Source: Rossellomorea aquimaris TF-12 (lineage in GTDB: Bacteria > Bacillota > Bacilli > Bacillales > Bacillaceae_B). From it: a stretch of 64,000 nucleotides of DNA. Each line of letters begins with the position of its first letter. The stretch's first letter is position 1. Below are positions 1-64,000 of this stretch, in pieces. Below the pieces are notes generated by a model. That model worked only from the letters and a program-made list of their open reading frames with translations, made no database searches and was not told where the DNA came from. The DNA lies in contig NZ_LQXM01000023.1 of the NCBI RefSeq assembly GCF_001648555.1, positions 1-64,000 on the forward strand, given 5' to 3'. Position numbers and translations under genes: made by a program.

Positions 1-23
1 CTCTACCACTGAGCTACTGCGGA
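1..23 (-). tRNA. tRNA 5' end, probably tRNA-Asn (cut by window edge)
   Basis: The reverse complement of positions 1-23 begins TCCGCAGTAGCTCAGTGG, a typical Bacillus tRNA acceptor stem and D-arm. It resembles the start of tRNA-Asn. The anticodon lies outside the window, so the identity is an inference. In B. subtilis a tRNA cluster also follows the sprT-like gene. Confidence 0.75.
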
Positions 24-149
24 ACGTGAAGTAATCTAACGCTATTTGGTTTGTCTTATCGACTCTTTAGATTATAATTACTCAGGTATTACTTGTCAAC
101 CATTTTAAGAGACTTTTTCACAAATGGAATACCTCATTATTGAACTTTT

Positions 150-620
150 TCAATCTGTAACAAAGACGATTTTCTCCTTAAAAACCAGACTTCCTTTACA
201 TCGTCCACAAACATATTTTTTCGTGTTGATTTTTCTTTTTCGTCTAAATTCCAAACTACACTTTGAGCAGTTATAGATTAAATAGGTTTGCTTCTGTTTT
301 TGATTAGGTAAGGTCGTGCAATACCTTGAACCTCCTACCTTATGAAGAAGCTTCTTAAAGTCTTGATCTTTATGTTTAAATCCTCTTCCTTCTATATGAA
401 GGTGATAATGGCATAGCTCATGTTTGATGATACCGATTAATTCAGATACACCATGCTCATCCAGATATTTACGATTGATGTCTATATTATGGCTTTTCAA
501 CATATACCTTCCACCCGTCGTTCTCAGCCTTGGATTAAAGAATGCTTTGTGAAGGAAGGGCTTATAAAAGAAATCGTTTGATATTTTTTCTACAAGTAGC
601 TGCAGCTCTTCATTTGTCAT
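150..620 (-). CDS. SprT-like zinc metalloprotease family protein
   Basis: 156 aa. It carries the zinc-metalloprotease motif HELCH at residues 67-71, followed by HLH, which is the SprT/Spartan-like core. The C-terminus has a four-cysteine zinc ribbon (CSKC ... CGRC). The start at 620 is preferred over an upstream in-frame ATG because AAGAAGGA lies about 7 nt before it. It corresponds to YdcK of B. subtilis, which sits next to cmpA and tex as here. The Bacillus member has no established substrate, and a role in DNA-protein crosslink repair is only by analogy with eukaryotic Spartan. Confidence 0.88.
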   Translation of the reverse strand: MTNEELQLLVEKISNDFFYKPFLHKAFFNPRLRTTGGRYMLKSHNIDINRKYLDEHGVSELIGIIKHELCHYHLHIEGRGFKHKDQDFKKLLHKVGGSRYCTTLPNQKQKQTYLIYNCSKCSLEFRRKRKINTKKYVCGRCKGSLVFKEKIVFVTD

Positions 621-745
621 TTGAAATCCTTCTTTCTTCATTGAACATGACAACCTATTATAGCATACACTATATATCACCCTTACCGTTTAGACACGTT
701 TAAGTAACTCGGATTTCACTTCGTCGAGGATAAGGAGGTATCCTT

Positions 746-859
746 ATGCCAAATTGGCTCGTTAATCAAATGAGGAAAGCTTATTTTGAGAAAAACAGAT
801 ATCAGATTAAACTCCTTAATCAGTGCTGGTATTTTTATCGTAAGAAAAACTGTTCCTAA
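746..859 (+). CDS. cmpA: Cortex morphogenetic protein CmpA
   Basis: A 37-aa ORF. It starts MPNWLVNQMRKAYFEKN and continues through LLNQCWYFYRKK, which is the CmpA signature. A strong AAGGAGG ribosome site lies about 9 nt upstream. In B. subtilis CmpA is a sporulation quality-control adaptor that acts with ClpXP on SpoIVA and delays cortex assembly in defective spores. It lies divergently between the sprT-like gene and tex, as in B. subtilis. Its presence is direct evidence that the organism makes endospores. Confidence 0.95.
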   Translation: MPNWLVNQMRKAYFEKNRYQIKLLNQCWYFYRKKNCS

Positions 860-870
860 TTTATACATGA

Positions 871-902
871 AAAAGCTGACTAATTCTAACTAGTCAGCTT
901 TT
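871..902. terminator. Bidirectional intrinsic terminator between cmpA and tex
   Basis: A 12-bp perfect stem (AAAAGCTGACTA / TAGTCAGCTTTT) with an 8-nt loop and U-tracts on both sides. It serves the convergent cmpA and tex genes. Confidence 0.9.
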
Positions 903-913
903 CCTTCTTCCTA

Positions 914-3076
914 TTATTGAATCATCGTTAGGGCGACTCTACCTTTTTGAACATCTACACTATCAACCCAAACGGTGACAACGTCTCCTACTGAAACTAC
1001 ATCTAAAGGGTGTTTTACAAACCCATTCTTTAATTTAGAGATGTGAACAAGACCATCTTGTTTTACACCTACATCAATAAAAGCACCAAAGTCCACCACG
1101 TTTCGAACAGTCCCTTGCAGCTCCATCCCTTCTGTTAAGTCTTCCAATTTCAAGACATCTTTTTTCAGTAAGGGTTTTGGGAACTCATCTCGAGGATCTC
1201 TTCCTGGTCGAATTAATGCATCAATAATATCTTTCAACGTTAATTTACCAATGCCGAGTTCTTCTGATGCTTCTTCTAAATTGATTTGAGAAAATGCCTG
1301 TTTTAGTTCTTCTGTTCCGATTCCATTTGTATCAAAGCCAACTTTTTCCAGAAGCTTCTTAACCTCGCTGTAATTGTCTGGGTGAATAGGGGTGCGATCG
1401 AGAATTTCTTTGCCGTCCATAATTCTTAAGAATCCAATACATTGCTCGTAGGTTTTCGCTCCGAGTCTTGGGATTTTTTTCAGCTGATTTCTGGATTGAA
1501 ACTTTCCTTCTTCTTCTCTTTTCTTCACAATATTATTGGCAACCGTCTTGGATAGCCCCGCTACGTACTGCAATAATGAAGAAGAGGCAGTGTTTACATT
1601 TACTCCTACTTGGTTAACTGCTGTTTCAACAACAAATGTTAACGACTCGTTTAGTTTCTTTTGAGAGACATCATGTTGATATTGACCCACCCCAACAGAT
1701 TTGGGGTCGATTTTCACCAGTTCCGCTAAAGGGTCCTGTAGTCTTCTAGCTATGGACACGGCACTTCTTTCCTCTACCTGCAGGTCAGGGAATTCTTCTC
1801 TAGCGACTTCCGATGCTGAATAAACACTCGCTCCCGCTTCGTTCACAATCAAATAAAAAATGTCTTTCTCGACTTCCTTTAATACGTCAACGACAAATTG
1901 CTCTGTTTCTCTAGAAGCCGTACCATTCCCTATAGCCACTACCTCTATGTCATATTTACTTATAATCTTTTTCATTATTTCTTCAGCTTTTGACCGCTGA
2001 GACTTTGGTGGATGAGGGTAAATCACATTTATATCAAGAGCTTTACCTGTTTCATCGATGACAGATAGTTTGCACCCTGTTCTGTAAGCCGGATCCACAC
2101 CTAATACCATCTTGCCTTTCATAGGTGGTTGCAGTAATAGCTTTCTTAAATTCTCTGAAAAGATATGGATTGCTTGATCTTCTGCCTTATCTGTTAATTC
2201 ATTTCGTATTTCTCTTTCAACGGATGGCTGAATTAATCTTTTATAGCTATCCTCGATCGCTTCTTTGACGAATTGCACTGAAATGGAGCGAGGGTTTTTG
2301 ATTACTTGCTTTATTAAAAAGTCTAGTATCCCCTCTGCATCAGGTTGAATATTTACTTTTAGTACGTCCTCCTTTTCCCCACGATTCATAGCAAGGACTC
2401 GGTGAGGGACAACCTTATGGACAGGCTCTTGGTAGGAATAATACATTTCAAAAACTTTCTTTTCATCTAATTCTTCTTTTTTTACCTTGGATTCAATTAA
2501 CCCTTTTCTGAAGGTGTTGTTTCGTATGTATTCTCGATAAGATGCTTCGTCAGAAATCAGTTCTGCTATAATATCCTTCGCTCCATCTAAAGCTTCTTCA
2601 ATGGAGTGCACTTCTTCTGATAAATATTTAGATGCTTCTTCCTTTACGTCTCCAGAAGTTGGGAAGGTTAAAAGCCATTCTGCAAGGGGCTCCAGTCCTT
2701 TTTCTTTCGCCACTGTCGCCTTTGTGCGTCTTTTTTGTTTATATGGACGATACAAATCTTCCACCATTTGCAGTTTTTCTGCTTTTTTTATTGCTACCGA
2801 TAGTTCATCAGTTAACTTCCCTTGTTCTTCAATAAGACGAAGAACCTCTTCTTTCCTTTGTTCCAAATTTTGAAGGTAACCCCATTTATCCATGATATTA
2901 CGAATTTGAACTTCATCCAATGCACCCGTTTGCTCTTTCCGGTAACGAGCGATAAATGGTACTGTATTTCCTTCTTCAAGCAATGAAATAACATTTTTTA
3001 CGTTTTTATTGGATAAGTTTAGTTCTTTAGAAACTCTCTGCATTAAATGTTCTTGACTTGTTAAAGTTGCTCCCAC
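914..3076 (-). CDS. tex: Tex family RNA-binding transcription accessory protein
   Basis: 720 aa, normal for Tex (B. subtilis YdcI). In order it has an N-terminal helical region with EEGNTVPFIARYRKE, a YqgF/RNase H-like domain (near VLGVDPAYRTGCKL), helix-hairpin-helix repeats (near NQLKKIPRLGAKTYEQCIG) and a C-terminal S1 RNA-binding domain (ELQGTVRNVVDFGAFID). Tex binds nucleic acid and affects transcription and stress fitness. The GTG at 3076 is chosen as start because GGAGG lies 8 nt before it. The in-frame ATG at 3091 overlaps that ribosome site and would have none of its own. Confidence 0.95.
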   Translation of the reverse strand: MGATLTSQEHLMQRVSKELNLSNKNVKNVISLLEEGNTVPFIARYRKEQTGALDEVQIRNIMDKWGYLQNLEQRKEEVLRLIEEQGKLTDELSVAIKKAEKLQMVEDLYRPYKQKRRTKATVAKEKGLEPLAEWLLTFPTSGDVKEEASKYLSEEVHSIEEALDGAKDIIAELISDEASYREYIRNNTFRKGLIESKVKKEELDEKKVFEMYYSYQEPVHKVVPHRVLAMNRGEKEDVLKVNIQPDAEGILDFLIKQVIKNPRSISVQFVKEAIEDSYKRLIQPSVEREIRNELTDKAEDQAIHIFSENLRKLLLQPPMKGKMVLGVDPAYRTGCKLSVIDETGKALDINVIYPHPPKSQRSKAEEIMKKIISKYDIEVVAIGNGTASRETEQFVVDVLKEVEKDIFYLIVNEAGASVYSASEVAREEFPDLQVEERSAVSIARRLQDPLAELVKIDPKSVGVGQYQHDVSQKKLNESLTFVVETAVNQVGVNVNTASSSLLQYVAGLSKTVANNIVKKREEEGKFQSRNQLKKIPRLGAKTYEQCIGFLRIMDGKEILDRTPIHPDNYSEVKKLLEKVGFDTNGIGTEELKQAFSQINLEEASEELGIGKLTLKDIIDALIRPGRDPRDEFPKPLLKKDVLKLEDLTEGMELQGTVRNVVDFGAFIDVGVKQDGLVHISKLKNGFVKHPLDVVSVGDVVTVWVDSVDVQKGRVALTMIQ

Positions 3077-3162
3077 AAATATAACCTCCATCTAAAATGA
3101 TTCTCACTTCATCTTACCACAGTCTTAATTCAACGAAGAAAAGGCAAATTCTGAAGAAGATA

Positions 3163-3203
3163 GACAAAAAATAAAAGCTTACCCCAAATCTTAGAGTAAG
3201 CTT
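3163..3203 (-). terminator. Terminator of the sigB operon
   Basis: The stem AAGCTTAC / GTAAGCTT, read on the minus strand, is followed by TTATTTTTT. The hairpin overlaps the last codons and stop of rsbX. Confidence 0.8.
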
Positions 3204-3787
3204 CCTATAATATACGTTGTATCGTCTGCAGTACCATCGACTAAGGATTGAATATCACTTAGAGCTCCACGTAATGTCGGATACCTCTGTAGAATATTCT
3301 TTACTCCTGAAATATTTAATCCATCTGAGTGAATAAGGAATCGAGAATTCGTATCGTAGCTGAACCTCTGAGTTTTATATACCTGAGGCCTTCCTGACAG
3401 ATACCCTGTTACTGGTAAGGGATAAGTCATTTTGCCTTCTGGGGAATACATATAGAAGCGAATATTTCCAACGCAACTATAAACAAATTCCTTTGAATGA
3501 AAATACGCTTTAATAATGGCAACTGCTGCACCACGCTTCTTCTGAAGGGCATCATTACACAGTTGCATAATCGTATCTACATCTTCGTGATGATGTTTTT
3601 CAACAATTTCTACGACAACATGAGAGGATTCATACGCAAACTTACCACTACCTAAACCATCAGCCAAAACACAGATAAAGTAATCATTTGTAGACATATA
3701 GTAGTAGCTATCACCACAATATGGATTATCATTTTTCGATACTTGTTCTGCGTACAGTTCTATTTCATTTTGTTGGAGATAAGGCAT
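3191..3787 (-). CDS. rsbX: PP2C-type serine phosphatase RsbX
   Basis: 198 aa, the same size as B. subtilis RsbX. The PP2C fold is marked by CVLADGLGSG near the N-terminus and SDGLNISG further on. RsbX dephosphorylates RsbS and RsbR in the stressosome and so resets the sigma-B pathway. Its ATG shares one base with the sigB stop (TAATG), which indicates translational coupling. It is the last gene of the operon, followed directly by a terminator, and is probably co-expressed from the internal sigma-B promoter. Confidence 0.95.
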   Translation of the reverse strand: MPYLQQNEIELYAEQVSKNDNPYCGDSYYYMSTNDYFICVLADGLGSGKFAYESSHVVVEIVEKHHHEDVDTIMQLCNDALQKKRGAAVAIIKAYFHSKEFVYSCVGNIRFYMYSPEGKMTYPLPVTGYLSGRPQVYKTQRFSYDTNSRFLIHSDGLNISGVKNILQRYPTLRGALSDIQSLVDGTADDTTYIIGSLL

Positions 3788-4584
3788 TAATAATGACTCT
3801 CCGAATCGAACATTTCTTCCTGGATAGCTTCACGCAGCTTTTTAATAGCTCTTCTTTGCAATCGCGAAACATGCATTTGGGAAATTCCGAGTTTTTCTCC
3901 AGCTTCTTTTTGGCTCAGGTTTTCAAGATAAGTATGCTGAATGATAGATTTCTCTCTGTCAGATAGAACATGAAGGACTTTTTCAAGAACAAGACGCTGG
4001 TTTACTTTTTCATATCCTTCGTCTTGATCACCTACTATATCTAATATGGTGACTGTGCTTCCTTCAGAATCAGCTTCAATGGAGTGATCCACTGATAACG
4101 CTTGATAACTTCTACCCATTTCCATCGCTTCTAATACTTCTTCTTCACTGACTTCTAGATATTCGGCTATTTCATTAACCTGAGGAGAACGTTCTAATTG
4201 ATTCGTCAACTCCTCAACGGTTGCTTTAATTTTAGGTCCTAGCTCTTTAATTCTTCTAGGTACGTGCACACTCCACGTTTTATCACGAAGAAATCGTTTG
4301 ATTTCTCCAATAATCGTTGGAATGGCAAAAGCTTCAAACGACCTTCCAAAGGATTCATCGTATCTTCTTATTGCTCCTAGCAGACCAATCATTCCGACTT
4401 GAATAATATCCTCGTGAAAAGATCTTCCTTTTGAATATTTTCTTGCTATGGACTCGACAAGGTTCTGATAATGCAAGACCAACTGGCCTTGGGCATCATC
4501 ATCCTGATTTTCTTGGTAATCTTTAATCCATTGAAGTACCTTTTCTTTTTGTGCTTGTTGATTAGGTTGAGATAGTTTTTTCAT
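3787..4584 (-). CDS. sigB: General stress sigma factor SigB
   Basis: 265 aa. Region 2 includes GRSFHEDIIQVGMIGLLGAI, region 3 includes WSVHVPRRIKELGP, and region 4 has the helix-turn-helix EAGEKLGISQMHVSRLQRRA. These are near-identical to B. subtilis SigB. It directs RNA polymerase to general stress promoters. The start overlaps the rsbW end by 23 nt and is preceded by GGTGGAGAAGG, consistent with coupled synthesis of sigma factor and anti-sigma factor. Free SigB feeds back on this operon through the promoter before rsbV. Confidence 0.98.
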   Translation of the reverse strand: MKKLSQPNQQAQKEKVLQWIKDYQENQDDDAQGQLVLHYQNLVESIARKYSKGRSFHEDIIQVGMIGLLGAIRRYDESFGRSFEAFAIPTIIGEIKRFLRDKTWSVHVPRRIKELGPKIKATVEELTNQLERSPQVNEIAEYLEVSEEEVLEAMEMGRSYQALSVDHSIEADSEGSTVTILDIVGDQDEGYEKVNQRLVLEKVLHVLSDREKSIIQHTYLENLSQKEAGEKLGISQMHVSRLQRRAIKKLREAIQEEMFDSESHY

Positions 4585-5032
4585 CCTTCTCCACCTGCTC
4601 TCCCGAAAGGAACTTCGTCATAAAGACCGTCACTCCCTCTTGATGATGCACCTTTACGTCATCCATAAGACTCTCTATAAGGTAAAGACCCAACCCACCT
4701 TCTCTTAGAAATTCTACAGAATGATCCGCGTGATATGGTCCGACAGCACTTCGAATCGTTTTAAAATCAAAGCTTTCTCCATGGTCCGCTACCATTACTT
4801 CTAGGCGATCTTCGTAAAGAGCAAAGCCTACCACTACTTCACCGTCATTATCTTTATACGCATGTTGAACGGCGTTGGTAATCGCTTCACTTGAAGCAAT
4901 CTTTAAATCTTCAATTGCATCATAATCAAAGCCCATACGGCTGGCTATTCCTGAAAGTGTCAAACGAATAACCCCTACATATTCTGGTTTAGCAGGGATT
5001 TTCATCTCGATGTAATCAAATGCTTGCATCAT
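4562..5032 (-). CDS. rsbW: Anti-sigma-B factor and serine kinase RsbW
   Basis: 156 aa with a GHKL/HATPase fold. The N box EAITNAVQHAY and the G2-type segment REGGLGLYLIESLMD are visible. RsbW binds SigB to keep it inactive and phosphorylates RsbV. It overlaps rsbV by 4 nt (ATGA) and sigB by 23 nt, giving tight stoichiometric coupling of the switch proteins. Confidence 0.97.
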   Translation of the reverse strand: MMQAFDYIEMKIPAKPEYVGVIRLTLSGIASRMGFDYDAIEDLKIASSEAITNAVQHAYKDNDGEVVVGFALYEDRLEVMVADHGESFDFKTIRSAVGPYHADHSVEFLREGGLGLYLIESLMDDVKVHHQEGVTVFMTKFLSGEQVEKDEKTIST

Positions 5033-5361
5033 TCCACTCCACCTTCTACTTTGGAATTAATGTTCATAATATCCCCTAAACCTGTAATATCAAACAACCT
5101 TTGTAAACGATCGGATAGTCCAACTAAATTCAGTTGACCTCCACGAGCACTTACGGTTTTGAATATACCTACGAATACTCCTAATCCAGTGCTGTCCATA
5201 TAGGATACATCGGAAAGGTCTATCGTGATATTTTGATTATCTACTTCAGCAGAGGGTTGAAGAGTTTCTTTAAGTTTTGGAGCTGTATATGCATCAATTT
5301 CTCCTGCTACTTTAACAAGAAGCTCGTTCTCTTTTTCTTTCAAATCTATGGATAAGTTCAT
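5029..5361 (-). CDS. rsbV: Anti-anti-sigma factor RsbV
   Basis: 110 aa STAS-domain protein. The motif DVSYMDSTGLGV places the RsbW-phosphorylated serine at about residue 57, as in B. subtilis. Unphosphorylated RsbV sequesters RsbW and releases SigB. It is the first gene behind the internal sigma-B promoter, so rsbV-rsbW-sigB-rsbX can be auto-amplified under stress. An AAAGGTGG-type ribosome site precedes the ATG. Confidence 0.97.
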   Translation of the reverse strand: MNLSIDLKEKENELLVKVAGEIDAYTAPKLKETLQPSAEVDNQNITIDLSDVSYMDSTGLGVFVGIFKTVSARGGQLNLVGLSDRLQRLFDITGLGDIMNINSKVEGGVE

Positions 5362-5406
5362 AAAAAGACCACCTTTTAATTTACATTATATTAAGTCTAT
5401 ATTCTT

Positions 5407-5432
5407 TTACCCTATATGATTGAAGTGTAAAC
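5407..5432 (-). promoter_or_regulatory. Internal sigma-B promoter of rsbV-rsbW-sigB-rsbX
   Basis: On the minus strand GTTTAC is followed after exactly 14 nt by GGGTAA, matching the sigma-B consensus GTTTaa-N12-14-GGGTAt. It lies between the end of rsbU and the start of rsbV, where the autoregulatory promoter lies in B. subtilis. Confidence 0.88.
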
Positions 5433-5437
5433 AACTT

Positions 5438-6448
5438 TTAGGAAATTCTTTTTATAATAATTAAAGTAAAGTCGTCACGAAGCTCAAAATGCTGAAGTTT
5501 TTCAAGTTGCTTATATACATTATTAACAATTTCCTGAGGAGGCAGGTGATGATATTTACTGATCAATTGTACTAAGTCTTCTCGTTCTAAGAACCCTTCT
5601 TCCGTTCGGCATTCTGTTACACCATCGGAAAGTAAAATGATCAGATCTCCAACTTCAACCCTTCTCTCATACTGTCTATACTTCGCCTTTTTATCTACAC
5701 CTAGCAGGAGGCCTTTTGCATCAAGATCTTCGAATTCATTTGAAGTTGCATTGAAATAAAACCCTGGTTCGTGTCCTGCAGACGAATATGAGAACAAATG
5801 AGTTTTCGGATTGTAGTCACCATAGAACATTGTAATAAACATGCTGGCATCAACATTTTGTTCCACAACTCTATTTAAGCTTTCTAATACTGCCGATGGT
5901 TCGTGTCGGTACTCAGGTAAACTGTCCATGGCATACTTAATCATGGACATGCAAAGAGCTGCAGGTATACCTTTCCCTATAACATCAGCAATGGCCACAC
6001 TGACACTATCATTTTCATCTTGCACAAAGTGATAGTAATCACCATTCATTTTTTTAGCAGGAACACTGACAGCACCAATAGCAAGTTCTTTAACAGTTGG
6101 TATGCTTGTCCCAAGAAGAGTCTGCTGCATATTCGAGGCGACATCTATTTCATTATTTAGTTCCTGCTGTTTACTTCTTAAGCTTTGATGTTCTCTATAG
6201 GCAAAGCCATACCCGATCATCACTTCTAATAAAATGTCAAAGGAATGCAGAACATGATGCGGTAAATCTGGTTCCATTTCTAATATGACACTTTTATGAA
6301 GACTGATAATTTCTTCAGGTGAGATATGGTGTTCTATTGATTTACGACTAAATTTCTGCCCTAAATAAAGGGCTTTTTCGTCTTGTTCATTCAGGTAATT
6401 CTCTATTATCTCTCTATATTTTGAATCCATTAAATCTCTGAAATTCAT
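5438..6448 (-). CDS. rsbU: PP2C phosphatase RsbU, environmental branch activator
   Basis: 336 aa (B. subtilis 335). The N-terminal four-helix domain binds RsbT (FSRKSIEHHISPEEIISLHK). The C-terminal PP2C (SpoIIE-like) domain has SGDYYHF-like MNGDYYHF, IADVIGKGIPAALCMSM and SDGVTECRT. RsbU dephosphorylates RsbV-P when released RsbT binds it. The ATG at 6448 has AGGGGGAG just upstream and matches the family start, whereas a further upstream ATG would run back into rsbT. It ends just before the sigma-B promoter. Confidence 0.96.
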   Translation of the reverse strand: MNFRDLMDSKYREIIENYLNEQDEKALYLGQKFSRKSIEHHISPEEIISLHKSVILEMEPDLPHHVLHSFDILLEVMIGYGFAYREHQSLRSKQQELNNEIDVASNMQQTLLGTSIPTVKELAIGAVSVPAKKMNGDYYHFVQDENDSVSVAIADVIGKGIPAALCMSMIKYAMDSLPEYRHEPSAVLESLNRVVEQNVDASMFITMFYGDYNPKTHLFSYSSAGHEPGFYFNATSNEFEDLDAKGLLLGVDKKAKYRQYERRVEVGDLIILLSDGVTECRTEEGFLEREDLVQLISKYHHLPPQEIVNNVYKQLEKLQHFELRDDFTLIIIKRIS

Positions 6449-6458
6449 ATAACTCCCC

Positions 6459-6860
6459 CTAACGGAGCCACTTAGTCGCCCTGATATCTGTTCCTTCTCC
6501 TGGAACAGACTCGACGTTAAACTCATCCATCAATCGTTTAACACCAGGCAAACCTGCTCCTAATCCACCTGATGTGGAATATCCATCTTCCATTACTTTT
6601 CTTATATCATTAATTCCGGGTCCATCATCAATAGCAATGATTCGCACACCTTTTTTACCGGCGTCAAATAGCTTTTCAATACAAATTTGACCATGACCAG
6701 CATAAAGATAAATATTACGTGCTAATTCGCTAATAGCAGTAGTGATACGGGCTTGGTCCACGGTTCCAAAGCCAAGCTCTTTCGCAACATTTCTACCTAA
6801 CTGGCGGGCAGCAACGATGTCCCATTCATTCGTGATCTTCACGCAGGATTGGCTATCCAT
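6459..6860 (-). CDS. rsbT: Serine/threonine kinase RsbT of the stressosome
   Basis: 133 aa, identical in length to the B. subtilis protein. It is a GHKL-type kinase with ELARNIYLYAG (N box), IDDGPGI and GGLGAGLPGVKRL. RsbT phosphorylates RsbR and RsbS on stress, leaves the stressosome and activates RsbU. It sits 2 nt after the rsbS stop and 10 nt before rsbU in a compact operon. Confidence 0.97.
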   Translation of the reverse strand: MDSQSCVKITNEWDIVAARQLGRNVAKELGFGTVDQARITTAISELARNIYLYAGHGQICIEKLFDAGKKGVRIIAIDDGPGINDIRKVMEDGYSTSGGLGAGLPGVKRLMDEFNVESVPGEGTDIRATKWLR

Positions 6861-6862
6861 TC

Positions 6863-7219
6863 CTAGTCCCCCAGTTCCAATTGTAATTTCTCTAGACCTT
6901 TTTCTAAGTCTAAAGCGGTTAGGACATCCTCTAACCTGATACCAAGCTCAATTAACGTAATGGCTACTGCAGGCTGAATACCAGTAATAACTACCTTTGC
7001 TCCCATTAACCTTGACATATTTATAACGTCTCCAAGAACTTTTGCGATAAATGAATCAATAAAGTCGATAGACGTGATATCAATTACTACGCCTCTCGCA
7101 CTCGTTTCATGTATTTTTTGCAAAAGATCTTCTTGAAATTGAAGGGCTGTTTGATCATCCAACTCCCATTGAATGGAAATCAACAGACAGTCATGCAGCT
7201 TTAAAATTGGTATTCTCAC
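6863..7219 (-). CDS. rsbS: Stressosome STAS protein RsbS
   Basis: 118 aa STAS domain. [18 protein letters not shown] contains the RsbT-phosphorylated serine at residue 56 (Ser59 in the slightly longer B. subtilis protein). RsbS forms the stressosome core with RsbR and holds RsbT. It has a GTG start with GGAGGG upstream and overlaps the rsbR stop as GTGA. Confidence 0.97.
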
Positions 7220-8046
7220 TCTAATCCCTCCGTTGAAACAATTTGTCTATTCGTCATTTCAAGAGCTTTTTCGATTCCTTTTCTTAATGTACTATTTGTA
7301 CTAAATTGATTTAAATTAATTCCAAGGTTAACGATCGTCTGGGCGATTTCCGGTCTAATACCCACCAGCATACATTTAGCTCCTACCAGTCTGACAGCTT
7401 CTGCCGCCTGAATAATATGGTGTGCTACCATTGTATCGACTACCGGAACACCCGTTATATCAATTAACACTACTTCTGCTCTATGTTTCACTACGCCATT
7501 TAGCAGGTTCTCCATTATTAAACGGGCTCTTTCTGTATCAATGGTTCCAACTAAAGGCATAACAGAAATTTTTCCAAAAACAGGAATCAAAGGTGCCGAT
7601 AACTCTTGCAACGCAATCTTTTGCAAGGAAACCGTTCTTTCCCATGACTCTGTATAAGCGCTTATCACCTTGTTATACATAGGCGTTAGCCATTTATCGA
7701 ATTCTTCTATCTTTGAAGATTGGTTTTCTTGAGTAATGATCCCGTCTTTCGTCATTCCTTCATAAACTACTTTTCCGAAAGCACTTAAAGCAGTAGTCAC
7801 AAACGTCAGAGGCCATCCCAGTCGGACGACTTTTTCAGCAAAGTCCTCTAATCTAGTTGTGAACTCATTAGAATCTCTTAAGCTAGCCGCAATCATTTCA
7901 ACAAACTCATGGCTTGTCTTAGTAAAAACCTGATTAGAAACGACCTGAAGAAACTTCTCATCTGCTTCTTCTTTCATTCGCTCCATCCAGATGCCGGTTA
8001 TATCTGACTTATTATCCTGAATATAATCCGTGACTTCAGTAAACAT
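7216..8046 (-). CDS. rsbR: Stressosome sensor protein RsbR
   Basis: 276 aa. The N-terminal half is the non-heme globin-like sensor domain and the C-terminal half is a STAS domain. Both known phosphorylation sites are at the B. subtilis numbering: Thr171 in [10 protein letters not shown] and Thr205 in [11 protein letters not shown]. It is the first gene of the rsbRSTUVWX-sigB operon, with GGGGAG 6 nt before the ATG. It is the RsbRA type encoded in the operon. No other RsbR paralog occurs in the window. Confidence 0.97.
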
Positions 8047-8080
8047 TTAATTCTCCCCATTCTATCATATGAAATTTATA

Positions 8081-8110
8081 ATCATACTTAACTCATAAAG
8101 CTGTAATCAA
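8081..8110 (-). promoter_or_regulatory. Putative sigma-A promoter of rsbR
   Basis: On the minus strand TTGATT and TATGAT are separated by 18 nt, ending 34 nt before the rsbR start codon. The region 8047-8330 is otherwise AT-rich intergenic DNA with no ORF. Confidence 0.4.
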
Positions 8111-8330
8111 ACTTTAAAGTAATTTGATTCTTTCATTACAAAATAATTATATCCCATTATAATTGTAACAAATAAATACCTATTTGAAAAAGCCTATCGC
8201 TTATGATGTTTTCACAATTACTTTATCCATTATAAATTGTTGAAAGGGATTTGTCATAAAATTGATTATATTTACATTATATAGCTTGTATCAAGGGGGT
8301 CATTTGTCCTTATATTCCTTAAAAAACACA

Positions 8331-8376
8331 AAACAAAAAGGCTTATTGATCTTTATTTTGTCGATCAGTAAGCCTT
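8331..8376 (-). terminator. Terminator downstream of ndoA
   Basis: A 14-bp stem with one G-U pair (AAGGCTTACTGATC / GATCAATAAGCCTT on the minus strand), followed by TTTTTGTTTTG. It separates the ndoAI-ndoA pair from the sigB operon. Confidence 0.85.
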
Positions 8377-8443
8377 CTGGTTTGCAGTTATTTTCGTCCC
8401 ATTTTGTAACGTGATAATCGTTTCACACATTGAAGAGATCAAG

Positions 8444-8794
8444 CTAAAATTGGATTAAACCGACACTTATTTGTAAGGCGTCATCCACTTTTTCCATCAT
8501 CTCGTCATCTAAGTGTGTAATCTTATCGGTAAGACGTTGTTTATCAATCGTTCTAATTTGTTCAAGCAAGATAACAGAATCACGTTCAAAACCATAACGT
8601 TTCGCATCAATCTCAACATGAGTAGGCAGTTTAGCTTTTTGAATTTGTGCAGTAATAGCCGCAACAATAACTGTGGGACTGAACCTATTTCCTATATCGT
8701 TTTGAATAACCAGTACCGGCCGAACTCCGCCTTGTTCTGATCCGACAACAGGTGAAAGGTCTGCAAAATATACGTCACCACGCTTAACAATCAA
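8444..8794 (-). CDS. ndoA: Toxin endoribonuclease EndoA (MazF/PemK family)
   Basis: 116 aa and almost identical to B. subtilis EndoA. It keeps [20 protein letters not shown], Arg25 and Thr48, the residues required for RNA cleavage. EndoA cuts single-stranded mRNA at UACAU sites. It lies 4 nt after the antitoxin gene, and the pair is in the conserved chromosomal position between alr and rsbR. It is therefore a core, not a mobile, toxin-antitoxin locus. Confidence 0.97.
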
Positions 8795-8798
8795 AGGA

Positions 8799-9080
8799 TT
8801 AACCTCCGCTTACTAAGCGTTCGACTGTATGTTCTGCCTCATATTCTGCTTGAATCGCTTCAGAAGCGATCGCGAGATTAATTTTAGCCATTTCCATATA
8901 GCCGCGTCTCATAGATTCACGTAATTGTCTCTTTTTACGCTCTCGTAAATACATTTTTGTTGCACGATAAATAAACTCATTGCGATTCACATTTTCTTGA
9001 TCTGCAAAGCCGTCTAATTCTGTAACGAGCTGTTGCGGTAGACGAATTAAGATTTCTGTTGTTGCGCTGGATTCAGACAC
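8799..9080 (-). CDS. ndoAI: Antitoxin EndoAI
   Basis: 93 aa ribbon-helix-helix antitoxin. [18 protein letters not shown] forms the N-terminal DNA-binding strand and helix, and the C-terminal tail ([22 protein letters not shown]) should bind EndoA. AGGTGTAG precedes the start. Antitoxin before toxin with a 4-nt gap is the usual arrangement for stoichiometric expression. Confidence 0.95.
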
Positions 9081-9209
9081 AAACTACACCTCCACCAATC
9101 ACTACATACCGTTTCGTTCATTAACATATTTATCATACCATCAAATAGTGGGAATGAAAAGACAATTTATCAATCTCTTCTATTATCCACCATTTAAAAT
9201 ATTATTTAT

Positions 9210-10409
9210 TCATGGGATTTGAGGATTTCTATTTTCCGCATCTATATTGGAAGATAAGAGTTTATTGGAAACTTCCGTTGGTTCTCCGTTTCTTAAATAG
9301 ATTCGAGGTACCCTGGTTGAGATAATACATGGAATCTCATAATTAATCGTGTCGAGCTTTTGAGCGATTTCATCCATTGTAATTTCCTCTTGACCCTGTT
9401 TTCCAATTAAAGTTACTTTCGATCCAGGTGTTAATGGATCCGGTAAACTTATCATACATTGGTCCATACATATTCTACCAACTATCGGAGCACGTTTGCT
9501 GTTTACAATGACATGTTGACCCTGAAGTCTACGCAGCCATCCGTCAGCATATCCGATTGGAATCGTTCCAATCCATTCCTTCTCACCTGTTTCATAAGTA
9601 GCTCCATAGCTTATTTTCTCTCCAGCTGAAAGCTCCTTCGTGGAAATGAGTCTGGAATGAAGAGAGAATACCGGCCTTAGAGGAAAGGGTAATTCAGGCT
9701 TCACCTCTGCAGATGGAGAAAGTCCATACATGGAAATCCCAACCCTAACAGCATTAAAATACGTATTCGGCTTCCTTAACGTTGCAGCGCTATTAGACGA
9801 GTGGATATATGGTGGCAGCTCATCTAATGATTGAAGCATTTCTTCAAATACTTTTAGCTGTTGCTCAAGGTAAGCATCATTTAGCTCATCAGCTGTTGCA
9901 TAATGAGTAAAGATTCCTTCTAATTCAAAACTTGAATGGGTTGCGATACATTTCTCTATCTCTTTTAATTCTTTTATGGTTCTCACACCTATCCTACCCA
10001 TCCCAGTGTCACATTTAATGTGTAGGTGTAGTGAGTCTTCCTTTGTCAATTGCTTTTCTGCTTCTACCAGCCATTCTTGACTAAAAGTAGTTAGCGAGAT
10101 TTGTTGTTCAGCAGCCATCTTTACGTCTTTTGGACGTGTAGCTCCCAGTACAAGAATAGGGGATTGAATTCCAGCTTTCCTTAAGGAGAGGGCTTCGTCT
10201 AAGAAAGCCACCGCCACTCCATGTGCTCCTGCTTCCAAAGCGGTTAAGGCCGTTTGAACATCTCCATGACCGTAAGCATTCGCCTTTACCACTGCAAACA
10301 TTCTCACATCTTGGGGAATGTGTTTTCGAATGTTTGTTACGTTCTCATATAAATTGTCTAAATTTATTTCCGCCCAAGTATCTCGAAAAAATTGCGTCTG
10401 CGTTTCCAC
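9210..10409 (-). CDS. alr: Alanine racemase, PLP-dependent
   Basis: 399 aa. The PLP lysine is in AVVKANAYGHG at about residue 42, and the second catalytic base is the tyrosine of SYGATYETG. It interconverts L- and D-alanine for peptidoglycan. The GTG at 10409 is preferred because GAGGAAG lies about 8 nt upstream and the protein then starts just before the conserved FRDTWAEINL. The in-frame ATG at 10436 has no ribosome site. It lies between the lipoprotein gene and ndoAI, as in B. subtilis. Confidence 0.95.
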   Translation of the reverse strand: METQTQFFRDTWAEINLDNLYENVTNIRKHIPQDVRMFAVVKANAYGHGDVQTALTALEAGAHGVAVAFLDEALSLRKAGIQSPILVLGATRPKDVKMAAEQQISLTTFSQEWLVEAEKQLTKEDSLHLHIKCDTGMGRIGVRTIKELKEIEKCIATHSSFELEGIFTHYATADELNDAYLEQQLKVFEEMLQSLDELPPYIHSSNSAATLRKPNTYFNAVRVGISMYGLSPSAEVKPELPFPLRPVFSLHSRLISTKELSAGEKISYGATYETGEKEWIGTIPIGYADGWLRRLQGQHVIVNSKRAPIVGRICMDQCMISLPDPLTPGSKVTLIGKQGQEEITMDEIAQKLDTINYEIPCIISTRVPRIYLRNGEPTEVSNKLLSSNIDAENRNPQIP

Positions 10410-10674
10410 ACTTTTCACTTCCTCATATCTATGCACAAAACATTGTCATTCTATTCAAGAATACCATTGATTATTCCTCTATGCCTCTATTGTGTCAAAT
10501 ACAATTATTTCTATCAAGAAAAACGATAGGGGCAAATGGCTGATTCAATTTCAAGCAATCATTCATTGTTGAAGAATCAGTAGGAAAGACTGTTGATACG
10601 CTCGTACAATTATTTATATGTAGAATGTTATCTTTTGTCTGGATAAAGGTTTATGTTGGCAAAAAATGATTGCT

Positions 10675-10737
10675 GCACTTTGAAAAAAATGTTCTTCTTT
10701 AAACGAGTAAGGCCTTTATATTAGTCTATATTAAGAA
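10675..10737. repeat. Dispersed intergenic repeat R2, copy 1
   Basis: About 60 bp of recognisable similarity to positions 55634-55694, including the shared core TTAGTCTATATTAAGAA and an AAACG-GTAAGG block. It lies in the 500-bp non-coding stretch 10410-10909 before alr. That stretch also holds AGCAACAATCTTT near 10809, a sequence found at the ends of other repeats in the window. No ORF with a ribosome site was seen here. Confidence 0.6.
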
Positions 10738-10867
10738 GGAGACTCAACTCATTCCCCTATGAAAGTGAGCACCTTGCTGTAAAAACTACTCCACTCTTTT
10801 CAAACAACAGCAACAATCTTTAAGAAATGAATTTTGCAAAAAAATGAGCATCACACCGTTCAAGCAA

Positions 10868-10897
10868 GAAAAGAGACGAACCTATTAGGCTCGCCCC
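10868..10897 (-). terminator. Terminator of the LolA-like lipoprotein gene
   Basis: On the minus strand a 10-bp stem with G-U pairs (GGGGCGAGCC / GGTTCGTCTC) is followed by TTTTC, just after the stop at 10910. Confidence 0.75.
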
Positions 10898-10909
10898 GTT
10901 TTGTGAGAA

Positions 10910-11923
10910 TTATTTTACCATGGAACCTTGTACTGATTGAGCTAACATCACCATCTCAGATGGTGTTAAATCATTAGAAGCCAGCATGTAGTCTACACCA
11001 TTATTCGTCCAGGTGATGGAGCGGTCAGTCATGGCTGCCACTGTGAACCCTAGATCAACCAGTTCACCTTTTAAGGATGTTGAAACAGTCATAGTTGGAA
11101 CGAATGTTGTTTTCTCTTGAACAATCGTAAAGGATTTTTCACCGTCATACGTTAGGATTACTCGTTTACCGGTATCAGTGGCTACTTCCTTCTCTTCCAC
11201 TAACTGCGTACCCGTAATTTCTGACATAGGGTACAGAACCGTAAACTCTTTATCTTCTACACTTGCCGTCACAGGAACTTCAAGTTGAGCACCCGTCATA
11301 TTTTTCTTCATGTCGAAGTCTTTTTTGTCAAATGCCGCTTTCATATCCATTTTGGAAAACTCAACCTTCACAAGAGAGTTTTGGTCAGCATCCATTACAT
11401 TAACCGACGCAGGAGAAAGATCCTTTTTATTGAAGGCAATCTCTTGAGTTGGAAGCATTTGACTATTTTGATAGCGTGTTTTTGTATTGAAGATATAATG
11501 GTCTTTCGTCTCTTTAAATGTAGCCTCTTTGTCTTTCAATACATCTTGAACAAGAGATTCATAGAGGTACGCTTGACTACTGTTTTCTGGCCAGTCGCTT
11601 TGGAAACGGAAGCTTTTGTTGAGGGCTGGAGTTAAGACAAATACCCCGTCATCGTTACGCAGAATCATTTGACTTTGATCCTTCGCTGCGTTTTTCAGTG
11701 CTACTCGATAATAATTAGGGTCATTATGCCACACTTCAACATCATAGGTTTGGGGTTCTTCTCCCACTTGAAGCGTCATTTTTGCGTCTGCCTTATACCC
11801 TTTCATATCCTCTACTTTTGCCTTTAAATCTTTCGTTACATCTTCTTTCGATTTTTCACCACAAGCAGCCAGCATAAGCACTGCTAACATGGCCATCACT
11901 AGTACAACTAGCTTTTTCTTCAT
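10910..11923 (-). CDS. LolA-like outer-membrane-lipoprotein-sorting fold lipoprotein (YdcC family)
   Basis: 337 aa. The signal peptide ends in the lipobox LMLAAC, so it is predicted to be a lipid-anchored protein outside the cytoplasmic membrane. The mature part starts with a charged linker followed by beta-rich segments typical of the LolA/LolB/RseB-type fold. It corresponds to YdcC of B. subtilis by position (between acpS and alr). The molecular function is not established. An AAAGGGG-type ribosome site precedes the ATG. Confidence 0.85.
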   Translation of the reverse strand: MKKKLVVLVMAMLAVLMLAACGEKSKEDVTKDLKAKVEDMKGYKADAKMTLQVGEEPQTYDVEVWHNDPNYYRVALKNAAKDQSQMILRNDDGVFVLTPALNKSFRFQSDWPENSSQAYLYESLVQDVLKDKEATFKETKDHYIFNTKTRYQNSQMLPTQEIAFNKKDLSPASVNVMDADQNSLVKVEFSKMDMKAAFDKKDFDMKKNMTGAQLEVPVTASVEDKEFTVLYPMSEITGTQLVEEKEVATDTGKRVILTYDGEKSFTIVQEKTTFVPTMTVSTSLKGELVDLGFTVAAMTDRSITWTNNGVDYMLASNDLTPSEMVMLAQSVQGSMVK

Positions 11924-12154
11924 TTTTTCAACCCCTTTTGTCTCAGGATAAACGTAAATGAGAGAGGGGAAAGCTAGCCGTTTAAGAATGGACGATTCTT
12001 ATAGAATGCCCCGTTCCTCACACTCGTGTTCAATGGAAATTGATCAAAGAACCGCGATTGTTAAATAACTAGCCTTGTCTCTCCTATTGCACTACTGAAT
12101 ATATGAGACAACCTTAGGGATTATGCTAGTGAAGATGACAAGCAGAGAATATTT

Positions 12155-12505
12155 TTATTCTTCTATTATGACTTGTGCAGCTGCAAATTCTTTACTATGG
12201 GTGATAGATAAATGAGCCTTTAGGCCGGTTGGCTTTGAAAAATAAGGCTTTCCATTCTGATCCTTACTGATTTCAATATCCAGAAATGAAAGCTCTTCTC
12301 CGATACCCGTACCATTTGCTTTGGAGAAAGCTTCTTTTGCAGCAAATCGCCCGGCAATATACTCCACTCTCCGTTGTTGTGTTAGTCTGGACAATGCTTC
12401 TTGTTCCTTTAAGGTTAGAATCCTATTTATGAACTTAGGCTGACGCTCCACTATTTTTTGAATGCGGGTGATTTCAATAATATCTAATCCAATTCCTTTA
12501 ATCAT
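12155..12505 (-). CDS. acpS: Holo-[acyl-carrier-protein] synthase
   Basis: 116 aa. The Mg2+/CoA-binding residues are visible as Asp8 in MIKGIGLDIIEI and Glu in GRFAAKEAFSKA. AcpS transfers 4'-phosphopantetheine from CoA to the acyl carrier protein serine. The ATG at 12505 is selected because GAAGGAG lies about 8 nt upstream. An earlier in-frame ATG has no such site. It is divergent from the rhomboid gene. Confidence 0.95.
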   Translation of the reverse strand: MIKGIGLDIIEITRIQKIVERQPKFINRILTLKEQEALSRLTQQRRVEYIAGRFAAKEAFSKANGTGIGEELSFLDIEISKDQNGKPYFSKPTGLKAHLSITHSKEFAAAQVIIEE

Positions 12506-12626
12506 ATGTAAATCTCCTTCTATTCTTGTCCATTTAAGCATATAAATAATACGAATGATTCGTTATTTTTCGCCTTTTCATATACTATATAACTATCTTA
12601 TAAAATTGTTTGCTGGAGGGTACAAC

Positions 12627-13214
12627 ATGTTTGTCCGTACAGAAAGTTTTTCACAGTTTTTGCGACAATACCCCATTATATCTATCATTATTTTCATTCA
12701 TATATTGCTCTTCCTTGTTAGTTCTCTTCCTATTTTCCCCCAAATGTGGGTGTATGAACAGCTGGCTGGTGTAAATTTATTTATTAAAGAAGGAGAATGG
12801 TGGCGGTTGATCACTCCCATATTTGTTCACATCGGGTTTGCTCACCTACTCTTCAACTCATTTTCCCTTGTCTTATTCGGTCCGCCTTTAGAAAAATACT
12901 TAGGCAAATTAAAATTTATTGGTCTTTATTTTGCAAGTGGTATCTTCGCTAATATCATTACGTATCTTTTAAAGCCCCTTACTTACAGTCATGTGGGAGC
13001 ATCAGGAGCTATTTTCGGTTTGTTCGGGTTTTATATTGCCATGATTATGCTAAAAAATCACTTTATCACGAGAGAAAGTCGCCAAATCATCCTTCCTATT
13101 GTAGTCATTGGTGTCGTGATGACATTCATGCAGTCCGGTATCAACATTACCGCCCATATCTTTGGGTTACTTGGTGGATTTATTATTGGATGGATTTCTG
13201 GCAAAAGATACTGA
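12627..13214 (+). CDS. Rhomboid family intramembrane serine protease (YdcA-like)
   Basis: 195 aa with about six membrane segments. The catalytic serine is Ser126 in GASGAIFG and the catalytic histidine is His177 in ITAHIFGLLGG. The loop motif WWRLITPIFVH and the HLLFNSFSL helix are also typical. The start at 12627 has GGAGGG 6 nt upstream. It corresponds in position to YdcA of B. subtilis. Substrates are unknown. Confidence 0.93.
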   Translation: MFVRTESFSQFLRQYPIISIIIFIHILLFLVSSLPIFPQMWVYEQLAGVNLFIKEGEWWRLITPIFVHIGFAHLLFNSFSLVLFGPPLEKYLGKLKFIGLYFASGIFANIITYLLKPLTYSHVGASGAIFGLFGFYIAMIMLKNHFITRESRQIILPIVVIGVVMTFMQSGINITAHIFGLLGGFIIGWISGKRY

Positions 13215-13220
13215 AAGATA

Positions 13221-13256
13221 AAAGGTGGCCCATTCTAATAGTGGGCCACCCTTTTT
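13221..13256. terminator. Bidirectional terminator between rhomboid gene and ydbT-like gene
   Basis: Stem GGTGGCCCA / TGGGCCACC with a 9-nt loop, flanked by A- and T-runs, at the junction of two convergent genes. Confidence 0.9.
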
Positions 13257-14709
13257 ATATGGATTGATTATACGAAAACCATGATGCAACGGTTTTTATA
13301 TCGTCTCTTTCTAAATCGTGAATAGCGCTTGAATACCCAGTTCCACCTGACTTCACCGTGGTGACCAGACTCCCTAAATTTTTTCTCGATTGAAACCAAC
13401 TTTCTTTCGTATCGAGGGATTGAATCCTATTTTTCTTCATATACATGGTGTTTTTCAAGAACCCTCTATACTGCAAGGACAATTGAGTACCGTCAACCTT
13501 CCATCCACCTGCCCGATATTGATAATACCCAAGGACACTAAGGGGAATGACACTTAGGAAACTGAGGGCACCAAGCGGGAAATACAAAATGGTCACAATG
13601 GTTCCCGGAATGAGAATCCAAATCGTTCTTCTAAAAACGTACCTTTTTAATGAGCGCTTTGGAAGTCTCTTAAAGTCACTAACAATTCTATAATCATGGA
13701 ATATCCCATCCAACAGGTCAGCAATTCTCTTCTTTTTCACAAGAGGAAAGAGCTTAATCGTTGTGCTCTCCTTATCTAAAACGGAGCCTCCAGCATTTTC
13801 AATTTGAACCGTACAATAGCCTAACAGCTGTCTGATCGGATTCTCTACAACACGTATTCCCTGCACGCGATTTAGCGGGACGGTTACCTGCTTTTTCTCC
13901 AGTAACCCTCGAGTGATCACAATGTTTTCATCGACGATCTTCACCTTGAACTCTCCATAAATAATAAAGGTCCATGCAATTGAAAGAAGCCAAGCAACGA
14001 TTAATAAAACAAATGAAAGAATCGAGACGATGAAAATACCACTTTTAATAAATACCGCTACCTCTTCATATACCGCTTCATACGGTATCAGCTCATTGAA
14101 TTGCGAAAAGAACACGAAAACACCTGATAAAATAACACCAATCCCACCAGAAGTCGTGGCCAGAACCCAGATATCCTTAGGACTCATATTAAATAAGATT
14201 TTACCTTTCTCGGCAGTATCCTGAGTCTCTGTTTCAGGTATTTCACGTCCCTTCTTTTCACTATAAATAATCTTTTCAAGCTCTAGAGCCTCTTCTTTTA
14301 CAATAGCCGTCAATTCAGCTTCAGATTCTCTCGGATTTGAAGAGCCTGCTGTTTCAACCTTCACCTTCACTAATCCAAAAGGTCTATGAAGAATACCTTC
14401 TGAAAAGTTCAGGCTTTGGATACGGTCAAAAGGAATATACCGTTTCTTTTTAACGAAAAGACCGTATTCAATTCTGAGTTCCCTATCTTCCAATCGGTAA
14501 GTAAATCGAAGCCATTTCACTATTCCTGCAACTAATACAAACACAAGTACTGCCACTATGGATAATATAGGAATGTAATCCCAAAAACCGCTTTTTTCCC
14601 CATTATTATTCAGCACAAATATTAAGACAAAGGGTATTATCAATTCTTTTAATTGTTTCACAAAGCTTGCAACAGCCGAAATAGGATGTAAACGCTTATG
14701 CTCAGACAT
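13255..14709 (-). CDS. Bacterial PH-domain membrane protein, YdbT-like
   Basis: 484 aa with three PH (bPH2/DUF304-type) domains interleaved with pairs of membrane helices. Examples of the domains are LEDRELRIEYGLFVKKKRYIP, IVDENIVITRGLLEKKQVTVP and VDGTQLSLQYRGFLKNTMYM. Each contains the recurrent RIQSLN/RVQGIR/RIQSLD motif. The start at 14709 overlaps the ydbS stop by 8 nt. In B. subtilis YdbS and YdbT are paired the same way and have been linked to resistance to amylocyclicin-like peptides. The role here is inferred only from that. Confidence 0.85.
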   Translation of the reverse strand: MSEHKRLHPISAVASFVKQLKELIIPFVLIFVLNNNGEKSGFWDYIPILSIVAVLVFVLVAGIVKWLRFTYRLEDRELRIEYGLFVKKKRYIPFDRIQSLNFSEGILHRPFGLVKVKVETAGSSNPRESEAELTAIVKEEALELEKIIYSEKKGREIPETETQDTAEKGKILFNMSPKDIWVLATTSGGIGVILSGVFVFFSQFNELIPYEAVYEEVAVFIKSGIFIVSILSFVLLIVAWLLSIAWTFIIYGEFKVKIVDENIVITRGLLEKKQVTVPLNRVQGIRVVENPIRQLLGYCTVQIENAGGSVLDKESTTIKLFPLVKKKRIADLLDGIFHDYRIVSDFKRLPKRSLKRYVFRRTIWILIPGTIVTILYFPLGALSFLSVIPLSVLGYYQYRAGGWKVDGTQLSLQYRGFLKNTMYMKKNRIQSLDTKESWFQSRKNLGSLVTTVKSGGTGYSSAIHDLERDDIKTVASWFSYNQSI

Positions 14710-15181
14710 CTTCTTCTGCCACCCTTGCAAGTAATGAAATCGAGTTTCTCAATTCATCCGCTTCCCCTGTATCTAATGCAGGAATTTCATGAACAGTCGC
14801 TGCAGTTGAGATTGTGATCGTTGATAAATGGTACTTTTTCAAAATAGGACCCTGCACCGTGTCTACATGCTGTACCCTTACCATTGGTATCAACGTTCTT
14901 TTTACAATGAAGATTCCTCTTTGAAGCTCAATTTCTTGCTCTCTTACTTCATACCTCCACCTTTTCCACCGCATGGTCGGTATTAAAAACACCAATAAAT
15001 ATGTAAATAGGATGATAACGATTATAGCGATTGCGATCATCCATGTTGGCCAATTAAATAAGTATGACAATACAATGACTGCTATGGCTACTGCCACAAA
15101 CCCAAGAGTTTGAAACAACCCATAAAGCTTCCAGACCTTCAACGCTTTTGGCGATATCCTCTTTAGTGACTCAACGCTCAC
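14702..15181 (-). CDS. Bacterial PH-domain membrane protein, YdbS-like
   Basis: 159 aa. Two membrane helices (LGFVAVAIAVIVLSYLF and WMIAIAIIVIILFTYLLVF) are followed by one PH domain with VREQEIELQRGIFIVKRTLIP and RVQHVDTVQGP. It shares the domain type of the next gene and overlaps it, so the two products probably form one membrane complex. The exact function is not known. Confidence 0.87.
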   Translation of the reverse strand: MSVESLKRISPKALKVWKLYGLFQTLGFVAVAIAVIVLSYLFNWPTWMIAIAIIVIILFTYLLVFLIPTMRWKRWRYEVREQEIELQRGIFIVKRTLIPMVRVQHVDTVQGPILKKYHLSTITISTAATVHEIPALDTGEADELRNSISLLARVAEEDV

Positions 15182-15254
15182 ACCAATCCCCCCTTACTCT
15201 ATGTATAAATCTTACATTATATTTACGTTTCGGAACAGGATGGGTTTCATAATT

Positions 15255-16217
15255 TCATTCAATGGTAAACGAAGCTTTGTCTATCCACTTAACCTCTGTA
15301 ACTTCTTTCAAGTCCTCAACTAATTGAAATAGGGCATCGTCCTTCCACTTGGCTTCAATCATACAATCAACTTGATCAACGGTTTCTTTTATCCCATGTA
15401 AAAAATCTAAAAACATCTTTGAATCAATTGTATCTCCATGTGCTTTAAACTCTTCAGGTGAGCGGGGACTCGAAATGTGCATTTTAACAGATAACGGAGA
15501 TTGACTCCACGTCTGAACAATTCGATCCCAATCCAACTTCCAATCCCTTTCGTTGTATGCAAGGTGGTGATGATAATCGAATACAAGAGGAATCCCCAGC
15601 TTCTCACAAAGATATAAAGCATCCGCTGCACTAAACACCGTATCGTCATTCTCTAACATAATCATTCGTTGAAGTGAAACAGGGGTCAAAGCCCAATTAT
15701 GTATAAATTGCTCCAATGCCTTCTCCTTGTCATCATAAGCTCCTCCAACATGAAGCACACACCGGTGAGTGGGATCAATGCCCATCCCCTTTAATAAAGC
15801 CTCATGCATTTTTAACGTTTTGAACGTATTTTTCAACACATCCACATCTTTCGTATTTAAAAGCACAAAGTGATCAGGATGAAAATCCACCCGCATGGGA
15901 TGCTCATTCAAATAGGCTTTTATATCATCAAGAGCCGGTTTCAAAGGTGTAATAAAATCCCACCCTTTCAATTCCGGATGATTAGCCAGTGGAATTAACT
16001 TTGAGCTAAATCGAAAAAACTGGATGTCATTAAATACATTATGCTTTAACAAACGAAGGCAATTTTCAAGATTTGACCGGGCAATCCGCTCAAGCCTTCC
16101 AATCGCCGCCTCTCGATCCTTTATCCCCGAAAATTGTTTATACGTCATCGTTTGCGAAGGAGAAGCATTTTGAAGGTTCATACTCATGGCCACATAGCCA
16201 AGCTTTATGAGTGTCAT
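15255..16217 (-). CDS. uvsE: UV damage endonuclease UvsE/UVDE
   Basis: 320 aa TIM-barrel endonuclease. It shows the family start KLGYVAMS, the HPDHFV metal-binding strand, HVGG, the acidic/histidine motif LENDD, FDYHHH, KMHISSP and the terminal MIEAKWKD. The enzyme nicks DNA 5' of UV photoproducts. GGAGTCACC precedes the ATG. B. subtilis YwjD is the homologue but lies elsewhere, so its place between cshA and ydbS is a local insertion relative to that gene order. Confidence 0.93.
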   Translation of the reverse strand: MTLIKLGYVAMSMNLQNASPSQTMTYKQFSGIKDREAAIGRLERIARSNLENCLRLLKHNVFNDIQFFRFSSKLIPLANHPELKGWDFITPLKPALDDIKAYLNEHPMRVDFHPDHFVLLNTKDVDVLKNTFKTLKMHEALLKGMGIDPTHRCVLHVGGAYDDKEKALEQFIHNWALTPVSLQRMIMLENDDTVFSAADALYLCEKLGIPLVFDYHHHLAYNERDWKLDWDRIVQTWSQSPLSVKMHISSPRSPEEFKAHGDTIDSKMFLDFLHGIKETVDQVDCMIEAKWKDDALFQLVEDLKEVTEVKWIDKASFTIE

Positions 16218-16280
16218 GGTTGGGTGACTCCTTTTTTGGTTAGTATGTGCGTCGTGAGGAGAATTATTTTACAGAAATAC

Positions 16281-17246
16281 TTATGTAACACGCCCTCTAC
16301 TATACGTAGTACCTTTTAACGTACCACTTGAAAGTAAATTAGATGATTTAAGTATTTTAGTTGCTATTTTTTGAGATTCCAAATTAAGAAACCACCGCAG
16401 ATCACGATTAGTGTGTTTATTATCGATTAGCAGTAAATAGTCTTCAATCGCATCCTGATCTGAAAAAGATGAGCATTTACTACAAAACCAAGAGGAGCTC
16501 ACTCTTTGGAGTGGTATAAAGTTGCATTTTTTGCACTGAACACCTCTAAGAATAGCCTCCTTTGGGATATTTAACTTTTCTAGAAAATTATATTCTTGTG
16601 AAGAATGATTTTTTAGAATAGCACGTTTTATTTTGGCTATATCTATATCAGAAACCATTTTACTTGAAAATTGACTATTCAAATCCATTATTCGATCAAT
16701 CAAATTTTGGGAATGTATTATTTTTAAATAAGATGAAAGGGGCTTAGGAAGGGTTGTATATTCAAGAATAGTTGCAGGGTTACTAATAACTACTAGAAAG
16801 TCAATCGGAGGGGCCTTTAATTTATTCACAAGAAACCATTTTTGGAGAAGAAGCTTTTGTCTTGTAACTTGAGAAACAGGGTCTATAAAGCCCTCTGTCT
16901 TATCATTATAGATTCTTGTACATTGCCTGATTTGGGGATCAATTCTCATTATCCCAGTAAGATTCTTAACCTCGATGATAAGTGCATAATGGGGAGTCAC
17001 AACGAGAGTGTCTATTTGAAAGTAATGAGGATTTAACGGAAGTCTAATATCGTGGAAAATCATGTATTTCTTATCATTCAAAAAACTCAAATGATAATCT
17101 ACCCTTTTTTCACCATAATAACCTGCTTTTCTTTTCTTTAAATCAGCTTCGATTAAAGGTACTTTCTCATAATTAGGAGGTAATCTTCTTAGAGCGGCTT
17201 CGTTCTGCATAATTCTTAAAGGTACTTCTCTTTTTTTGTATATCAA
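16281..17246 (-). CDS. NERD-domain (nuclease-related) protein with zinc ribbon, copy A
   Basis: 321 aa. The NERD domain (about residues 40-150) has a PD-(D/E)xK-like triad: Asp79 in FQIDTLVV and Glu92/Lys94 in LIIEVKN. A four-cysteine zinc ribbon follows at residues 238, 241, 255 and 258, then a helical C-terminus. The TTG at 17246 is the start because AGGAGTG lies 5 nt upstream and the protein then aligns with copy B (27381-28355) from its first residues. Substrate and role are unknown; nuclease activity is a family-based inference. A 20-bp tandem array lies upstream. Confidence 0.85.
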   Translation of the reverse strand: MIYKKREVPLRIMQNEAALRRLPPNYEKVPLIEADLKKRKAGYYGEKRVDYHLSFLNDKKYMIFHDIRLPLNPHYFQIDTLVVTPHYALIIEVKNLTGIMRIDPQIRQCTRIYNDKTEGFIDPVSQVTRQKLLLQKWFLVNKLKAPPIDFLVVISNPATILEYTTLPKPLSSYLKIIHSQNLIDRIMDLNSQFSSKMVSDIDIAKIKRAILKNHSSQEYNFLEKLNIPKEAILRGVQCKKCNFIPLQRVSSSWFCSKCSSFSDQDAIEDYLLLIDNKHTNRDLRWFLNLESQKIATKILKSSNLLSSGTLKGTTYSRGRVT

Positions 17247-17357
17247 TTTATCACTCCTATGTAAATTGGTATATATTAATTTCGACAATAAAAGTACATT
17301 TCCTGTTTGATTATGTAGAATTCCAATATTTTTTTGCCGGAGTGATTTTTATAATAT

Positions 17358-17478
17358 ATAGGCCATTTTTGAAGTTTACAAGCCATTATGAGAATTTATA
17401 GGCCGTTTTAAATATTAATGAGCCATTTTAAAATTTTATAAGCCAATTACCTACTTTTATACGCCAATTTACATTATT
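17358..17478 (-). repeat. Tandem array, six units of 20-21 bp, upstream of NERD gene A
   Basis: Six units with GCC cores at 17362, 17382, 17402, 17422, 17442 and 17463 (steps 20, 20, 20, 20, 21). On the NERD coding strand the core is approximately AAATGGCYTAT separated by AT-rich variable stretches. The array lies 112-232 bp upstream of the NERD start and just after the cshA terminator. A similar array with another core precedes NERD gene B. Confidence 0.85.
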
Positions 17479-17498
17479 AGAAAAACAAAACCAAACAC

Positions 17499-17532
17499 AA
17501 AAAAACACGACAACCTAAGTCATCGTGTTTTC
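17499..17532 (-). terminator. Terminator of cshA
   Basis: On the minus strand the stem AACACGA / TCGTGTT is followed by TTTTTTTG, directly after the cshA stop. Confidence 0.8.
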
Positions 17533-17539
17533 ATTATTA

Positions 17540-19075
17540 TTAAGATTGTGAAGAAGAGTTGTAAGACTTGCGTCGGTTAGACGATTGAGGTCTGCCTCCG
17601 CCGCCGCTACGGTTACGGTCTCCGCCACGGCTTGCGCCGCCTCCGCGATTTCCGCCGCCGCGGCTGCTTCCACCGCGACTTCCGCCTTTACCACTGCGTG
17701 CTCCACCTTTGTATCCACCGCCGCGATTTCCGCCGCCACGATTTCCACCTCTTGATGGTAGAGGACGTTCTTCTGTGATTTCAACTGGAGTTGTATCTGG
17801 CTCTTTTGTTAATACGCGAATAGCTGCTGCTACTGCTTGAACCGGATCATGATCTCCTAGGAATTCTTCTGCTAATTGATAGTAATCTTTAAGATCACTT
17901 TCTTTAGCCGCTTCAGCTAATTTTTCAAGAGCTAAGCGTTGTTGACCTTCAAGGGCTTCGTTTAAGCTAGGTGGCTTAAGAGCCGTCATTTTCTTCTTCG
18001 TTGTTTGTTCAACGATTTTCAGGTAACCCATTTCTCTTGGTGTTACAAAAGTGATGGACATACCCTTCTTACCTGCACGACCTGTACGTCCGATACGGTG
18101 AACGTAGCTTTCTGGGTCTTGAGGAATGTCAAAGTTGTATACATGCGTTACGCCTGAGATATCTAAACCACGAGCAGCAACGTCTGTTGCGATAAGAATA
18201 TCGATACGGCCTTCTTTGAACTTTTTCAGAACTGTCATACGACGAGCTTGAGAAAGATCTCCGTGAATTCCTTCTGCCAGGTAGCCGCGGATACTAAGTG
18301 CTCTAGCTAGTTCGTCTACTCTACGCTTTGTACGACCGAATACAATCGCTAGTTCAGGTGATTGTACGTCGATTAAACGTGAAAGAACATCGAATTTTTC
18401 TTTTTCGCTTACTTTAGTGAAGTATTGTTCAATGTTTGAAACCGTTACTTCTTTTGATTTTACTTTGATTACTTCTGGCTCTGTCATGAAACGGTTCGCA
18501 ATGCGACGAATCGGGTCAGGCATTGTTGCAGAGAATAGAAGTGTTTGTCTTGTGCTTGGAACAGTCTCAAGAATGCTTTCGATGTCTTCGATGAAGCCCA
18601 TGTTTAGCATTTCATCTGCTTCGTCAAGTACAAGTGTTTGAACGTTTTCAAGGTTCAGTGTTTTACGTTTGATATGGTCTAGTAAACGACCTGGTGTACC
18701 AACGATGATATGAGGGTTCTTTTTCATAGCACGGATTTGGCGTTGAATGTCCTGTCCGCCGTATACAGATAGCACGCGTGCACGCTTATCTGATCCAATG
18801 CGATATAATTCTTCTGATACTTGAATTGCAAGCTCACGAGTTGGTGCAATAACAAGCGCTTGAACATTTCCGTTCTTAACGTCGATTTTCTCGATCATTG
18901 GAATACCAAATGCTGTTGTTTTACCTGTTCCAGTTTGTGCTTGACCGATAATATCTTTACCTTCTAAACCGACTGGAATCGTACTTGCCTGAATTGGTGT
19001 TGCTTCTTCAAAGCCCATACGTTTGATTGATTTCAACGTAGATGCGCTTAAGTTTAAATCTGCAAACTTAGTCAA
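17540..19075 (-). CDS. cshA: DEAD-box ATP-dependent RNA helicase CshA
   Basis: 511 aa. The helicase motifs are in order: Q motif ([11 protein letters not shown]), motif I AQTGTGKT, Ia [29 protein letters not shown] and [11 protein letters not shown] dimerisation region follows, then a basic Gly/Arg/Ser-rich tail from about residue 440 that should bind RNA. CshA works with the RNA degradosome and in ribosome biogenesis, especially in the cold. The TTG at 19075 is the start because AAGGAG lies 9 nt before it and the protein then matches family members. No other start fits. Confidence 0.96.
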
Positions 19076-19233
19076 TGTTACATTCTCCTTTAATTTACAT
19101 CTTTTATAACTAATCAATATCTGATTATATTTTTAGGTCGGAACGAAATCTTACCCACCGAAAGACTTCGGTATCTAATCTAAAATCGTCTATATGAGAT
19201 GTGATGTTTTAGTTTATGTTTATGTTTCATACA

Positions 19234-19262
19234 AAAAAATACACTCTTCAAAATACGAAGAG
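19234..19262 (-). terminator. Terminator downstream of the esterase gene
   Basis: On the minus strand the stem CTCTTC / GAAGAG is followed by TGTATTTTTTT. It lies in the 270-bp gap between the esterase gene and cshA. The rest of the gap should contain the cshA promoter and cold-regulated leader, but no clear motif was found. Confidence 0.7.
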
Positions 19263-19346
19263 CAGCACGTCCAACATAATAGAACTATGTTGTAGTAATG
19301 TTACCACTTCTAGAAATGAATTTCAATCAAATGTAAAATAGTCAAT

Positions 19347-20036
19347 CTATTCATTTTGCAAGAAATGGTAGATCTCTCCAAAAAGTTCGTGCTTATCTTC
19401 ACTATGGCAGATTAAGTGCTTCGCTTTTGAGGAATAAAATAGGTTCTTTTCTTCAGAAGATATGGTTTCGTATATATATTTTGCACTTTTAGGTGGGACT
19501 ATCCCATCATTTTCTCCTTGGGCGATAAAGGTTGGGATGTCAATCTTTGTGAGCAGCGGACGAACGATACGTACTACCTTTCGAAACTCATAGGTGGAAA
19601 GGATCGGGGTTTTCGTTACTTTATATTTATAACGATTATAAAGCTCGTTTTCAAGAATGTTGCCTTCTAACCCTTCTTTGATTAAATTACCAATATCTTT
19701 TACGAGCTGTTTGAAATTCACATAATAGGCCGCTGCACTTAATAGTACTAATTTCTCGACATTATATTTCACTGATAGATACGAAGCGATTAATCCCCCC
19801 ATTGAAAAACCAATTACATAGACCTGGTCACATCGATCCAGAAGGGTTTTGAGTTCATTTTCAGCATGTTCTAACCACTCGATGTGTTTAATTCCTTTTA
19901 ATTCTAGGTTTTTACCGTGGCCAGGTAAGGTGGGCACAACGATATCCCAATCTGTTCTCTCCTCTAAATAGTCGGCTAATGGCTCCACCTCGTATGGTCC
20001 TCCAGTGAATCCATGAATGAGTAAACAACCAATCAT
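19347..20036 (-). CDS. Alpha/beta hydrolase, monoglyceride lipase/carboxylesterase type
   Basis: 229 aa. It begins MIGCLLIHGFTGGPYEV (oxyanion hole HGFTGG) and has the nucleophile elbow GFSMGG. The acid is probably in AQGENDGIVPP and the histidine in SKAKHLICH. This matches the Est30/YvaK carboxylesterase group that hydrolyses short- to medium-chain esters. It has its own terminator and no partner gene. The substrate cannot be read from the sequence. Confidence 0.85.
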   Translation of the reverse strand: MIGCLLIHGFTGGPYEVEPLADYLEERTDWDIVVPTLPGHGKNLELKGIKHIEWLEHAENELKTLLDRCDQVYVIGFSMGGLIASYLSVKYNVEKLVLLSAAAYYVNFKQLVKDIGNLIKEGLEGNILENELYNRYKYKVTKTPILSTYEFRKVVRIVRPLLTKIDIPTFIAQGENDGIVPPKSAKYIYETISSEEKNLFYSSKAKHLICHSEDKHELFGEIYHFLQNE

Positions 20037-20061
20037 TCGTCATCCCTACTTACATTTTAAA

Positions 20062-20100
20062 GAATAGAGGAGAGAGACGGGTATGAAACCATCCTCTCCT
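20062..20100 (-). terminator. Probable murF terminator
   Basis: A hairpin with stem AGGAGAG / CTCTCCT lies between murF and the esterase gene. The following U-tract is weak (TATTCTTT), so termination may be partial. Confidence 0.5.
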
Positions 20101-20134
20101 ACAACATTTTGTTCATTTGTAACCTTGTTTAAAC

Positions 20135-21514
20135 TTATGATTTTTTAATTCCTTCAATAATTTCTTCAAGCTTCATTCCTCTAGACGCTTTGAACAATAA
20201 TAACTCTTCCCCTTTTATCAAGGTTGATAATTCATCCTCAAGAGCTTTTTTATCTGTAAAAGAATGCACTCTTTCGGATGAGAAGTGTTCTAATGCACCT
20301 TTTGCAATCACGCTACCAAGATTTCCGTAGGTAAATACGTGCTGTACTTTTTCAGGGTCAATCAGAGTGCCGATTTCATAATGAAATTCTTCTTCTTTGT
20401 CGCCAAGCTCTAACATATCCCCTAAAATTAACATTTTGGTGTGATAGCCTTCTAGCTCTGAAACAAGTTGAATGGCAGCTTTCATTGAGGTTGGACTGGC
20501 ATTATAGGCGTCATTGATGATTTTCTCACCCTTCTTACCTTCCACCATTTCCATTCTCATTTGAGTTAGCTTCAAGGACTTCAATCCTTCTTTCATCTCT
20601 TCCACCGTTACATTAAATTCTTTTGCAATCAAAATGGCTGCTAATGCATTGTGGATATTATGCTGTCCCAGTACTGGAAGGAAAAACATTTCTCCTTTTG
20701 CCAAGGACGTTTCGAAGTAACTGCCGTTTTGATTCATTTCAATTTTCGTCGGGTAGATTGAGTTGAATTCACTTCGTCCAAAGGTTTTGACATGTTTAAC
20801 CTTCAGTTCCTTTACCTGTTCTTGTAAAAGCGGTTCGTCTCCATAATAGGCGAATAGCCCATCTTTCTTCAATCCTTCCACAATCTCAAGCTTGGCTTTT
20901 GTAATTCCTTCACGGGAACCAAGGTCTTGAAGGTGAGACTCTCCAATATTTGTTACAATCGCTGCATCAGGCTGTGAAATAGTAGATAGTAGTTCAATTT
21001 CTCCGAATCCACTCATTCCCATCTCCAAAACGGCAACTTCAGCGTCATGTGGAAGTGAAAGAATCGTTAATGGGAGACCTATATGGTTGTTGTAATTGCC
21101 TTGGGTTTTATGGACCTTGTATTTCACTGCAAGGATATTTGCAACAATATCCTTTGTTGTCGTTTTTCCGTTGCTTCCCGTGATACCAACTACTTTTAGA
21201 TCAAGTTGATGACGATACTGGTTCGCTAAGGATTGAAGAGCTAATAATGGATCCTCCACAACGAATACGGGGATATCTTCGGGAGGATTCGGAACATTGA
21301 CATCCCAGAGAGCTGCAGATGCACCTTTTTCAATCGCATTTCGGACAAACTGATGCCCATCCACATTTTCCCCTTTAAATGGGACAAACAAATTTCCTTT
21401 TTCGATTTTTCTCGTATCAATAGACACTCCTTGAATCACAATGTCTTCAAATTTAGAAAGATCATTTTTCACATCCAGCATTTCGCATATTTCTTTAACA
21501 CTCTTCTCAAACAT
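20135..21514 (-). CDS. murF: UDP-N-acetylmuramoyl-tripeptide--D-alanyl-D-alanine ligase MurF
   Basis: 459 aa Mur ligase. The ATP-binding loop is GITGSNGKTTTKD, followed by TQGNYNNHIGLPLT, the MGMSGFGEIELL segment and the C-terminal NDAYNASPTSM. MurF adds D-Ala-D-Ala to UDP-MurNAc-tripeptide in the cytoplasm. It follows ddl, which makes that dipeptide, so the two steps are encoded side by side. An AAGGAG-type ribosome site precedes the ATG. Confidence 0.97.
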   Translation of the reverse strand: MFEKSVKEICEMLDVKNDLSKFEDIVIQGVSIDTRKIEKGNLFVPFKGENVDGHQFVRNAIEKGASAALWDVNVPNPPEDIPVFVVEDPLLALQSLANQYRHQLDLKVVGITGSNGKTTTKDIVANILAVKYKVHKTQGNYNNHIGLPLTILSLPHDAEVAVLEMGMSGFGEIELLSTISQPDAAIVTNIGESHLQDLGSREGITKAKLEIVEGLKKDGLFAYYGDEPLLQEQVKELKVKHVKTFGRSEFNSIYPTKIEMNQNGSYFETSLAKGEMFFLPVLGQHNIHNALAAILIAKEFNVTVEEMKEGLKSLKLTQMRMEMVEGKKGEKIINDAYNASPTSMKAAIQLVSELEGYHTKMLILGDMLELGDKEEEFHYEIGTLIDPEKVQHVFTYGNLGSVIAKGALEHFSSERVHSFTDKKALEDELSTLIKGEELLLFKASRGMKLEEIIEGIKKS

Positions 21515-21570
21515 TTGCGTTCTCCTTTTATTCCTTCAGTATTTTTTAGTATTTCGAAATGAAAACAGAT

Positions 21571-21611
21571 GAGGGACTGCCTCGAGAAATGCATCCGCTG
21601 GACAGTCCCTT
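21571..21611 (-). terminator. Hairpin between ddl and murF
   Basis: Inverted repeat GGGACTG / CAGTCCC between the two genes, with TGTTTTCATTT after it on the minus strand. It may terminate or attenuate ddl transcripts before murF. Confidence 0.55.
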
Positions 21612-21619
21612 ATCAAGTA

Positions 21620-22693
21620 TTACATTGTGTGTTTAATGGTTTGCTTTTCTTGATAACGTTCTAATCCGAGGTCTACCAATTTCCCAATAAGTGTTGGATA
21701 GTCTACACCAGTGTGTTTCCATAAAAGCGGGAACATACTGTATGGTGTAAAGCCTGGCATGGTGTTTACTTCATTCATGTATATTCTGCCATCTTCTGTC
21801 AGGAAGAAATCTGCTCGAACTAATCCGGAACAGTCAAGTGCTTTAAAGGATTGGATGGCGATTTCTTTCATCTTGTCAGCCACGTCTTCCTCGACTTCAG
21901 CAGGGATGATAAGAGCAGTATCTCCATCTTCATATTTTGATTTATAGTCATAGAAGTCTGTCTTCGGAACAATTTCACCTGGAACAGAGCATTGTGGTTG
22001 ATCATTGCCAAGAACACCGATTTCAATCTCACGGGCTTTTACGCCTTCTTCGATGATGATTTTGCGATCGAATTGGAATGCTTCCTGGAATGCTTTTGCC
22101 AGTTCATCTCGAGAGGAACATTTACTTATTCCAACAGATGAGCCCAGGTTGGCAGGTTTTACAAAGCAAGGGTAACCAATTTCTTTTTCCACACTTTCAT
22201 AAGCTTGCTCCTCATTCGCTTTCCACGTACTGCGAATAAACCATGTGTAATTTACTTGTGGTATACCGGCTTGGGCAAATAAATTCTTCATGATGACTTT
22301 ATCCATTCCTGCTGAGGAAGCCAACACGCCATTTCCTACATAAGGAAGATTTAATAGTTCCAGCATTCCTTGTACAGTACCATCTTCACCGTTAGGTCCG
22401 TGAAGAAGGGGGAAAATCATATCATATCCTTCTCCTTTTTCTGATGAAGAAATGGATGTACTTAATGCGTTAGGTGAAATTTCTTCACCGTTGTTAAACT
22501 GTAGCTCTTTCACATCTTTTACAGGTGCGTTTAATTGCGGTCCCTTCATCCATTCTCCTTCTGTGGAAATGAAAATAGGGTGGATATCAAATTTATTTAA
22601 GTCCAAGGCTCCAATTACAGCCTTGGCTGTTTGTAAAGATACATTATGTTCAGCGGATTTTCCGCCGTATAATAAACAAAGTTTCGTTTTCAT
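21620..22693 (-). CDS. ddl: D-alanine--D-alanine ligase
   Basis: 357 aa ATP-grasp ligase. It starts [19 protein letters not shown], with [16 protein letters not shown], the glycine-rich [14 protein letters not shown] loop and the metal-binding [17 protein letters not shown]. It is the long-form Ddl. It makes D-Ala-D-Ala from the D-alanine supplied by alr at 9210. The start at 22693 has GGAGG 10 nt upstream. An ORF extension to 22717 lacks a site. Confidence 0.97.
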
Positions 22694-22989
22694 GTATGAG
22701 TAACCTCCAATTAGCAATAGATGTTTCTATTTTATCACTTTCATTCCAAAGGGAAAGAATGATTCACATGGAAAATAATATTTCCCACATTTGTCCTTGA
22801 TTCAAAAGACATTGTTTCCCTTAAAAGTTCCATATATATGTATGTAAGGGTAACCTCGTCTTGCCACAAGCGATTATTTATTTGAATACACTTAAAATTC
22901 CGCCTATTACTGAAACTATTATCATTTAGATCTAACCGTTGTATAATCCTCCTAACGCAAACATTTGTATTTTTAAGGAGGACATCTAG

Positions 22990-24177
22990 ATGAGAAAGCT
23001 TGGTTTACTTCCTAAGATTCTTTTAGGTATTGCTTTAGGTATTGTCATCGGTGCATTTGCACCAGAATGGTTTGTAAAACTATTCGCTACGTTTAATGGA
23101 CTTTTCGGTAATTTTTTAGGATTTGCTATTCCCTTAATTATCATTGGCTTCATCGCTCCCGGAATTGGCTCGATGGGAAAGGGAGCTGGAAAGCTACTGG
23201 GACTTACAACAGGCCTGGCTTACGGTTCAACAGTATTAGCAGGTATTCTTGCTTTTTCCGTTGCAAAGACTATTTACCCATCTTTATTAGCAAATCAAAC
23301 TTCTCAATCATTTGAAAACCCTGAGGAAGCTCTTCTTAAGGGATTCTTCACAGTAGATATGCCTCCGATTATGGGTGTAATGACAGCCTTGCTAATTGCT
23401 TTTACACTTGGGTTAGGAATGGCCGCTATCAAAGGCGATACTTTACAAAAAGGAATGAATGAATTTAGAAACATCATCGAACTTGTTATAGAAAAAATCA
23501 TTATTCCTTTACTGCCGGTTCATATTCTTGGTATTTTCGCTAATATGACTCAAGGTGGTCAAGTTAGTTCGATTATGTCTGTTTTCGCAAAAGTATTTGT
23601 GATGATTATTGTTTTGCATGTATTCTTTCTAATTATACAATATACAACTGCCGGTTCATTACGAAAGCAAAATCCATTTTCTATGATGAAAGGCATGCTT
23701 CCAGCTTATTTTACAGCACTGGGGACTCAATCTTCCGCTTCAACCATTCCCGTAACGCTTGAACGTTCGAAGAAAATTGGAGCTAGGGAACGAATTGCCG
23801 ACTTCTCCGTACCGTTACTGGCAACGATTCATTTATCTGGAAGTACGATTACTCTTGTTAGCTGTGCCATGGCCGTAATGTTTATTCAAGGGGAAGCGCT
23901 GACATTCACTCAGCTTTTCCCATTCATATTGATGTTAGGAATTACGATGATTGCTGCCCCTGGTGTTCCAGGTGGTGCTGTTATGGCTGCACTGGGACTC
24001 CTTGAATCCATGCTGGGCTTTGGCCCAACCATGACGTCCCTGATGATTGCCCTTTACCTGGCTCAAGACAGCTTCGGTACAGCCTGCAACGTAACAGGTG
24101 ACGGAGCCATCACCTCCATCGTGGACAAACTAACTCAAAAGAAACCCAAACCCGTCTCAACCGTAAAAGCGGGTTGA
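22990..24177 (+). CDS. Dicarboxylate/amino acid:cation symporter (DAACS family)
   Basis: 395 aa, multi-spanning membrane protein. It has the family N-terminus LPKILLGIALGIVIGAFAP and the re-entrant loop signature around LGTQSSASTIPVTLE, then PGVPGGAVMAAL and AQDSFGTACNVTGDGA. These match Na+/H+-coupled transporters of glutamate, serine/threonine or C4-dicarboxylates. The substrate cannot be decided here. TAAGGAGG precedes the ATG and a strong terminator follows. Confidence 0.88.
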   Translation: MRKLGLLPKILLGIALGIVIGAFAPEWFVKLFATFNGLFGNFLGFAIPLIIIGFIAPGIGSMGKGAGKLLGLTTGLAYGSTVLAGILAFSVAKTIYPSLLANQTSQSFENPEEALLKGFFTVDMPPIMGVMTALLIAFTLGLGMAAIKGDTLQKGMNEFRNIIELVIEKIIIPLLPVHILGIFANMTQGGQVSSIMSVFAKVFVMIIVLHVFFLIIQYTTAGSLRKQNPFSMMKGMLPAYFTALGTQSSASTIPVTLERSKKIGARERIADFSVPLLATIHLSGSTITLVSCAMAVMFIQGEALTFTQLFPFILMLGITMIAAPGVPGGAVMAALGLLESMLGFGPTMTSLMIALYLAQDSFGTACNVTGDGAITSIVDKLTQKKPKPVSTVKAG

Positions 24178-24191
24178 CTGGATTAATAATA

Positions 24192-24234
24192 AAAGAAGGT
24201 CCGTCCCTCAAATGAGGGACGGACCTTCTTTTTA
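24192..24234. terminator. Very strong bidirectional terminator (GGTCCGTCCCTC hairpin)
   Basis: A near-perfect 18-19 bp stem (AAAGAAGGTCCGTCCCTC and its complement) with a minimal loop, flanked by A/T runs, between convergent genes. The arm sequence GGTCCGTCCCTC recurs at 47455 and inside a gene at 51909. Confidence 0.92.
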
Positions 24235-24648
24235 TTTAATAACAAGTACAGGACGATCAGATTTTTGAAGTATTTTGTGGCTGACGCTTCCAAGTACGAG
24301 CTCTTGAAGTGCGTTAAGGTCTCGGCTTCCTACAACAATCAGATCCACATCTAATTCTTTGGCAGCTTTCAACACGGACTCACTTGGATCTCCTTTTTCC
24401 ATGCGCAGTTCATAGTGAATGCCTTCCTTTATAAATATATCTGTTACAGGAAGCAGTTTCTTTTCTCTTTCAACCTGAATGGAGAACGTGTCGGTACCTG
24501 TTAACACATCATGTTTGGAAGTCTCGTAATCTACAACATTGATTAGTGTTAATTGATATTCTGAGATATTCTTCATCATTTCTACTACTTGGTGGGCTGC
24601 TTTTTGAGAACCCTCGGACCCATCTGTTGCTAATAAAAATTTCTTCAT
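24232..24648 (-). CDS. Universal stress protein UspA family
   Basis: 138 aa. It begins KKFLLATDGSEGSQKAA and has the ATP-binding motif VVGSRDLNALQELVLGSVSHKILQKSDRPVLVI (G-2x-G-9x-G(S/T) type). It is probably a cytoplasmic nucleotide-binding stress protein. No sigma-B promoter of good quality was seen upstream. It lies 44 bp after the ribokinase gene on the same strand and may be cotranscribed. Confidence 0.93.
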   Translation of the reverse strand: MKKFLLATDGSEGSQKAAHQVVEMMKNISEYQLTLINVVDYETSKHDVLTGTDTFSIQVEREKKLLPVTDIFIKEGIHYELRMEKGDPSESVLKAAKELDVDLIVVGSRDLNALQELVLGSVSHKILQKSDRPVLVIK

Positions 24649-24692
24649 GCTTTCACCTACTTTTCCCTCATTGTAACAACGTTTTTCTCCCC

Positions 24693-25583
24693 CTACAATG
24701 AATACCTTTTCATCAAAGTATCCACTTCCCTACGCGTTGGCATTCCACCTTGGGCACCAAAGGCAGTAACGGATATAGATGCAGCACGGTTAGCAAAACG
24801 AAGACTGTTCAAAAGGTCCATGCCCTCTGATACCCCTACTGCAAAAGCGGCGTTAAATGTATCTCCTGCTCCTGTTGTATCAACTATGTCAACTGGATAA
24901 GCAGGAACAACGACCATTTTATTTCCGTCAAAATAGCGCACTCCTTTTTTTCCTTCCGTGAGAAAGAGCTTATTTGGGAGATTCCTGAGTGATTCTTCGA
25001 TCTCTGCTCCATCGAATAGTATAGAAGCTTCGTGCTCATTTGGCGTAATGTAAGAGGCCGCTTCCATAAGCTCATCCTTGACTTTCCGTGCCGGGGCAGG
25101 GTTAAGCATCAGCGGCACGCTATGCTTTTTACATACACTTCCGACAAAACCAACGGTCTCTTTCGGGATTTCCTGTTGAATTAATACCATTTGAGATTGA
25201 GAGATCACTTCTTCTGCCTTCTCAATCACGGAGGGGGTTAATCGGGCATTCGCACCCTGGACGACAATGATACTATTGTCCTCCTCAGCTAAGACAATAT
25301 GAGCTGTACCGCTTTCTCCCTTTACCACTTTCATATAACTAGTGTTTACTCCATTACTCTGCAAATTAGCAAGAATCTCTTTTCCATAATGATCATCTCC
25401 AATACAACCAATCATATGGACTTCTGCACCTAATCTAGCTGCAGCCACAGCTTGGTTCGCCCCTTTTCCCCCTGGTACTGTTTTGAAGGATTCCCCTAAT
25501 ACGGTTTCACCTGCTTTGGGTCGTTTAGACGATGTGACTACTAAATCCATGGAACTGCTTCCGATCACTGTAATCTTGGCCAC
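24693..25583 (-). CDS. rbsK: Ribokinase
   Basis: 296 aa PfkB-family sugar kinase. It has the N-terminal signature GGKGANQAVAAARLGA and the C-terminal DTTGAGDTFNAAFAVG with the catalytic aspartate. The substrate motif NPAPAR and the start SSMDLVV fit ribokinase rather than fructokinase or adenosine kinase. It phosphorylates D-ribose at O5. No ribose transporter or repressor is adjacent, which is unusual, so it may serve nucleoside salvage. Confidence 0.88.
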   Translation of the reverse strand: MAKITVIGSSSMDLVVTSSKRPKAGETVLGESFKTVPGGKGANQAVAAARLGAEVHMIGCIGDDHYGKEILANLQSNGVNTSYMKVVKGESGTAHIVLAEEDNSIIVVQGANARLTPSVIEKAEEVISQSQMVLIQQEIPKETVGFVGSVCKKHSVPLMLNPAPARKVKDELMEAASYITPNEHEASILFDGAEIEESLRNLPNKLFLTEGKKGVRYFDGNKMVVVPAYPVDIVDTTGAGDTFNAAFAVGVSEGMDLLNSLRFANRAASISVTAFGAQGGMPTRREVDTLMKRYSL

Positions 25584-25722
25584 AAATTCTCACCCTTTCT
25601 TGTTTAAAAATATCTTTTTCCCATCATGACACATTCCCTACAGCTGATGTAAGCAATGAGTCTTCGCTACAAGGAAATTTCTGTATAATAAAAGGGGATA
25701 TCTTTTGAAGGAGGGCTTTAAA

Positions 25723-26274
25723 TTGAAATTAACAGGTAAGCGTGTAACACTAAGAAAAGCTGAAGAAAAAGATGTAGAAACAATATGGGAATACGTTCAT
25801 AAAGACCCTTCCCCAGAATGGAAGAAATGGGATGCACCTTATTTTGAACATAAACGACTGTCTCTTGAAGACTTTATAGAGTCCTCTTTAAAAAACCAAG
25901 ACCGCAACCATGAATTCCAGCGAATCATCGAGGTGGATAGCAAAGTAATCGGAACAGTCAGCTACTATTGGGAATATGAGCCCACTAGATGGCTGGAAGC
26001 AGGCATCGTCATTTATAACCCTGCCTATTGGAATGGTGGTTATGGCACTGAAGCTTTGGAGATGTGGGTGGATCATCTTTTTGAAACAAAAGAAATTGGC
26101 CGAGTAGGCATCACTACTTGGTCAGGCAACGAACGAATGATGAGGGCTGCGGAAAAAATCGGTATGCAGCTTGAAGGACGTATGCGAAAGTGTCGCTACT
26201 ATAATGGTGTCTACTATGATTCTATTCGAATGGGCATCATACGAGAAGAATGGGAAGAGAAACGTTCCCAATAG
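25723..26274 (+). CDS. GNAT family N-acetyltransferase (RimJ/RimL type)
   Basis: 183 aa. It has the GNAT acetyl-CoA signature in the segment PAYWNGGYGTEALEMWVDHLF and a C-terminal GRMRKCRYYNGVYYDSIRMGI, which is typical of the RimJ/RimL subgroup. The TTG at 25723 is the start: AAGGAGG lies 7-8 nt upstream, and that site would be inside the gene if translation began earlier. The acceptor is unknown. It lies 12 bp before the flavoprotein gene, so the two likely form an operon. Confidence 0.88.
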   Translation: MKLTGKRVTLRKAEEKDVETIWEYVHKDPSPEWKKWDAPYFEHKRLSLEDFIESSLKNQDRNHEFQRIIEVDSKVIGTVSYYWEYEPTRWLEAGIVIYNPAYWNGGYGTEALEMWVDHLFETKEIGRVGITTWSGNERMMRAAEKIGMQLEGRMRKCRYYNGVYYDSIRMGIIREEWEEKRSQ

Positions 26275-26286
26275 AGGAGCTTTTTT

Positions 26287-27375
26287 ATGAAAACAATCAT
26301 TTTAATAGGTGGCGGACATAGTCACCTATTTTGCTTAAAAAAATTGATTCAACAAAAACAGGCAAACGAAAAATGGATTCTTATTTCTCCATCTCAATAC
26401 CAATACTATTCCGGCATGTTTTCCGGATACACAGAAGGAATTTATTCTCTTGAAGAGACTCGAATTGATTTGAAAGCCTTATGCGATTCATCAGGATGTG
26501 ATCTCGTCGAGAGTACTGTTCTATCTATCGATCCACATGCGCAGCATTTACTAACAGATAAAGGGGAGGTTTTAAACTATGATATTGTCTCCTTTGATAT
26601 CGGTTCAAAAAATGATTCTCTTGAAATAAAAGGGTTGCAAAAGCAAAACCTCCCGATTAAACCAAACTATCGATTTCCAGAACAAATTAAAAAACTACAT
26701 AGAAGTCCACGAACCGCTTTTATCGGTGGAGGATCTGCAAGCATTGAGATGGCCCTTTCATTGAAAGCCTGGAAAGAATCAAACGCACATCACCACCATA
26801 CGATTTCAGTCATCCACTCCTCTCCCCTTTTAGAGAAAGCAGGTTCAAGTACCTCTAAGAAAATAACGAAATTGGCGGAAGCTAAAGGAATAGAACTATA
26901 CCCATCACGAGTTGAGAGAATATCCGATGAATATGTATGGACGAATGATGATTCCTCCATTCCATTCGATGAAGTCATTTTTTTAGGAGGACCCAAAGCA
27001 CCTCCTCTATTTGGAAGCAGCAAGTTAGCAACAGATGAACAAGGGTTTCTTTTACTAAACTCCTACCTCCAATCTGTTGATTTTCCAAATGTCTTTGGTG
27101 CCGGTGACTGCGGAACATTAATTGACTTCCCCCATACACCCAAAAACGGAGTCACTGCCGTCAAACAAGGACCGATTTTATGGAATAACCTGCTCGCTGC
27201 CAAAAACAAAGGAAAACTGCTACCCTTTGAGCCTCAAAAAAGACATCTAGCCATAATGTCCGTTGGCAATAAGACAGGGTTTTTAACGTATGGTTCTTTT
27301 TCTTTAGTGAGTAATTGGGCTTGGAGGTTGAAGAATTGGATTGATGTGAGGTTTATATGGAGGTATGGTGGGTGA
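26287..27375 (+). CDS. FAD-dependent pyridine nucleotide oxidoreductase, NDH-2-like
   Basis: 362 aa. The FAD-binding start is IILIGGGHSHLFCLKKL, a second dinucleotide fold is at TAFIGGGSASIEMALSL, and the FAD-closing motif is FPNVFGAGDCGT. No CxxC redox pair is seen, so it is closer to NDH-2-type proteins than to disulfide reductases. GGGHSH at the N-terminus is typical of the flavoprotein domain fused to selenophosphate synthetase in some bacteria. No selD is nearby. The electron acceptor is unknown. Confidence 0.82.
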   Translation: MKTIILIGGGHSHLFCLKKLIQQKQANEKWILISPSQYQYYSGMFSGYTEGIYSLEETRIDLKALCDSSGCDLVESTVLSIDPHAQHLLTDKGEVLNYDIVSFDIGSKNDSLEIKGLQKQNLPIKPNYRFPEQIKKLHRSPRTAFIGGGSASIEMALSLKAWKESNAHHHHTISVIHSSPLLEKAGSSTSKKITKLAEAKGIELYPSRVERISDEYVWTNDDSSIPFDEVIFLGGPKAPPLFGSSKLATDEQGFLLLNSYLQSVDFPNVFGAGDCGTLIDFPHTPKNGVTAVKQGPILWNNLLAAKNKGKLLPFEPQKRHLAIMSVGNKTGFLTYGSFSLVSNWAWRLKNWIDVRFIWRYGG

Positions 27376-27380
27376 GGTGT

Positions 27381-28355
27381 TTATTGTATCAGTTTAGGAG
27401 CGAGATAATATATCCTTCCTCTATTATCTCCTTCAGATTCTATTTTGAGAGAGCTTAAGATATCAACCGCCGTTCTTCTCGAATGAAGATGGAGATAAGA
27501 ACGTAATTTTTTTTTTGTTATTTCAGGAGAAACTAAATAATAATAGTCTTCTAACGCTCTAATGTGGGCATCTTTGGAATAAGTACTACAAGTACTGCAT
27601 TTCCACTTCCCACGCATTCTAATCATCGGAATCAATAAACATTCTGGGCATTGTACACCTGTGACAATATCATGAGTTGAAATATTGTAAGTTTTTTCGG
27701 GTGAAGGCTTGTATTGGACATTACTTTTCAACAATTGCTTTGTCATTTTATTCATAATCTTTTGGGATACTAACTCTTTTTTATTCGATGTAACTTCAAT
27801 GATTTTAGACATTACATCTTCTAAATGAATAACTTTAGAAAGTTCCCTTTTATTAGGGTTTGTTGTTCTAATGATGGTAGAGGGGTTACTTATCACTACG
27901 AGGTAATCTATGGGGAGAGAAGGAATGTTATACATCGTTAACCAATCTCTTAGTTGTCGCTGGTGTCTTTTAGCTTGAGATAAAGGATTTGAAAAACCCT
28001 CTTCCTGGTTGTTGATTTTTCGTGTGTACTGGTTAAACTCATTAAAAAAAGTCACTGTTCCAGCAATACTTTTAACTTCAATAATCAATATACAAAAAGG
28101 TGTTAATAATAAAGTGTCTATTTGAAAATAATAATCTCTTAAAGGTAATCGAAGATCATGGAACACTCTTACATTTTTATTGTGTGTCAAACTTTCTAAA
28201 TGATAATCAAGTTGCTGTTCTCCTTTATATCCAGCAAACCGCTTACGTAAATCCTCTTCAATTTTATATCTCATGGGATGATTATTAGACAGTCTATTTA
28301 ACAACGCTTCATTCATGAGAATTCTAGGGGGAATTCCTCTTTCTTTTATTAACAA
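27381..28355 (-). CDS. NERD-domain (nuclease-related) protein with zinc ribbon, copy B
   Basis: 324 aa and clearly paralogous to 16281-17246 over its whole length. The putative catalytic residues are Asp80 in FQIDTLLLTP and Glu93/Lys95 in LIIEVKS. The four zinc-ribbon cysteines are at 236, 239, 253 and 256. The TTG at 28355 has AAGGAGTGG upstream, the same start type as copy A. It is convergent with the flavoprotein gene at 26287 and separated from it by only 5 bp. A 21-bp tandem array lies about 105 bp upstream. Confidence 0.85.
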   Translation of the reverse strand: MLIKERGIPPRILMNEALLNRLSNNHPMRYKIEEDLRKRFAGYKGEQQLDYHLESLTHNKNVRVFHDLRLPLRDYYFQIDTLLLTPFCILIIEVKSIAGTVTFFNEFNQYTRKINNQEEGFSNPLSQAKRHQRQLRDWLTMYNIPSLPIDYLVVISNPSTIIRTTNPNKRELSKVIHLEDVMSKIIEVTSNKKELVSQKIMNKMTKQLLKSNVQYKPSPEKTYNISTHDIVTGVQCPECLLIPMIRMRGKWKCSTCSTYSKDAHIRALEDYYYLVSPEITKKKLRSYLHLHSRRTAVDILSSLKIESEGDNRGRIYYLAPKLIQ

Positions 28356-28458
28356 ATGACCACTCCTTTGAATTTTTTTACTTCTTTCTCTATTTTATAT
28401 ATAAATTCCTGCTATTTTAGACAAAAATATTCGATTGAGTTGGTACTGTGTTTTGAAG

Positions 28459-28541
28459 AATGTGCGATTTTTGAGGGGAAATGTGCGAAATTCCAAGAGA
28501 AATGTGCGAAATCAGCTCATAAATGTGCAAAATTGTGAACG
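28459..28541 (-). repeat. Tandem array, four units of 21 bp, upstream of NERD gene B
   Basis: TGTGC cores begin at 28461, 28482, 28503 and 28524, exactly 21 bp apart. On the NERD coding strand the core is about ATTTCGCACATTT with roughly 9 variable bases between cores. It sits 104-186 bp before the NERD start and just after the terminator of the upstream flavoprotein gene, in the same relative place as the array before copy A. Confidence 0.85.
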
Positions 28542-28563
28542 TACACACATCGCCCCCACACCA

Positions 28564-28595
28564 CAAAAAAACACGACCACCTCCCAGCAGTCGCG
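28564..28595 (-). terminator. Terminator of the ABC/flavoprotein operon
   Basis: On the minus strand the stem CGCGACT / GGTCGTG (two G-U pairs) is followed by TTTTTTTG, right after the stop of the last operon gene. Confidence 0.7.
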
Positions 28596-28601
28596 CCTCC
28601 A

Positions 28602-30026
28602 TTATCTAAACACTTCTATAAACTTCTTACTAATAGCCGGCACCGGCCCGTCAAATAACTTTTCTCTCCAATACAAGTCGGCTACCTGCTGGACAGCGGC
28701 GGCATGGTTAGGATACGGGTAGACCATATTGGATAAGGCTCCAATTTTACTGCCTTTTTCCATGGCGAATAATACGGGCTGCATCCAGTCTGCTGCACCT
28801 GCACCTAGTGCGTGGGCTCCTATGATTTTGCCTTTTGAATCAGTGAGGATTTTCACCATTCCATCTGTTTTATGGTCGGCAACAAAGCGATCGACTTCGT
28901 CCAGACTCTTTTTGTATACTTTATAGTCAATGCCTAGTTCTGTTGCTTGTTCTTCGGTTAAGCCCACGTGAAATATTTCTGGGGTGGTGTAGGTTGCCCA
29001 AGGTAGTTTGTTATAGGATACCTTCCGCTTCAGGCCAAATACGGCATTTTGGACGACGAGTTTCCCTTCCATTCCTGCTGCATGGGTGAATGGGTATTGG
29101 CCATTTACATCCCCGATGGCAAAAATATGAGGCTGACTGGATCGTAATTGATCATTTACTGTGATGAATCCTTTTTCATCTACTTCTACACCTGCTGCTG
29201 ATAGGTTTAACGATTCTGTACTAGGTTTTCTTCCTGTAGCAAGAAATAACAGGTCGCCTGTAACAGAGTGAAGGACTCCATCCTTTATGTAACGAACAGT
29301 CTTTCCTCCATTGCCTTCGGACACACTGTCGATTTCTACTCCATAAATAAACTCCATTTCTTTTTCTAAAACATTTGTCGCCAGGTCACGGATCTCTTTA
29401 TCTTCTTTGACTAAGATTTCATTATGTTTTTCCAGAACAACCGCTTCTGATCCTAGGTGAGAAAAGGCTTGTGCTAATTCTAACCCAATAGGGCCTCCAC
29501 CTATAAATATGACACGTTTAGGTAAGGTATCTATGTCAAAGACAGATTCGTTGGTGTGATATTCCACATCAGAAAGTCCGTCTATGTTAGGGATTAGTGG
29601 ACTGGAACCCGTAGCCACGACAATTCTCTTTCCTTGTAAACGGTCTTCTTTTTCAACAAGAATGGTGTGTGGATCCAGAAACTCTGCCCCGCCAAAATAA
29701 ATATCAATACCTAATTGTGTGAAGCGGTGAGGGTCATCGTGCCGCTGAATATGAGCGATGGCTCCTTGGACACGCTCTTTCACTTTTTTCATATCCAGTG
29801 TACCACTTGTTTTAAATCCGAAATCTGAGCTTTTTCTCATAGCTAATACTTCTCTTGCTGCTTCGATGAATGCTTTAGAGGGAACACATCCAAAGTGCAG
29901 ACAGTCTCCCCCTAGTAGTCCACTTTTTTCGACAAGGGCGACTTTTGCACCTAAGGAAGCGGCACCTGACGCTACGGTTAATCCTCCTGCTCCGCCTCCA
30001 ATGACAATTAAATCATATTGATTCAT
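28602..30026 (-). CDS. Mercuric-reductase-like FAD/NAD(P) disulfide oxidoreductase
   Basis: 474 aa, class I flavin disulfide reductase fold. FAD site LIVIGGGAGGLTVASGAA; redox pair Cys42/Cys47 in GGDCLHFGCVPSK; NAD(P) site VIFIGGGPIGLELAQAF; second FAD motif IFAIGDVNG. It lacks the N-terminal metal-binding domain and the C-terminal cysteine pair of true MerA. The C-terminal dimer motif reads YPYPNHAAAVQQ instead of the HPT..E of dihydrolipoamide dehydrogenase, so the His-Glu dyad appears absent. The substrate is unknown. It is the last gene of the ABC-TVP38 operon. Confidence 0.88.
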   Translation of the reverse strand: MNQYDLIVIGGGAGGLTVASGAASLGAKVALVEKSGLLGGDCLHFGCVPSKAFIEAAREVLAMRKSSDFGFKTSGTLDMKKVKERVQGAIAHIQRHDDPHRFTQLGIDIYFGGAEFLDPHTILVEKEDRLQGKRIVVATGSSPLIPNIDGLSDVEYHTNESVFDIDTLPKRVIFIGGGPIGLELAQAFSHLGSEAVVLEKHNEILVKEDKEIRDLATNVLEKEMEFIYGVEIDSVSEGNGGKTVRYIKDGVLHSVTGDLLFLATGRKPSTESLNLSAAGVEVDEKGFITVNDQLRSSQPHIFAIGDVNGQYPFTHAAGMEGKLVVQNAVFGLKRKVSYNKLPWATYTTPEIFHVGLTEEQATELGIDYKVYKKSLDEVDRFVADHKTDGMVKILTDSKGKIIGAHALGAGAADWMQPVLFAMEKGSKIGALSNMVYPYPNHAAAVQQVADLYWREKLFDGPVPAISKKFIEVFR

Positions 30027-30038
30027 GAGTATCTCTCC

Positions 30039-30620
30039 TTATGACAGTATTCGTTTTGCTTCTAGGAATCGTTGTAAGCCTGTAAACACTTCTACTATGA
30101 AAAACAATAAAGTTGACCACAATAGAATGGATGGGAATAGCATCATGACACTGAATAAAATAAAGCCTTCTGTTCTTTCCGCTAAGCCTGCCTGATAATA
30201 AAAGGATTTCATTCCTTGTTTCTCCGTAACCGCCCCAACGGTTAAGAAGATGGTCATGGAAACAATAACGGAAACACTTAATAAAAGTAGAGCCCACATG
30301 ATATCAGGGTGTAGGAATGCCACGCCTAGAATCACGCTTATTTCGACGATTCGATCAAAGGTTACGTCCATCACAGTTCCAAATGGAGAGGGCTTCGTTA
30401 AGCGCGCCATCGTTCCATCTACTGCATCTAAGAAACCTGAGAGCCATAGTAAGATAACCGCGAGTACAGGATGTCCGAGATAGTAGACCAGCCCGGTGGA
30501 TGTACCAATAATAAAGGCAATAAAGGTTACACCATTGGCCGTTAAGCCTTTTCTTAATAAATAGCGACCTGTTCCTTCTATACTTGGTTGAACCAATTTC
30601 CGGGCATGGGTGTCTAACAT
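30039..30620 (-). CDS. CDP-alcohol phosphatidyltransferase family protein
   Basis: 193 aa integral membrane protein. The family motif is present as DAVDGTMARLTKPSPF followed by GTVMDVTFD, holding all four aspartates. Such enzymes transfer a phosphatidyl group from a CDP-linked lipid to an alcohol acceptor. The stretch between AR and G is seven residues, one fewer than the usual eight. The acceptor is not predictable. It lies 12 bp before the flavoprotein gene and 15 bp after the TVP38 gene, clearly in one operon, and resembles YnjF of E. coli in context. Confidence 0.87.
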   Translation of the reverse strand: MLDTHARKLVQPSIEGTGRYLLRKGLTANGVTFIAFIIGTSTGLVYYLGHPVLAVILLWLSGFLDAVDGTMARLTKPSPFGTVMDVTFDRIVEISVILGVAFLHPDIMWALLLLSVSVIVSMTIFLTVGAVTEKQGMKSFYYQAGLAERTEGFILFSVMMLFPSILLWSTLLFFIVEVFTGLQRFLEAKRILS

Positions 30621-30635
30621 CTGTTGTCACATCCT

Positions 30636-31295
30636 TTATTTATTGTCTTTATTTGATAACCCTAACAGGGATTTCATTTTGTCTTTCATTATTAAGGGAA
30701 CCACAATGATGATAAGGAAAATTCCTATGGCAATATATAAATTAGTTTTATCTTCCCCTATTAAGCTTGACCCAAGGAATACATAACCAAACGCCCCAGG
30801 AAGGATTCCTATGGCAGTAGCTAAAATAAATGGGATATACCTTACTTTACCCATTCCTGCCAAATAACTGATTAAATCAAAGTTTAAAAATGGAACCAAA
30901 CGTAATAGTAAAACATAGAGAAAGCCGTTCTCTTCCATTTTACGTTGAATCTTCAACATGCGCGGTGAGGGGTTCTTTAATAGCTTTGACCCAAGAAAGC
31001 TTGAAGCAATATAAGCCACCGTCGCTCCTCCAAGGGCTCCAAACAGGATATAAATAAAGCCTTCCATGGCCCCAAATGCCAGTCCGGCTGCCAAAGACAA
31101 AATAGATGCTGGAAAAAGGATTAAAGGACGAAAGGTGTAAACGACGATAAATACAATCGGAGCCCATATACCAAACGAAATAATCCAATCTCTAATCTCC
31201 CCTGGTCTAACGTTTAAAAAGTTACGACTTAACCATATTAGAAAAATTAAAATGGCAATAAAGGCAATTAACTTAATGATTTCTTTCTTCTTCAT
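30636..31295 (-). CDS. TVP38/TMEM64 family membrane protein (VTT domain)
   Basis: 219 aa with about six hydrophobic segments. The VTT/SNARE-associated core is recognisable: RPLILFPASILSLAAGLAFG, GGATVAYIASSFLG and the second re-entrant motif LLLRLVPFLNFDLISYLAGMG. Members belong to the DedA/TVP38 superfamily, some of which are lipid scramblases or flippases. Fusions of TVP38 with FAD oxidoreductases are known in other bacteria, which fits its place two genes from the flavoprotein gene. Confidence 0.9.
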   Translation of the reverse strand: MKKKEIIKLIAFIAILIFLIWLSRNFLNVRPGEIRDWIISFGIWAPIVFIVVYTFRPLILFPASILSLAAGLAFGAMEGFIYILFGALGGATVAYIASSFLGSKLLKNPSPRMLKIQRKMEENGFLYVLLLRLVPFLNFDLISYLAGMGKVRYIPFILATAIGILPGAFGYVFLGSSLIGEDKTNLYIAIGIFLIIIVVPLIMKDKMKSLLGLSNKDNK

Positions 31296-31310
31296 ACATT
31301 TCCCCCCCTT

Positions 31311-32276
31311 CTACCATTCCCTAAACGTTTGGATACTCTCCCTGTCTGCATAAAGCCAAATCTCTTTACTTGAGGGTTCTATTTTAAGAGGTACATTCAT
31401 TTTTTGGTCCAGTTCGTCTACATTCACTTGATATACATCTTCCCCTGCCATAAAGAGCTTTTTAACAAGCTTTCCTTTCCATTTCAAGAAAGAGGGGTTT
31501 GTATTAGCCTTCATGTTCACTTTAATATGTTTACTGTGAACAAACTGGTTTGGATGCAGGATTAGTCCATCACTTAAAAAAGAAGCTACAAACGAATTGT
31601 TTGGGTGATAATACACTTCCTCGGGTGTTCCGATTTGAGAGAAGCTCCCATCATGTAAAACGGCTACACGATCTCCCATTTCATAGGCTTCATCTCGGTC
31701 ATGAGTAACAAAAATAACCGTCGTTTCTTCCTCTTTAAACATTTTCAATACCCATTCCCTCAGCTCTTTTCTCAATTGTAAATCGAGGTTGCTAAATGGT
31801 TCGTCTAATAGAAGAAGCTTAGGTTTTAAGATTAAGGTTCGTATTAAAGAAACTCTTTGTTGCTGCCCTCCAGAAAGTTCAGCAGGATAATGATATTTAA
31901 CATTGCCAAGCCCTACTTTTTCAATATACTCTTTTGCTTGTTGAACATTTCCCTTGTTTTTTTGTTTCATTTTTAATCCGTACATCACATTTTCTAACAC
32001 ATTCATGTGTGGAAACAATAAAGGCTGTTGAAAAACCATACCGATCGGACGATTGTGCGCTTTTAAAGACGTCACATCCTTCCCATCAATGGTAATGGAT
32101 CCTGATGACGGTGATTCTAACCCAGCTACTATTCGGAGGAAGGTTGATTTTCCTGACCCTGAAGTTCCGACTAACGATAGGATTTCACCTTTTTTAACTG
32201 AGAGCGTTAATTCTTTTAAAATCGTTGATTTGTTAAATGTTTTGGATATTTGACTGATGTGAATAAATGCAGACAA
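31311..32276 (-). CDS. ABC importer ATPase, PotA/YnjD type
   Basis: 321 aa. Walker A GTSGSGKST, Q-loop MVFQQPLLFP, signature LSGGQQQRVSL, Walker B KLLLLDEPFSNLD and H-loop VTHDRDEA. The C-terminus from about residue 235 is a TOBE-like regulatory domain. The TTG at 32276 is the start: GGAGG lies 7 nt upstream and the gene then begins directly after the permease stop. It energises the two permeases encoded before it. Confidence 0.92.
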   Translation of the reverse strand: MSAFIHISQISKTFNKSTILKELTLSVKKGEILSLVGTSGSGKSTFLRIVAGLESPSSGSITIDGKDVTSLKAHNRPIGMVFQQPLLFPHMNVLENVMYGLKMKQKNKGNVQQAKEYIEKVGLGNVKYHYPAELSGGQQQRVSLIRTLILKPKLLLLDEPFSNLDLQLRKELREWVLKMFKEEETTVIFVTHDRDEAYEMGDRVAVLHDGSFSQIGTPEEVYYHPNNSFVASFLSDGLILHPNQFVHSKHIKVNMKANTNPSFLKWKGKLVKKLFMAGEDVYQVNVDELDQKMNVPLKIEPSSKEIWLYADRESIQTFREW

Positions 32277-32277
32277 A

Positions 32278-33069
32278 TTACTTCCTCCCCTTCCATTGTC
32301 CATAAGGGAGTAAAATTTTCAAACACCCTTCAAGAAGTAAATACATGGCGATTGGGATTAATGCAAATAGGATGGAGAAGGCGGCCATGACGGACTCATC
32401 GGCCGTATTGGTAAATGGAAAATAAACCATGGCTAATGTCACAACATTCCCTCCACCAATAATAGCTGTCAGCACATATTGACTAAGACTAATCACAATC
32501 GTTAGAAAAAGAACGCTTCGTATACTAGGCAAAAGGAGCGGTAATTCAATATGATAAAACTTTTGCAGCACCCTTCCACCTAGTAGGGTTGACTGCTCCA
32601 GTAGCTTCACACCTATTCTTTCATACCCTGTTTTAAACATTTTGATGCTGTATGGCACGGTCGGTACTAAGTGGACAAGTGCCACACCCATCCAATGATC
32701 TGCCAGACCGTATCGAATAAAAGTGATGTGAAGTCCAATAGCAACGATTAATACCGGCATAAAAAGGGGTAGCAGTAATAAACCTTCTATTACTGTCTTT
32801 CCTTTAAACGAAGAGTGAGCAAGGACTTTCCCTGATAATATGCCAATGACTAGATTAAGGAACAACACAACTAAAGCAATTCCTACTGACACACCTATTG
32901 ATTCTGTAATTTTGTCTTCCCTAAATAGGAGTTCCCAAGCCCTCATCGTTGGTTCTGTTGGAAGTGGGCTTCCCCACCTCCAAATACCAAAAATGCTTTT
33001 ATAGAGTAAAAAGACGATTGGAAAAACAAATAAAATGAATGATACCACATAAAGCATTATTTTTTTCAT
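32278..33069 (-). CDS. ABC importer permease 2
   Basis: 263 aa, about six transmembrane helices. The inner-membrane permease EAA loop lies around KLLEQSTLLGGRVLQKFYHIELPLLLPSI. AGAGGTG lies just before the ATG at 33069. With permease 1 it forms the heterodimeric pore. E. coli YnjC appears to correspond to both permeases joined in one chain, while here they are separate genes. Confidence 0.88.
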   Translation of the reverse strand: MKKIMLYVVSFILFVFPIVFLLYKSIFGIWRWGSPLPTEPTMRAWELLFREDKITESIGVSVGIALVVLFLNLVIGILSGKVLAHSSFKGKTVIEGLLLLPLFMPVLIVAIGLHITFIRYGLADHWMGVALVHLVPTVPYSIKMFKTGYERIGVKLLEQSTLLGGRVLQKFYHIELPLLLPSIRSVLFLTIVISLSQYVLTAIIGGGNVVTLAMVYFPFTNTADESVMAAFSILFALIPIAMYLLLEGCLKILLPYGQWKGRK

Positions 33070-33079
33070 ATGTTCACCT

Positions 33080-33943
33080 CTAATGTCCAATCCCCTTGGT
33101 AATATTCATCCGTTTTTTATTCATAAAGTAAAGAAGGAACCACATGAAAAGACCGATAATAATCCCGACAAACACAAGAGATGCAAAGGCTAACGGACGG
33201 TCGCTCCAGTTTCCACTATAAAACCAGTCATATGCCACAATCGCAAGCATTTGAGGAGATGTGACTCCCAGCAACTGTGGAACTTCAAAGGCTGTAAAGA
33301 TAAAGGCAAATAGAATGGCACCCGTTTCAATTAATACCGGGAAAATAAACGGCCACTCCGCTGCCCAAAAAGCTTTGAAGCGTGTTGCCCCAAGGACAGA
33401 AGCCACCTCGTTATACTCCTTTGAAAAGGTAGCATAGACAGGTAGGAGCATTAAGGTAACGAACGGGACTTCTTTCCAAACATACGTCAAAATAATGCCT
33501 ATGCCTCCCGTATCCTGCACAAGAATGGGAAATTGACTGCGTTCTCCCAACAAACCTGCCAGGGAAAGAAGGTTCGAAAACAATCCGCTTTGACTGAGAA
33601 GCAAATACACCAGGTACCCCCATACAAAGTGTGGAAAAAGCATAGGAATCCAAACAAGAAGCTTATACTTATTATTCTTTAATAAAGGAGCGAATCCCTT
33701 AACGATGCCTAGACCAATGACGAGAGAAAGGACTGTTGAAATCATTGTCACAGTAAAGCTATAAAGAACGGATGATAAGAATCGCTTGTGCCCGAAAAGT
33801 TCCTGATAGTGTTGAAGTGTAAAAGCCTCGTCGCTTCTAATACTTTCAAGGATCGCCAACCCAAGTCCCAGGCCAGGAATAAGGAGTAGAAAGAGCAGAG
33901 CCGGTAAGAGTAATAGTGCGTTATTGACTCTCTGCCACTTCAC
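33080..33943 (-). CDS. ABC importer permease 1
   Basis: 287 aa with about six membrane helices. The EAA-type loop is EYNEVASVLGATRFKAFWAAEWPFIFPVLIE. It has a GTG start that overlaps the binding-protein gene by 23 nt, with GGAGAG upstream, so translation is coupled. The permease class is that of the thiamine/polyamine/iron(III) type importers. Confidence 0.88.
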   Translation of the reverse strand: MKWQRVNNALLLLPALLFLLLIPGLGLGLAILESIRSDEAFTLQHYQELFGHKRFLSSVLYSFTVTMISTVLSLVIGLGIVKGFAPLLKNNKYKLLVWIPMLFPHFVWGYLVYLLLSQSGLFSNLLSLAGLLGERSQFPILVQDTGGIGIILTYVWKEVPFVTLMLLPVYATFSKEYNEVASVLGATRFKAFWAAEWPFIFPVLIETGAILFAFIFTAFEVPQLLGVTSPQMLAIVAYDWFYSGNWSDRPLAFASLVFVGIIIGLFMWFLLYFMNKKRMNITKGIGH

Positions 33944-35159
33944 GAATCCAACTCTCCTTCAACCACTCTACATAACCTGCATCTAATTCACTCTGAAAGT
34001 TCTTTTCCAATATTGTTGGTTCTAATACACTCTCACCACGATCAATGCTTTTGAACTTTGATCTCCACTCATCATTTAATTGGTTAAGGGAAATCGGTGA
34101 ACTTTCCCCCCAATAAGTTGGCTTTAACTTTTCATACTGTGCTTCTGGAGATAGGAGATGATTAATGGCAACCAGTGCGCCCTGTTTATTTGGACTATTA
34201 AAAGGAATCGCTAAGAAATGAGTATTCCCAATAGAGCCCACATCCTCTAAGATGAAGGACTTCGTATTTTCTGGAAACACTCCGTCCTTTATCATGTGTT
34301 CCGCTCTCGCTTCGTTGTATCCCATCGTCATCCATATTTCTTCTTGACTGTACAACTTATCTAAGTCCGTTAATGTAGAAGGATAAGTTTCTCCACTTCT
34401 CCACAAATCCGGTTTTAGTTCATTTAATTCCTTCCACACATCTTCACCCAAAGAATTTGCCGTCTCTTCATTAAACTCTTCCTTTACCAAGCTTTGGGGA
34501 TTATCAGAAGATGCATAAAGAAGGTGGCGTAAAAAGGCGTTTCCTGTAAAATCTGATGGGTCTGGATACGTAAATTTCCCTGGATTCTCTTTTATGAATG
34601 CTTTTAGCTCTTCAAAGGTTTTAGGGGGGCTCTTCACTTTATCTTGATTGTAAAAGTAGACAAATTGCACTTTGCCCCAAGGTGCTTCAAAGCCTTCTGT
34701 CTTTGTTCCAAAATCATATTGAAACGCTGTACTTTCTGTATCGTAAAATTCAGTAAAGTTAGGAAGCTTTTCTGTAAATGGACCTGCAAGCAGACCATTT
34801 TCTTTCGCGTTTTTAAAGTTTTCTCCATTGATCCATACGATATCGATGGTTCCCTTTTCTTTCCCTGCTTTTTTTTCTGTTTGAAGTTTTTGAAGAATTT
34901 CGCTTGTATCTAGTGGTACCCGACTTAAGTCCACTTCATATTGTTCTTTTAAGACAGGAGCTACCACTTCATCGATATAACGGTTAATCCCATCATCTCC
35001 TCCCCACATGAACATATTCACCTGAGTGCCTTCCGCTTCAGATGCGATTTCCTCCCATGAAGATTCAGGAATAACACTCCCTTCTTCTTCCTCCGTCCGA
35101 CCACAAGCAGATAATATTATTAAAAAAAAGATACTTAATATAGCCATCCATTTTTTCAT
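33921..35159 (-). CDS. ABC importer substrate-binding lipoprotein, YnjB-like
   Basis: 412 aa. The signal peptide ends in the lipobox LSACG, so it should be anchored to the outer face of the membrane. The mature part is a class-I/II extracellular solute-binding fold with FMWGGDDGINRYID, DIVWINGENF and MGYNEARAEHM. The ligand is unknown. It is first in the operon, and its TATTCTCC-complement ribosome site (AGGAGAATAG) lies before the ATG. The gene set suggests homology to E. coli YnjB. Confidence 0.87.
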   Translation of the reverse strand: MKKWMAILSIFFLIILSACGRTEEEEGSVIPESSWEEIASEAEGTQVNMFMWGGDDGINRYIDEVVAPVLKEQYEVDLSRVPLDTSEILQKLQTEKKAGKEKGTIDIVWINGENFKNAKENGLLAGPFTEKLPNFTEFYDTESTAFQYDFGTKTEGFEAPWGKVQFVYFYNQDKVKSPPKTFEELKAFIKENPGKFTYPDPSDFTGNAFLRHLLYASSDNPQSLVKEEFNEETANSLGEDVWKELNELKPDLWRSGETYPSTLTDLDKLYSQEEIWMTMGYNEARAEHMIKDGVFPENTKSFILEDVGSIGNTHFLAIPFNSPNKQGALVAINHLLSPEAQYEKLKPTYWGESSPISLNQLNDEWRSKFKSIDRGESVLEPTILEKNFQSELDAGYVEWLKESWIREVAESQ

Positions 35160-35200
35160 TGACCTATTCTCCTTCGCTTTTTCTATAAGGTTCTTTTTAC

Positions 35201-35250
35201 AAGGATTGTTGTTTTATAACATGAGTTCTGCCAATGGCTCTGTCAACTAG
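35201..35250. repeat. Repeat fragment shared with 55410-55456
   Basis: AAGGATTGTTGTTTTATAAC followed by ATGAGTT and ATGGCTCTGTCAAC is nearly the same as the left part of the element at 55410. Only the left end is present. It lies in the 280-bp gap between the divergent binding-protein and BsuPI genes, which otherwise shows no ORF. Confidence 0.75.
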
Positions 35251-35440
35251 TATGTGAAGCAACAAAGTTTACGAAAACAGCCTTCTATAATCCCATTGTA
35301 CTAATCTACCTTCTATAAAAAAGTAATTTGCCTTACATAAGGAAGAAAACAATCTTTATGATACTCTTATTATGAACGGTTAGAGAAAGTTTGTAACCTT
35401 TTGTGTGTGCCTGGAGTCTATTTATATGGAGGTGCTTATA

Positions 35441-35929
35441 TTGAAACGAAGCCTTTTCGTGATGGTTGGAGCATTTATGATAGGACTATTATTAGGATGT
35501 GGGAATTCTATGGATCACAGTAATCAAACGCCTCAGGAGAATAACGGTGAGAATGCAAAGCCTGTTCAGACAGGAATTGTAGCGGGTGATATGCAGCCTT
35601 CTATAATAAAGCAAGATTCTAAAGATGGACGTAATGTTTATAAATACAGTGTAAAAAACCAAACAGAAGAAGAGCAATCCTTTACCTTTTCTTCAGGAAA
35701 AAAGATTGATTTTGAACTTAAAAATGAAAAAGGTGAAGTGGTTTACAAAGATTCAGAGCATAAGATGTACACCCAGGCAATAGAGGAAATGACGTTAAAA
35801 CAAGGAGAAGAGTTTTCCCAGAAAATTGTACTACCTGAACTTGAAAGTGGTTCATACACTTTGAGCGTATGGTTCACTCCACAAGGGGACAAGCACTACA
35901 GAGTTTCGATGGATATCATCGTCGAATAA
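35441..35929 (+). CDS. Lipoprotein with BsuPI (proteinase inhibitor-like) domain
   Basis: 162 aa. The signal peptide ends at the lipobox LLLGCG, followed by a polar linker and one BsuPI domain (YKYSVKNQTEEEQSFTFSSG, then IDFELKNEKGEVVYK and SGSYTLSVWFTPQG). The domain was named for the B. subtilis intracellular proteinase inhibitor, but this protein is extracytoplasmic and its target is unknown. The TTG at 35441 is chosen because GGAGGTG lies 8 nt upstream; an earlier in-frame ATG overlaps that site. Confidence 0.83.
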   Translation: MKRSLFVMVGAFMIGLLLGCGNSMDHSNQTPQENNGENAKPVQTGIVAGDMQPSIIKQDSKDGRNVYKYSVKNQTEEEQSFTFSSGKKIDFELKNEKGEVVYKDSEHKMYTQAIEEMTLKQGEEFSQKIVLPELESGSYTLSVWFTPQGDKHYRVSMDIIVE

Positions 35930-35931
35930 AG

Positions 35932-35976
35932 AAAAGGATTAATCCACTTTATTATTTTGGATTAATCCTTCTTTTT
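35932..35976. terminator. Bidirectional terminator between BsuPI lipoprotein gene and sfsA
   Basis: Stem AAGGATTAATCC / GGATTAATCCTT with an AT-rich loop and flanking A/T tracts, overlapping the end of sfsA. Confidence 0.88.
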
Positions 35977-36693
35977 ATTCTCTGCATGAACAGGCACCCG
36001 TCCAGTTAAGGTAATGCGTTCAGGGGTAACCATACACGTCCTTCCGAAAAATTGAACACCTTTCTTAGCCGCTTTATCCATAGCGTTTGCAAATTCAGGG
36101 TCAATTTCAGGAGCTGAAGCAATGGCTTTTATATCCCCTCGTTGAGCGACAAACAACACGGCAGTTTGATAGCTTCCGTCTGCTTGAAGATTTGTCAGTT
36201 CTTCCACATGCCTTACACCTCTTGCCGTCACAGCATCAGGAAATTTACCTATATCGTTTTTAACCATGGTCACACTTTTTACTTCTAATAATAATTTCTG
36301 TTCATTTTGTTTGTGTTGAAGCAGGAAGTCAAAACGGGAATGTCCCACTTTGTATTCTGGCTTTACTAATTGCCAGTCCTTGAATTCCTCTAACTCATCA
36401 TTTTGTAAAGCGTTTAGTATTAGCCGGTTCGGTAACTGAGTGTTTAAGGAAACATACAATTTGAGTTCAGAGGCATGAACCATCACAGCTGACCACTTGG
36501 TTGCACGTTTTGGGTCCTTTGATTCTTGAAGCCATATACGGCAGCCAGATATCAATAAATCCTTTAGTCTCCCTGGATCAGGTAAATGCACCTTTTCTCT
36601 TTCACCTGAAGGAAGCTCGCAGATTAAGACAAATCGATTTAACCGTTCTATGAAGATTCCCTCTACAAGGGGCTCTTGAAAATATATCTCCAC
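35962..36693 (-). CDS. sfsA: SfsA family protein (DNA-binding / nuclease-fold)
   Basis: 243 aa, the usual SfsA length. Motifs: the N-terminal FIERLNRFVLIC, HLPDPGRLKDLL, the PD-(D/E)xK-like segment RFDFLLQH ... LLLEVKSVTMV, FPDAVTARGVRHVEEL and FVAQRGD. SfsA was described in E. coli as a sugar fermentation stimulation protein that binds DNA; the fold indicates a nuclease-like core. Its role in Bacillus is unproven. Confidence 0.93.
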   Translation of the reverse strand: MEIYFQEPLVEGIFIERLNRFVLICELPSGEREKVHLPDPGRLKDLLISGCRIWLQESKDPKRATKWSAVMVHASELKLYVSLNTQLPNRLILNALQNDELEEFKDWQLVKPEYKVGHSRFDFLLQHKQNEQKLLLEVKSVTMVKNDIGKFPDAVTARGVRHVEELTNLQADGSYQTAVLFVAQRGDIKAIASAPEIDPEFANAMDKAAKKGVQFFGRTCMVTPERITLTGRVPVHAENKKKD

Positions 36694-36717
36694 CTTTTAT
36701 CACGCTCCTGCTGGTTA

Positions 36718-37491
36718 TTATCGTAGGAAGGCAGACCAAGATTTTGTTTTACGGTCGTAGGACAATAGTCCATTTGCTGGTGATTTTCGTATTTGCTTGT
36801 AATCCTCCACCATCTCATCCATATTAAAATAATCTCCTATGACCCAAATAGGGATTTCTAGTTTCCCTCTACTAAGTATGGCTTTTTCTAATGAAATGAC
36901 CATGCCTTCTTTTATTTTTTCCTTAAAGGAATAGATGACATCCTTGCCGATACTAGGGAACGATTTTTCTTTTTTTAATCCGAACAGGCTCTTTCCACTT
37001 TTAAGAGAGCCGATTTTAGAAGAAACCGTTGAACCTAGCATATAATAGAAGTCTTCGAAATCCCTATAATAAATTTTGTTAAACCACCCATCATCATGGG
37101 AAAGGTACGCATAGCGATTATTTAACTTCGAATAAAACGGAGGGGTTAAAGGTTCCTTTACATGGCCCATATAAAGAAGCTCAGCGATCTCTTGTCCATT
37201 TAGTTCGTTGACTCCAACTTCTTCTTCAAAGTCAATCCAACAGAAATCACCATAGTTCTGTACTCCATCATTCATGATGTTCTTCATTTCTTCTTGCTCA
37301 ACATATTCCAGATGCGTATGTATATTAAATGCTCCATGTTCATACTGATGCTTAATCAAAAGTAAGTTCTTCAATGGGTCAGGTGAATGTTCAGCAAACT
37401 CATTAAAGCTTATACCATAAGATACAACGTACTGACGATCTTTATTTTTGTGAACATAGATTAAATCTTTAACTTGATTGATTGCCTTCAA
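36718..37491 (-). CDS. Conserved hypothetical protein, 257 aa
   Basis: 257 aa, soluble, with no signal peptide or membrane helix. It is rich in aromatic and acidic residues (NYGDFCWIDFEEEVGVNEL and YYRDFEDFYYML). I do not recognise a characterised domain. GGAGGG precedes the ATG. It lies 24 bp upstream of sfsA on the same strand and is probably cotranscribed with it. A Bacillus-wide family of unknown function is likely. Confidence 0.75.
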   Translation of the reverse strand: MKAINQVKDLIYVHKNKDRQYVVSYGISFNEFAEHSPDPLKNLLLIKHQYEHGAFNIHTHLEYVEQEEMKNIMNDGVQNYGDFCWIDFEEEVGVNELNGQEIAELLYMGHVKEPLTPPFYSKLNNRYAYLSHDDGWFNKIYYRDFEDFYYMLGSTVSSKIGSLKSGKSLFGLKKEKSFPSIGKDVIYSFKEKIKEGMVISLEKAILSRGKLEIPIWVIGDYFNMDEMVEDYKQIRKSPANGLLSYDRKTKSWSAFLR

Positions 37492-37803
37492 AACATTCCC
37501 TCCATCTGATTATCACGATGCCTGATTAGTATTTCTATTTTATCATTGAAATGGTGAAATCGTTCTTTTCTATTTCATTTCAAAATGATGACAAAAGTCG
37601 CAGGGAATTGTCGAAAATAGTAATATAGTATGCGAATGTCAATCAAATCATTACCTTATTACGAAAAACCTTAAATAACAGACATATTGGACTGTTTTTC
37701 ACATACTTTATTATAAAATAGGCTACTTTTATAGGTTTGACGACTTCACCCTTTATTCATATAATGATTTTAACTTTAGTAGAATCGAATTTTTCTATTT
37801 TAG

Positions 37804-37870
37804 ATTAGATTAAATCTAATTTTTTACAACCGTAGGAGGTGACTCCTTACCCGTTTTTCGCGGGATAAGG
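37804..37870 (+). promoter_or_regulatory. Structured leader of the CNNM-type transporter gene
   Basis: The 386-bp gap 37492-37877 has no ORF. Two hairpins lie near its end: ATTAGA / TCTAAT followed by TTTTT (37804-37825), a weak terminator-like structure, and a 9-bp stem with one bulge pairing CCTTACCCG (37845-37853) with CGGGATAAGG (37861-37870). The second hairpin buries the AAGGA that serves the TTG start at 37878. This suggests control at the level of translation. No known riboswitch class was recognised. Confidence 0.5.
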
Positions 37871-37877
37871 AAACTAT

Positions 37878-39233
37878 TTGGACATATTTAGTTTGGTGCT
37901 TGTCGCAGTTCTGATTGGTTTAACAGCTTTTTTCGTTGCTTCTGAGTTTGCCATAGTGAAAGTGAGAAAATCACGCATTGAGCAACTAGTTGAGGAAGGG
38001 AATGGAAATGCATTAGCTGCCAAGAAGGTCATTACGAGCTTAGATGAGTACCTTTCAGCATGCCAGCTTGGAATTACTGTAACGGCGTTAGGTCTTGGAT
38101 GGGTAGGAGAACCCGCTATCGCAAAGGTGATACAGAATCTTTTAGGTAACGTTCAAATCTCTGATTCAGTTACTCATGGAATTTCGGTTGGTGTAGCCTT
38201 TACCGTTATAACTTTTTTACATGTGGTCATAGGAGAACTAGCACCAAAAACACTGGCGATTCAAAAAGCTGAGACGATTACACTATTATTTTCACGACCA
38301 TTAATACTCTTCTATCGTGTCATGTACCCTTTTATTTGGACATTAAACGGTTCAGCACAGATTGTCTCAAGGCTTTTAGGTGGAAGATCAGCCTCTGAGC
38401 ATGAAGGAGCTCATTCAGAAGAAGAGCTGAGAATGATTGTTTCAGAAAGCTATAAAAGCGGTGAAATCAATCAATCTGAATTCAAATACGTAAATAAGAT
38501 CTTTGAATTTAACGAACGAATGGCAAAAGAGATTATGGTGCCCCGAACGGAAATCGTCTCTTTATCCGCAGATGATCAGATGAATACTCTTTTGGATACT
38601 GTTCAAGAGGAGAAATTCACCCGTTATCCCATCATTGATGGGGACAAAGACCATATTATTGGGTTTATCAATGTGAAGGAAGTATTTACTGACCTCCTTC
38701 ATAAAGAAACATCGACTAAATCTCTTTCTGCTTATGTGCGCCCGGTTATACAGGTTATTGAGACGATCCCCATCCACATATTACTTCTTAAAATGCAGAG
38801 AGAACGAACGTATATCGCGATTTTATTAGATGAATATGGTGGAACCTCCGGCCTTGTAACAATTGAAGATATAGTAGAAGAAATTGTCGGTGAAATTCGA
38901 GATGAATTTGATATAGATGAAACACCTCAAATACACAAACTAAAAGAAGATCATTTCATTCTGGATGGAAAGGTTTTAGTCAGTGAATTAAATACCCTTC
39001 TTGGGATTGAAATGAATGAAGAAGAGGTCGACACCCTTGGAGGATGGATCTTAACCCAAAACTACGAAGCTAAACAAGGAGATCTCATTACGTTTGCAGA
39101 TTACTCCTTTTATATAAAGCGTATGGAAGACCACCATATAAAAACAATTGAAGTCACCAAAAAGCAACCTATGAAAGCAGAAGTCATTGAGAAACTCCCA
39201 ATCATTCAAACGGACAAAGCACTTTCACAATAA
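37878..39233 (+). CDS. CNNM/CorC-type hemolysin family membrane transporter (putative Mg2+ exporter)
   Basis: 451 aa. Domains in order: DUF21/CNNM membrane domain with four hydrophobic segments (to about residue 170, including ACQLGITVTALGLGWVGEPA), a CBS pair (EIMVPRTEIVSLSADDQMN and VRPVIQVIETIPI) with DEYGGTSGLVTIEDIVEEIVGEI, and a C-terminal CorC_HlyC domain. B. subtilis YhdP (MpfA) of this family exports Mg2+. Which paralog this is cannot be told. It has a TTG start with AAGGA 6 nt upstream inside a predicted hairpin. Confidence 0.88.
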   Translation: MDIFSLVLVAVLIGLTAFFVASEFAIVKVRKSRIEQLVEEGNGNALAAKKVITSLDEYLSACQLGITVTALGLGWVGEPAIAKVIQNLLGNVQISDSVTHGISVGVAFTVITFLHVVIGELAPKTLAIQKAETITLLFSRPLILFYRVMYPFIWTLNGSAQIVSRLLGGRSASEHEGAHSEEELRMIVSESYKSGEINQSEFKYVNKIFEFNERMAKEIMVPRTEIVSLSADDQMNTLLDTVQEEKFTRYPIIDGDKDHIIGFINVKEVFTDLLHKETSTKSLSAYVRPVIQVIETIPIHILLLKMQRERTYIAILLDEYGGTSGLVTIEDIVEEIVGEIRDEFDIDETPQIHKLKEDHFILDGKVLVSELNTLLGIEMNEEEVDTLGGWILTQNYEAKQGDLITFADYSFYIKRMEDHHIKTIEVTKKQPMKAEVIEKLPIIQTDKALSQ

Positions 39234-39253
39234 TGTAATAAATGGATTTTTTT

Positions 39254-39293
39254 AAAAGCTGACTGCTAGAATCCCTTCTGCTGTCAGCTTTTT
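39254..39293 (+). terminator. Terminator of the CNNM-type gene
   Basis: Stem AAAAGCTGAC / GTCAGCTTTT with a T-run after it. Confidence 0.85.
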
Positions 39294-39406
39294 CTATGAA
39301 TACATAATCGACAAATGACAGGAAGTCTTTGTCACACAGTAGAAATTTTCAGCCTTTTCTATTAGACTAGGAATGTGAAATCTTTAGAAATTCAGGTGAA
39401 TAAATT

Positions 39407-40582
39407 ATGGAAACTCGCCAGCGATTTGCTGATAGGATTGATTGGGGACTAGCATTTTTATTAATGCTGTTTTTTATTGTAAGTGCCCTTGGAATAAGCA
39501 GTGCTCAAACGTCTAGTGTTTATGGAACCAATTTCGTTATTCGCCAAGCCTTTTGGTATGTAGTAGGCGGCATCATTATTGGTGGATCTCTATTCTTTGA
39601 TCCGGATCAATATAAACGACTTGCGTGGTATGTATACGGCTTTGGGATATTCCTGCTTCTTGCTCTCTTAGTAGCGCCCGAAAGTATAGTTCCCGAACGA
39701 AACGGAGCTCACAGTTGGTTCGTTTTAGGACCATTAGGTGCCCTCCAACCTTCAGAATTTATGAAAACATTTTTAATTTTGGCTCTTGCAAGGATTATTA
39801 CGAATCATCATGAGCTTAACCCAAAGAAAACCCTGCAAACAGATTTTCAGCTTTTATTGAAAATTGGCGCAGCTACCTTCGTGCCTTTAGCTTTTATTAT
39901 GCAGCAGCCTGACTTAGGAACTTCTCTAGTTATTTTAGCGATTATGACAGGGATCATTCTAGTCTCTGGAATCACTTGGAAATTAATTGTTCCTATTTAC
40001 GCTTCAATCACCGTCATTGGAGGGATCATCTTCTCTTTAGTGATTTGGGCACCGGAACTATTAGAGAAGTATTTAAAGGTTCAGCCTTATCAATTCGGTC
40101 GTATTTATGCATGGTTAGACCCTTATAACTATTCTAAGTTAGAAGGCTTTCACTTAATTAATTCCTTAAATGCCATTGGCTCTGGACAGATTTTCGGAAA
40201 AGGGTATAGTGACGCAGAAGTTTATATCCCCGAAAACCACACTGACTTTATCTTTAGTGTGATTGGTGAAGAATATGGATTTATCGGAGCTAGTGTTGTA
40301 ATCAGTCTGTTCTTCCTGTTAATCTACCACTTAACCAAAACGGCATTAGACACGAAAGAACCGTTCAATGCCTATGTTTGTGCAGGAATCATTAGCATGA
40401 TTACTTTCCATGTGTTCCAAAATATCGGCATGACAATTCAGTTATTACCAATCACAGGAATTCCCCTTCCTTTTATTAGTTACGGAGGAAGCTCCCTCAT
40501 GGGGAATATGCTTGCCCTTGGAATTGTTTTCAGTATGCGTTTTTACCATAAAACGTATATGTTTTCTTCAGAAGATTCATAA
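39407..40582 (+). CDS. rodA: SEDS-family peptidoglycan polymerase, RodA/FtsW/SpoVE type
   Basis: 391 aa with about ten membrane helices. SEDS motifs: LGPLGALQPSEFMK, QQPDLGTSLV, RIYAWLDPYNY, ENHTDFIFSVIGEEYGFIG and the C-terminal ITGIPLPFISYGGSSLMGNM. The E. coli-type catalytic aspartate region is in EGFHLINSLNAIGSGQ. It polymerises lipid II glycans for lateral wall growth. RodA is the best match by motif context, but Bacillus has several SEDS paralogs and no partner PBP gene is adjacent. Confidence 0.85.
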   Translation: METRQRFADRIDWGLAFLLMLFFIVSALGISSAQTSSVYGTNFVIRQAFWYVVGGIIIGGSLFFDPDQYKRLAWYVYGFGIFLLLALLVAPESIVPERNGAHSWFVLGPLGALQPSEFMKTFLILALARIITNHHELNPKKTLQTDFQLLLKIGAATFVPLAFIMQQPDLGTSLVILAIMTGIILVSGITWKLIVPIYASITVIGGIIFSLVIWAPELLEKYLKVQPYQFGRIYAWLDPYNYSKLEGFHLINSLNAIGSGQIFGKGYSDAEVYIPENHTDFIFSVIGEEYGFIGASVVISLFFLLIYHLTKTALDTKEPFNAYVCAGIISMITFHVFQNIGMTIQLLPITGIPLPFISYGGSSLMGNMLALGIVFSMRFYHKTYMFSSEDS

Positions 40583-40641
40583 AAAGTGTTGTATTTATCT
40601 CCAAAATGTGTAAAATATTATCTAATCTAATATACACATTC

Positions 40642-40860
40642 AATGATGAAGAGAGTAATTCTGACGGGACACAAACATAAGCGAGCCGGGGATGGTGGAA
40701 GCCTGGTGTGAAACTCGGAATGAAGCGCACTTCTGAGAAGTCTTTCTTGAATTCAGTAGAGAAGGACCGGATATTCCGTTATACAATGAGCGCCCCTAGG
40801 GGAATAAGAGTGGTACCGCGAGCTAAACTCGTCTCTATTTAAATAGAGACGAGTTTTTTT
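40642..40860 (+). promoter_or_regulatory. T-box leader controlling argS
   Basis: The leader has the stem I start GATGAAGAGAGTAA, a probable CGC (arginine) specifier at 40726-40728 within GAAGCGCAC, the T-box AGAGTGGTACCGCG at about 40806-40820 and a 16-bp terminator hairpin at 40825-40860 ending in T7. Uncharged tRNA-Arg should pair with the specifier and the TGGT bulge and favour the antiterminator. It sits 45 bp upstream of argS, which agrees with the specifier reading. Confidence 0.93.
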
Positions 40861-40905
40861 ATTTGTCTTAGAGTATAGTTCTTCTAATTTTCCGGAGGTG
40901 TTAAT

Positions 40906-42594
40906 GTGGATTTGAAATTAATTTTAACGGATGTATTAAAGTCACAGGTGTTGCATTCTATGTCGAGTGAAGAAATATATGCAATGATTGAAACCCCAAA
41001 ATTTTCTCATCTTGGAGATTTAGCGTTCCCTTGCTTTCAGCTTGCAAAACATATGAAAAAAGCTCCTCCACTCATCGCTAAGGAGGTTGCCGAAACCTTG
41101 CATTCCTCTTATTTTTCTAAAGTTGAAGCCGTTGGACCGTATGTAAATATTAAGTTTAATTCCGAAACAACAGGAAAAGAAATCATTTCAGAGCTCTTAA
41201 GCAATGGGAAGCAATTCGGTACTCATACGTTTGGACGAGACAAAACGATTGTATTAGATATGTCCTCCCCTAATATTGCAAAGCCTTTTTCTATGGGGCA
41301 TCTACGCTCCACAGTAATTGGTAATTCCCTTGCTACTATTGCAGAAAAATGTGGTTTCACTTCTGTAAAGATCAATTACATTGGTGACTGGGGCACACAG
41401 TTTGGAAAATTGATCGTCGCTTATAAAAAATGGGGGGATCCTCAAAAGGTCAAGGAAAATCCAATCGGAGAACTATTTACTCTTTATAAGAAATTTCATC
41501 ATGAGGCTGAGGAAGATCCTTCACTTGAAGAAGAAGGCAGAAAATCCTTTAAGCTTCTTGAAGATGGTGATGAAGAAATAACTGCCCTTTGGAAGTGGTT
41601 TAAAGATGAATCTCTTAAGGCTTTCAAAGACATCTATGCTTTATTAGGCATTGAATTTGATTCCTATAACGGTGAGGCTTTCTTTAATGACAAGATGGAG
41701 GAAATCGTCGAGTTACTCCAAGCACAACAACTTCTTGAAACTTCTCAAGGAGCAAAGGTTGTGAGAATAGAAGATGAAAACATTCCTCCTTGTCTGATAA
41801 AAAAATCGGACGGAGCCACTCTATATGCAACTAGAGACTTGGCAGCAGCACTCTATCGCCAACGTGAATACTCCTTTGATGAAGCTCTTTACGTAGTAGG
41901 ACACGAGCAAACCATTCATTTTAAACAAGTAAAAAAGGTGTTAGAAAAACTCGGATATAACTGGGCTGAGCATATGAAGCACATTCCATTTGGTCTCTAC
42001 TTAAAAGAAGGCAAGAAAATGTCCACGCGAAAAGGACGGGTAATATTACTCCAAGACGTTCTTAAAGAAGCTATTGACATGGCAGAAGAAAACATCAAAT
42101 TAAAGAACCCTAACCTTAAAGATGCTAAAAAAGTAGCCAAAGATGTTGGGGTTGGGGCCATTATCTTTCATGATTTAAAAAGTGACCGATTGAATGATAT
42201 CGAGTTTTCATTAGAAAATATGCTTACTTTTGAAGGAGAAACTGGTCCCTATGTCCAGTACACCTATGCTAGAACTCAATCCCTATTAAGAAAAGCAGGC
42301 GTTTCAACACCTTTTACCTTCGACGGTTTAGACGATGCTGCTAGTTGGGAAGTAATAAAGCAACTACGATTATTTCCGGAAATCGTAGAGAAGGCATGGA
42401 AGAATTACGCTCCTTCTATTATAGCGAAATACTTAGTAGATACTGCACAAAGCTTTAACAGCTACTATGGTAAGACAAAGATCATCTCCCAAGATGCCAG
42501 TCTTCCTTCTCGACTAGCCCTCGTTCATGCAGTGGCCAGTGTTCTTTCAGAAGGCTTAGGTTTACTAGGAATGAACACTCCATCAGAAATGTAG
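40906..42594 (+). CDS. argS: Arginyl-tRNA synthetase
   Basis: 562 aa class I synthetase. The HIGH-type motif is PFSMGHLRSTVIG, the KMSKS-type loop is KKMSTRKGRV, and the C-terminal DALR anticodon-binding domain includes TGPYVQYTYARTQSLLRK. GTG start with GGAGGTG 5 nt upstream. It is preceded by an arginine-type T-box. Bacillus genomes often carry an argS elsewhere, so this could be a second, T-box-regulated copy; the window cannot tell. Confidence 0.96.
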   Translation: MDLKLILTDVLKSQVLHSMSSEEIYAMIETPKFSHLGDLAFPCFQLAKHMKKAPPLIAKEVAETLHSSYFSKVEAVGPYVNIKFNSETTGKEIISELLSNGKQFGTHTFGRDKTIVLDMSSPNIAKPFSMGHLRSTVIGNSLATIAEKCGFTSVKINYIGDWGTQFGKLIVAYKKWGDPQKVKENPIGELFTLYKKFHHEAEEDPSLEEEGRKSFKLLEDGDEEITALWKWFKDESLKAFKDIYALLGIEFDSYNGEAFFNDKMEEIVELLQAQQLLETSQGAKVVRIEDENIPPCLIKKSDGATLYATRDLAAALYRQREYSFDEALYVVGHEQTIHFKQVKKVLEKLGYNWAEHMKHIPFGLYLKEGKKMSTRKGRVILLQDVLKEAIDMAEENIKLKNPNLKDAKKVAKDVGVGAIIFHDLKSDRLNDIEFSLENMLTFEGETGPYVQYTYARTQSLLRKAGVSTPFTFDGLDDAASWEVIKQLRLFPEIVEKAWKNYAPSIIAKYLVDTAQSFNSYYGKTKIISQDASLPSRLALVHAVASVLSEGLGLLGMNTPSEM

Positions 42595-42649
42595 AATGCT
42601 GTCACTATTTCCCGAGAAATAGATTATTGTGTTTTATGATATCTAACCT

Positions 42650-42680
42650 AACGAATCCCGACACGTCGGGATTCGTTATT
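42650..42680 (+). terminator. Terminator of argS
   Basis: A 13-bp stem AACGAATCCCGAC / GTCGGGATTCGTT with a very tight loop, then ATTGTTCTTT. Confidence 0.85.
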
Positions 42681-42805
42681 GTTCTTTGTAAGAATGACTT
42701 ACTTTAAGGATATTTCATGACGCTAGAAGTGAAAAGTGATATACTTTTTTATGTTCTATAAAATTTGAAAATGACGCTTTACTTATAAAGGAGATTACTA
42801 TAATT

Positions 42806-43387
42806 ATGTCTGAACTACTACATACTTTCGAAGCGTGGTTACTGGATTATGGTGTTTTGGGTCTAATCATCGTTTCTTTCGCAGATTCATCATTTTTCCC
42901 TATCCCACCGGATGTTTTACTGATTCCCCTTTCTATTGCGAATCCTGAGAATGCATTATATTATGCTCTTTATACAACAATCGCTTCCGTTATTGGAGCA
43001 TTATTAGGTTGGTTCATTGGAAAGAAACTCGGTCGCCCGATTCTTGTATACCTCTTCTCTGAGAAGAGAATTCAAAAAGTAGAAGAATACTTTACGAAAT
43101 ATGGAGCCATGGCCCTGTTAGTCGCTGGTCTTACTCCAGTCCCATATAAAATCTTCACTATTTTCGCAGGTGTTTCGGGAGTGAAAATAAGAGTCCTCGT
43201 CATCTGGTCAATTATTGGGAGAGGAATTCGTTTCTTCCTAGAAGGAGCGCTTATTTTAGCTTTAGGTGCAAAGGCAAAGCCGTTTATTGAAGAGAACTTC
43301 ACAATGCTTACTCTTGCAGCAGGCGGAGTTTTGATCTTGATTTATATTATTTATTTAATAATAAAAAAGAAAAAACAAACAGTATAA
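42806..43387 (+). CDS. DedA/YqaA family VTT-domain membrane protein
   Basis: 193 aa with four to five membrane segments. VTT features: FADSSFFPIPPDVLLIPLSIA, GALLGWFIGKKLGRP and the re-entrant second half LLVAGLTPVPYKIFTIFAGVSG. The C-terminus is lysine-rich. This is the YqaA subgroup; DedA-superfamily members act in lipid carrier recycling or membrane homeostasis. AAGGAG lies upstream. It is monocistronic and shares a bidirectional terminator with the next gene. Confidence 0.9.
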   Translation: MSELLHTFEAWLLDYGVLGLIIVSFADSSFFPIPPDVLLIPLSIANPENALYYALYTTIASVIGALLGWFIGKKLGRPILVYLFSEKRIQKVEEYFTKYGAMALLVAGLTPVPYKIFTIFAGVSGVKIRVLVIWSIIGRGIRFFLEGALILALGAKAKPFIEENFTMLTLAAGGVLILIYIIYLIIKKKKQTV

Positions 43388-43426
43388 AAAAAGGTAGTGG
43401 ATTTTAAAAATCCACTACCTTTTTTA
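43387..43426. terminator. Bidirectional terminator between DedA-like and lipid kinase genes
   Basis: Stem AAGGTAGTGGATTTT / AAAATCCACTACCTT flanked by A and T runs. Confidence 0.92.
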
Positions 43427-44323
43427 TCCTTCTATTCCAACGATAAATCTAAGATGATGGTGTAATACTTTAAGGGATTGTTTATTCCCCTCGTATAGCT
43501 CTCCATCCATATCTATCTTCTCATTCTCACTTAATTCAATATCTACTTCTGATGCCTGAATATGAATGATGTCGTCGAATTCATCTCGAACATCCCCTGT
43601 ACTTTTAATAAAAAAGAATTCTTTTAGTAATGGAAAACCACTTTTCTTTACTAAGTAGATATCCAATAGTCCATCCTCCATATTAATACAGTCAGGTAAA
43701 GGATTGGTTGCAATCGAACAGCCATTTGCAACTAATACCATTACAACTTCTTCTTTAAGTACTTTATCTTTTGTTGTAATCGTTACATCAATAAAAGGAG
43801 ATTCTTGAATCGATTGAAAGGCACTAATATAATAGCTGAGTTTACCTAAAACACTTTTCGACCCGACATCTATATTATCGGCGGTTTTGGAAATCAGGCC
43901 CGTCCCCCAAAAATTACTAAAATAACGATCTCCAGCCTTAACGATATCAATATTTTTCTCAAGAGGAAGTTCCGTAATTAGACGTACAGCTTGTCTTATA
44001 TTCATAGGAATATGTAATGATCGAGCGAAATCATTGCAGGTTCCCCCTGGTAAAATAGCTACTAATGGACTGCTTTCTAAAGAAGATAAGCCATTGATCC
44101 CTTCATGGACAGTGCCATCTCCCCCCATGATAATCACAAGCTCATATTGATTACCCTTTTCCCTGCATATTTTTTCTGCGTCACCTTTTTCTTTCGTTTC
44201 ATGAATGGTTAGTGTGTGGCAAACTTCTAATAAAGGCGGCACTGCATCCTTTAACTGAACCTCAAGAGTCCCTTGACCTGCCTTTCCGTTGCACACTAAT
44301 AAGATCTCCGAGAATTTGGTCAT
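43424..44323 (-). CDS. Diacylglycerol/lipid kinase family protein (DgkB/YegS/BmrU-like)
   Basis: 299 aa. N-terminal kinase domain with LVCNGKAGQGTLE, the signature VIIMGGDGTVHEGINGL, and LPGGTCNDFARSL; C-terminal beta-sandwich with INMEDGLLDIYLV and KIDMDGE. It phosphorylates diacylglycerol or a related lipid at the membrane. BmrU is a closer guess than the essential DgkB, but reading alone does not settle it. AGGTGA lies before the ATG. Confidence 0.9.
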   Translation of the reverse strand: MTKFSEILLVCNGKAGQGTLEVQLKDAVPPLLEVCHTLTIHETKEKGDAEKICREKGNQYELVIIMGGDGTVHEGINGLSSLESSPLVAILPGGTCNDFARSLHIPMNIRQAVRLITELPLEKNIDIVKAGDRYFSNFWGTGLISKTADNIDVGSKSVLGKLSYYISAFQSIQESPFIDVTITTKDKVLKEEVVMVLVANGCSIATNPLPDCINMEDGLLDIYLVKKSGFPLLKEFFFIKSTGDVRDEFDDIIHIQASEVDIELSENEKIDMDGELYEGNKQSLKVLHHHLRFIVGIEG

Positions 44324-44381
44324 AGATCATCGTCACCTAACATTATATATTTACATGGATAAATAGCTTTTTTCTCTACAT

Positions 44382-44530
44382 AAAAAGAGGCTGATCCAAA
44401 ATAGTGAAGTGATCAACCTTAATTAATTTTGTCTTAAATGAGATTACTGCCAGATTGACATTTCTATGGGTTCACAAGTGACAAATAGCGATAACCTCTT
44501 CCCAATCAACTTTGGGTCAACCTCTTTTTT
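44382..44530. mobile_element. MITE-like element with imperfect terminal inverted repeats
   Basis: The left end AAAAAGAGGCTGATCCAAA (44382-44400) and the right end TTTGGGTCAACCTCTTTTTT (44511-44530) are complementary with two to three mismatches. The 149-bp interval holds no ORF. The right end reaches the stop codon of the minus-strand hypothetical gene at 44529 and may act as its terminator. Confidence 0.6.
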
Positions 44531-44816
44531 AGGCTGTGTTTGAGTCTTCTTTTGGAGAATGATGAAGGACTGAACGATGAGCAACTCCAAGTCTCCCTTT
44601 TATATAGCTTTGGGGGTCATATGGAATAGAGTTATGCTGCATCCGCTGAATTTCTACCTCTGTAAACATAGCCAGAGCACGACAAACTTGATCCAAAGCA
44701 ACACTTAAGCTTTTAGAATCAGAAGGTTGATTCCTGCTCATGCATCTGTATGAGATTTCATCTGCTTTTTTACGAATTTCCTGCAGTGCTTGTAAATCAA
44801 ACATCATTCTCTCCAT
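44529..44816 (-). CDS. Hypothetical protein, 95 aa
   Basis: 95 aa, soluble, largely helical (LQALQEIRKKADEISYRCM and ALDQVCRALAMFTEVEIQRM), with a polar tail. GGAGGG lies 7 nt before the ATG, which supports translation. I do not recognise the family. The stop codon overlaps the right end of the MITE-like repeat, so the last residues may have been altered by its insertion. Confidence 0.65.
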   Translation of the reverse strand: MERMMFDLQALQEIRKKADEISYRCMSRNQPSDSKSLSVALDQVCRALAMFTEVEIQRMQHNSIPYDPQSYIKGRLGVAHRSVLHHSPKEDSNTA

Positions 44817-44898
44817 ACCTTTCCCTCCTCTTCACTACTACTTAATATATCAAAAGAGTAAAGGGAATATGTCTGTTCAACCTTTAGATTTAATATGT

Positions 44899-45048
44899 TT
44901 AGGAGTCTTGTGTTAAAGTTTTAGGTAAGGGTTGGTATTGCTTTAGTGAATGAAGAATTTCTCGTCTTGACTTTGTTTTTGAAATGTTAACCCCAACGTT
45001 TGACAGTTTCGTTATCACCTTTTTAAAACGATCGTTCTCCTTTACCAC
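44899..45048 (-). CDS. Small conserved-looking protein, 49 aa (possibly Lmo0850 family)
   Basis: 49 aa from a GTG at 45048 that has GAGGTG 6 nt upstream. The product is VKENDRFKKVITKLSNVG followed by VNISKTKSRREILHSLKQ and a Pro/Thr tail. It is basic and helical. The segment KLSNVGVNISKTKSR recalls the small Listeria/Bacillus proteins named Lmo0850 family; that assignment is from memory and tentative. The function is unknown. Confidence 0.6.
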   Translation of the reverse strand: MVKENDRFKKVITKLSNVGVNISKTKSRREILHSLKQYQPLPKTLTQDS

Positions 45049-45214
45049 GTTATTCACCTCGTCATTCTATTTTGGTTACCTATTTGTACGTTTGAAATTA
45101 AAAAAAGTTTCACTTTCCTTCAGATGGTTTTCCTATTCCCTAAAAATGAAACAATAATCCTATTTTTTATTTTTTTCTAAGAATATTTTAAGGATTATTA
45201 CACAATTTAAACTC

Positions 45215-45835
45215 ATGAAAACAAAAATTCCCCTAATTATTGTCGTCTTGTCACTAGTCTTTGGAATCACTAACCTAACTAACACATTTGCAGCAGAAGC
45301 CTATTATGTTAAAAAAGGAGATACTCTTTGGAAAATTTCTAAGAAATTCCGTGTTGGATTATCAGAAGTCATTGAGGCAAACCCTCAAATACCAAACCCT
45401 GATTTAATTTATCCAAGTCAAAAAATTAATATCCCTCAAATTAAAGGAGTAAAATCAGTAGAGAGGCAGGTAATTGATCTTACAAATCAAGAAAGACAAA
45501 AAGCTGGTTTATCCGCATTATCCCTTGATTGGCAGTTATCCAGGGTCGCCCGGTATAAATCAAGAGATATGAGAGACGTTGGATATTTCTCACACACAAG
45601 CCCTACGTACGGTTCACCTTTTGACATGATGAAAAGATTTAACATTCAATACAGTTCAGCAGGAGAAAATATCGCAGCTGGTCAAACGAGTCCAGAGCAA
45701 GTAGTTCGCGAATGGATGAACAGTCCGGGACACCGTAAAAATATCCTTTCTGGAAACTATACTCGCATTGGAGTAGGTTACGCTAAAGGAGGATCATACG
45801 GTACCTATTGGACTCAAATGTTCATTTCAAAATAA
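45215..45835 (+). CDS. Secreted LysM-CAP (SCP) domain protein
   Basis: 206 aa. Signal peptide to about residue 27 (ITNLTNTFAAEA), one LysM domain at about 29-74 (YYVKKGDTLWKISKKF) and a CAP domain at about 82-205 with FSHTSPTYGSP, SAGENIAAGQTS and WMNSPGHRKNILSG, which supply the conserved His and Glu cluster. It should bind peptidoglycan outside the cell or in the spore, as with YkwD/SafA-like proteins. No good ribosome site lies within 15 nt of the ATG; AAGGA is about 22 nt away. Confidence 0.88.
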   Translation: MKTKIPLIIVVLSLVFGITNLTNTFAAEAYYVKKGDTLWKISKKFRVGLSEVIEANPQIPNPDLIYPSQKINIPQIKGVKSVERQVIDLTNQERQKAGLSALSLDWQLSRVARYKSRDMRDVGYFSHTSPTYGSPFDMMKRFNIQYSSAGENIAAGQTSPEQVVREWMNSPGHRKNILSGNYTRIGVGYAKGGSYGTYWTQMFISK

Positions 45836-45924
45836 TTAGGCAGAAACTCTATCTATATTGTTTACTTACAACATCAAGACCTATCCTAGACTACCTAGGA
45901 TTGGTCTTTTTGTATGGTCCTTTT

Positions 45925-46105
45925 CGCAAAGATTGTTGCTATTTTAGAGAAGAATGTAGTAGTTGATTCCCACTTAGGATGCTCACTTTCCCCGGTGCGG
46001 GCGGTGAGTCTCTTCGGCTGAGCCGAGACTCTGGAAGCGAAGACGAACGCTAGCTGTAAGTGTAGCAGTTCCCCTTACCATCTAGCACAGACCCTATGAC
46101 AGAAA
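45925..46105. repeat. Mosaic GC-rich repeat element (family A left half, family B right half)
   Basis: The left part (AAAGATTGTTGCTATTTTAG, then AGTTGATT, GGATGCTC and GCGGGCGGTGAG) matches the element at 53163. The right part (GCAGTTCCCCTTACCATC and CTATGACAGA) matches the right half of the element at 55409. It is non-coding and locally GC-rich against an AT-rich background. Confidence 0.75.
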
Positions 46106-46216
46106 CATATGACTTTAATTTATTGCCATAAATCCCTCACAAAGAGCATACATTTTAAGGATAGACGAGTTGTTTCAAGGAGATATAGAGCATCTAGCCT
46201 TAAAAGGGGGATTTAT

Positions 46217-46726
46217 ATGAGACTTAAAAAATTTTGGCTCTTTTCTTTTTTTGCACTTTTATTGTGGGGTTTCTTTGGCCAAGGTACTTCGGCAAGTGAC
46301 CCGATTATTGACTCAATTGAAGCATTTTTAAGTACAGAAGAAGCATACTTTGAAGCAGGATCAGTAACAGTTAGAGATTTCATTGATACTCAAGGAGAAG
46401 TCACGATAAGTGATGAGACTGAAGTGGTAAAGATGAAGGTACTATTTGTAACTTATAAAGAAAAGAGAGACGATTTTTTCCATTTCTCAAAAAATGAAAT
46501 TTATTATTATGATCTTACAAACAGCAAACTGTTATCATCAAGCTCAGTTGTTCTAAATGATGATTTAAACGAGTTTTCCCAAAGTCATAAGGATGATATG
46601 AGAGGTTCTATTACGATTCCTTCCCTTCTCCTTATTATGGTAATGATATTTACATTTATCGTGATTGTACCTATCCTATCGATGATTTTCCATCGATCTT
46701 CTTCCGAGTCAACCTCTTATAAGTGA
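46217..46726 (+). CDS. Hypothetical membrane protein, signal peptide and C-terminal anchor
   Basis: 169 aa. N-terminal hydrophobic segment (FWLFSFFALLLWGFFGQGTSA), a roughly 100-residue extracytoplasmic region rich in acidic residues, and a C-terminal helix (SLLLIMVMIFTFIVIVPILSM) followed by a short basic tail. AAGGGGG lies 6 nt before the ATG at 46217. I do not recognise the family. It lies about 110 bp after the mosaic repeat and has its own terminator. Confidence 0.72.
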   Translation: MRLKKFWLFSFFALLLWGFFGQGTSASDPIIDSIEAFLSTEEAYFEAGSVTVRDFIDTQGEVTISDETEVVKMKVLFVTYKEKRDDFFHFSKNEIYYYDLTNSKLLSSSSVVLNDDLNEFSQSHKDDMRGSITIPSLLLIMVMIFTFIVIVPILSMIFHRSSSESTSYK

Positions 46727-46734
46727 AGAAGCAC

Positions 46735-46768
46735 AAGGCTAACTTGATGATACAGGTTAGCTTTTTTG
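46735..46768 (+). terminator. Terminator of the membrane protein gene
   Basis: Stem AAGGCTAAC / GTTAGCTT followed by TTTTTGTTTG. Confidence 0.85.
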
Positions 46769-46860
46769 TTTGCAAAAAATCCCTGTACATATAAAGAATA
46801 GTTGTGAGGATAAATCAAATAATATACTTGTACTGCCAAAATCATTAAGGGGGAATTTAA

Positions 46861-47274
46861 ATGCAAGTACGTGATATTATGTCGACAAATGTTGAAGCAG
46901 CTTCTAATATGGACTCACTTGAGAACGTTGCTTCAAAAATGAGTTCCAGAAACGTAGGTTCTGTACCCGTTGTTGAAAACGGACAAGTTGTCGGTATGAT
47001 TACTGACCGTGACATTGCTACCCGCGGACTTTCTCAAGGAGCACAGGGAAATGTCTCTCAGGTAATGTCACAAAATGTTGTGACGATCTCTCCTGACTCA
47101 TCTGTTGAAGATGCAGCAGCGTTAATGTCTCAACACCAAGTACGTCGCTTACCTGTAGTAGAAAACGGGCAGCTCGTTGGGATGTTGGCGTTAGGAGACT
47201 TGGCAGTACAACAAAAATCAGACCAAAGTGCCGGTACAGCTCTGAGTCAAATCTCTGAAAACCATTTAAGGTAA
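46861..47274 (+). CDS. CBS-domain pair protein
   Basis: 137 aa made almost only of two CBS motifs: VRDIMSTNVEAASNMDSLE ... VPVVENGQVVGMITDRDIA and VSQVMSQNVVTISPDSSVEDAAALM ... LPVVENGQLVGMLALGDLA. Such stand-alone proteins bind adenine nucleotides and often act as stress or energy sensors; B. subtilis YhcV is similar. AAGGGGG precedes the ATG. The partner is unknown. Confidence 0.92.
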   Translation: MQVRDIMSTNVEAASNMDSLENVASKMSSRNVGSVPVVENGQVVGMITDRDIATRGLSQGAQGNVSQVMSQNVVTISPDSSVEDAAALMSQHQVRRLPVVENGQLVGMLALGDLAVQQKSDQSAGTALSQISENHLR

Positions 47275-47370
47275 TTAGTGGAGGATGAGAAGACGGGTTT
47301 TATGTCAATTCAACTGTGACCATAAGCCTCTAGCAATCAGAGCATAGAGTAAAGCCTACTGGGAAGTCTT

Positions 47371-47428
47371 AACATAAGGTAAGCCTACCGAAAAGGATTT
47401 TTTCTTTTTGGTAGGCTTTCTTATGGTT
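47371..47428 (+). terminator. Terminator downstream of the CBS protein gene
   Basis: Stem AAGCCTACC / GGTAGGCTT with outer complementary ATAAG / CTTAT and T-runs. Between this and the next ORF a half hairpin arm GGTCCGTCCCTC occurs at 47455. Confidence 0.75.
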
Positions 47429-47561
47429 AATCCGTTCCCTTTCATGAAATAAAGGTCCGTCCCTCAAATTCGTCATTTTTTTCACATAGAGGAAGGATTT
47501 TCTTGTTTTTTATCGAATTTCTTTTATACATGCTAATACATATTAGAGGAGGGATTTTAAA

Positions 47562-47729
47562 GTGAGCCGTACAGCACGATCTTATCGCAGGGAAGTTCGA
47601 AACTTCAAACGTGAATCACGAAAAAGGATATTTGTTGATAGCATTATAGACTTCTTGTTCATGTTATTTGGAATATCCATGATTACTGGTATTTTACTAT
47701 TCGTTTTAGGCTATTGGAATTATTATTAA
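47562..47729 (+). CDS. Small single-pass membrane protein, 55 aa
   Basis: 55 aa, GTG start with GAGGAGGG 8 nt upstream. A strongly basic N-terminus (SRTARSYRREVRNFKRESRK) is followed by one transmembrane helix (FLFMLFGISMITGILLFVLG) and a short aromatic end. It would insert with the N-terminus in the cytoplasm. Family unknown; the ribosome site and amphipathic layout argue that it is real. Confidence 0.65.
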   Translation: MSRTARSYRREVRNFKRESRKRIFVDSIIDFLFMLFGISMITGILLFVLGYWNYY

Positions 47730-48170
47730 TCTTCTTTCAGAAAGTCTTCTCATTAGTTCCAGAAACTTTTAACATCTTTTTATTCTTCTTTCATACCATA
47801 TTAACTATTATTCCACATATGATCATTTGATTCTAACGCACTCATAATGATATTCAATATGTTGCCATGGGTTTCTATGGCAATTTATTTATGTACTTCG
47901 TTCGAGTAAGCCCCATGATTCTTGCACTCTGCAATATATTTTACTGAAATATTATTCTGTTTAACGTGTATTCATTATTCTAAAATAATGATTCCTTTAT
48001 TCGCTTATGACCTAACTCTTTAAAAAAACTTTATATTACTATGACAAAATAGTTCGAACCTCTAAATGATTTTTTGGTAAAATTTAAATTTTCAGATAAT
48101 AACTTGACTTTTATTTATATTTTTCAGATAATAGTACCCACGACCGACACAAATTTTCGAGGGGGTTCTT
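47730..48170. other. AT-rich intergenic region before the alanine symporter gene
   Basis: No ORF with a ribosome site was found. A hairpin TTGCCAT / ATGGCAA with TTTATTTAT after it lies at 47862-47890 and could terminate the small membrane protein gene. The rest (47890-48170) is probably the promoter and leader of the symporter gene. No known riboswitch was recognised. Confidence 0.5.
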
Positions 48171-49604
48171 ATGGACTTTTTAAACAGCTTAGTCACAGGT
48201 GCAAATTCAATATTATGGGGATATATTTTAATCGGATTACTAATTATATTAGGATTATATTTCACGATTGGATCAAAATTTGTCCAAATTCGCCATATCG
48301 GTGAAATGTTACGATTATTAGGCGATAAAGATGTTACCAAAGCTGATGGGGAGAAACAAATTTCATCTTTGCAGGCATTCTTTATTGGAGCAGGTACTCG
48401 AATTGGTACAGGTAATTTAGCAGGAGTAGCCATTGCCTTAGCAATTGGGGGACCTGGAGCAGTATTCTGGATGTGGCTTGTGGCCATTCTAGGAGGAGCT
48501 AGTGCGTTTGTAGAAAGTACACTTGCTCAAATTTACAAGGTGAAAGATAAAGTAGGATTCAAAGGTGGACCTGGCTACTACATGGAGAAGCAATTAGGAA
48601 AGCGTTGGATGAGTTCCATTTTTGCGGTAACTATTCTCCTATCCTTTGGTACTACCTTTAATGCGGTTCAAAGTAATACGATTGCAACGGCATTTAATAA
48701 TTCATTTGATATTAGTAGATTAGGAATTGGAATTGTTTTAGCTGGTTTAACAGCTCTTATCATCTTTGGTGGAGTGAAGCGTATTGCAAGCTTTTCTTCT
48801 ATCATTGTCCCAATTATGGCGACGTTTTATATTATTTTAGCTTTGTTTGTTGTCATTACAAACATTACAGAAATGCCTGGAGTAATCGCGCTTATTTTTA
48901 AAAGTGCATTTGGATTTGAACAGGTTCTAGGTGGAGGAATCGGTGCTGCGATTATGAATGGAGTAAAACGCGGACTATTCTCTAACGAAGCAGGTATGGG
49001 TAGTGCACCAAACGCAGCTGCAACAGCATCTGTTACTCACCCTGTTAAACAAGGTTTTATTCAGGCACTGGGAGTATTCTTTGATACGTTACTTGTTTGT
49101 TCAGCAACAGCGTTTATCATCTTAACTTCTGATGCATACGGTTCTGGATTAACCGGAATTGAGCTATCTCAAGCAGCTATGTCTGAGCATTTCAACTCTT
49201 GGGCAGGGATATTCCTAGCCATTGCCATCTTCACATTTGCCTTTAGCTCGATTATTGGTAGTTACTATTACGGAGAAGCAAACCTGCCGTTCATTAATAA
49301 AAGTAAGACAGGACTTCTCGTTTATCGAATAGTCGCTTTAGGAATGGTGATCTTTGGTTCTGTTGCAAGCCTTGATATTGTTTGGAACTTAGCCGATTTA
49401 TCCATGGCTCTCATGGCCCTGACAAATTTAATTGCGATTGGTATATTAGCTCCTATTGCCTTTAAAGCTTTAAATAATTATATGGAGCAACGTAGAAACG
49501 GATTGGATCCGGTCTTCTATGCAGATGACATCCCGGGATTAAAAGGGGTAGAAAGCTGGCCTCTCAGAGAGTCTGAAGTACGTAAAAAAGCAGCGAATGA
49601 ATAA
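48171..49604 (+). CDS. Sodium:alanine/glycine symporter (AGCS family)
   Basis: 477 aa, about ten membrane helices. AGCS signatures: GAGTRIGTGNLAGVAIALAIGGPGAVFWMW, KGGPGYYMEK, MNGVKRGLFSNEAGMGSAPNAAATA and SIIGSYYYGEANL. It imports small neutral amino acids with Na+ or H+. AlsT and related paralogs cannot be separated here. GAGGGGG precedes the ATG. It is followed by its own terminator. Confidence 0.93.
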   Translation: MDFLNSLVTGANSILWGYILIGLLIILGLYFTIGSKFVQIRHIGEMLRLLGDKDVTKADGEKQISSLQAFFIGAGTRIGTGNLAGVAIALAIGGPGAVFWMWLVAILGGASAFVESTLAQIYKVKDKVGFKGGPGYYMEKQLGKRWMSSIFAVTILLSFGTTFNAVQSNTIATAFNNSFDISRLGIGIVLAGLTALIIFGGVKRIASFSSIIVPIMATFYIILALFVVITNITEMPGVIALIFKSAFGFEQVLGGGIGAAIMNGVKRGLFSNEAGMGSAPNAAATASVTHPVKQGFIQALGVFFDTLLVCSATAFIILTSDAYGSGLTGIELSQAAMSEHFNSWAGIFLAIAIFTFAFSSIIGSYYYGEANLPFINKSKTGLLVYRIVALGMVIFGSVASLDIVWNLADLSMALMALTNLIAIGILAPIAFKALNNYMEQRRNGLDPVFYADDIPGLKGVESWPLRESEVRKKAANE

Positions 49605-49627
49605 TTAATTTCAGAATCCACTTAAAT

Positions 49628-49673
49628 TAGCGGATAGATGCGGTCATTGTGACTGTATTTATCCGCTTTTTTC
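49628..49673 (+). terminator. Terminator of the AGCS symporter gene
   Basis: Stem AGCGGATA / TATCCGCT with a T-run (TTTTTTC). Confidence 0.8.
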
Positions 49674-49689
49674 TTAAGGCTTTATTCTC

Positions 49690-49713
49690 AAAGATTGTTG
49701 ATTTTAAAACATG
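49690..49713. repeat. Short repeat end related to the left end at 55409
   Basis: AAAGATTGTTGATTTTAAAAC plus ATG is nearly identical to the left end at 55409 (AAAGATTGTTGTTTTATAAC plus ATG). Only about 24 bp remain, directly downstream of the lnrN-like stop. Confidence 0.55.
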
Positions 49714-49718
49714 CCTCA

Positions 49719-50828
49719 CTAAATATGACGCTTTTCCATAAAATTAATTCCGATCCCCATCATTAATACTCCCATTAATACGAGTATGGAAATGGGAAAC
49801 ATGAGTTCTCCAAGAGCCAATTGGTTTATAGTTGCACCTTTTAAGAGCTCCATTCCATAAGTGATAGGTACTACCTTTGATAATGCTAATAAGATAGGTG
49901 AATCAACAATTTCCAGTGGCCAATAGGCACCCCCAATCATAGCCATGCTTACGGCTACAACTGGAACTACTGCGTTAAAATGTTGCACCTTCTTGACTAC
50001 CCCTGTGATGAGCATGGATAAGGCTACAATCGCGAAGGTATAAGGTAGCAATAGAAGCAATACAGATCCAAAACGACCATAGAAATTCACATCGGTAATA
50101 TAACGAAAAACAAGGAAAATCGTCACCAATTGAATATACCCCAGTATAAAACTATAAAGAAGATTCCCTACATACATTTCCCACTTTCGAATTGGCGAGA
50201 GAATCATCCGATCCCATACTCCTGCATTCTTCTCCATTAAAATAGAGGCTACATTAAAAGCGATGGTGTAAATCACAAAGAATAAAGAAAACCCAAATAG
50301 AGATTGGAGTTTTGGATCGTATACAAAGGTTTCGTTTCCTCTAAAAGTCGACTGTTCAATTGTAAAAACAGGTGACTCCTTCGCTTCTTCATACCACGTT
50401 GTAACTTCACTAGAAGAGACGCCACTTTCTTCTGCTCCCACCTCTAAGGCGTTCTTTTGATGTATATCACTATACACTTTACTTACCACCTGTTGCAGCA
50501 GTGAAACGTTAGCTGCTTTAGATGAAATGATCACAATAAAATCAGACTCTTTAAGGATGAGCCCTCCTTCTCTTTTCCCTTCTCCAACGAGTTCCTTTAG
50601 CTCTTCCTGAGGAACTTCAGTAAATTGAAATGCCTCAGCCTTATTTAACTCGTTGAGTATCACTCCTGTTTTATCTGAGTCTCCCACTACGCTTATGGGG
50701 ATGGCGATTTTATCAATCCCACCTTGACTTGTAAAGTAGGCAAACATGATACAGACTCCTGACATAATGACAAACAGCCAAGGCTTTCGATGGAATAAGC
50801 GAAATTTAGCAAAAAGAATTCCCTTCAT
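49719..50828 (-). CDS. ABC-2 type permease, LnrN/YfiN-like
   Basis: 369 aa. One N-terminal membrane segment, a large extracytoplasmic domain, then five C-terminal helices (FGFSLFFVIYTIAFNVASILM through ISILVLMGVLMMGIG), which is the ABC-2 exporter layout. It overlaps the preceding permease gene by 4 nt. With that permease and the ATPase it should form one exporter. The five-gene order matches B. subtilis lnrJKLMN (yfiJKLMN), which protects against linearmycin polyenes. Confidence 0.82.
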   Translation of the reverse strand: MKGILFAKFRLFHRKPWLFVIMSGVCIMFAYFTSQGGIDKIAIPISVVGDSDKTGVILNELNKAEAFQFTEVPQEELKELVGEGKREGGLILKESDFIVIISSKAANVSLLQQVVSKVYSDIHQKNALEVGAEESGVSSSEVTTWYEEAKESPVFTIEQSTFRGNETFVYDPKLQSLFGFSLFFVIYTIAFNVASILMEKNAGVWDRMILSPIRKWEMYVGNLLYSFILGYIQLVTIFLVFRYITDVNFYGRFGSVLLLLLPYTFAIVALSMLITGVVKKVQHFNAVVPVVAVSMAMIGGAYWPLEIVDSPILLALSKVVPITYGMELLKGATINQLALGELMFPISILVLMGVLMMGIGINFMEKRHI

Positions 50829-52093
50829 ACAGTTTTCCCTCCTTCCCGTGGAAAAAGAATGATGGATAGTACTAAAATGACAAACGTAAAGATTAAAAGT
50901 GAAGCTATCTCAGGGTAGACATCCATTAGATTATAACCTTGGAATATTTTGAAATAAGCTGTCATCCCTGCTCCATTAGGAGTTAAGCTTCCAAGTGTTT
51001 GGATGAAATCTGAAGAAAAAAGCTGACCAAAACTACCCCCAATAAAGGCAAATACCGTTACCACTACGGTTGAGAAAAAACTAGAAAAGGTCTCGGAATT
51101 CGCACGATAGTTTAAAGAAGTTAAGAGGGTTCCAATACTTCCGACGGCTAAGCTAATGAAGACAGTGACAATCATAAATGAAATCATATTCGGCCATGTC
51201 ACTCCATATAAAAGAGCACAAACACCAAAAAGGATTCCAAGCTGTAAAAAAGCGAGTATAACGGTTGTAGCTAAAATACTACTAAAATACTTCCATATCG
51301 AAACATTCGCTAAAATAATTCGATCGAAAACATGATCCTCTTTTTCTCGAAAAGCAAAAGAACCCATATTAGAAGCTATATAGAGTACAAACATAACACT
51401 CATCCCCACAGCGTAGAATGCCGTTGAGGTAAGAGCTACTTTATCTTCTACGTAGGCAATTTCCCCCTTCACTCCGCTCCCCATGGAACTTGCGTCTACT
51501 ATAAATCCGCTGGACTTCCCAATGGTTGAGGAGAGTGAATATTGTTCTTGGAACCCTGTTAGTAGGTCTTTCATTATATTTGATGTGAGTTCTTTTCCTT
51601 CATTTTGGTACACCTTTAGTGTCGGTCTTTTATTCCCCTCTAAAAAGAGGGAGTGAAGGATATTGTAAGTAAAGTCCTTTGGAACTTCGATAATGGCTGA
51701 ATAGGAATCATCTTCTCTTACGTCATCTAGTTCCTCAGGCTTTTTCTCTTCCACCATAATATACTTCTTCAGCTCTGGATTTCCGAGTACCTCCTCCTTT
51801 AATATTTTCATAGGCAAAAGCTGAGAAGCTGATTCAGCAATGGCTTCCTTTCCTTCATTAGGAATATTCGTTTGTTCGAGGTCCTTTAAAAATCGTTCTA
51901 ATTCTTGAGGTCCGTCCCTCTGTTCGACTATGGCCACTTTCGCTTCGATGGAGGGTTGTTCTCCACTCATGACGCCTCCGAGGGCAAATCCCAGGATGGT
52001 GATGAGGATGAGGGGCATGCCTATGAGAGTAAGTAGGATTTGTGGGTTTCGAATCATAAGGAGAAGCTGCTTTTTAATGAATTGACTAATCAT
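50825..52093 (-). CDS. ABC-2 type permease, LnrM/YfiM-like
   Basis: 422 aa. Same layout as the downstream permease: N-terminal helix (NPQILLTLIGMPLILITILGF), an external domain to about residue 220, then helices (FYAVGMSVMFVLYIASNMGSF onward). It lies 12 bp after the ATPase gene. Codons 60-65 include the 12-base string GGTCCGTCCCTC (as its plus-strand reading), which is also the arm of the terminator at 24192. Confidence 0.83.
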   Translation of the reverse strand: MISQFIKKQLLLMIRNPQILLTLIGMPLILITILGFALGGVMSGEQPSIEAKVAIVEQRDGPQELERFLKDLEQTNIPNEGKEAIAESASQLLPMKILKEEVLGNPELKKYIMVEEKKPEELDDVREDDSYSAIIEVPKDFTYNILHSLFLEGNKRPTLKVYQNEGKELTSNIMKDLLTGFQEQYSLSSTIGKSSGFIVDASSMGSGVKGEIAYVEDKVALTSTAFYAVGMSVMFVLYIASNMGSFAFREKEDHVFDRIILANVSIWKYFSSILATTVILAFLQLGILFGVCALLYGVTWPNMISFMIVTVFISLAVGSIGTLLTSLNYRANSETFSSFFSTVVVTVFAFIGGSFGQLFSSDFIQTLGSLTPNGAGMTAYFKIFQGYNLMDVYPEIASLLIFTFVILVLSIILFPREGGKTV

Positions 52094-52105
52094 TTCCCTT
52101 CCCTC

Positions 52106-53038
52106 CTAGTCTCTTAATGCTCGCCCTGTTAAATGTAAAAACACATCCTCGATGGAAGGAGTTTTTCGATCTATGGAGACAATTCGAGCTTCTGTTTCTT
52201 CTGCTATCTGAAAAATTTGGTTAAATGCATTCACTTCTTTCGGAACAACAACGGTTACACTCTTTTCTTGAGCAGTGACGGATTTTGCTAACGGAAGCTG
52301 GTGCAGCTGCTCTACAAAAGACGATGAACTCTTCTCTAATTTAATAAGAATAGTAGATTCTGAAGATAGAATACTTTTGATTTCATCTTTCGTCCCTGAA
52401 GCAATGATATGACCTTTATCCATGATATAAATGCGGTCACATAAGAACTCTACTTCTTCCATATAGTGACTTGTGTAGAGGATGGTCATATTCTTTTCTT
52501 TGTTGAGGCGTTTCACTTGTTCTAAAATATAGTTTCGCGATTGTGGATCAATTCCAACAGTCGGTTCATCCATTATTAAAATTTGGGGGTCATGAAGGAG
52601 AGCAACGCCTATATTGAGACGGCGCTTCATACCTCCTGAAAAGGTTTTAACGATGTCGTTCCGTCTTTCTGAAAGGCCTATTTGTTCTAATACCTCTTCA
52701 ATTTTGTTTCGTAGATTGTTTCCTTTTAAATGATGGATTCTACCAAAGAATTCAAGATTTTCTTTTGCAGTTAAATCAGTATAAAGTGCGATTTCTTGAG
52801 GTACGACTCCAAGGACATCTCTAAGTGCCTGTGGCTGCTTAAGGATGCTCTCTGTTCTTAATCTCACATCTCCTTGAGTAGGTGCAACCAGAGATGAAAT
52901 CATGGAAATTGTCGTTGATTTTCCAGCACCATTTGGACCAAGCAGGCCAACTGTTTCACCCTGTTCTAAAAACATGTTGACGCCTTCAACTGCCTTATTC
53001 TTCTTGTAGTGTTTAGATAGTTCTACCACTTCCAACAC
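52106..53038 (-). CDS. ABC transporter ATPase, LnrL/YfiL-like
   Basis: 310 aa. Walker A GLLGPNGAGKST, Q-loop GVVPQEIALY, signature TFSGGMKRRLNI, Walker B ILIMDEPTVGIDP and H-loop YTSHYMEEVE; the C-terminal third is the DrrA-type extension. The GTG at 53038 is the start because AAGGAGG lies 8 nt upstream; longer versions have no site. It powers efflux or membrane extraction by the two permeases. Its upstream region contains a GC-rich repeat element. Confidence 0.9.
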   Translation of the reverse strand: MLEVVELSKHYKKNKAVEGVNMFLEQGETVGLLGPNGAGKSTTISMISSLVAPTQGDVRLRTESILKQPQALRDVLGVVPQEIALYTDLTAKENLEFFGRIHHLKGNNLRNKIEEVLEQIGLSERRNDIVKTFSGGMKRRLNIGVALLHDPQILIMDEPTVGIDPQSRNYILEQVKRLNKEKNMTILYTSHYMEEVEFLCDRIYIMDKGHIIASGTKDEIKSILSSESTILIKLEKSSSSFVEQLHQLPLAKSVTAQEKSVTVVVPKEVNAFNQIFQIAEETEARIVSIDRKTPSIEDVFLHLTGRALRD

Positions 53039-53162
53039 ATGAACCGCCTCCTTGTCGTTAATCTTATTGTACTCATCTGCTTGCTTATCTCCCACTTACC
53101 TTTGTCACCAGTTTTCATTTCTACCCATGACTTCCGTCACATGATTTTATTATTCCCTTTCT

Positions 53163-53345
53163 AAAGAATTGTTGCTATTTCAGAGTAGAAAGTAATAGTT
53201 GATTTCCGCTTCAGGATGCTCGCTCTCCGCGGGGCGGGCGGTGAGCATCCTCGGCTACGCCTGTGGGGTCTCACCTATCCCGCTTTTCCCACAGGAGTCG
53301 AGCACCTTCCGCTCCAATCAACTTTCACAGCATGAATTTCTAAAA
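53163..53345. repeat. GC-rich dispersed repeat element, family A
   Basis: About 180 bp, strongly palindromic and much more GC-rich than its surroundings. It begins AAAGAATTGTTGCTATTTC, with inner inverted ends AGTTGATTTCCGCTTC (about 53196) and CCGCTCCAATCAACTTT (about 53308-53325). Repeats of this form are common in Bacillus-group genomes. It lies between the two-component genes and lnrL-like, where the regulated promoter is expected. Confidence 0.8.
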
Positions 53346-53533
53346 TGAAATAATTTAATTAATGAGTGCTGTGGTAATTTCAAGTTGTGGTTACAAATTT
53401 ATTTTCTATTAAAATATTTCTACACTATAAAAATCTGTTAAGAATTCCCCTCACCTTCCAACACGTAAAAAAACAACTGTTTGAAAAAAAGATCCGTTTT
53501 ATTAAAAGCCTTAATGTATGTACTTTCAGCAAT

Positions 53534-53564
53534 GAAAAAACCAGCACAACGACTGCGCCGGTTT
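53534..53564 (-). terminator. Terminator of the two-component genes
   Basis: On the minus strand AACCGGCGCA pairs with TGTGCTGGTT (G-U pairs allowed), followed by TTTTTC, immediately after the response regulator stop. Confidence 0.8.
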
Positions 53565-54195
53565 AGGCAATATCATTTTTCACAGCATAGATGGCTAGCT
53601 GTGTGCGATCTCTCAGTTCCAGTTTTTGAAGGATTTGAGAGATGTGATTTTTCACGGTTCCTACTGATAAAAACAGTTTTTCCGCAATTTCTTTGTTGGT
53701 ACATCCTTGTCCAATTAATCCAGTAATTGTAACCTCTCGTGGTGTTAGAGGATGAGGAGTTTGTGGCTCTTTTTGATGGGAAAGGAGTTTAGGTACAACC
53801 TTTGCCGCCACTTCATGATGGATGGTCATCCCGCCGCTAAGACAACTATGTATGGACTGAATTAATTCCTCTCCTTCCGCTGTTTTCAAAAGAAAGCCAT
53901 TGGCTCCTTCCTTTAGAGCTTGTAGAGCATATTCATCGTCATTGAAGGTTGTCAGGATTAAGATTTTTACGTTTGGCCATTTCTTCTTTATTATTCTAGT
54001 TGATTCAATACCGTTCATTTCCGGCATTCGAATATCCATGACAATAAGATCGATGGCGTACGACTCCATCTTTCCTATGGCTTCGTTTCCATTTCCCGCT
54101 TCTGCCACTACCTTTAATGATGAGTCCTGCTCGATCATCATTTTGAGCCCCTGTCGAACAATTCCTTGATCTTCAACTAGTAATATACTCTTCAC
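53563..54195 (-). CDS. NarL-type response regulator, LnrK/YfiK-like
   Basis: 210 aa. Receiver domain with phospho-acceptor Asp54 in IVMDIRMPEM and the switch lysine in LKTAEGEE; C-terminal LuxR helix-turn-helix LTPREVTITGLIGQGCTNKEIAEKLFLSVGTVKNHISQI. It should activate the ABC genes downstream. It starts 1 nt after the kinase stop, so the two are coupled. Confidence 0.92.
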   Translation of the reverse strand: MKSILLVEDQGIVRQGLKMMIEQDSSLKVVAEAGNGNEAIGKMESYAIDLIVMDIRMPEMNGIESTRIIKKKWPNVKILILTTFNDDEYALQALKEGANGFLLKTAEGEELIQSIHSCLSGGMTIHHEVAAKVVPKLLSHQKEPQTPHPLTPREVTITGLIGQGCTNKEIAEKLFLSVGTVKNHISQILQKLELRDRTQLAIYAVKNDIA

Positions 54196-54196
54196 G

Positions 54197-55294
54197 TTAT
54201 TCTGCCTCCTTTAGTGGAAAGGAACTATTAATACTGAATTCATCGCTTGTTTGATGAATGTCAATCTTCCCACCGAGTTCTTCAACTCGTTCTTTCATAT
54301 TTTTCAAACCAAAACCTGGTTGAAACGGTTTACTAGGTTGAATATGGTTCGTGATTTTCAGACTTAAATGCCCTTGAGCTGTTTTTCCTAAAGTTACTTT
54401 TACTTCTCTTACATGAGCATGCCTCATTGCATTCGTTATACCTTCTTGAATACTTCTAAACAGAACGATATTTTGTTTATTTGTTAAGGGAGTAGATAAC
54501 ACACCTTGTTGAGTGGTTAGCTGAATCATAATATGACTCTCAGATTCCAGCTTGCGAATTAATTGGAGAACCGATTGAATCCCTGTGACCTCTCCTTCTT
54601 TCAAGGTACTAACAGCTTCTCTGGTTTCTTCTAAACTATCCTTTGCCAACTGCTTTAGGTCCTCATATGCCGCCTTTCCATGTTGAATCGACAGCATTTC
54701 TATTTTCATTAAAAGAGCTGTTAGCTTATGTCCAACAGAATCATGAATATCCCGTGCAATCCTTGTCCTCTCTTCTGCTTTTGAATGCTGTTCTGTAACA
54801 TAAAGCAGTCTTTTAAGCTTGCGGTACTCCCCTAAAAGTTTCTCGTACAAGTCTCGTTGTTCTTTTCGATTATGAAATAGAGTGTTTAATTGGTAGGTTG
54901 AATATAGAAATAGTCCGACTATGATGAGGTCCACATAGGTAAAGCTTGACAAGAAGATTGCCATTTCTACTCCTATCAGAATAATGGTTAGAGAAAGAAA
55001 CGAGCGATATTTAGAAGGGTGAAGGTACATACTCCCTTCGAGATGAAAAAAACAAAGAAGGGCCCATATATAAATAGATAGAGAGCCTACGAGAGTAGCA
55101 CCAATAATGATTAAAAGCTGAGCCCAGTATAATAAATATGACTTCTTTGCGACTGGAACAAAAAAGAATAAAGAAATTGAGGTAGAATAAATAATAATCA
55201 GTAAAATTAAAGAATTATTCTGCAAGGAGGATTCTATTATATAAAGTCCCCATATAATACTAAGTATGATGGTTCGAATGAAAGAATTTTTCAC
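54197..55294 (-). CDS. NarL-system sensor histidine kinase, LnrJ/YfiJ-like
   Basis: 365 aa. About five N-terminal membrane helices and almost no extracellular domain, which is the intramembrane-sensing layout. HisKA_3 dimerisation box ERTRIARDIHDSVGHKL with His184, then HATPase with ITNAMRHAH and GFGLKNMKERV. Such kinases typically sense membrane disturbance or the transported amphiphile. It heads the five-gene cluster. Confidence 0.9.
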   Translation of the reverse strand: MKNSFIRTIILSIIWGLYIIESSLQNNSLILLIIIYSTSISLFFFVPVAKKSYLLYWAQLLIIIGATLVGSLSIYIWALLCFFHLEGSMYLHPSKYRSFLSLTIILIGVEMAIFLSSFTYVDLIIVGLFLYSTYQLNTLFHNRKEQRDLYEKLLGEYRKLKRLLYVTEQHSKAEERTRIARDIHDSVGHKLTALLMKIEMLSIQHGKAAYEDLKQLAKDSLEETREAVSTLKEGEVTGIQSVLQLIRKLESESHIMIQLTTQQGVLSTPLTNKQNIVLFRSIQEGITNAMRHAHVREVKVTLGKTAQGHLSLKITNHIQPSKPFQPGFGLKNMKERVEELGGKIDIHQTSDEFSINSSFPLKEAE

Positions 55295-55379
55295 ACACTA
55301 CATCCTTTCTACTATCTTACTTTGAAATTACTAAATTAATCCATTTCAGTCAACATACTTCAGAATAAACTATAATAAA

Positions 55380-55582
55380 AACAACAATCTTTATGGAAGG
55401 CCCTTTTAAAAGATTGTTGTTTTATAACATGAGTTTCTAATGGCTCTGTCAACCAGTAGATGCTAGGTGGTGAGGGAAACTACTTCGCTTCCGAGGTCTC
55501 GGCACGCCCATACTCCCGCAGGAGTCTACGCTGTTCCCCTCACCATCTTCAAGAAAATACATGACAGAGCTAAATAGTGATA
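55380..55582. repeat. Dispersed repeat element, family B, abutting a second repeat end
   Basis: A 13-bp inverted repeat AACAACAATCTTT (55380) / AAAGATTGTTGTT (55409) looks like two element ends meeting. The element running right has inverted ends TGGCTCTGTCA (55441) and TGACAGAGCTA (about 55562), and inner GGTGAGGG / CCCTCACC. It is non-coding. Related pieces are at 35201, 45925 and 49690. Confidence 0.72.
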
Positions 55583-55633
55583 AAAACAATCTAAAAAAGT
55601 ATTTCTACTATCCGAACTAAAATCGACCACTGT

Positions 55634-55740
55634 ACACTTTGAAAATAGGCTGTTCTCGAAACGTGTAAGGTATTTATTTAGTCTATATTAAGAAAATCAT
55701 GCTTTAAAGTTGATTGGCGCGGAAATCAATCACTACTCGT
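55634..55740. repeat. Repeat R2 copy 2 and a collapsed family A element
   Basis: 55634-55694 matches R2 at 10675 (shared TTAGTCTATATTAAGAA). Next to it, 55706-55738 reads AAAGTTGATTGGCGCGGAA then ATCAATCACTACT, which equals the two outer ends of family A fused together in reverse orientation. No ORF is present between 55295 and 55843. Confidence 0.6.
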
Positions 55741-55843
55741 TTTTTCAAGAGCAAAAAAGTTTAAACGAAAACATCCTTATGAAAAGAGCTTTCTATGATT
55801 TTAGGTATACTAGATAAAGACAAATAACAAAGGAGTAATGACA

Positions 55844-57292
55844 ATGGACATTCTTTCGATCCTATTAGGGGTTCTTTTCGTACTTAATCTTGCCTCAGCA
55901 GCTGTTGTCATTTTTTTAGAAAGAAAAGATGCAGGTGCTACGTGGGCTTGGCTTATGGTTCTTTTTTTCATTCCTTTACTTGGATTCATACTTTACCTAA
56001 TTTTTGGTCAGAACTTAAGTCGTAAGCGCTTGTTCGATTGGGAGGAAATGAAGAGAATTGGTATTGAAGACCTGATACAGCGTCAAATCACCGCTCTCAA
56101 AGAGCACCGCTTCTCTTTCAGCAGCGACACAACTTATATCTATCAAGACCTCATTTATATGCACTTAATCAATAATGAAGCTCTCCTTACCCAAGACAAC
56201 GAAGTGACCGTGTACACACATGGAGAGGATAAATTTAATTCATTACTAAAAGACATAGATTCAGCTAAGGATCATATTCACATACAATACTATATTTTCA
56301 AAAATGACACCCTTGGAAGAAAAATAGTAGACAGACTAACGTACAAAGCGAAGCAAGGGGTAAAGGTTCGGTTATTATATGATGAAATGGGTTCTCGTCG
56401 AACAAGGAGACGATTTTTCAAAGACCTTCTCACTGCCGGCGGAGAAGTTGAAGTGTTTTTCCCTTCAAAAATCCCTTTTATCAATTTGCGCCTGAACTAT
56501 CGGAATCATAGAAAGATTGTTGTGATTGATGGAAAGGTTGGTTATGTTGGGGGATTTAATGTGGGTAACGAATACCTAGGATTAAACCCAAAGTTCGGCT
56601 ATTGGAGAGATACTCATCTTCGAATAGTCGGGAGTGCTTCCTTAGCTATGCAAACACGGTTTATCCTGGATTGGAATCAAGCAAGTAAGTCAAAGAAGAT
56701 CGCTTATAATATGCGCTACTTTCCTCAATCTCAATTTAAGGGTCAGGCTGGCATTCAAATGGTCACATGTGGACCAGATTCAGAGTGGGAGCAAATAAAA
56801 AATGGCTACATCAAAATGATTTCATCTGCTAAAAAATCGATCTTCATACAAACGCCCTACTTCATACCGGATGCAAGTTTGTTAGATTCATTGAGAATTG
56901 CTGCACTCACGGGAGTAGATGTGCGCATAATGATTCCAAATAAACCAGATCATTTATTTGTGTATTGGGCTACCTATTCTTATATAGGTGAATTATTAAA
57001 GGCTGGTGCGAAAATATACATCTATGAGAATGGGTTTATTCACGCAAAAACCATTGTCGTTGATGAGCTCATTTCTTCCGTTGGAACTGCCAATATTGAC
57101 GTAAGAAGCTTCAGATTAAACTTTGAGGTGAATGCTTTCATCTATGATAAATCTTTATCAGAAAGATTAAGTACGATTTTCATGTCCGATATTAATAAAA
57201 GTAAAGAAATGACACTTGCAATTTATAACGAGAGACCAATGATCATACGCTTTAAGGAATCGGTTTCGAGGCTGATTTCGCCAATTTTATAA
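55844..57292 (+). CDS. cls: Cardiolipin synthase (phospholipase D superfamily)
   Basis: 482 aa. Two N-terminal membrane helices (SILLGVLFVLNLASAAVVIF and AWLMVLFFIPLLGFILYLIFG), then two HKD motifs: NHRKIVVIDGKVGYVGGFN at about residue 220 and FIHAKTIVVDELISSVGTAN at about 400. It condenses phosphatidylglycerol molecules into cardiolipin at the membrane. The ATG at 55844 is preferred because AAGGAG lies 8 nt upstream; the ATG at 55838 is only 2 nt from it. Confidence 0.93.
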   Translation: MDILSILLGVLFVLNLASAAVVIFLERKDAGATWAWLMVLFFIPLLGFILYLIFGQNLSRKRLFDWEEMKRIGIEDLIQRQITALKEHRFSFSSDTTYIYQDLIYMHLINNEALLTQDNEVTVYTHGEDKFNSLLKDIDSAKDHIHIQYYIFKNDTLGRKIVDRLTYKAKQGVKVRLLYDEMGSRRTRRRFFKDLLTAGGEVEVFFPSKIPFINLRLNYRNHRKIVVIDGKVGYVGGFNVGNEYLGLNPKFGYWRDTHLRIVGSASLAMQTRFILDWNQASKSKKIAYNMRYFPQSQFKGQAGIQMVTCGPDSEWEQIKNGYIKMISSAKKSIFIQTPYFIPDASLLDSLRIAALTGVDVRIMIPNKPDHLFVYWATYSYIGELLKAGAKIYIYENGFIHAKTIVVDELISSVGTANIDVRSFRLNFEVNAFIYDKSLSERLSTIFMSDINKSKEMTLAIYNERPMIIRFKESVSRLISPIL

Positions 57293-57365
57293 TGAATATT
57301 GCGATTTCTACGAAGAAGAAGGCATAATAGAAGATAGAACACTTCAATCAGAGAGGAATGAAATC

Positions 57366-57623
57366 ATGAGTGTACATAAAGAGATTACAAAGCATTCAAC
57401 CAAACAAAACCAACTTGTACAAGAATTTATGATATTAGACGAGCTTAGAGAAAGAGCAATCAGTGAAGCCGTTCAGCTGTGCTTGAATGGGGAGTCTTTT
57501 ACAACAGATCGTATTAATTCGGTCACACAGGAAATCAATGCCCTTGCCCGACAAGGTGTTGTTCCTCTAAGAAAGCTCGTTACAACAGATATGGTAAAAG
57601 AATATGCGGAAACACTAAAATAA
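57366..57623 (+). CDS. Small protein, probable DUF2533 (YpbS-like)
   Basis: 85 aa, soluble, helical and charged: VHKEITKHSTKQNQLVQEF and LDELRERAISEAVQLCLNG, with a C-terminal VTTDMVKEYAETL. GAGAGG lies 8 nt before the ATG. The size and N-terminal pattern fit the Bacillus YpbS/DUF2533 family, an assignment made from memory. Function unknown. Confidence 0.7.
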   Translation: MSVHKEITKHSTKQNQLVQEFMILDELRERAISEAVQLCLNGESFTTDRINSVTQEINALARQGVVPLRKLVTTDMVKEYAETLK

Positions 57624-57624
57624 T

Positions 57625-57670
57625 AAAGAAAAAGTAGCATTCAATTATTCACGAATGCTACTTTTTCTTT
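57625..57670 (+). terminator. Terminator of the DUF2533-like gene
   Basis: An 18-bp stem (AAAGAAAAAGTAGCATTC and complement) with a 10-nt loop and flanking T-run; it works in either direction. Confidence 0.92.
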
Positions 57671-57726
57671 ATTATTTGTAAACTTTCTATATAATGGTAA
57701 TAACTAACAATAACAGAGGTGGCTTT

Positions 57727-58326
57727 ATGGACATAGAAACTATATTTGGCAATTTACCCACGTTAGAAACAGAACGGCTAATATTAAGAAAGATAACGGT
57801 AGAAGACGTTGAAGATATGTTTTCATATGGTTCTAATGAAGAAGTATCTAAGTATGTTACCTGGGACACTCACAAAACAATATCTGATACGAAAGAGTTT
57901 GTTGATTTTGTACTAACCCGATACGAGAACAATCAAGTTGCTCCTTGGGGGATAGTGTACAAAGAAAACGGAAAACTTATCGGTACAATTGATTTTATTT
58001 CGTGGCAAGTGAAGGACAATTCAGCTGAAATTGGATATGTCATTTCTCAGGATTATTGGGGTAAGGGCATCACAACAGAAGCCGCACATGAAGTAATTAA
58101 ATTTGGATTTCATCATATGGATTTAGTTCGAGTTCAAGCAAGGTGTTTCGTAGAAAACATTGGTTCTTCAAGGGTAATGGAGAAAATAGGGATGTCCTAT
58201 GAAGGAATATTAAGAAAAACTGCATTCATAAAGGGGAAACATCGAGATTTAAAAATGTACTCCATTTTAAGAGAAGAATTTTCCTACATGCACAAACAAA
58301 AAGTTGAAAGTGCAAACATTTTATAG
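57727..58326 (+). CDS. GNAT family N-acetyltransferase (RimJ/RimL type)
   Basis: 199 aa. LETERLILRKITVEDVEDMF at the N-terminus, GYVISQDYWGKGITTEAAHEVIKFGF as the acetyl-CoA loop and ENIGSSRVMEKIGMSYEGILR near the C-terminus are diagnostic for the ribosomal-protein-alanine acetyltransferase type. GAGGTGG lies 4 nt before the ATG at 57727. The acceptor is unknown. Confidence 0.92.
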   Translation: MDIETIFGNLPTLETERLILRKITVEDVEDMFSYGSNEEVSKYVTWDTHKTISDTKEFVDFVLTRYENNQVAPWGIVYKENGKLIGTIDFISWQVKDNSAEIGYVISQDYWGKGITTEAAHEVIKFGFHHMDLVRVQARCFVENIGSSRVMEKIGMSYEGILRKTAFIKGKHRDLKMYSILREEFSYMHKQKVESANIL

Positions 58327-58355
58327 ATCGTTTGAGAATGTAAAGAAACAGCTCA

Positions 58356-58413
58356 AAAAGACGTCCCCGATACCTTTCATCAAAAAATTGAAAGATATTG
58401 GGGACGTCTTTTT
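58356..58413. terminator. Strong bidirectional terminator
   Basis: A long stem of about 20 bp with few mismatches (AAAAGACGTCCCC / GGGGACGTCTTTT) between convergent genes. Confidence 0.9.
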
Positions 58414-58464
58414 TGTATGTATGGGCCAGAGTTGATTGAGAACACGACAATACAACTAAAATGT

Positions 58465-58737
58465 TTATGCTTTCAGTGCGCTATTCCAGCCATCATAGAC
58501 GAAGACAGGTTGCGAATCATTTTCAGCGCGTTCAATGACTACATAGTTTTTGTGGGCTACTACTGTTTGGTCGTCTGGTAAATCGAGTAAAGTCACAATA
58601 TCCTGCTTTACCTTAACAATAACAGTGTTTTCTCTAAGGGAGGTTACTACACCACTTACCACATGTTTCTTTCGTTTGAATTCAATTGTATCTCCAAGAT
58701 TTGCATAATCTTTTGAGTATAAGAAGGTATTATCCAT
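58465..58737 (-). CDS. DUF2187 family small protein (YkvS-like)
   Basis: 90 aa. The DUF2187 core is GDTIEFKRKKHVVSGVVTSL ... ENTVIVKV ... TVVAHKNYVVIE, an SH3-like small beta barrel. The core ends at about residue 70 and a 20-residue C-terminal extension follows. AAGGAG lies 8 nt before the ATG. Function unknown in all Bacillus members. Confidence 0.85.
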   Translation of the reverse strand: MDNTFLYSKDYANLGDTIEFKRKKHVVSGVVTSLRENTVIVKVKQDIVTLLDLPDDQTVVAHKNYVVIERAENDSQPVFVYDGWNSALKA

Positions 58738-58855
58738 TATAAAATCTCCTTTGCAATATAGTAAATGATTATTCGCTTATACAATTCTCTTTATCTTATT
58801 TAATAGTTCATATACCACTTTTCAATCAGGTCGAAACCTTTTTCATTCTGTGAAA

Positions 58856-59875
58856 TTAAGTCGTACTTTTTTCTCCTTTAGCTGGTTGCTTCCATTGAGT
58901 TAGTAAATGGCTTTCCTTCTCTTCTTTCAACCCTGCTTTTAATTCAGTCTTATTTCTATTTTTATGCCACTCCCATGTATCTTGAATGGTAGCTCGGGGT
59001 GAACGGTGGGATAAGCCTTGCTTCTTTGCTTTTGTAATGTCCGCTAATATATATCCATCAGGAGTTTCATCATTCACAGGAACCCAAAGCGGTAACTCCG
59101 TAAAGGGCTGGATATCATTTTTTATTAAAAACGAATCCTCGATCCAGTTCTGTTTAGGAGGCTGGTCCATAAATTCTTTAGACAAATCATCAATGAAATC
59201 TTCCATCGTGTAAAAATCAGACGGACCTGTTACATTGAACGTTCTACCGACTGATTCTTCCGCTTTCGTTAACGTCCATTGTACCAAGTCACGTACATCC
59301 ACCCATTGAATTTCCCTCGTTTTAGCTCCTGGTATCACCATGTCTCCACCTTTAGAAAAACGATCTAGCCAATAGGTAAAGCGATCGGTTGGATCAAATG
59401 GGCCAACAATTAATCCGGGACGTATAATGAGGTGATTTTCAGGAAACTCCTGTCTTACTAATTGTTCACAAGCTGCCTTTAATGGACCGTATGTTTCCCC
59501 TGTCATTTTTTCTATTGTCGGGTCCTCGACTACTCCTACAGGATAGGCCTCTTGGTTTCTTCCATTCTTAAAGTCTCTATAAACCGAGATGGTGGAAATA
59601 AACACATACTGCTTTGCCTGGTCTTTTAAGTATTGAAGAGATTGTTCAACAACCCTTGGGACATACCCACAAGTATCAATGACAACGTCCCACTCTCTCC
59701 CTTTTAACGCCCCTAAATTCCCGTCGCGATCTCCCTGAAGCTTTATGGCCTCCGGGAACAGCTCAGGGTTTGTTTGTCCTCGATTAAAGAGAGTTAATTC
59801 ATGCCCTCTCTTAAGGACCTCTTCAGCAAAATGTCGGCCAACAAAATTCGTTCCACCTATTATAAGTATTTTCAT
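58856..59875 (-). CDS. NAD-dependent epimerase/dehydratase (extended SDR)
   Basis: 339 aa. It starts MKILIIGGTNFVGRHFAEEVL with the Rossmann glycine motif; FISTISVYRD replaces the usual Ser-Tyr-x3-Lys arrangement, followed by TGETYGPLKAACEQLV with YGPLK as YxxxK. It resembles the reductases annotated as NAD-dependent epimerases acting on sugars or isoflavone-type substrates. It overlaps the lipoprotein gene by 1 nt (coupled). Substrate unknown. Confidence 0.87.
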   Translation of the reverse strand: MKILIIGGTNFVGRHFAEEVLKRGHELTLFNRGQTNPELFPEAIKLQGDRDGNLGALKGREWDVVIDTCGYVPRVVEQSLQYLKDQAKQYVFISTISVYRDFKNGRNQEAYPVGVVEDPTIEKMTGETYGPLKAACEQLVRQEFPENHLIIRPGLIVGPFDPTDRFTYWLDRFSKGGDMVIPGAKTREIQWVDVRDLVQWTLTKAEESVGRTFNVTGPSDFYTMEDFIDDLSKEFMDQPPKQNWIEDSFLIKNDIQPFTELPLWVPVNDETPDGYILADITKAKKQGLSHRSPRATIQDTWEWHKNRNKTELKAGLKEEKESHLLTQWKQPAKGEKSTT

Positions 59876-60501
59876 TATTCAGTCTCCTTTTTTGATACTC
59901 GTTCCGTTAAGATGATTTTGTAGACATAAGCTAGATCCGAATCCCCTATTCCTCCAGCCGGATTCCCATTCTCATCTAAATTGATAGAAGATATTCCATT
60001 CCCATTTGTTCCTGCCCAAGCAAATAGAGGAACAGGCTTATTCTTTTTCAACTTTACTTTTTCCGTCAGAAGTGAATCCATTGTATAGCCTTGTACCTGG
60101 ACTTCATGGCTTGAAGACATATAGCCATCCTCCACCCCATGAATAATCTCGAGAAAATTATCCTGCTTATTTAATCCAATGGACCAAATCGAATGATCGT
60201 AGGAATACTGAACGACATTTGATGTAAATGGCTGTTCTTCTACTAGCTTCCCTTTTTCATATACGTCCACTACTAGATGAATATCATCGTTCCCTTTTAG
60301 TGTCCCATCCAATTCATAAAAATCAATATAGTCGATTCCAGTGTGATTCACTAAATCTATTTCTTGTTTATTTAACTTATGTGGCTTGATTGTCAGTGTT
60401 GTAGCTTTTTGAGGCTCAAATAGTTCTTCAGATGTTTTGGATGTGCATCCTGTTATTAAAATGATGGATAGTAACAAAAAGAACCATCTTCTCTTGCTCA
60501 A
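59875..60501 (-). CDS. Lipoprotein of unknown function
   Basis: 208 aa. Signal peptide FFLLLSIILITGCTS with a lipobox (ITGC), so it is predicted to be anchored at the outer face of the membrane. The rest is beta-rich and acidic with no domain that I recognise. It is cotranscribed with the epimerase gene. The 420-bp gap upstream (60502-60921) contains only a terminator. Confidence 0.75.
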   Translation of the reverse strand: MSKRRWFFLLLSIILITGCTSKTSEELFEPQKATTLTIKPHKLNKQEIDLVNHTGIDYIDFYELDGTLKGNDDIHLVVDVYEKGKLVEEQPFTSNVVQYSYDHSIWSIGLNKQDNFLEIIHGVEDGYMSSSHEVQVQGYTMDSLLTEKVKLKKNKPVPLFAWAGTNGNGISSINLDENGNPAGGIGDSDLAYVYKIILTERVSKKETE

Positions 60502-60870
60502 CCCCTCATCCTCCTCTAATCATAATCCTTTTCTTATACATTGGCTATTGTATTAGGAAAATCCTTCCTTTATTATACTATTTTGCTTTATGAAAAGTGG
60601 ATTTTTTTATGATCATTTATTCTATCAATGGAAGTGCTTTGTTTAATTAGTATGGTATTAGCTACTTAGGAATTGAATGTCTAATGCATTCACTTTGGGG
60701 TCTATCCCTTCCGTCTTTCAGTTCGTGTGAACTTTTTAACTTCGATTTTCAATCTTACTTCCACTCTTTATAAGCCATTTGACAAAAACCGGGTATTCAT
60801 CACACCTTTTTAATGTTTTATTAACCTCATTAGCAAAGAAGATTACGAATACAACCTTGCAAAAAGAGTA

Positions 60871-60912
60871 AAAAAAGACGTTTCGATGGGATCTCACCCG
60901 TCAAAACGTCTT
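60871..60912 (-). terminator. Terminator of the MFS gene
   Basis: On the minus strand AAGACGTTTTGACGGG pairs with CCCATCGAAACGTCTT and is followed by TTTTTAC. Confidence 0.9.
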
Positions 60913-60921
60913 CTGAAACAT

Positions 60922-62094
60922 TCAATATGCAAGGGCGTTCTTTTTCTCTTCTTTCATTAATACGAAGCATAGGAAGACCCCTAAAAGAGATAGAACAGCA
61001 AAGAATAAATAAACCGTATAGATGGAGTATGTCTCTAAAATGAATCCTCCTACGAACGTGCTAAACCAGTTGCCCAGTCCATTTCCAATGGCGGAATACA
61101 TTGTAACAGCCGTCGCAGTAATATGAGCAGGTGTAATTTCTCTGATATAACGTAATCCTGCTGGTATAAACAAACCAATGGCTAAACCTTGCATCACAGC
61201 AGAAGAGTACACTAACCAAAGGCTCGGTTCGGTAAAATAAAAGAGCCAACGGAGCATAGACGCTACACCTGCTAACGCTGCTACAGATAGCAAACCAAAC
61301 TTATCAATCCAAGCTCCTGCAATTCGCATAAATGGAATTTCAGATAAGACAGCAATGAGGAAGGCAAGCCCAATACCTGTGTACGTTCCACCTGAATCCT
61401 CTACGAACAAACCAAAATATACGTTATTTGCCAAGTTTGGACCAAACACTAAGAATGTCACAACTAAAAAGATAAGAAACCTCTTCATACCAAACAATTC
61501 TTTCATCCCTGCTTTTAGATCAAGCTTAGTTGAAGCTCGCTCTTTCGGAAAACGGAAGGACAGAATGCCCGAGAGTATTAAACAGATAAAGAAGGAATAA
61601 AATATGATGGTAGGACCTATAAACCCTTCTGATAATCTTCCCATCAAAAATACGGCTAATCCGAAGCCCAGTGAGCCAAACAATCGTATATTTCCATAGT
61701 TATAGCGAACTTTACTCGTATATTTTAAGCTGATACTATCCGATACTGGAATAATCGCGCTTTGAAAAATGGCCACCAATACGGCTGTAATGAGTAGTCC
61801 ATAATAAAAATCCATAATCAGATACCCGAGAGCAAATAAACCAGCTATAAATGAAGTGAATCCCAATACTATAGTTGGGCGGTTGGTAGTATCACTGACC
61901 ATTCCCCAAATTGGCTGAAAGAAAATCATCATAATCGGTCCTACAGACATAATGGTTCCAATCTGATATCCGTTCAATCCAACACTTTGACTCAAGTAAA
62001 CGCTCAATAGCGGATACAGACTTCCAACACCAAAAAAAGTTAATAAATAAAATCCTTGTAAGGTAAAAATTTGATTACGAATGGTTCGTTCCAC
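60922..62094 (-). CDS. MFS transporter (MFS_1-like, YwbF/LacY-type)
   Basis: 390 aa, 12 predicted helices. It starts with FYLLTFFGVGSLYPLLSVYL and has the loop-2 motif MVSDTTNRPTIV and the mid-protein AGAWIDKFGLLS. The layout resembles the 3-phenylpropionate/nucleoside-type MFS_1-like group. Substrate unknown. No regulator is adjacent. Confidence 0.87.
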   Translation of the reverse strand: MERTIRNQIFTLQGFYLLTFFGVGSLYPLLSVYLSQSVGLNGYQIGTIMSVGPIMMIFFQPIWGMVSDTTNRPTIVLGFTSFIAGLFALGYLIMDFYYGLLITAVLVAIFQSAIIPVSDSISLKYTSKVRYNYGNIRLFGSLGFGLAVFLMGRLSEGFIGPTIIFYSFFICLILSGILSFRFPKERASTKLDLKAGMKELFGMKRFLIFLVVTFLVFGPNLANNVYFGLFVEDSGGTYTGIGLAFLIAVLSEIPFMRIAGAWIDKFGLLSVAALAGVASMLRWLFYFTEPSLWLVYSSAVMQGLAIGLFIPAGLRYIREITPAHITATAVTMYSAIGNGLGNWFSTFVGGFILETYSIYTVYLFFAVLSLLGVFLCFVLMKEEKKNALAY

Positions 62095-62381
62095 GAGTGT
62101 ATCCCCCAGATGTTTTTGTCTACCTTATAGTAGACCTTGGTAGCTCGATTGTAAATAAATTTGTACCTTTTTTTGGATAAAGTGAATCTTTCTTCAGGGG
62201 AAGGATATTTATCTGATTAGGTCATTAGGCCCTATGAGAATAGGATGCAGCCTCCTTATACAACGATACCCAAAAACATTTAACGAAAGAACAATGCATC
62301 TTAAGAAAACTTTTCCGTTTGACTTTTTCCCTTAAACGCATTAAAGTATGGGAAGTAAATTCAGTTAATCATATAGTAAGT

Positions 62382-62537
62382 ATTCTTCTTATCCAGAGAG
62401 GCGGAGGGACTGGCCCTACGATGCCTCGGCAGCGGACTCATTTTGAGTGCTGTGCCACATCCAGCAAGCGTCATGCTTGGAAGATAAGAAGAGTGTTTCA
62501 TATTATTGAAACCTCTTCTTATTGGAAGAGGTTTTTT
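62382..62537 (+). promoter_or_regulatory. SAM-I (S-box) riboswitch with terminator
   Basis: The aptamer spans 62382-62484. P1 is TTCTTCTTATC / GATAAGAAGA, with the S-box conserved AGAGAGGCGGAGGGACTGGC, CCTACGATGCCTCGGCA and GTGCCACATCCAGCAAG. The terminator is AAACCTCTTC / GAAGAGGTTT plus T7 at 62509-62537; CTCTTCTTAT of the terminator can instead pair with ATAAGAAGAG of P1 as antiterminator. High SAM should switch off the transporter gene downstream. Confidence 0.96.
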
Positions 62538-62585
62538 TGTTTTCTTCCACCATTTAATTTAAAGCCTTACAAAGGAGTGTTCGTA

Positions 62586-63902
62586 TTGTTTCAAGAAAAA
62601 GGAAGTCTATTGGCGTTATTGCCATTATTCATATTTGTTTCGCTGTTTCTAGGAGCTGGAATTATTTCAGGAGATTTTTATCAGTTTCCTGTTCTAGTTT
62701 CTATTTTAATTGCCTCTGTCGTTGCGTTACTAATGAATCGTAAAGAATCTCTAAACGGGAAAATTGAGCGTTTTGCTAAAGGAGCCGGTCATCCGGATAT
62801 TATGATTATGGTGTTTATCTTCCTTTTAGCAGGGGCTTTTTCTGGAGTAGCTGAAAAAATGGGAGCCGTTGATTCTACTGTTAACCTGGCTCTTTCTGTA
62901 CTACCGGAGAATTTCCTAATTGTTGGCTTATTTTTAATTGGGGCATTTGTTTCTTTATCCATGGGAACCTCAATGGGTACCATTGCAGCACTTGCACCAA
63001 TTGGTGTTGGAATCAGTTCGGGTACGGACATTTCAATGCCTCTAGCGATGGCAACTGTAATTGGTGGAGCAATGTTTGGAGATAATTTATCCTTCATTTC
63101 AGATACAACGATTGCAGCAGTCCGCACACAAAAAACGGAAATGAAAGATAAGTTTAAAGTGAACTTTTTCATCGTTCTTCCTGCGGCGATTATAACAATG
63201 GTTATTCTTTTGTTTATGACATGGGGAAACCAATCTGCAGTCGATGTAAACAGCTTTAATTGGATTAAAATCTTACCTTATCTTGGTGTCATTATTGGGG
63301 CTCTTGCAGGATTAAATGTGTTCGTTGTGCTACTCGGAGGAATTTTATTATCAGGTATTATTGGATTTATGGATGGGAGCTTTACCGCTTCAACCTATTT
63401 CGGCAGCATAACTGATGGAATGATTGGTATGGCTGAAATTGTGATCCTAACGGTTCTGATTGGCGGTGTCGTGGAATTGATTCGTCACAATGGTGGGATT
63501 CAAGCAATTCTTCACCTTGCTACACGAAAGATTCGTTCTCCACGAGGAGCTCAGCTGGCTACTGCAGGATTAGTAAGCTCTACCAACCTGTGTACAGCAA
63601 ACAATACCATTTCGATTATCATTACCGGACCACTGGCGAAATCAATTAGTGAGAAATATGGTGTGGATGCTCGTAAAGCAGCAAGTATTCTAGATATCTT
63701 CTCCTGTTCAATTCAAGGGTTGATTCCATACGGAGCACAGGCATTATTAGTTGCAGAAGTTGCAGGTATATCACCTTTAAGCATTATTCCATATGCGTTT
63801 TACCCACTTCTGATTGCTGTTTGTGGATTGATTGCGATACAATTCGCATTGCCTAAATTCACACGTATCAATTCAACAAAGCCGGATCTTGTGAAATCCT
63901 AA
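62586..63902 (+). CDS. metT: NhaC-family transporter, probable methionine transporter MetT
   Basis: 438 aa, about 11-12 helices. NhaC features include GAFVSLSMGTSMGTIAALAP, GGAMFGDNLSFISDTTIAAVRTQ and STNLCTANNTISIIITGP. The TTG at 62586 has AAAGGAG 8 nt upstream; a longer reading frame would run through the riboswitch and is excluded. Control by a SAM riboswitch supports methionine (or a related sulfur compound) import rather than Na+/H+ exchange; S-box-linked NhaC proteins have been named MetT by comparative genomics. Confidence 0.9.
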   Translation: MFQEKGSLLALLPLFIFVSLFLGAGIISGDFYQFPVLVSILIASVVALLMNRKESLNGKIERFAKGAGHPDIMIMVFIFLLAGAFSGVAEKMGAVDSTVNLALSVLPENFLIVGLFLIGAFVSLSMGTSMGTIAALAPIGVGISSGTDISMPLAMATVIGGAMFGDNLSFISDTTIAAVRTQKTEMKDKFKVNFFIVLPAAIITMVILLFMTWGNQSAVDVNSFNWIKILPYLGVIIGALAGLNVFVVLLGGILLSGIIGFMDGSFTASTYFGSITDGMIGMAEIVILTVLIGGVVELIRHNGGIQAILHLATRKIRSPRGAQLATAGLVSSTNLCTANNTISIIITGPLAKSISEKYGVDARKAASILDIFSCSIQGLIPYGAQALLVAEVAGISPLSIIPYAFYPLLIAVCGLIAIQFALPKFTRINSTKPDLVKS

Positions 63903-63965
63903 GAGATGGATTAGTCTGCAGAAGGCTTTGTTCAAATAGTTTGGTGTTTGAGACAATTACATTAA

Positions 63966-64000
63966 AAAAGAAAGCAGATTCTATATAGAATCTGCTTTCT
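63966..64000 (+). terminator. Terminator downstream of metT (reaches window end)
   Basis: Perfect inverted repeat AGAAAGCAGATTCTA / TAGAATCTGCTTTCT at the very end of the window; the T-tract would lie beyond it. Confidence 0.8.

Follow-up and report, generated by a model that had tools for sequence, protein, structure and literature searches.

NERD proteins of a Bacillales family probably bind arrays of short direct repeats that carry their own core, both at the promoter of their own gene and genome-wide, and protein and arrays would then form a linked pair whose specificity shifts with time. The part of this reading that we trust most, recognition of the array by the protein's own winged helix, is well supported by comparison of cores and protein sequences. 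A part played by the nuclease domain in spreading the arrays or keeping them uniform is the boldest element.

Two NERD genes and their arrays in the window

The window, a stretch of 64,000 nucleotides of Rossellomorea aquimaris TF-12, holds two NERD genes, A and B, which lie 11 kb apart and encode proteins that are 40% identical. Their features are the following.

27381..28355, minus strand: NERD gene B, TTG start, 324 aa, with NERD domain, zinc ribbon and winged helix in N-to-C order
27888..28235, minus strand: NERD domain of B, residues 41-156 (Pfam PF08378)
27588..27650, minus strand: zinc ribbon of B (C236, C239, C253 and C256, invariant in 64/64 aligned relatives)
27402..27572, minus strand: winged helix of B, residues about 262-318, from the predicted structure
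27450..27479, minus strand: recognition helix of B, residues 293-302, in which D298 tracks the array core best
28385..28410, minus strand: sigma-H-like promoter of B, AGGAATTT...GAGAAA, 55 bp before the start (relaxed match, GAAA for GAAT)
28460..28530, minus strand: array B, four units with the coding-strand core TCGCACAT at a pitch of 21 bp
28531..28540, minus strand: array leader GTTCACAATT, also present at many dispersed TCGCACAT and GTGGCCCAAT arrays
16281..17246, minus strand: NERD gene A, TTG start at 17246
17280..17304, minus strand: sigma-H-like promoter of A, AGGAAATGTACTTTTATTGTCGAAA (relaxed match)
17338..17470, minus strand: array A, 6-7 units with the core TGGCYTAT at a pitch of 20-21 bp, mostly 20

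An earlier note on this DNA had described gene B as starting with TTG behind four units exactly 21 bp apart that end 104 bp before the start, and array A as ending 112 bp before its own gene. These coordinates were confirmed. The motif TGTGC recurs at 28461, 28482, 28503 and 28524, in exact 21-bp steps, the core nearest gene B stops 104 bp before the start codon, which is preceded by a ribosome site, and array A ends about 112 bp before the TTG of gene A. In array B the unit most distant from the gene deviates and reads TTGCACAT on the coding strand. The pattern of neighbouring units in array B had two matches in the window and none in 100 shuffles, and the array scored 35.5, with 21.6 as the highest score among 12 dinucleotide shuffles. 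Scanning the window in 450-base frames for scores above 35 returned A and B as the only intergenic arrays, B barely passing at 35.5; a third region, 17593-17775, was discarded as the repetitive 3' end of the neighbouring helicase gene. DNA folding gave z values against shuffles of 0.95 for array B, 1.42 for array A, -1.17 for an array of the type found at L006, another NERD locus of this genome, and -2.46 for one GTGGCCCAAT array, which 2 of 200 shuffles equalled. Three of these four arrays folded no better than shuffled sequence, and the array units are direct repeats.

The gene B protein matched the Pfam NERD family PF08378 with E 2.3e-23 (83.3 bits, above the curated cut-off of 22.1). NERD was its sole Pfam family at E 0.01, and 64/64 aligned members matched the same profile at E 0.01 or better. 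E46, D80 and K95 are invariant in all 64 aligned relatives of B, and E93 is present in at least 90% of them; we take these four residues to be a PD-(D/E)XK nuclease site and predict activity from it. The structure prediction for B was confident (pLDDT 94.7, pTM 0.90). Its NERD part aligned to Can2, McrC and restriction enzymes at a middling Z of about 6-8, about 7-8 for Can2 and McrC, and its C-terminal part to the winged-helix DNA-binding proteins AntR, CadC and RbkR at a likewise middling Z of about 6, the model placing a helix-turn-helix at helices 281-288 and 293-302 and a short strand at 315-317. Pfam held no family matching the winged helix of B, and a few family members gave weak Pfam zinc-ribbon matches. 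Foldseek alone returned no match to the model below E 5e-3, and a search by sequence of solved structures for relatives of B returned none that was convincing (best E 0.11).

Array cores, recognition helices and promoters across the NERD family

A protein search found seven NERD genes in this genome (G000 among our handles, which use G for genomes, C for contigs and L for loci), six of them 35-43% identical to B. Each of the seven has a 20/21-bp array upstream, at about -30 to -240, and each core is different. On the coding strand the cores are:

B: TCGCACAT
L002: ACGGATAAA
A: TGGCYTAT
L004: TTGATAATAA
L005: TCGCAAATA
L006: TGGCAGATA
L007: GGCTCGATT

All seven arrays beat the best of 12 shuffles, with the smallest margins at L004 (28.3 versus 19.0) and L005 (24.8 versus 20.0). 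The shared core T-S-G-C-n-n-A-T that the earlier note had derived from A and B also fits L006 but does not extend to the paralogs with ACGGATAAA, TTGATAATAA, TCGCAAATA and GGCTCGATT. The assembly comprises 30 contigs and 4.04 Mb, and is 99.92% complete with 9.56% contamination. Two of its stretches, C2:50500-57500 and C14:5500-12500, are identical over nearly 7 kb, so the array there was counted as one place; with the contamination figure, this duplication seems to reflect duplicated or mixed-strain sequence in the assembly.

The survey was extended to 176 loci: the seven of this genome, the best 80 of 333 relatives, and 29 plus 60 from the list of matches in genus genomes. Seven of these were the same sequence twice, leaving 169 distinct loci. 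An array was accepted at a score above 27 that also exceeded 10 shuffles. By this test 151/176 loci passed, or 144/169 distinct loci, and 25/169 were without a passing array; arrays missing from most genomes, an outcome that the earlier note had named as refuting its idea, were not what we found. On windows away from the gene the same test was passed by 20/173 and 20/176, a false-positive level in which the duplicate loci are included and passes can be coding repeats or dispersed arrays. The best period among 13-30 was 21 in 106/169 loci and 20 in 31/169, and spacings within arrays were 20 (401) or 21 (390), the only two values that the model permitted. Arrays end at a median of 97 bp before the gene start, and script-chosen start codons are TTG at 93/169 distinct loci. 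Spacers vary freely between units, as does the number of units.

Among the matches listed, a NERD match at E 1e-20 occurred in 35/36 genus genomes, several with broken copies. Many NERD copies of the genus are broken or truncated, some being reduced to the zinc-ribbon and winged-helix half, and these many broken copies point to a family with fast birth and death. Fifteen of 20 broken copies examined retain the N-terminus, and 14 of those 15 have a clear array. The five C-terminal fragments include one (L286) with a clear array and three others that pass or approach the shuffles with G-rich periods, which we took for coding repeats. NERD genes in genus genomes are often paired about 10 kb apart; the A/B pairing in G004 and G020 is conserved synteny.

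The earlier note had proposed comparing array cores with NERD proteins over many genomes, and this comparison revealed co-variation, also at fixed NERD-domain identity. From 147 usable loci, removal of proteins at least 85% identical left 122, with no duplicate loci. Core similarity correlated with recognition-helix identity at r 0.32 and with NERD-domain identity at 0.28 (122 proteins), and the partial correlation of core with recognition helix given the NERD domain was 0.24. At NERD identities of 0.42-0.50, mean core similarity was -0.08, -0.02, 0.05, 0.20 and 0.41 with rising identity of helix and wing, the last bin holding only 4 pairs. Restricting the comparison to NERD identities below 0.45 and helix identities of at least 0.6 left 121 pairs, whose core similarity had a permutation p of 0.0005. 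The best single-column predictor of the core was residue 298 (D298 in B), with r 0.199 against a maximum of 0.188 in 200 permutations; columns 313, 312, 292 and 293 were also near the top. M1, W138 and P243 were likewise among the top columns, though outside the winged helix, and the correlations are small. At one similarity cut-off the 122 proteins fell into 42 core clusters. Examples of matched helices and cores are:

helix SPSLATRL: core TCGATAATA
helix SPYVAKRL: core TTCGCCGWTA
helix SSHVAKRL: core TTCGCTGATA
helix SRNTAYKL: core GACGCAAT
helix SRKIAYKI: core GTGGCCCAAT
helix SSYTATRL: core TATCCGCACATA
helix SPKVIHRL: core TGGCAGATA
helix SRSTALDI: core ATCCTGCAAAA
helix SRRTAVDI (NERD B): core TTCGCACAT

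That cores track the recognition helix beyond overall protein relatedness is well supported by these comparisons. So is the suggestion, made earlier from A and B, that each gene recognises or is controlled by its own repeat, since arrays accompany most distinct loci and their cores follow the recognition helix. Active avoidance of similar cores within a genome was considered and rejected: 2/89 within-genome pairs exceeded a similarity of 0.6 against 117/2189 between genomes, and at matched NERD identity the figures (1.25% of 80 within, 2.6% of 1843 between) showed no clear difference. NERD B belongs to a Bacillales family whose proteins combine a zinc ribbon and a winged helix with the NERD nuclease-like domain, and it is well supported that each of them reads a core of 8-10 bp through its winged helix. 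Repetition of this core every 20-21 bp, or two helical turns, would let several protomers align on one face of the DNA.

Between array and gene, AGGAWW followed by GAAT was found at 53/168 distinct loci under strict matching and at 75/168 under relaxed matching, against 2/168 and 4/168 in a control region and a shuffling expectation of 0.3 for the strict motif. The distance from AGGA to GAAT was 21 or 22 in 53/53 strict matches, 20-22 being allowed, and the motif lies at a median of 58 bp before the gene start. The scan employed the spacing that separates the -35 and -10 elements of sigma-H promoters; at this consensus spacing 53/175 loci matched, and at a different element spacing 1/176. An excerpt of a published account quotes the sigma-H elements as RNAGGAWWW and RNNGAATWW (PMC8510167). 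We infer that sigma-H transcribes these NERD genes. Because the array stands just upstream of the gene's sigma-H-type promoter, its position suggests autoregulation, in which the NERD protein would control its own synthesis, acting probably as a repressor or gate when cells pass into stationary phase or sporulation.

Dispersed arrays

Allowing up to three mismatches, the array B pattern had 65 matches in this genome against 5 for the reversed control. Leaving aside gene B's own array, these TCGCACAT matches group into 13 distinct dispersed arrays (14 if the duplicated contig is counted), and a few isolated 3-mismatch matches lie outside them. Across 36 genus genomes the stricter B pattern TTCGCACATT had 59 matches here, 3 in G005, 1 in G008 and none in the other 33; these and all per-genome counts below include the gene's own array where present. 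The core GTGGCCCAAT had 66 matches in G020, 45 here, 33 in G004, 2 in G023, 1 each in G008, G019 and G024, and none in 29 genomes. Of the loci surveyed, those of G004 and G020 included genes with this core; none was found in this genome, yet GTGGCCCAAT arrays are present, and 10/13 dispersed TCGCACAT arrays lie within 100 bp of one. The A-type core had 13 matches in this genome, 4 of them in gene A's own array. Such scattered arrays, in a genome that carries the gene of the same core, offer the NERD protein many further candidate target sites.

Other cores were compared genome by genome with the presence of their cognate gene. TTCGCYGWTA reached at least 10 matches in 10 of 12 genomes with the gene and in 0 of 23 without it, none of which exceeded 3; the cognate gene of G002 (L120) was assigned from an adjoining core match, and G006, with 19 matches and a broken copy (L288) whose similar array is partly readable, was set aside. 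G023 and G024 have the cognate gene and 3 TTCGC-type matches each, no more than their own arrays could give. For TATCCGCACATA, a core from outside the genus, dispersed arrays occurred in 4/4 genomes with the cognate gene and in 0/10 without. The core AATGGCAGATA had 11, 15 and 16 matches in the three genomes with its gene, and also 14 in G020, 7 in G035 and 5 in G029; in G020 and G035 no gene of that core was seen. Neutral tandem repeats, arising by slippage and linked to NERD genes by accident, would account for the freely differing spacers and the varying number of units. We find this explanation hardly credible, given the position and pitch of the arrays, the covariation of core with helix and the genome-by-genome match with the cognate gene; in its simple form it is refuted by the covariation at fixed identity, the gene match of TATCCGCACATA and the control windows.

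GGTYGATAAA had 47 matches in G035, 42 in G004, 40 in G006, 25 in G020, 22 in G021, 14 each in G002 and G029, and 10 in G001. An intact cognate gene was seen only in G020, and broken copies in G006, G035 and G025. G030 carries a GACGCAAT array at a site described below (site 1) and has no NERD match at E 1e-20 among the matches listed. On the strength of these GGTYGATAAA arrays without an intact gene and of the G030 array, arrays seem to persist after loss of their NERD gene. The match counts had made faster decay of the GTGGCCCAAT arrays here plausible, and mismatches per unit disagreed: the mean was 0.98 here versus 1.04 and 0.99 in G004 and G020, scored only on chains with at most 3 mismatches per unit. 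That GTGGCCCAAT arrays are no more decayed here, where no gene of that core was found, than in genomes with the gene points to a recent loss, another reader protein or a role independent of NERD.

The dispersed arrays lie outside called genes, apart from short ORFs. They stand between larger called ORFs, and the distance to the nearest called ORF ranges from a slight overlap to about 670 bp; the short ORFs that several of them overlap, of 70-130 codons, are probably spurious. Many are downstream of genes or between converging genes, and those inspected showed no fixed relation to gene starts. This arrangement bears on another interpretation, namely that NERD proteins are ordinary regulators with tandem operators at their own promoter, the dispersed arrays being their regulon and the nuclease domain serving only to oligomerise. 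Arrays whose distance to the sigma-H-type promoter downstream is fairly constant, and a winged helix with tandem sites on one DNA face, suit such a role. We nevertheless judge it unlikely. Besides the placement of so many arrays behind genes, the strict sigma-H motif was absent within about 150 bp at 59/60 dispersed-array entries (present at 0/13, 1/16, 0/20 and 0/11), in a scan for the sigma-H type only and a count that enters ten places of this genome for both core types. Invariance of E46, D80 and K95 in 64/64 relatives would also be unexpected were catalysis unimportant.

The arrays might instead be chromosome-architecture sites, comparable to parS and RacA sites, where a nucleoid protein of sigma-H time is stationed and orientation matters. 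The sigma-H-type promoter of NERD genes agrees with this, as does a bias of GTGGCCCAAT arrays to the G-rich strand at 16/20 places in G020 and 9/11 in G004. These two genomes share most of their sites, so the bias is not independent, and no clear strand bias was seen in this genome (10/16 and 8/13). A change of core between species of one genus would also be unexpected for housekeeping sites, and we hold an architectural role to be quite improbable. Orientation by replication strand, suggestive in two species and absent here, was not retained as a property of the arrays.

The leader TTCACAAT accompanied 9/13, 10/16, 13/20 and 7/11 TCGCACAT or GTGGCCCAAT arrays and only 9/151 NERD-gene arrays (7/144 distinct); it was therefore rejected as a universal array leader and is type-specific. 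Composite GTGGCCCAAT and TCGCACAT arrays stand just downstream of 5S rRNA genes on C13 and at the end of C29 (L188, L200). L190 and L191, at contig ends, are homologous to them, the four places being 82-91% alike over 440-865 bp. An element, GAGGGACGGACCT, adjoins several arrays (L192, L195 and L197 in G000). In L192 and L197 it is a palindrome, and it has the look of a dispersed repeat in its own right. An ORF near one dispersed array (L196:4997-5515) encodes a long run of RRSTRRSS-like repeats.

Core changes at fixed loci and relation to known systems

The B locus is flanked by an NAD(P)-oxidoreductase-like gene and a flavoprotein gene, and also holds a NERD gene in G004, G020, G002 and G022. 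Identity to B is 46% for the NERD protein of G004 and 43% for that of G020, against 65-98% for most neighbour proteins. The core at this locus is TCGCACAT here, GTGGCCCAAT in G004 and G020, GTGGCACAA in G002 and TTACGCAAT in G022. Since the leader GTTCACAATT is found at many TCGCACAT and GTGGCCCAAT arrays and few others, its distribution suggests that the B-locus lineage swapped its core and kept its leader. Among 16 loci of relatives with the neighbours of gene A, 12 carry GACGCAAT or GACGCATAAA; the core of A in this genome is TGGCYTAT. At the L006 locus, where flanks are 77-82% identical, three species have TGGCAGATA and G020 has GGTYGATAAA; dispersed arrays of the two types are both present in G020. 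The cassette proposed by the earlier note holds to the extent that gene and array stay together at one locus, as at the B and L006 loci; it does not cover the arrays that recur elsewhere.

Two sites of dispersed arrays were also followed across relatives. Site 1, which follows a 942-codon gene, was located in 34 relatives; 20 of them were newly read, with GTGGCACAA-like arrays in 4, GACGCAAT arrays in 5 and none there in 11; of those scored as none, G018 has a weak match farther on and G006 an apparent decayed array by eye. The same site carries GTGGCCCAAT in G004 and G020, and TCGCACAT beside GTGGCCCAAT in this genome. Site 2 was found in 35 relatives and read in 20; it has an array in this genome and in 0/20 relatives, five of which gave weak matches 580-770 bp away, probably in the next gene. 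Comparison of this genome with the 20 relatives at site 2 gave no clean insertion boundary, and movement of an array was not caught. Most of 12 relatives have in common an intergenic stretch, CGTATTTCCGGGGAAATG...TGTCGAA, behind the motB-like gene of this site (L265-L284); this genome is without it, and the array stands at that place. Of the dispersed GTGGCCCAAT arrays examined in G004, 10/11 share at least one flank with an array place in G020, and at these shared places the cores are kept and the spacers differ.

These comparisons suggest that protein and arrays are linked as a pair and that the specificity of this pair shifts with time. The gene would stay at its locus while its recognition helix and own array change; dispersed arrays with the new core would arise, often beside old ones, and the old ones would linger. 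Arrays would probably be seeded or kept uniform through the nuclease domain, by nicking and copying or by gene conversion, and the whole would work as RAYT-REPIN does with different chemistry. A further tentative proposal, which we consider possible and somewhat doubtful, is that winged-helix specificity evolves in NERD nucleases which seed arrays of their own target and maintain them, so that past specificities are left as layers in the genome.

The nuclease-like domain with its conserved active-site residues, the sharing of the NERD domain with the defence proteins PglW and MAD6, and the fast divergence and many broken copies of the family could also suggest defence, the arrays marking self or restraining a nuclease that attacks unmarked DNA. 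The earlier note had raised such a self/non-self system, and our searches lent it no support. With tblastn, NERD relatives numbered 0 among 50,697 phage records and 3 weak matches among 72,556 plasmids. NCBIfam matches fell below cut-off (MAD6 42.1 bits versus 460, PglW 16.1 versus 990), and a PADLOC match to PglW (E 8.4e-6) was sub-threshold and covered a short NERD-containing stretch. The loci tested retain conserved neighbours across species and are not in islands, and arrays are kept in genomes after their gene is broken or gone. We consider defence very improbable. Plain regulon, architecture and defence roles all rank below a partnership of each NERD protein with its own arrays.

The closest known relationship is that of RAYT genes and REPs or REPINs. 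According to the portions consulted of three papers, RAYT genes are single-copy, vertically inherited and of several types per genome, each type being linked to its own family of short extragenic repeats that is commoner where the gene is present, and REPs often exceed 100 copies (PMC3116915, PMC8049555, PMC2817692). NERD genes, too, are linked to a repeat family dispersed in the same genome. Their enzyme differs, being a NERD nuclease-like protein with a winged helix instead of a tyrosine transposase; no tyrosine transposase was among the Pfam matches of the B protein at E 1, and the HUH/Y1 feature is thus lacking. Their repeats are 20/21-bp direct arrays, not palindromic hairpins. As two defining features of RAYT-REPIN are absent, we set the NERD-array pairing apart from it. 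Further differences are a sigma-H-type promoter between array and gene, and tens of arrays, with no movement seen, in place of REPs that often number more than 100.

The NERD domain of the B family is shared with PglW, MAD6 and SmdA; unlike these, the family was found to have no kinase, helicase or membrane part, and it has a zinc ribbon, a winged helix and cognate arrays. Iteron-Rep and parS-ParB systems also pair direct repeats, each about two helical turns long, with a cognate binding protein encoded alongside. NERD loci differ in being no replicon or partition locus, and in having many chromosomal arrays and many paralogous specificities per genome. PRDM9 is a DNA-binding protein tied to nuclease action, with fast-changing specificity and several generations of target sites per genome; the likeness is an analogy only, the NERD system being bacterial, with a winged helix, and with arrays instead of eroding single sites. 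To our knowledge no other known kind fits the NERD-array pairing. It is new as a system, its parts (NERD domain, winged helix and tandem sites) being already known; the portions of open-licence PubMed Central papers searched, PMC12802215 among them, held no description of NERD genes with arrays, and one may exist elsewhere.

If this reading is true, the NERD-array pairing would be a second, unrelated solution to the task of RAYT and REPIN, built on a nuclease and arrays set by the helical turn, and it would account for one class of intergenic repeats in Bacillaceae genomes. The pairing would double as a natural experiment on how protein-DNA specificity changes, offering matched helix-core pairs by the dozen, several genes in each genome, and specificity switches at fixed loci where old target sites are still present. 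The same data would then amount to a natural recognition code linking helix to core.
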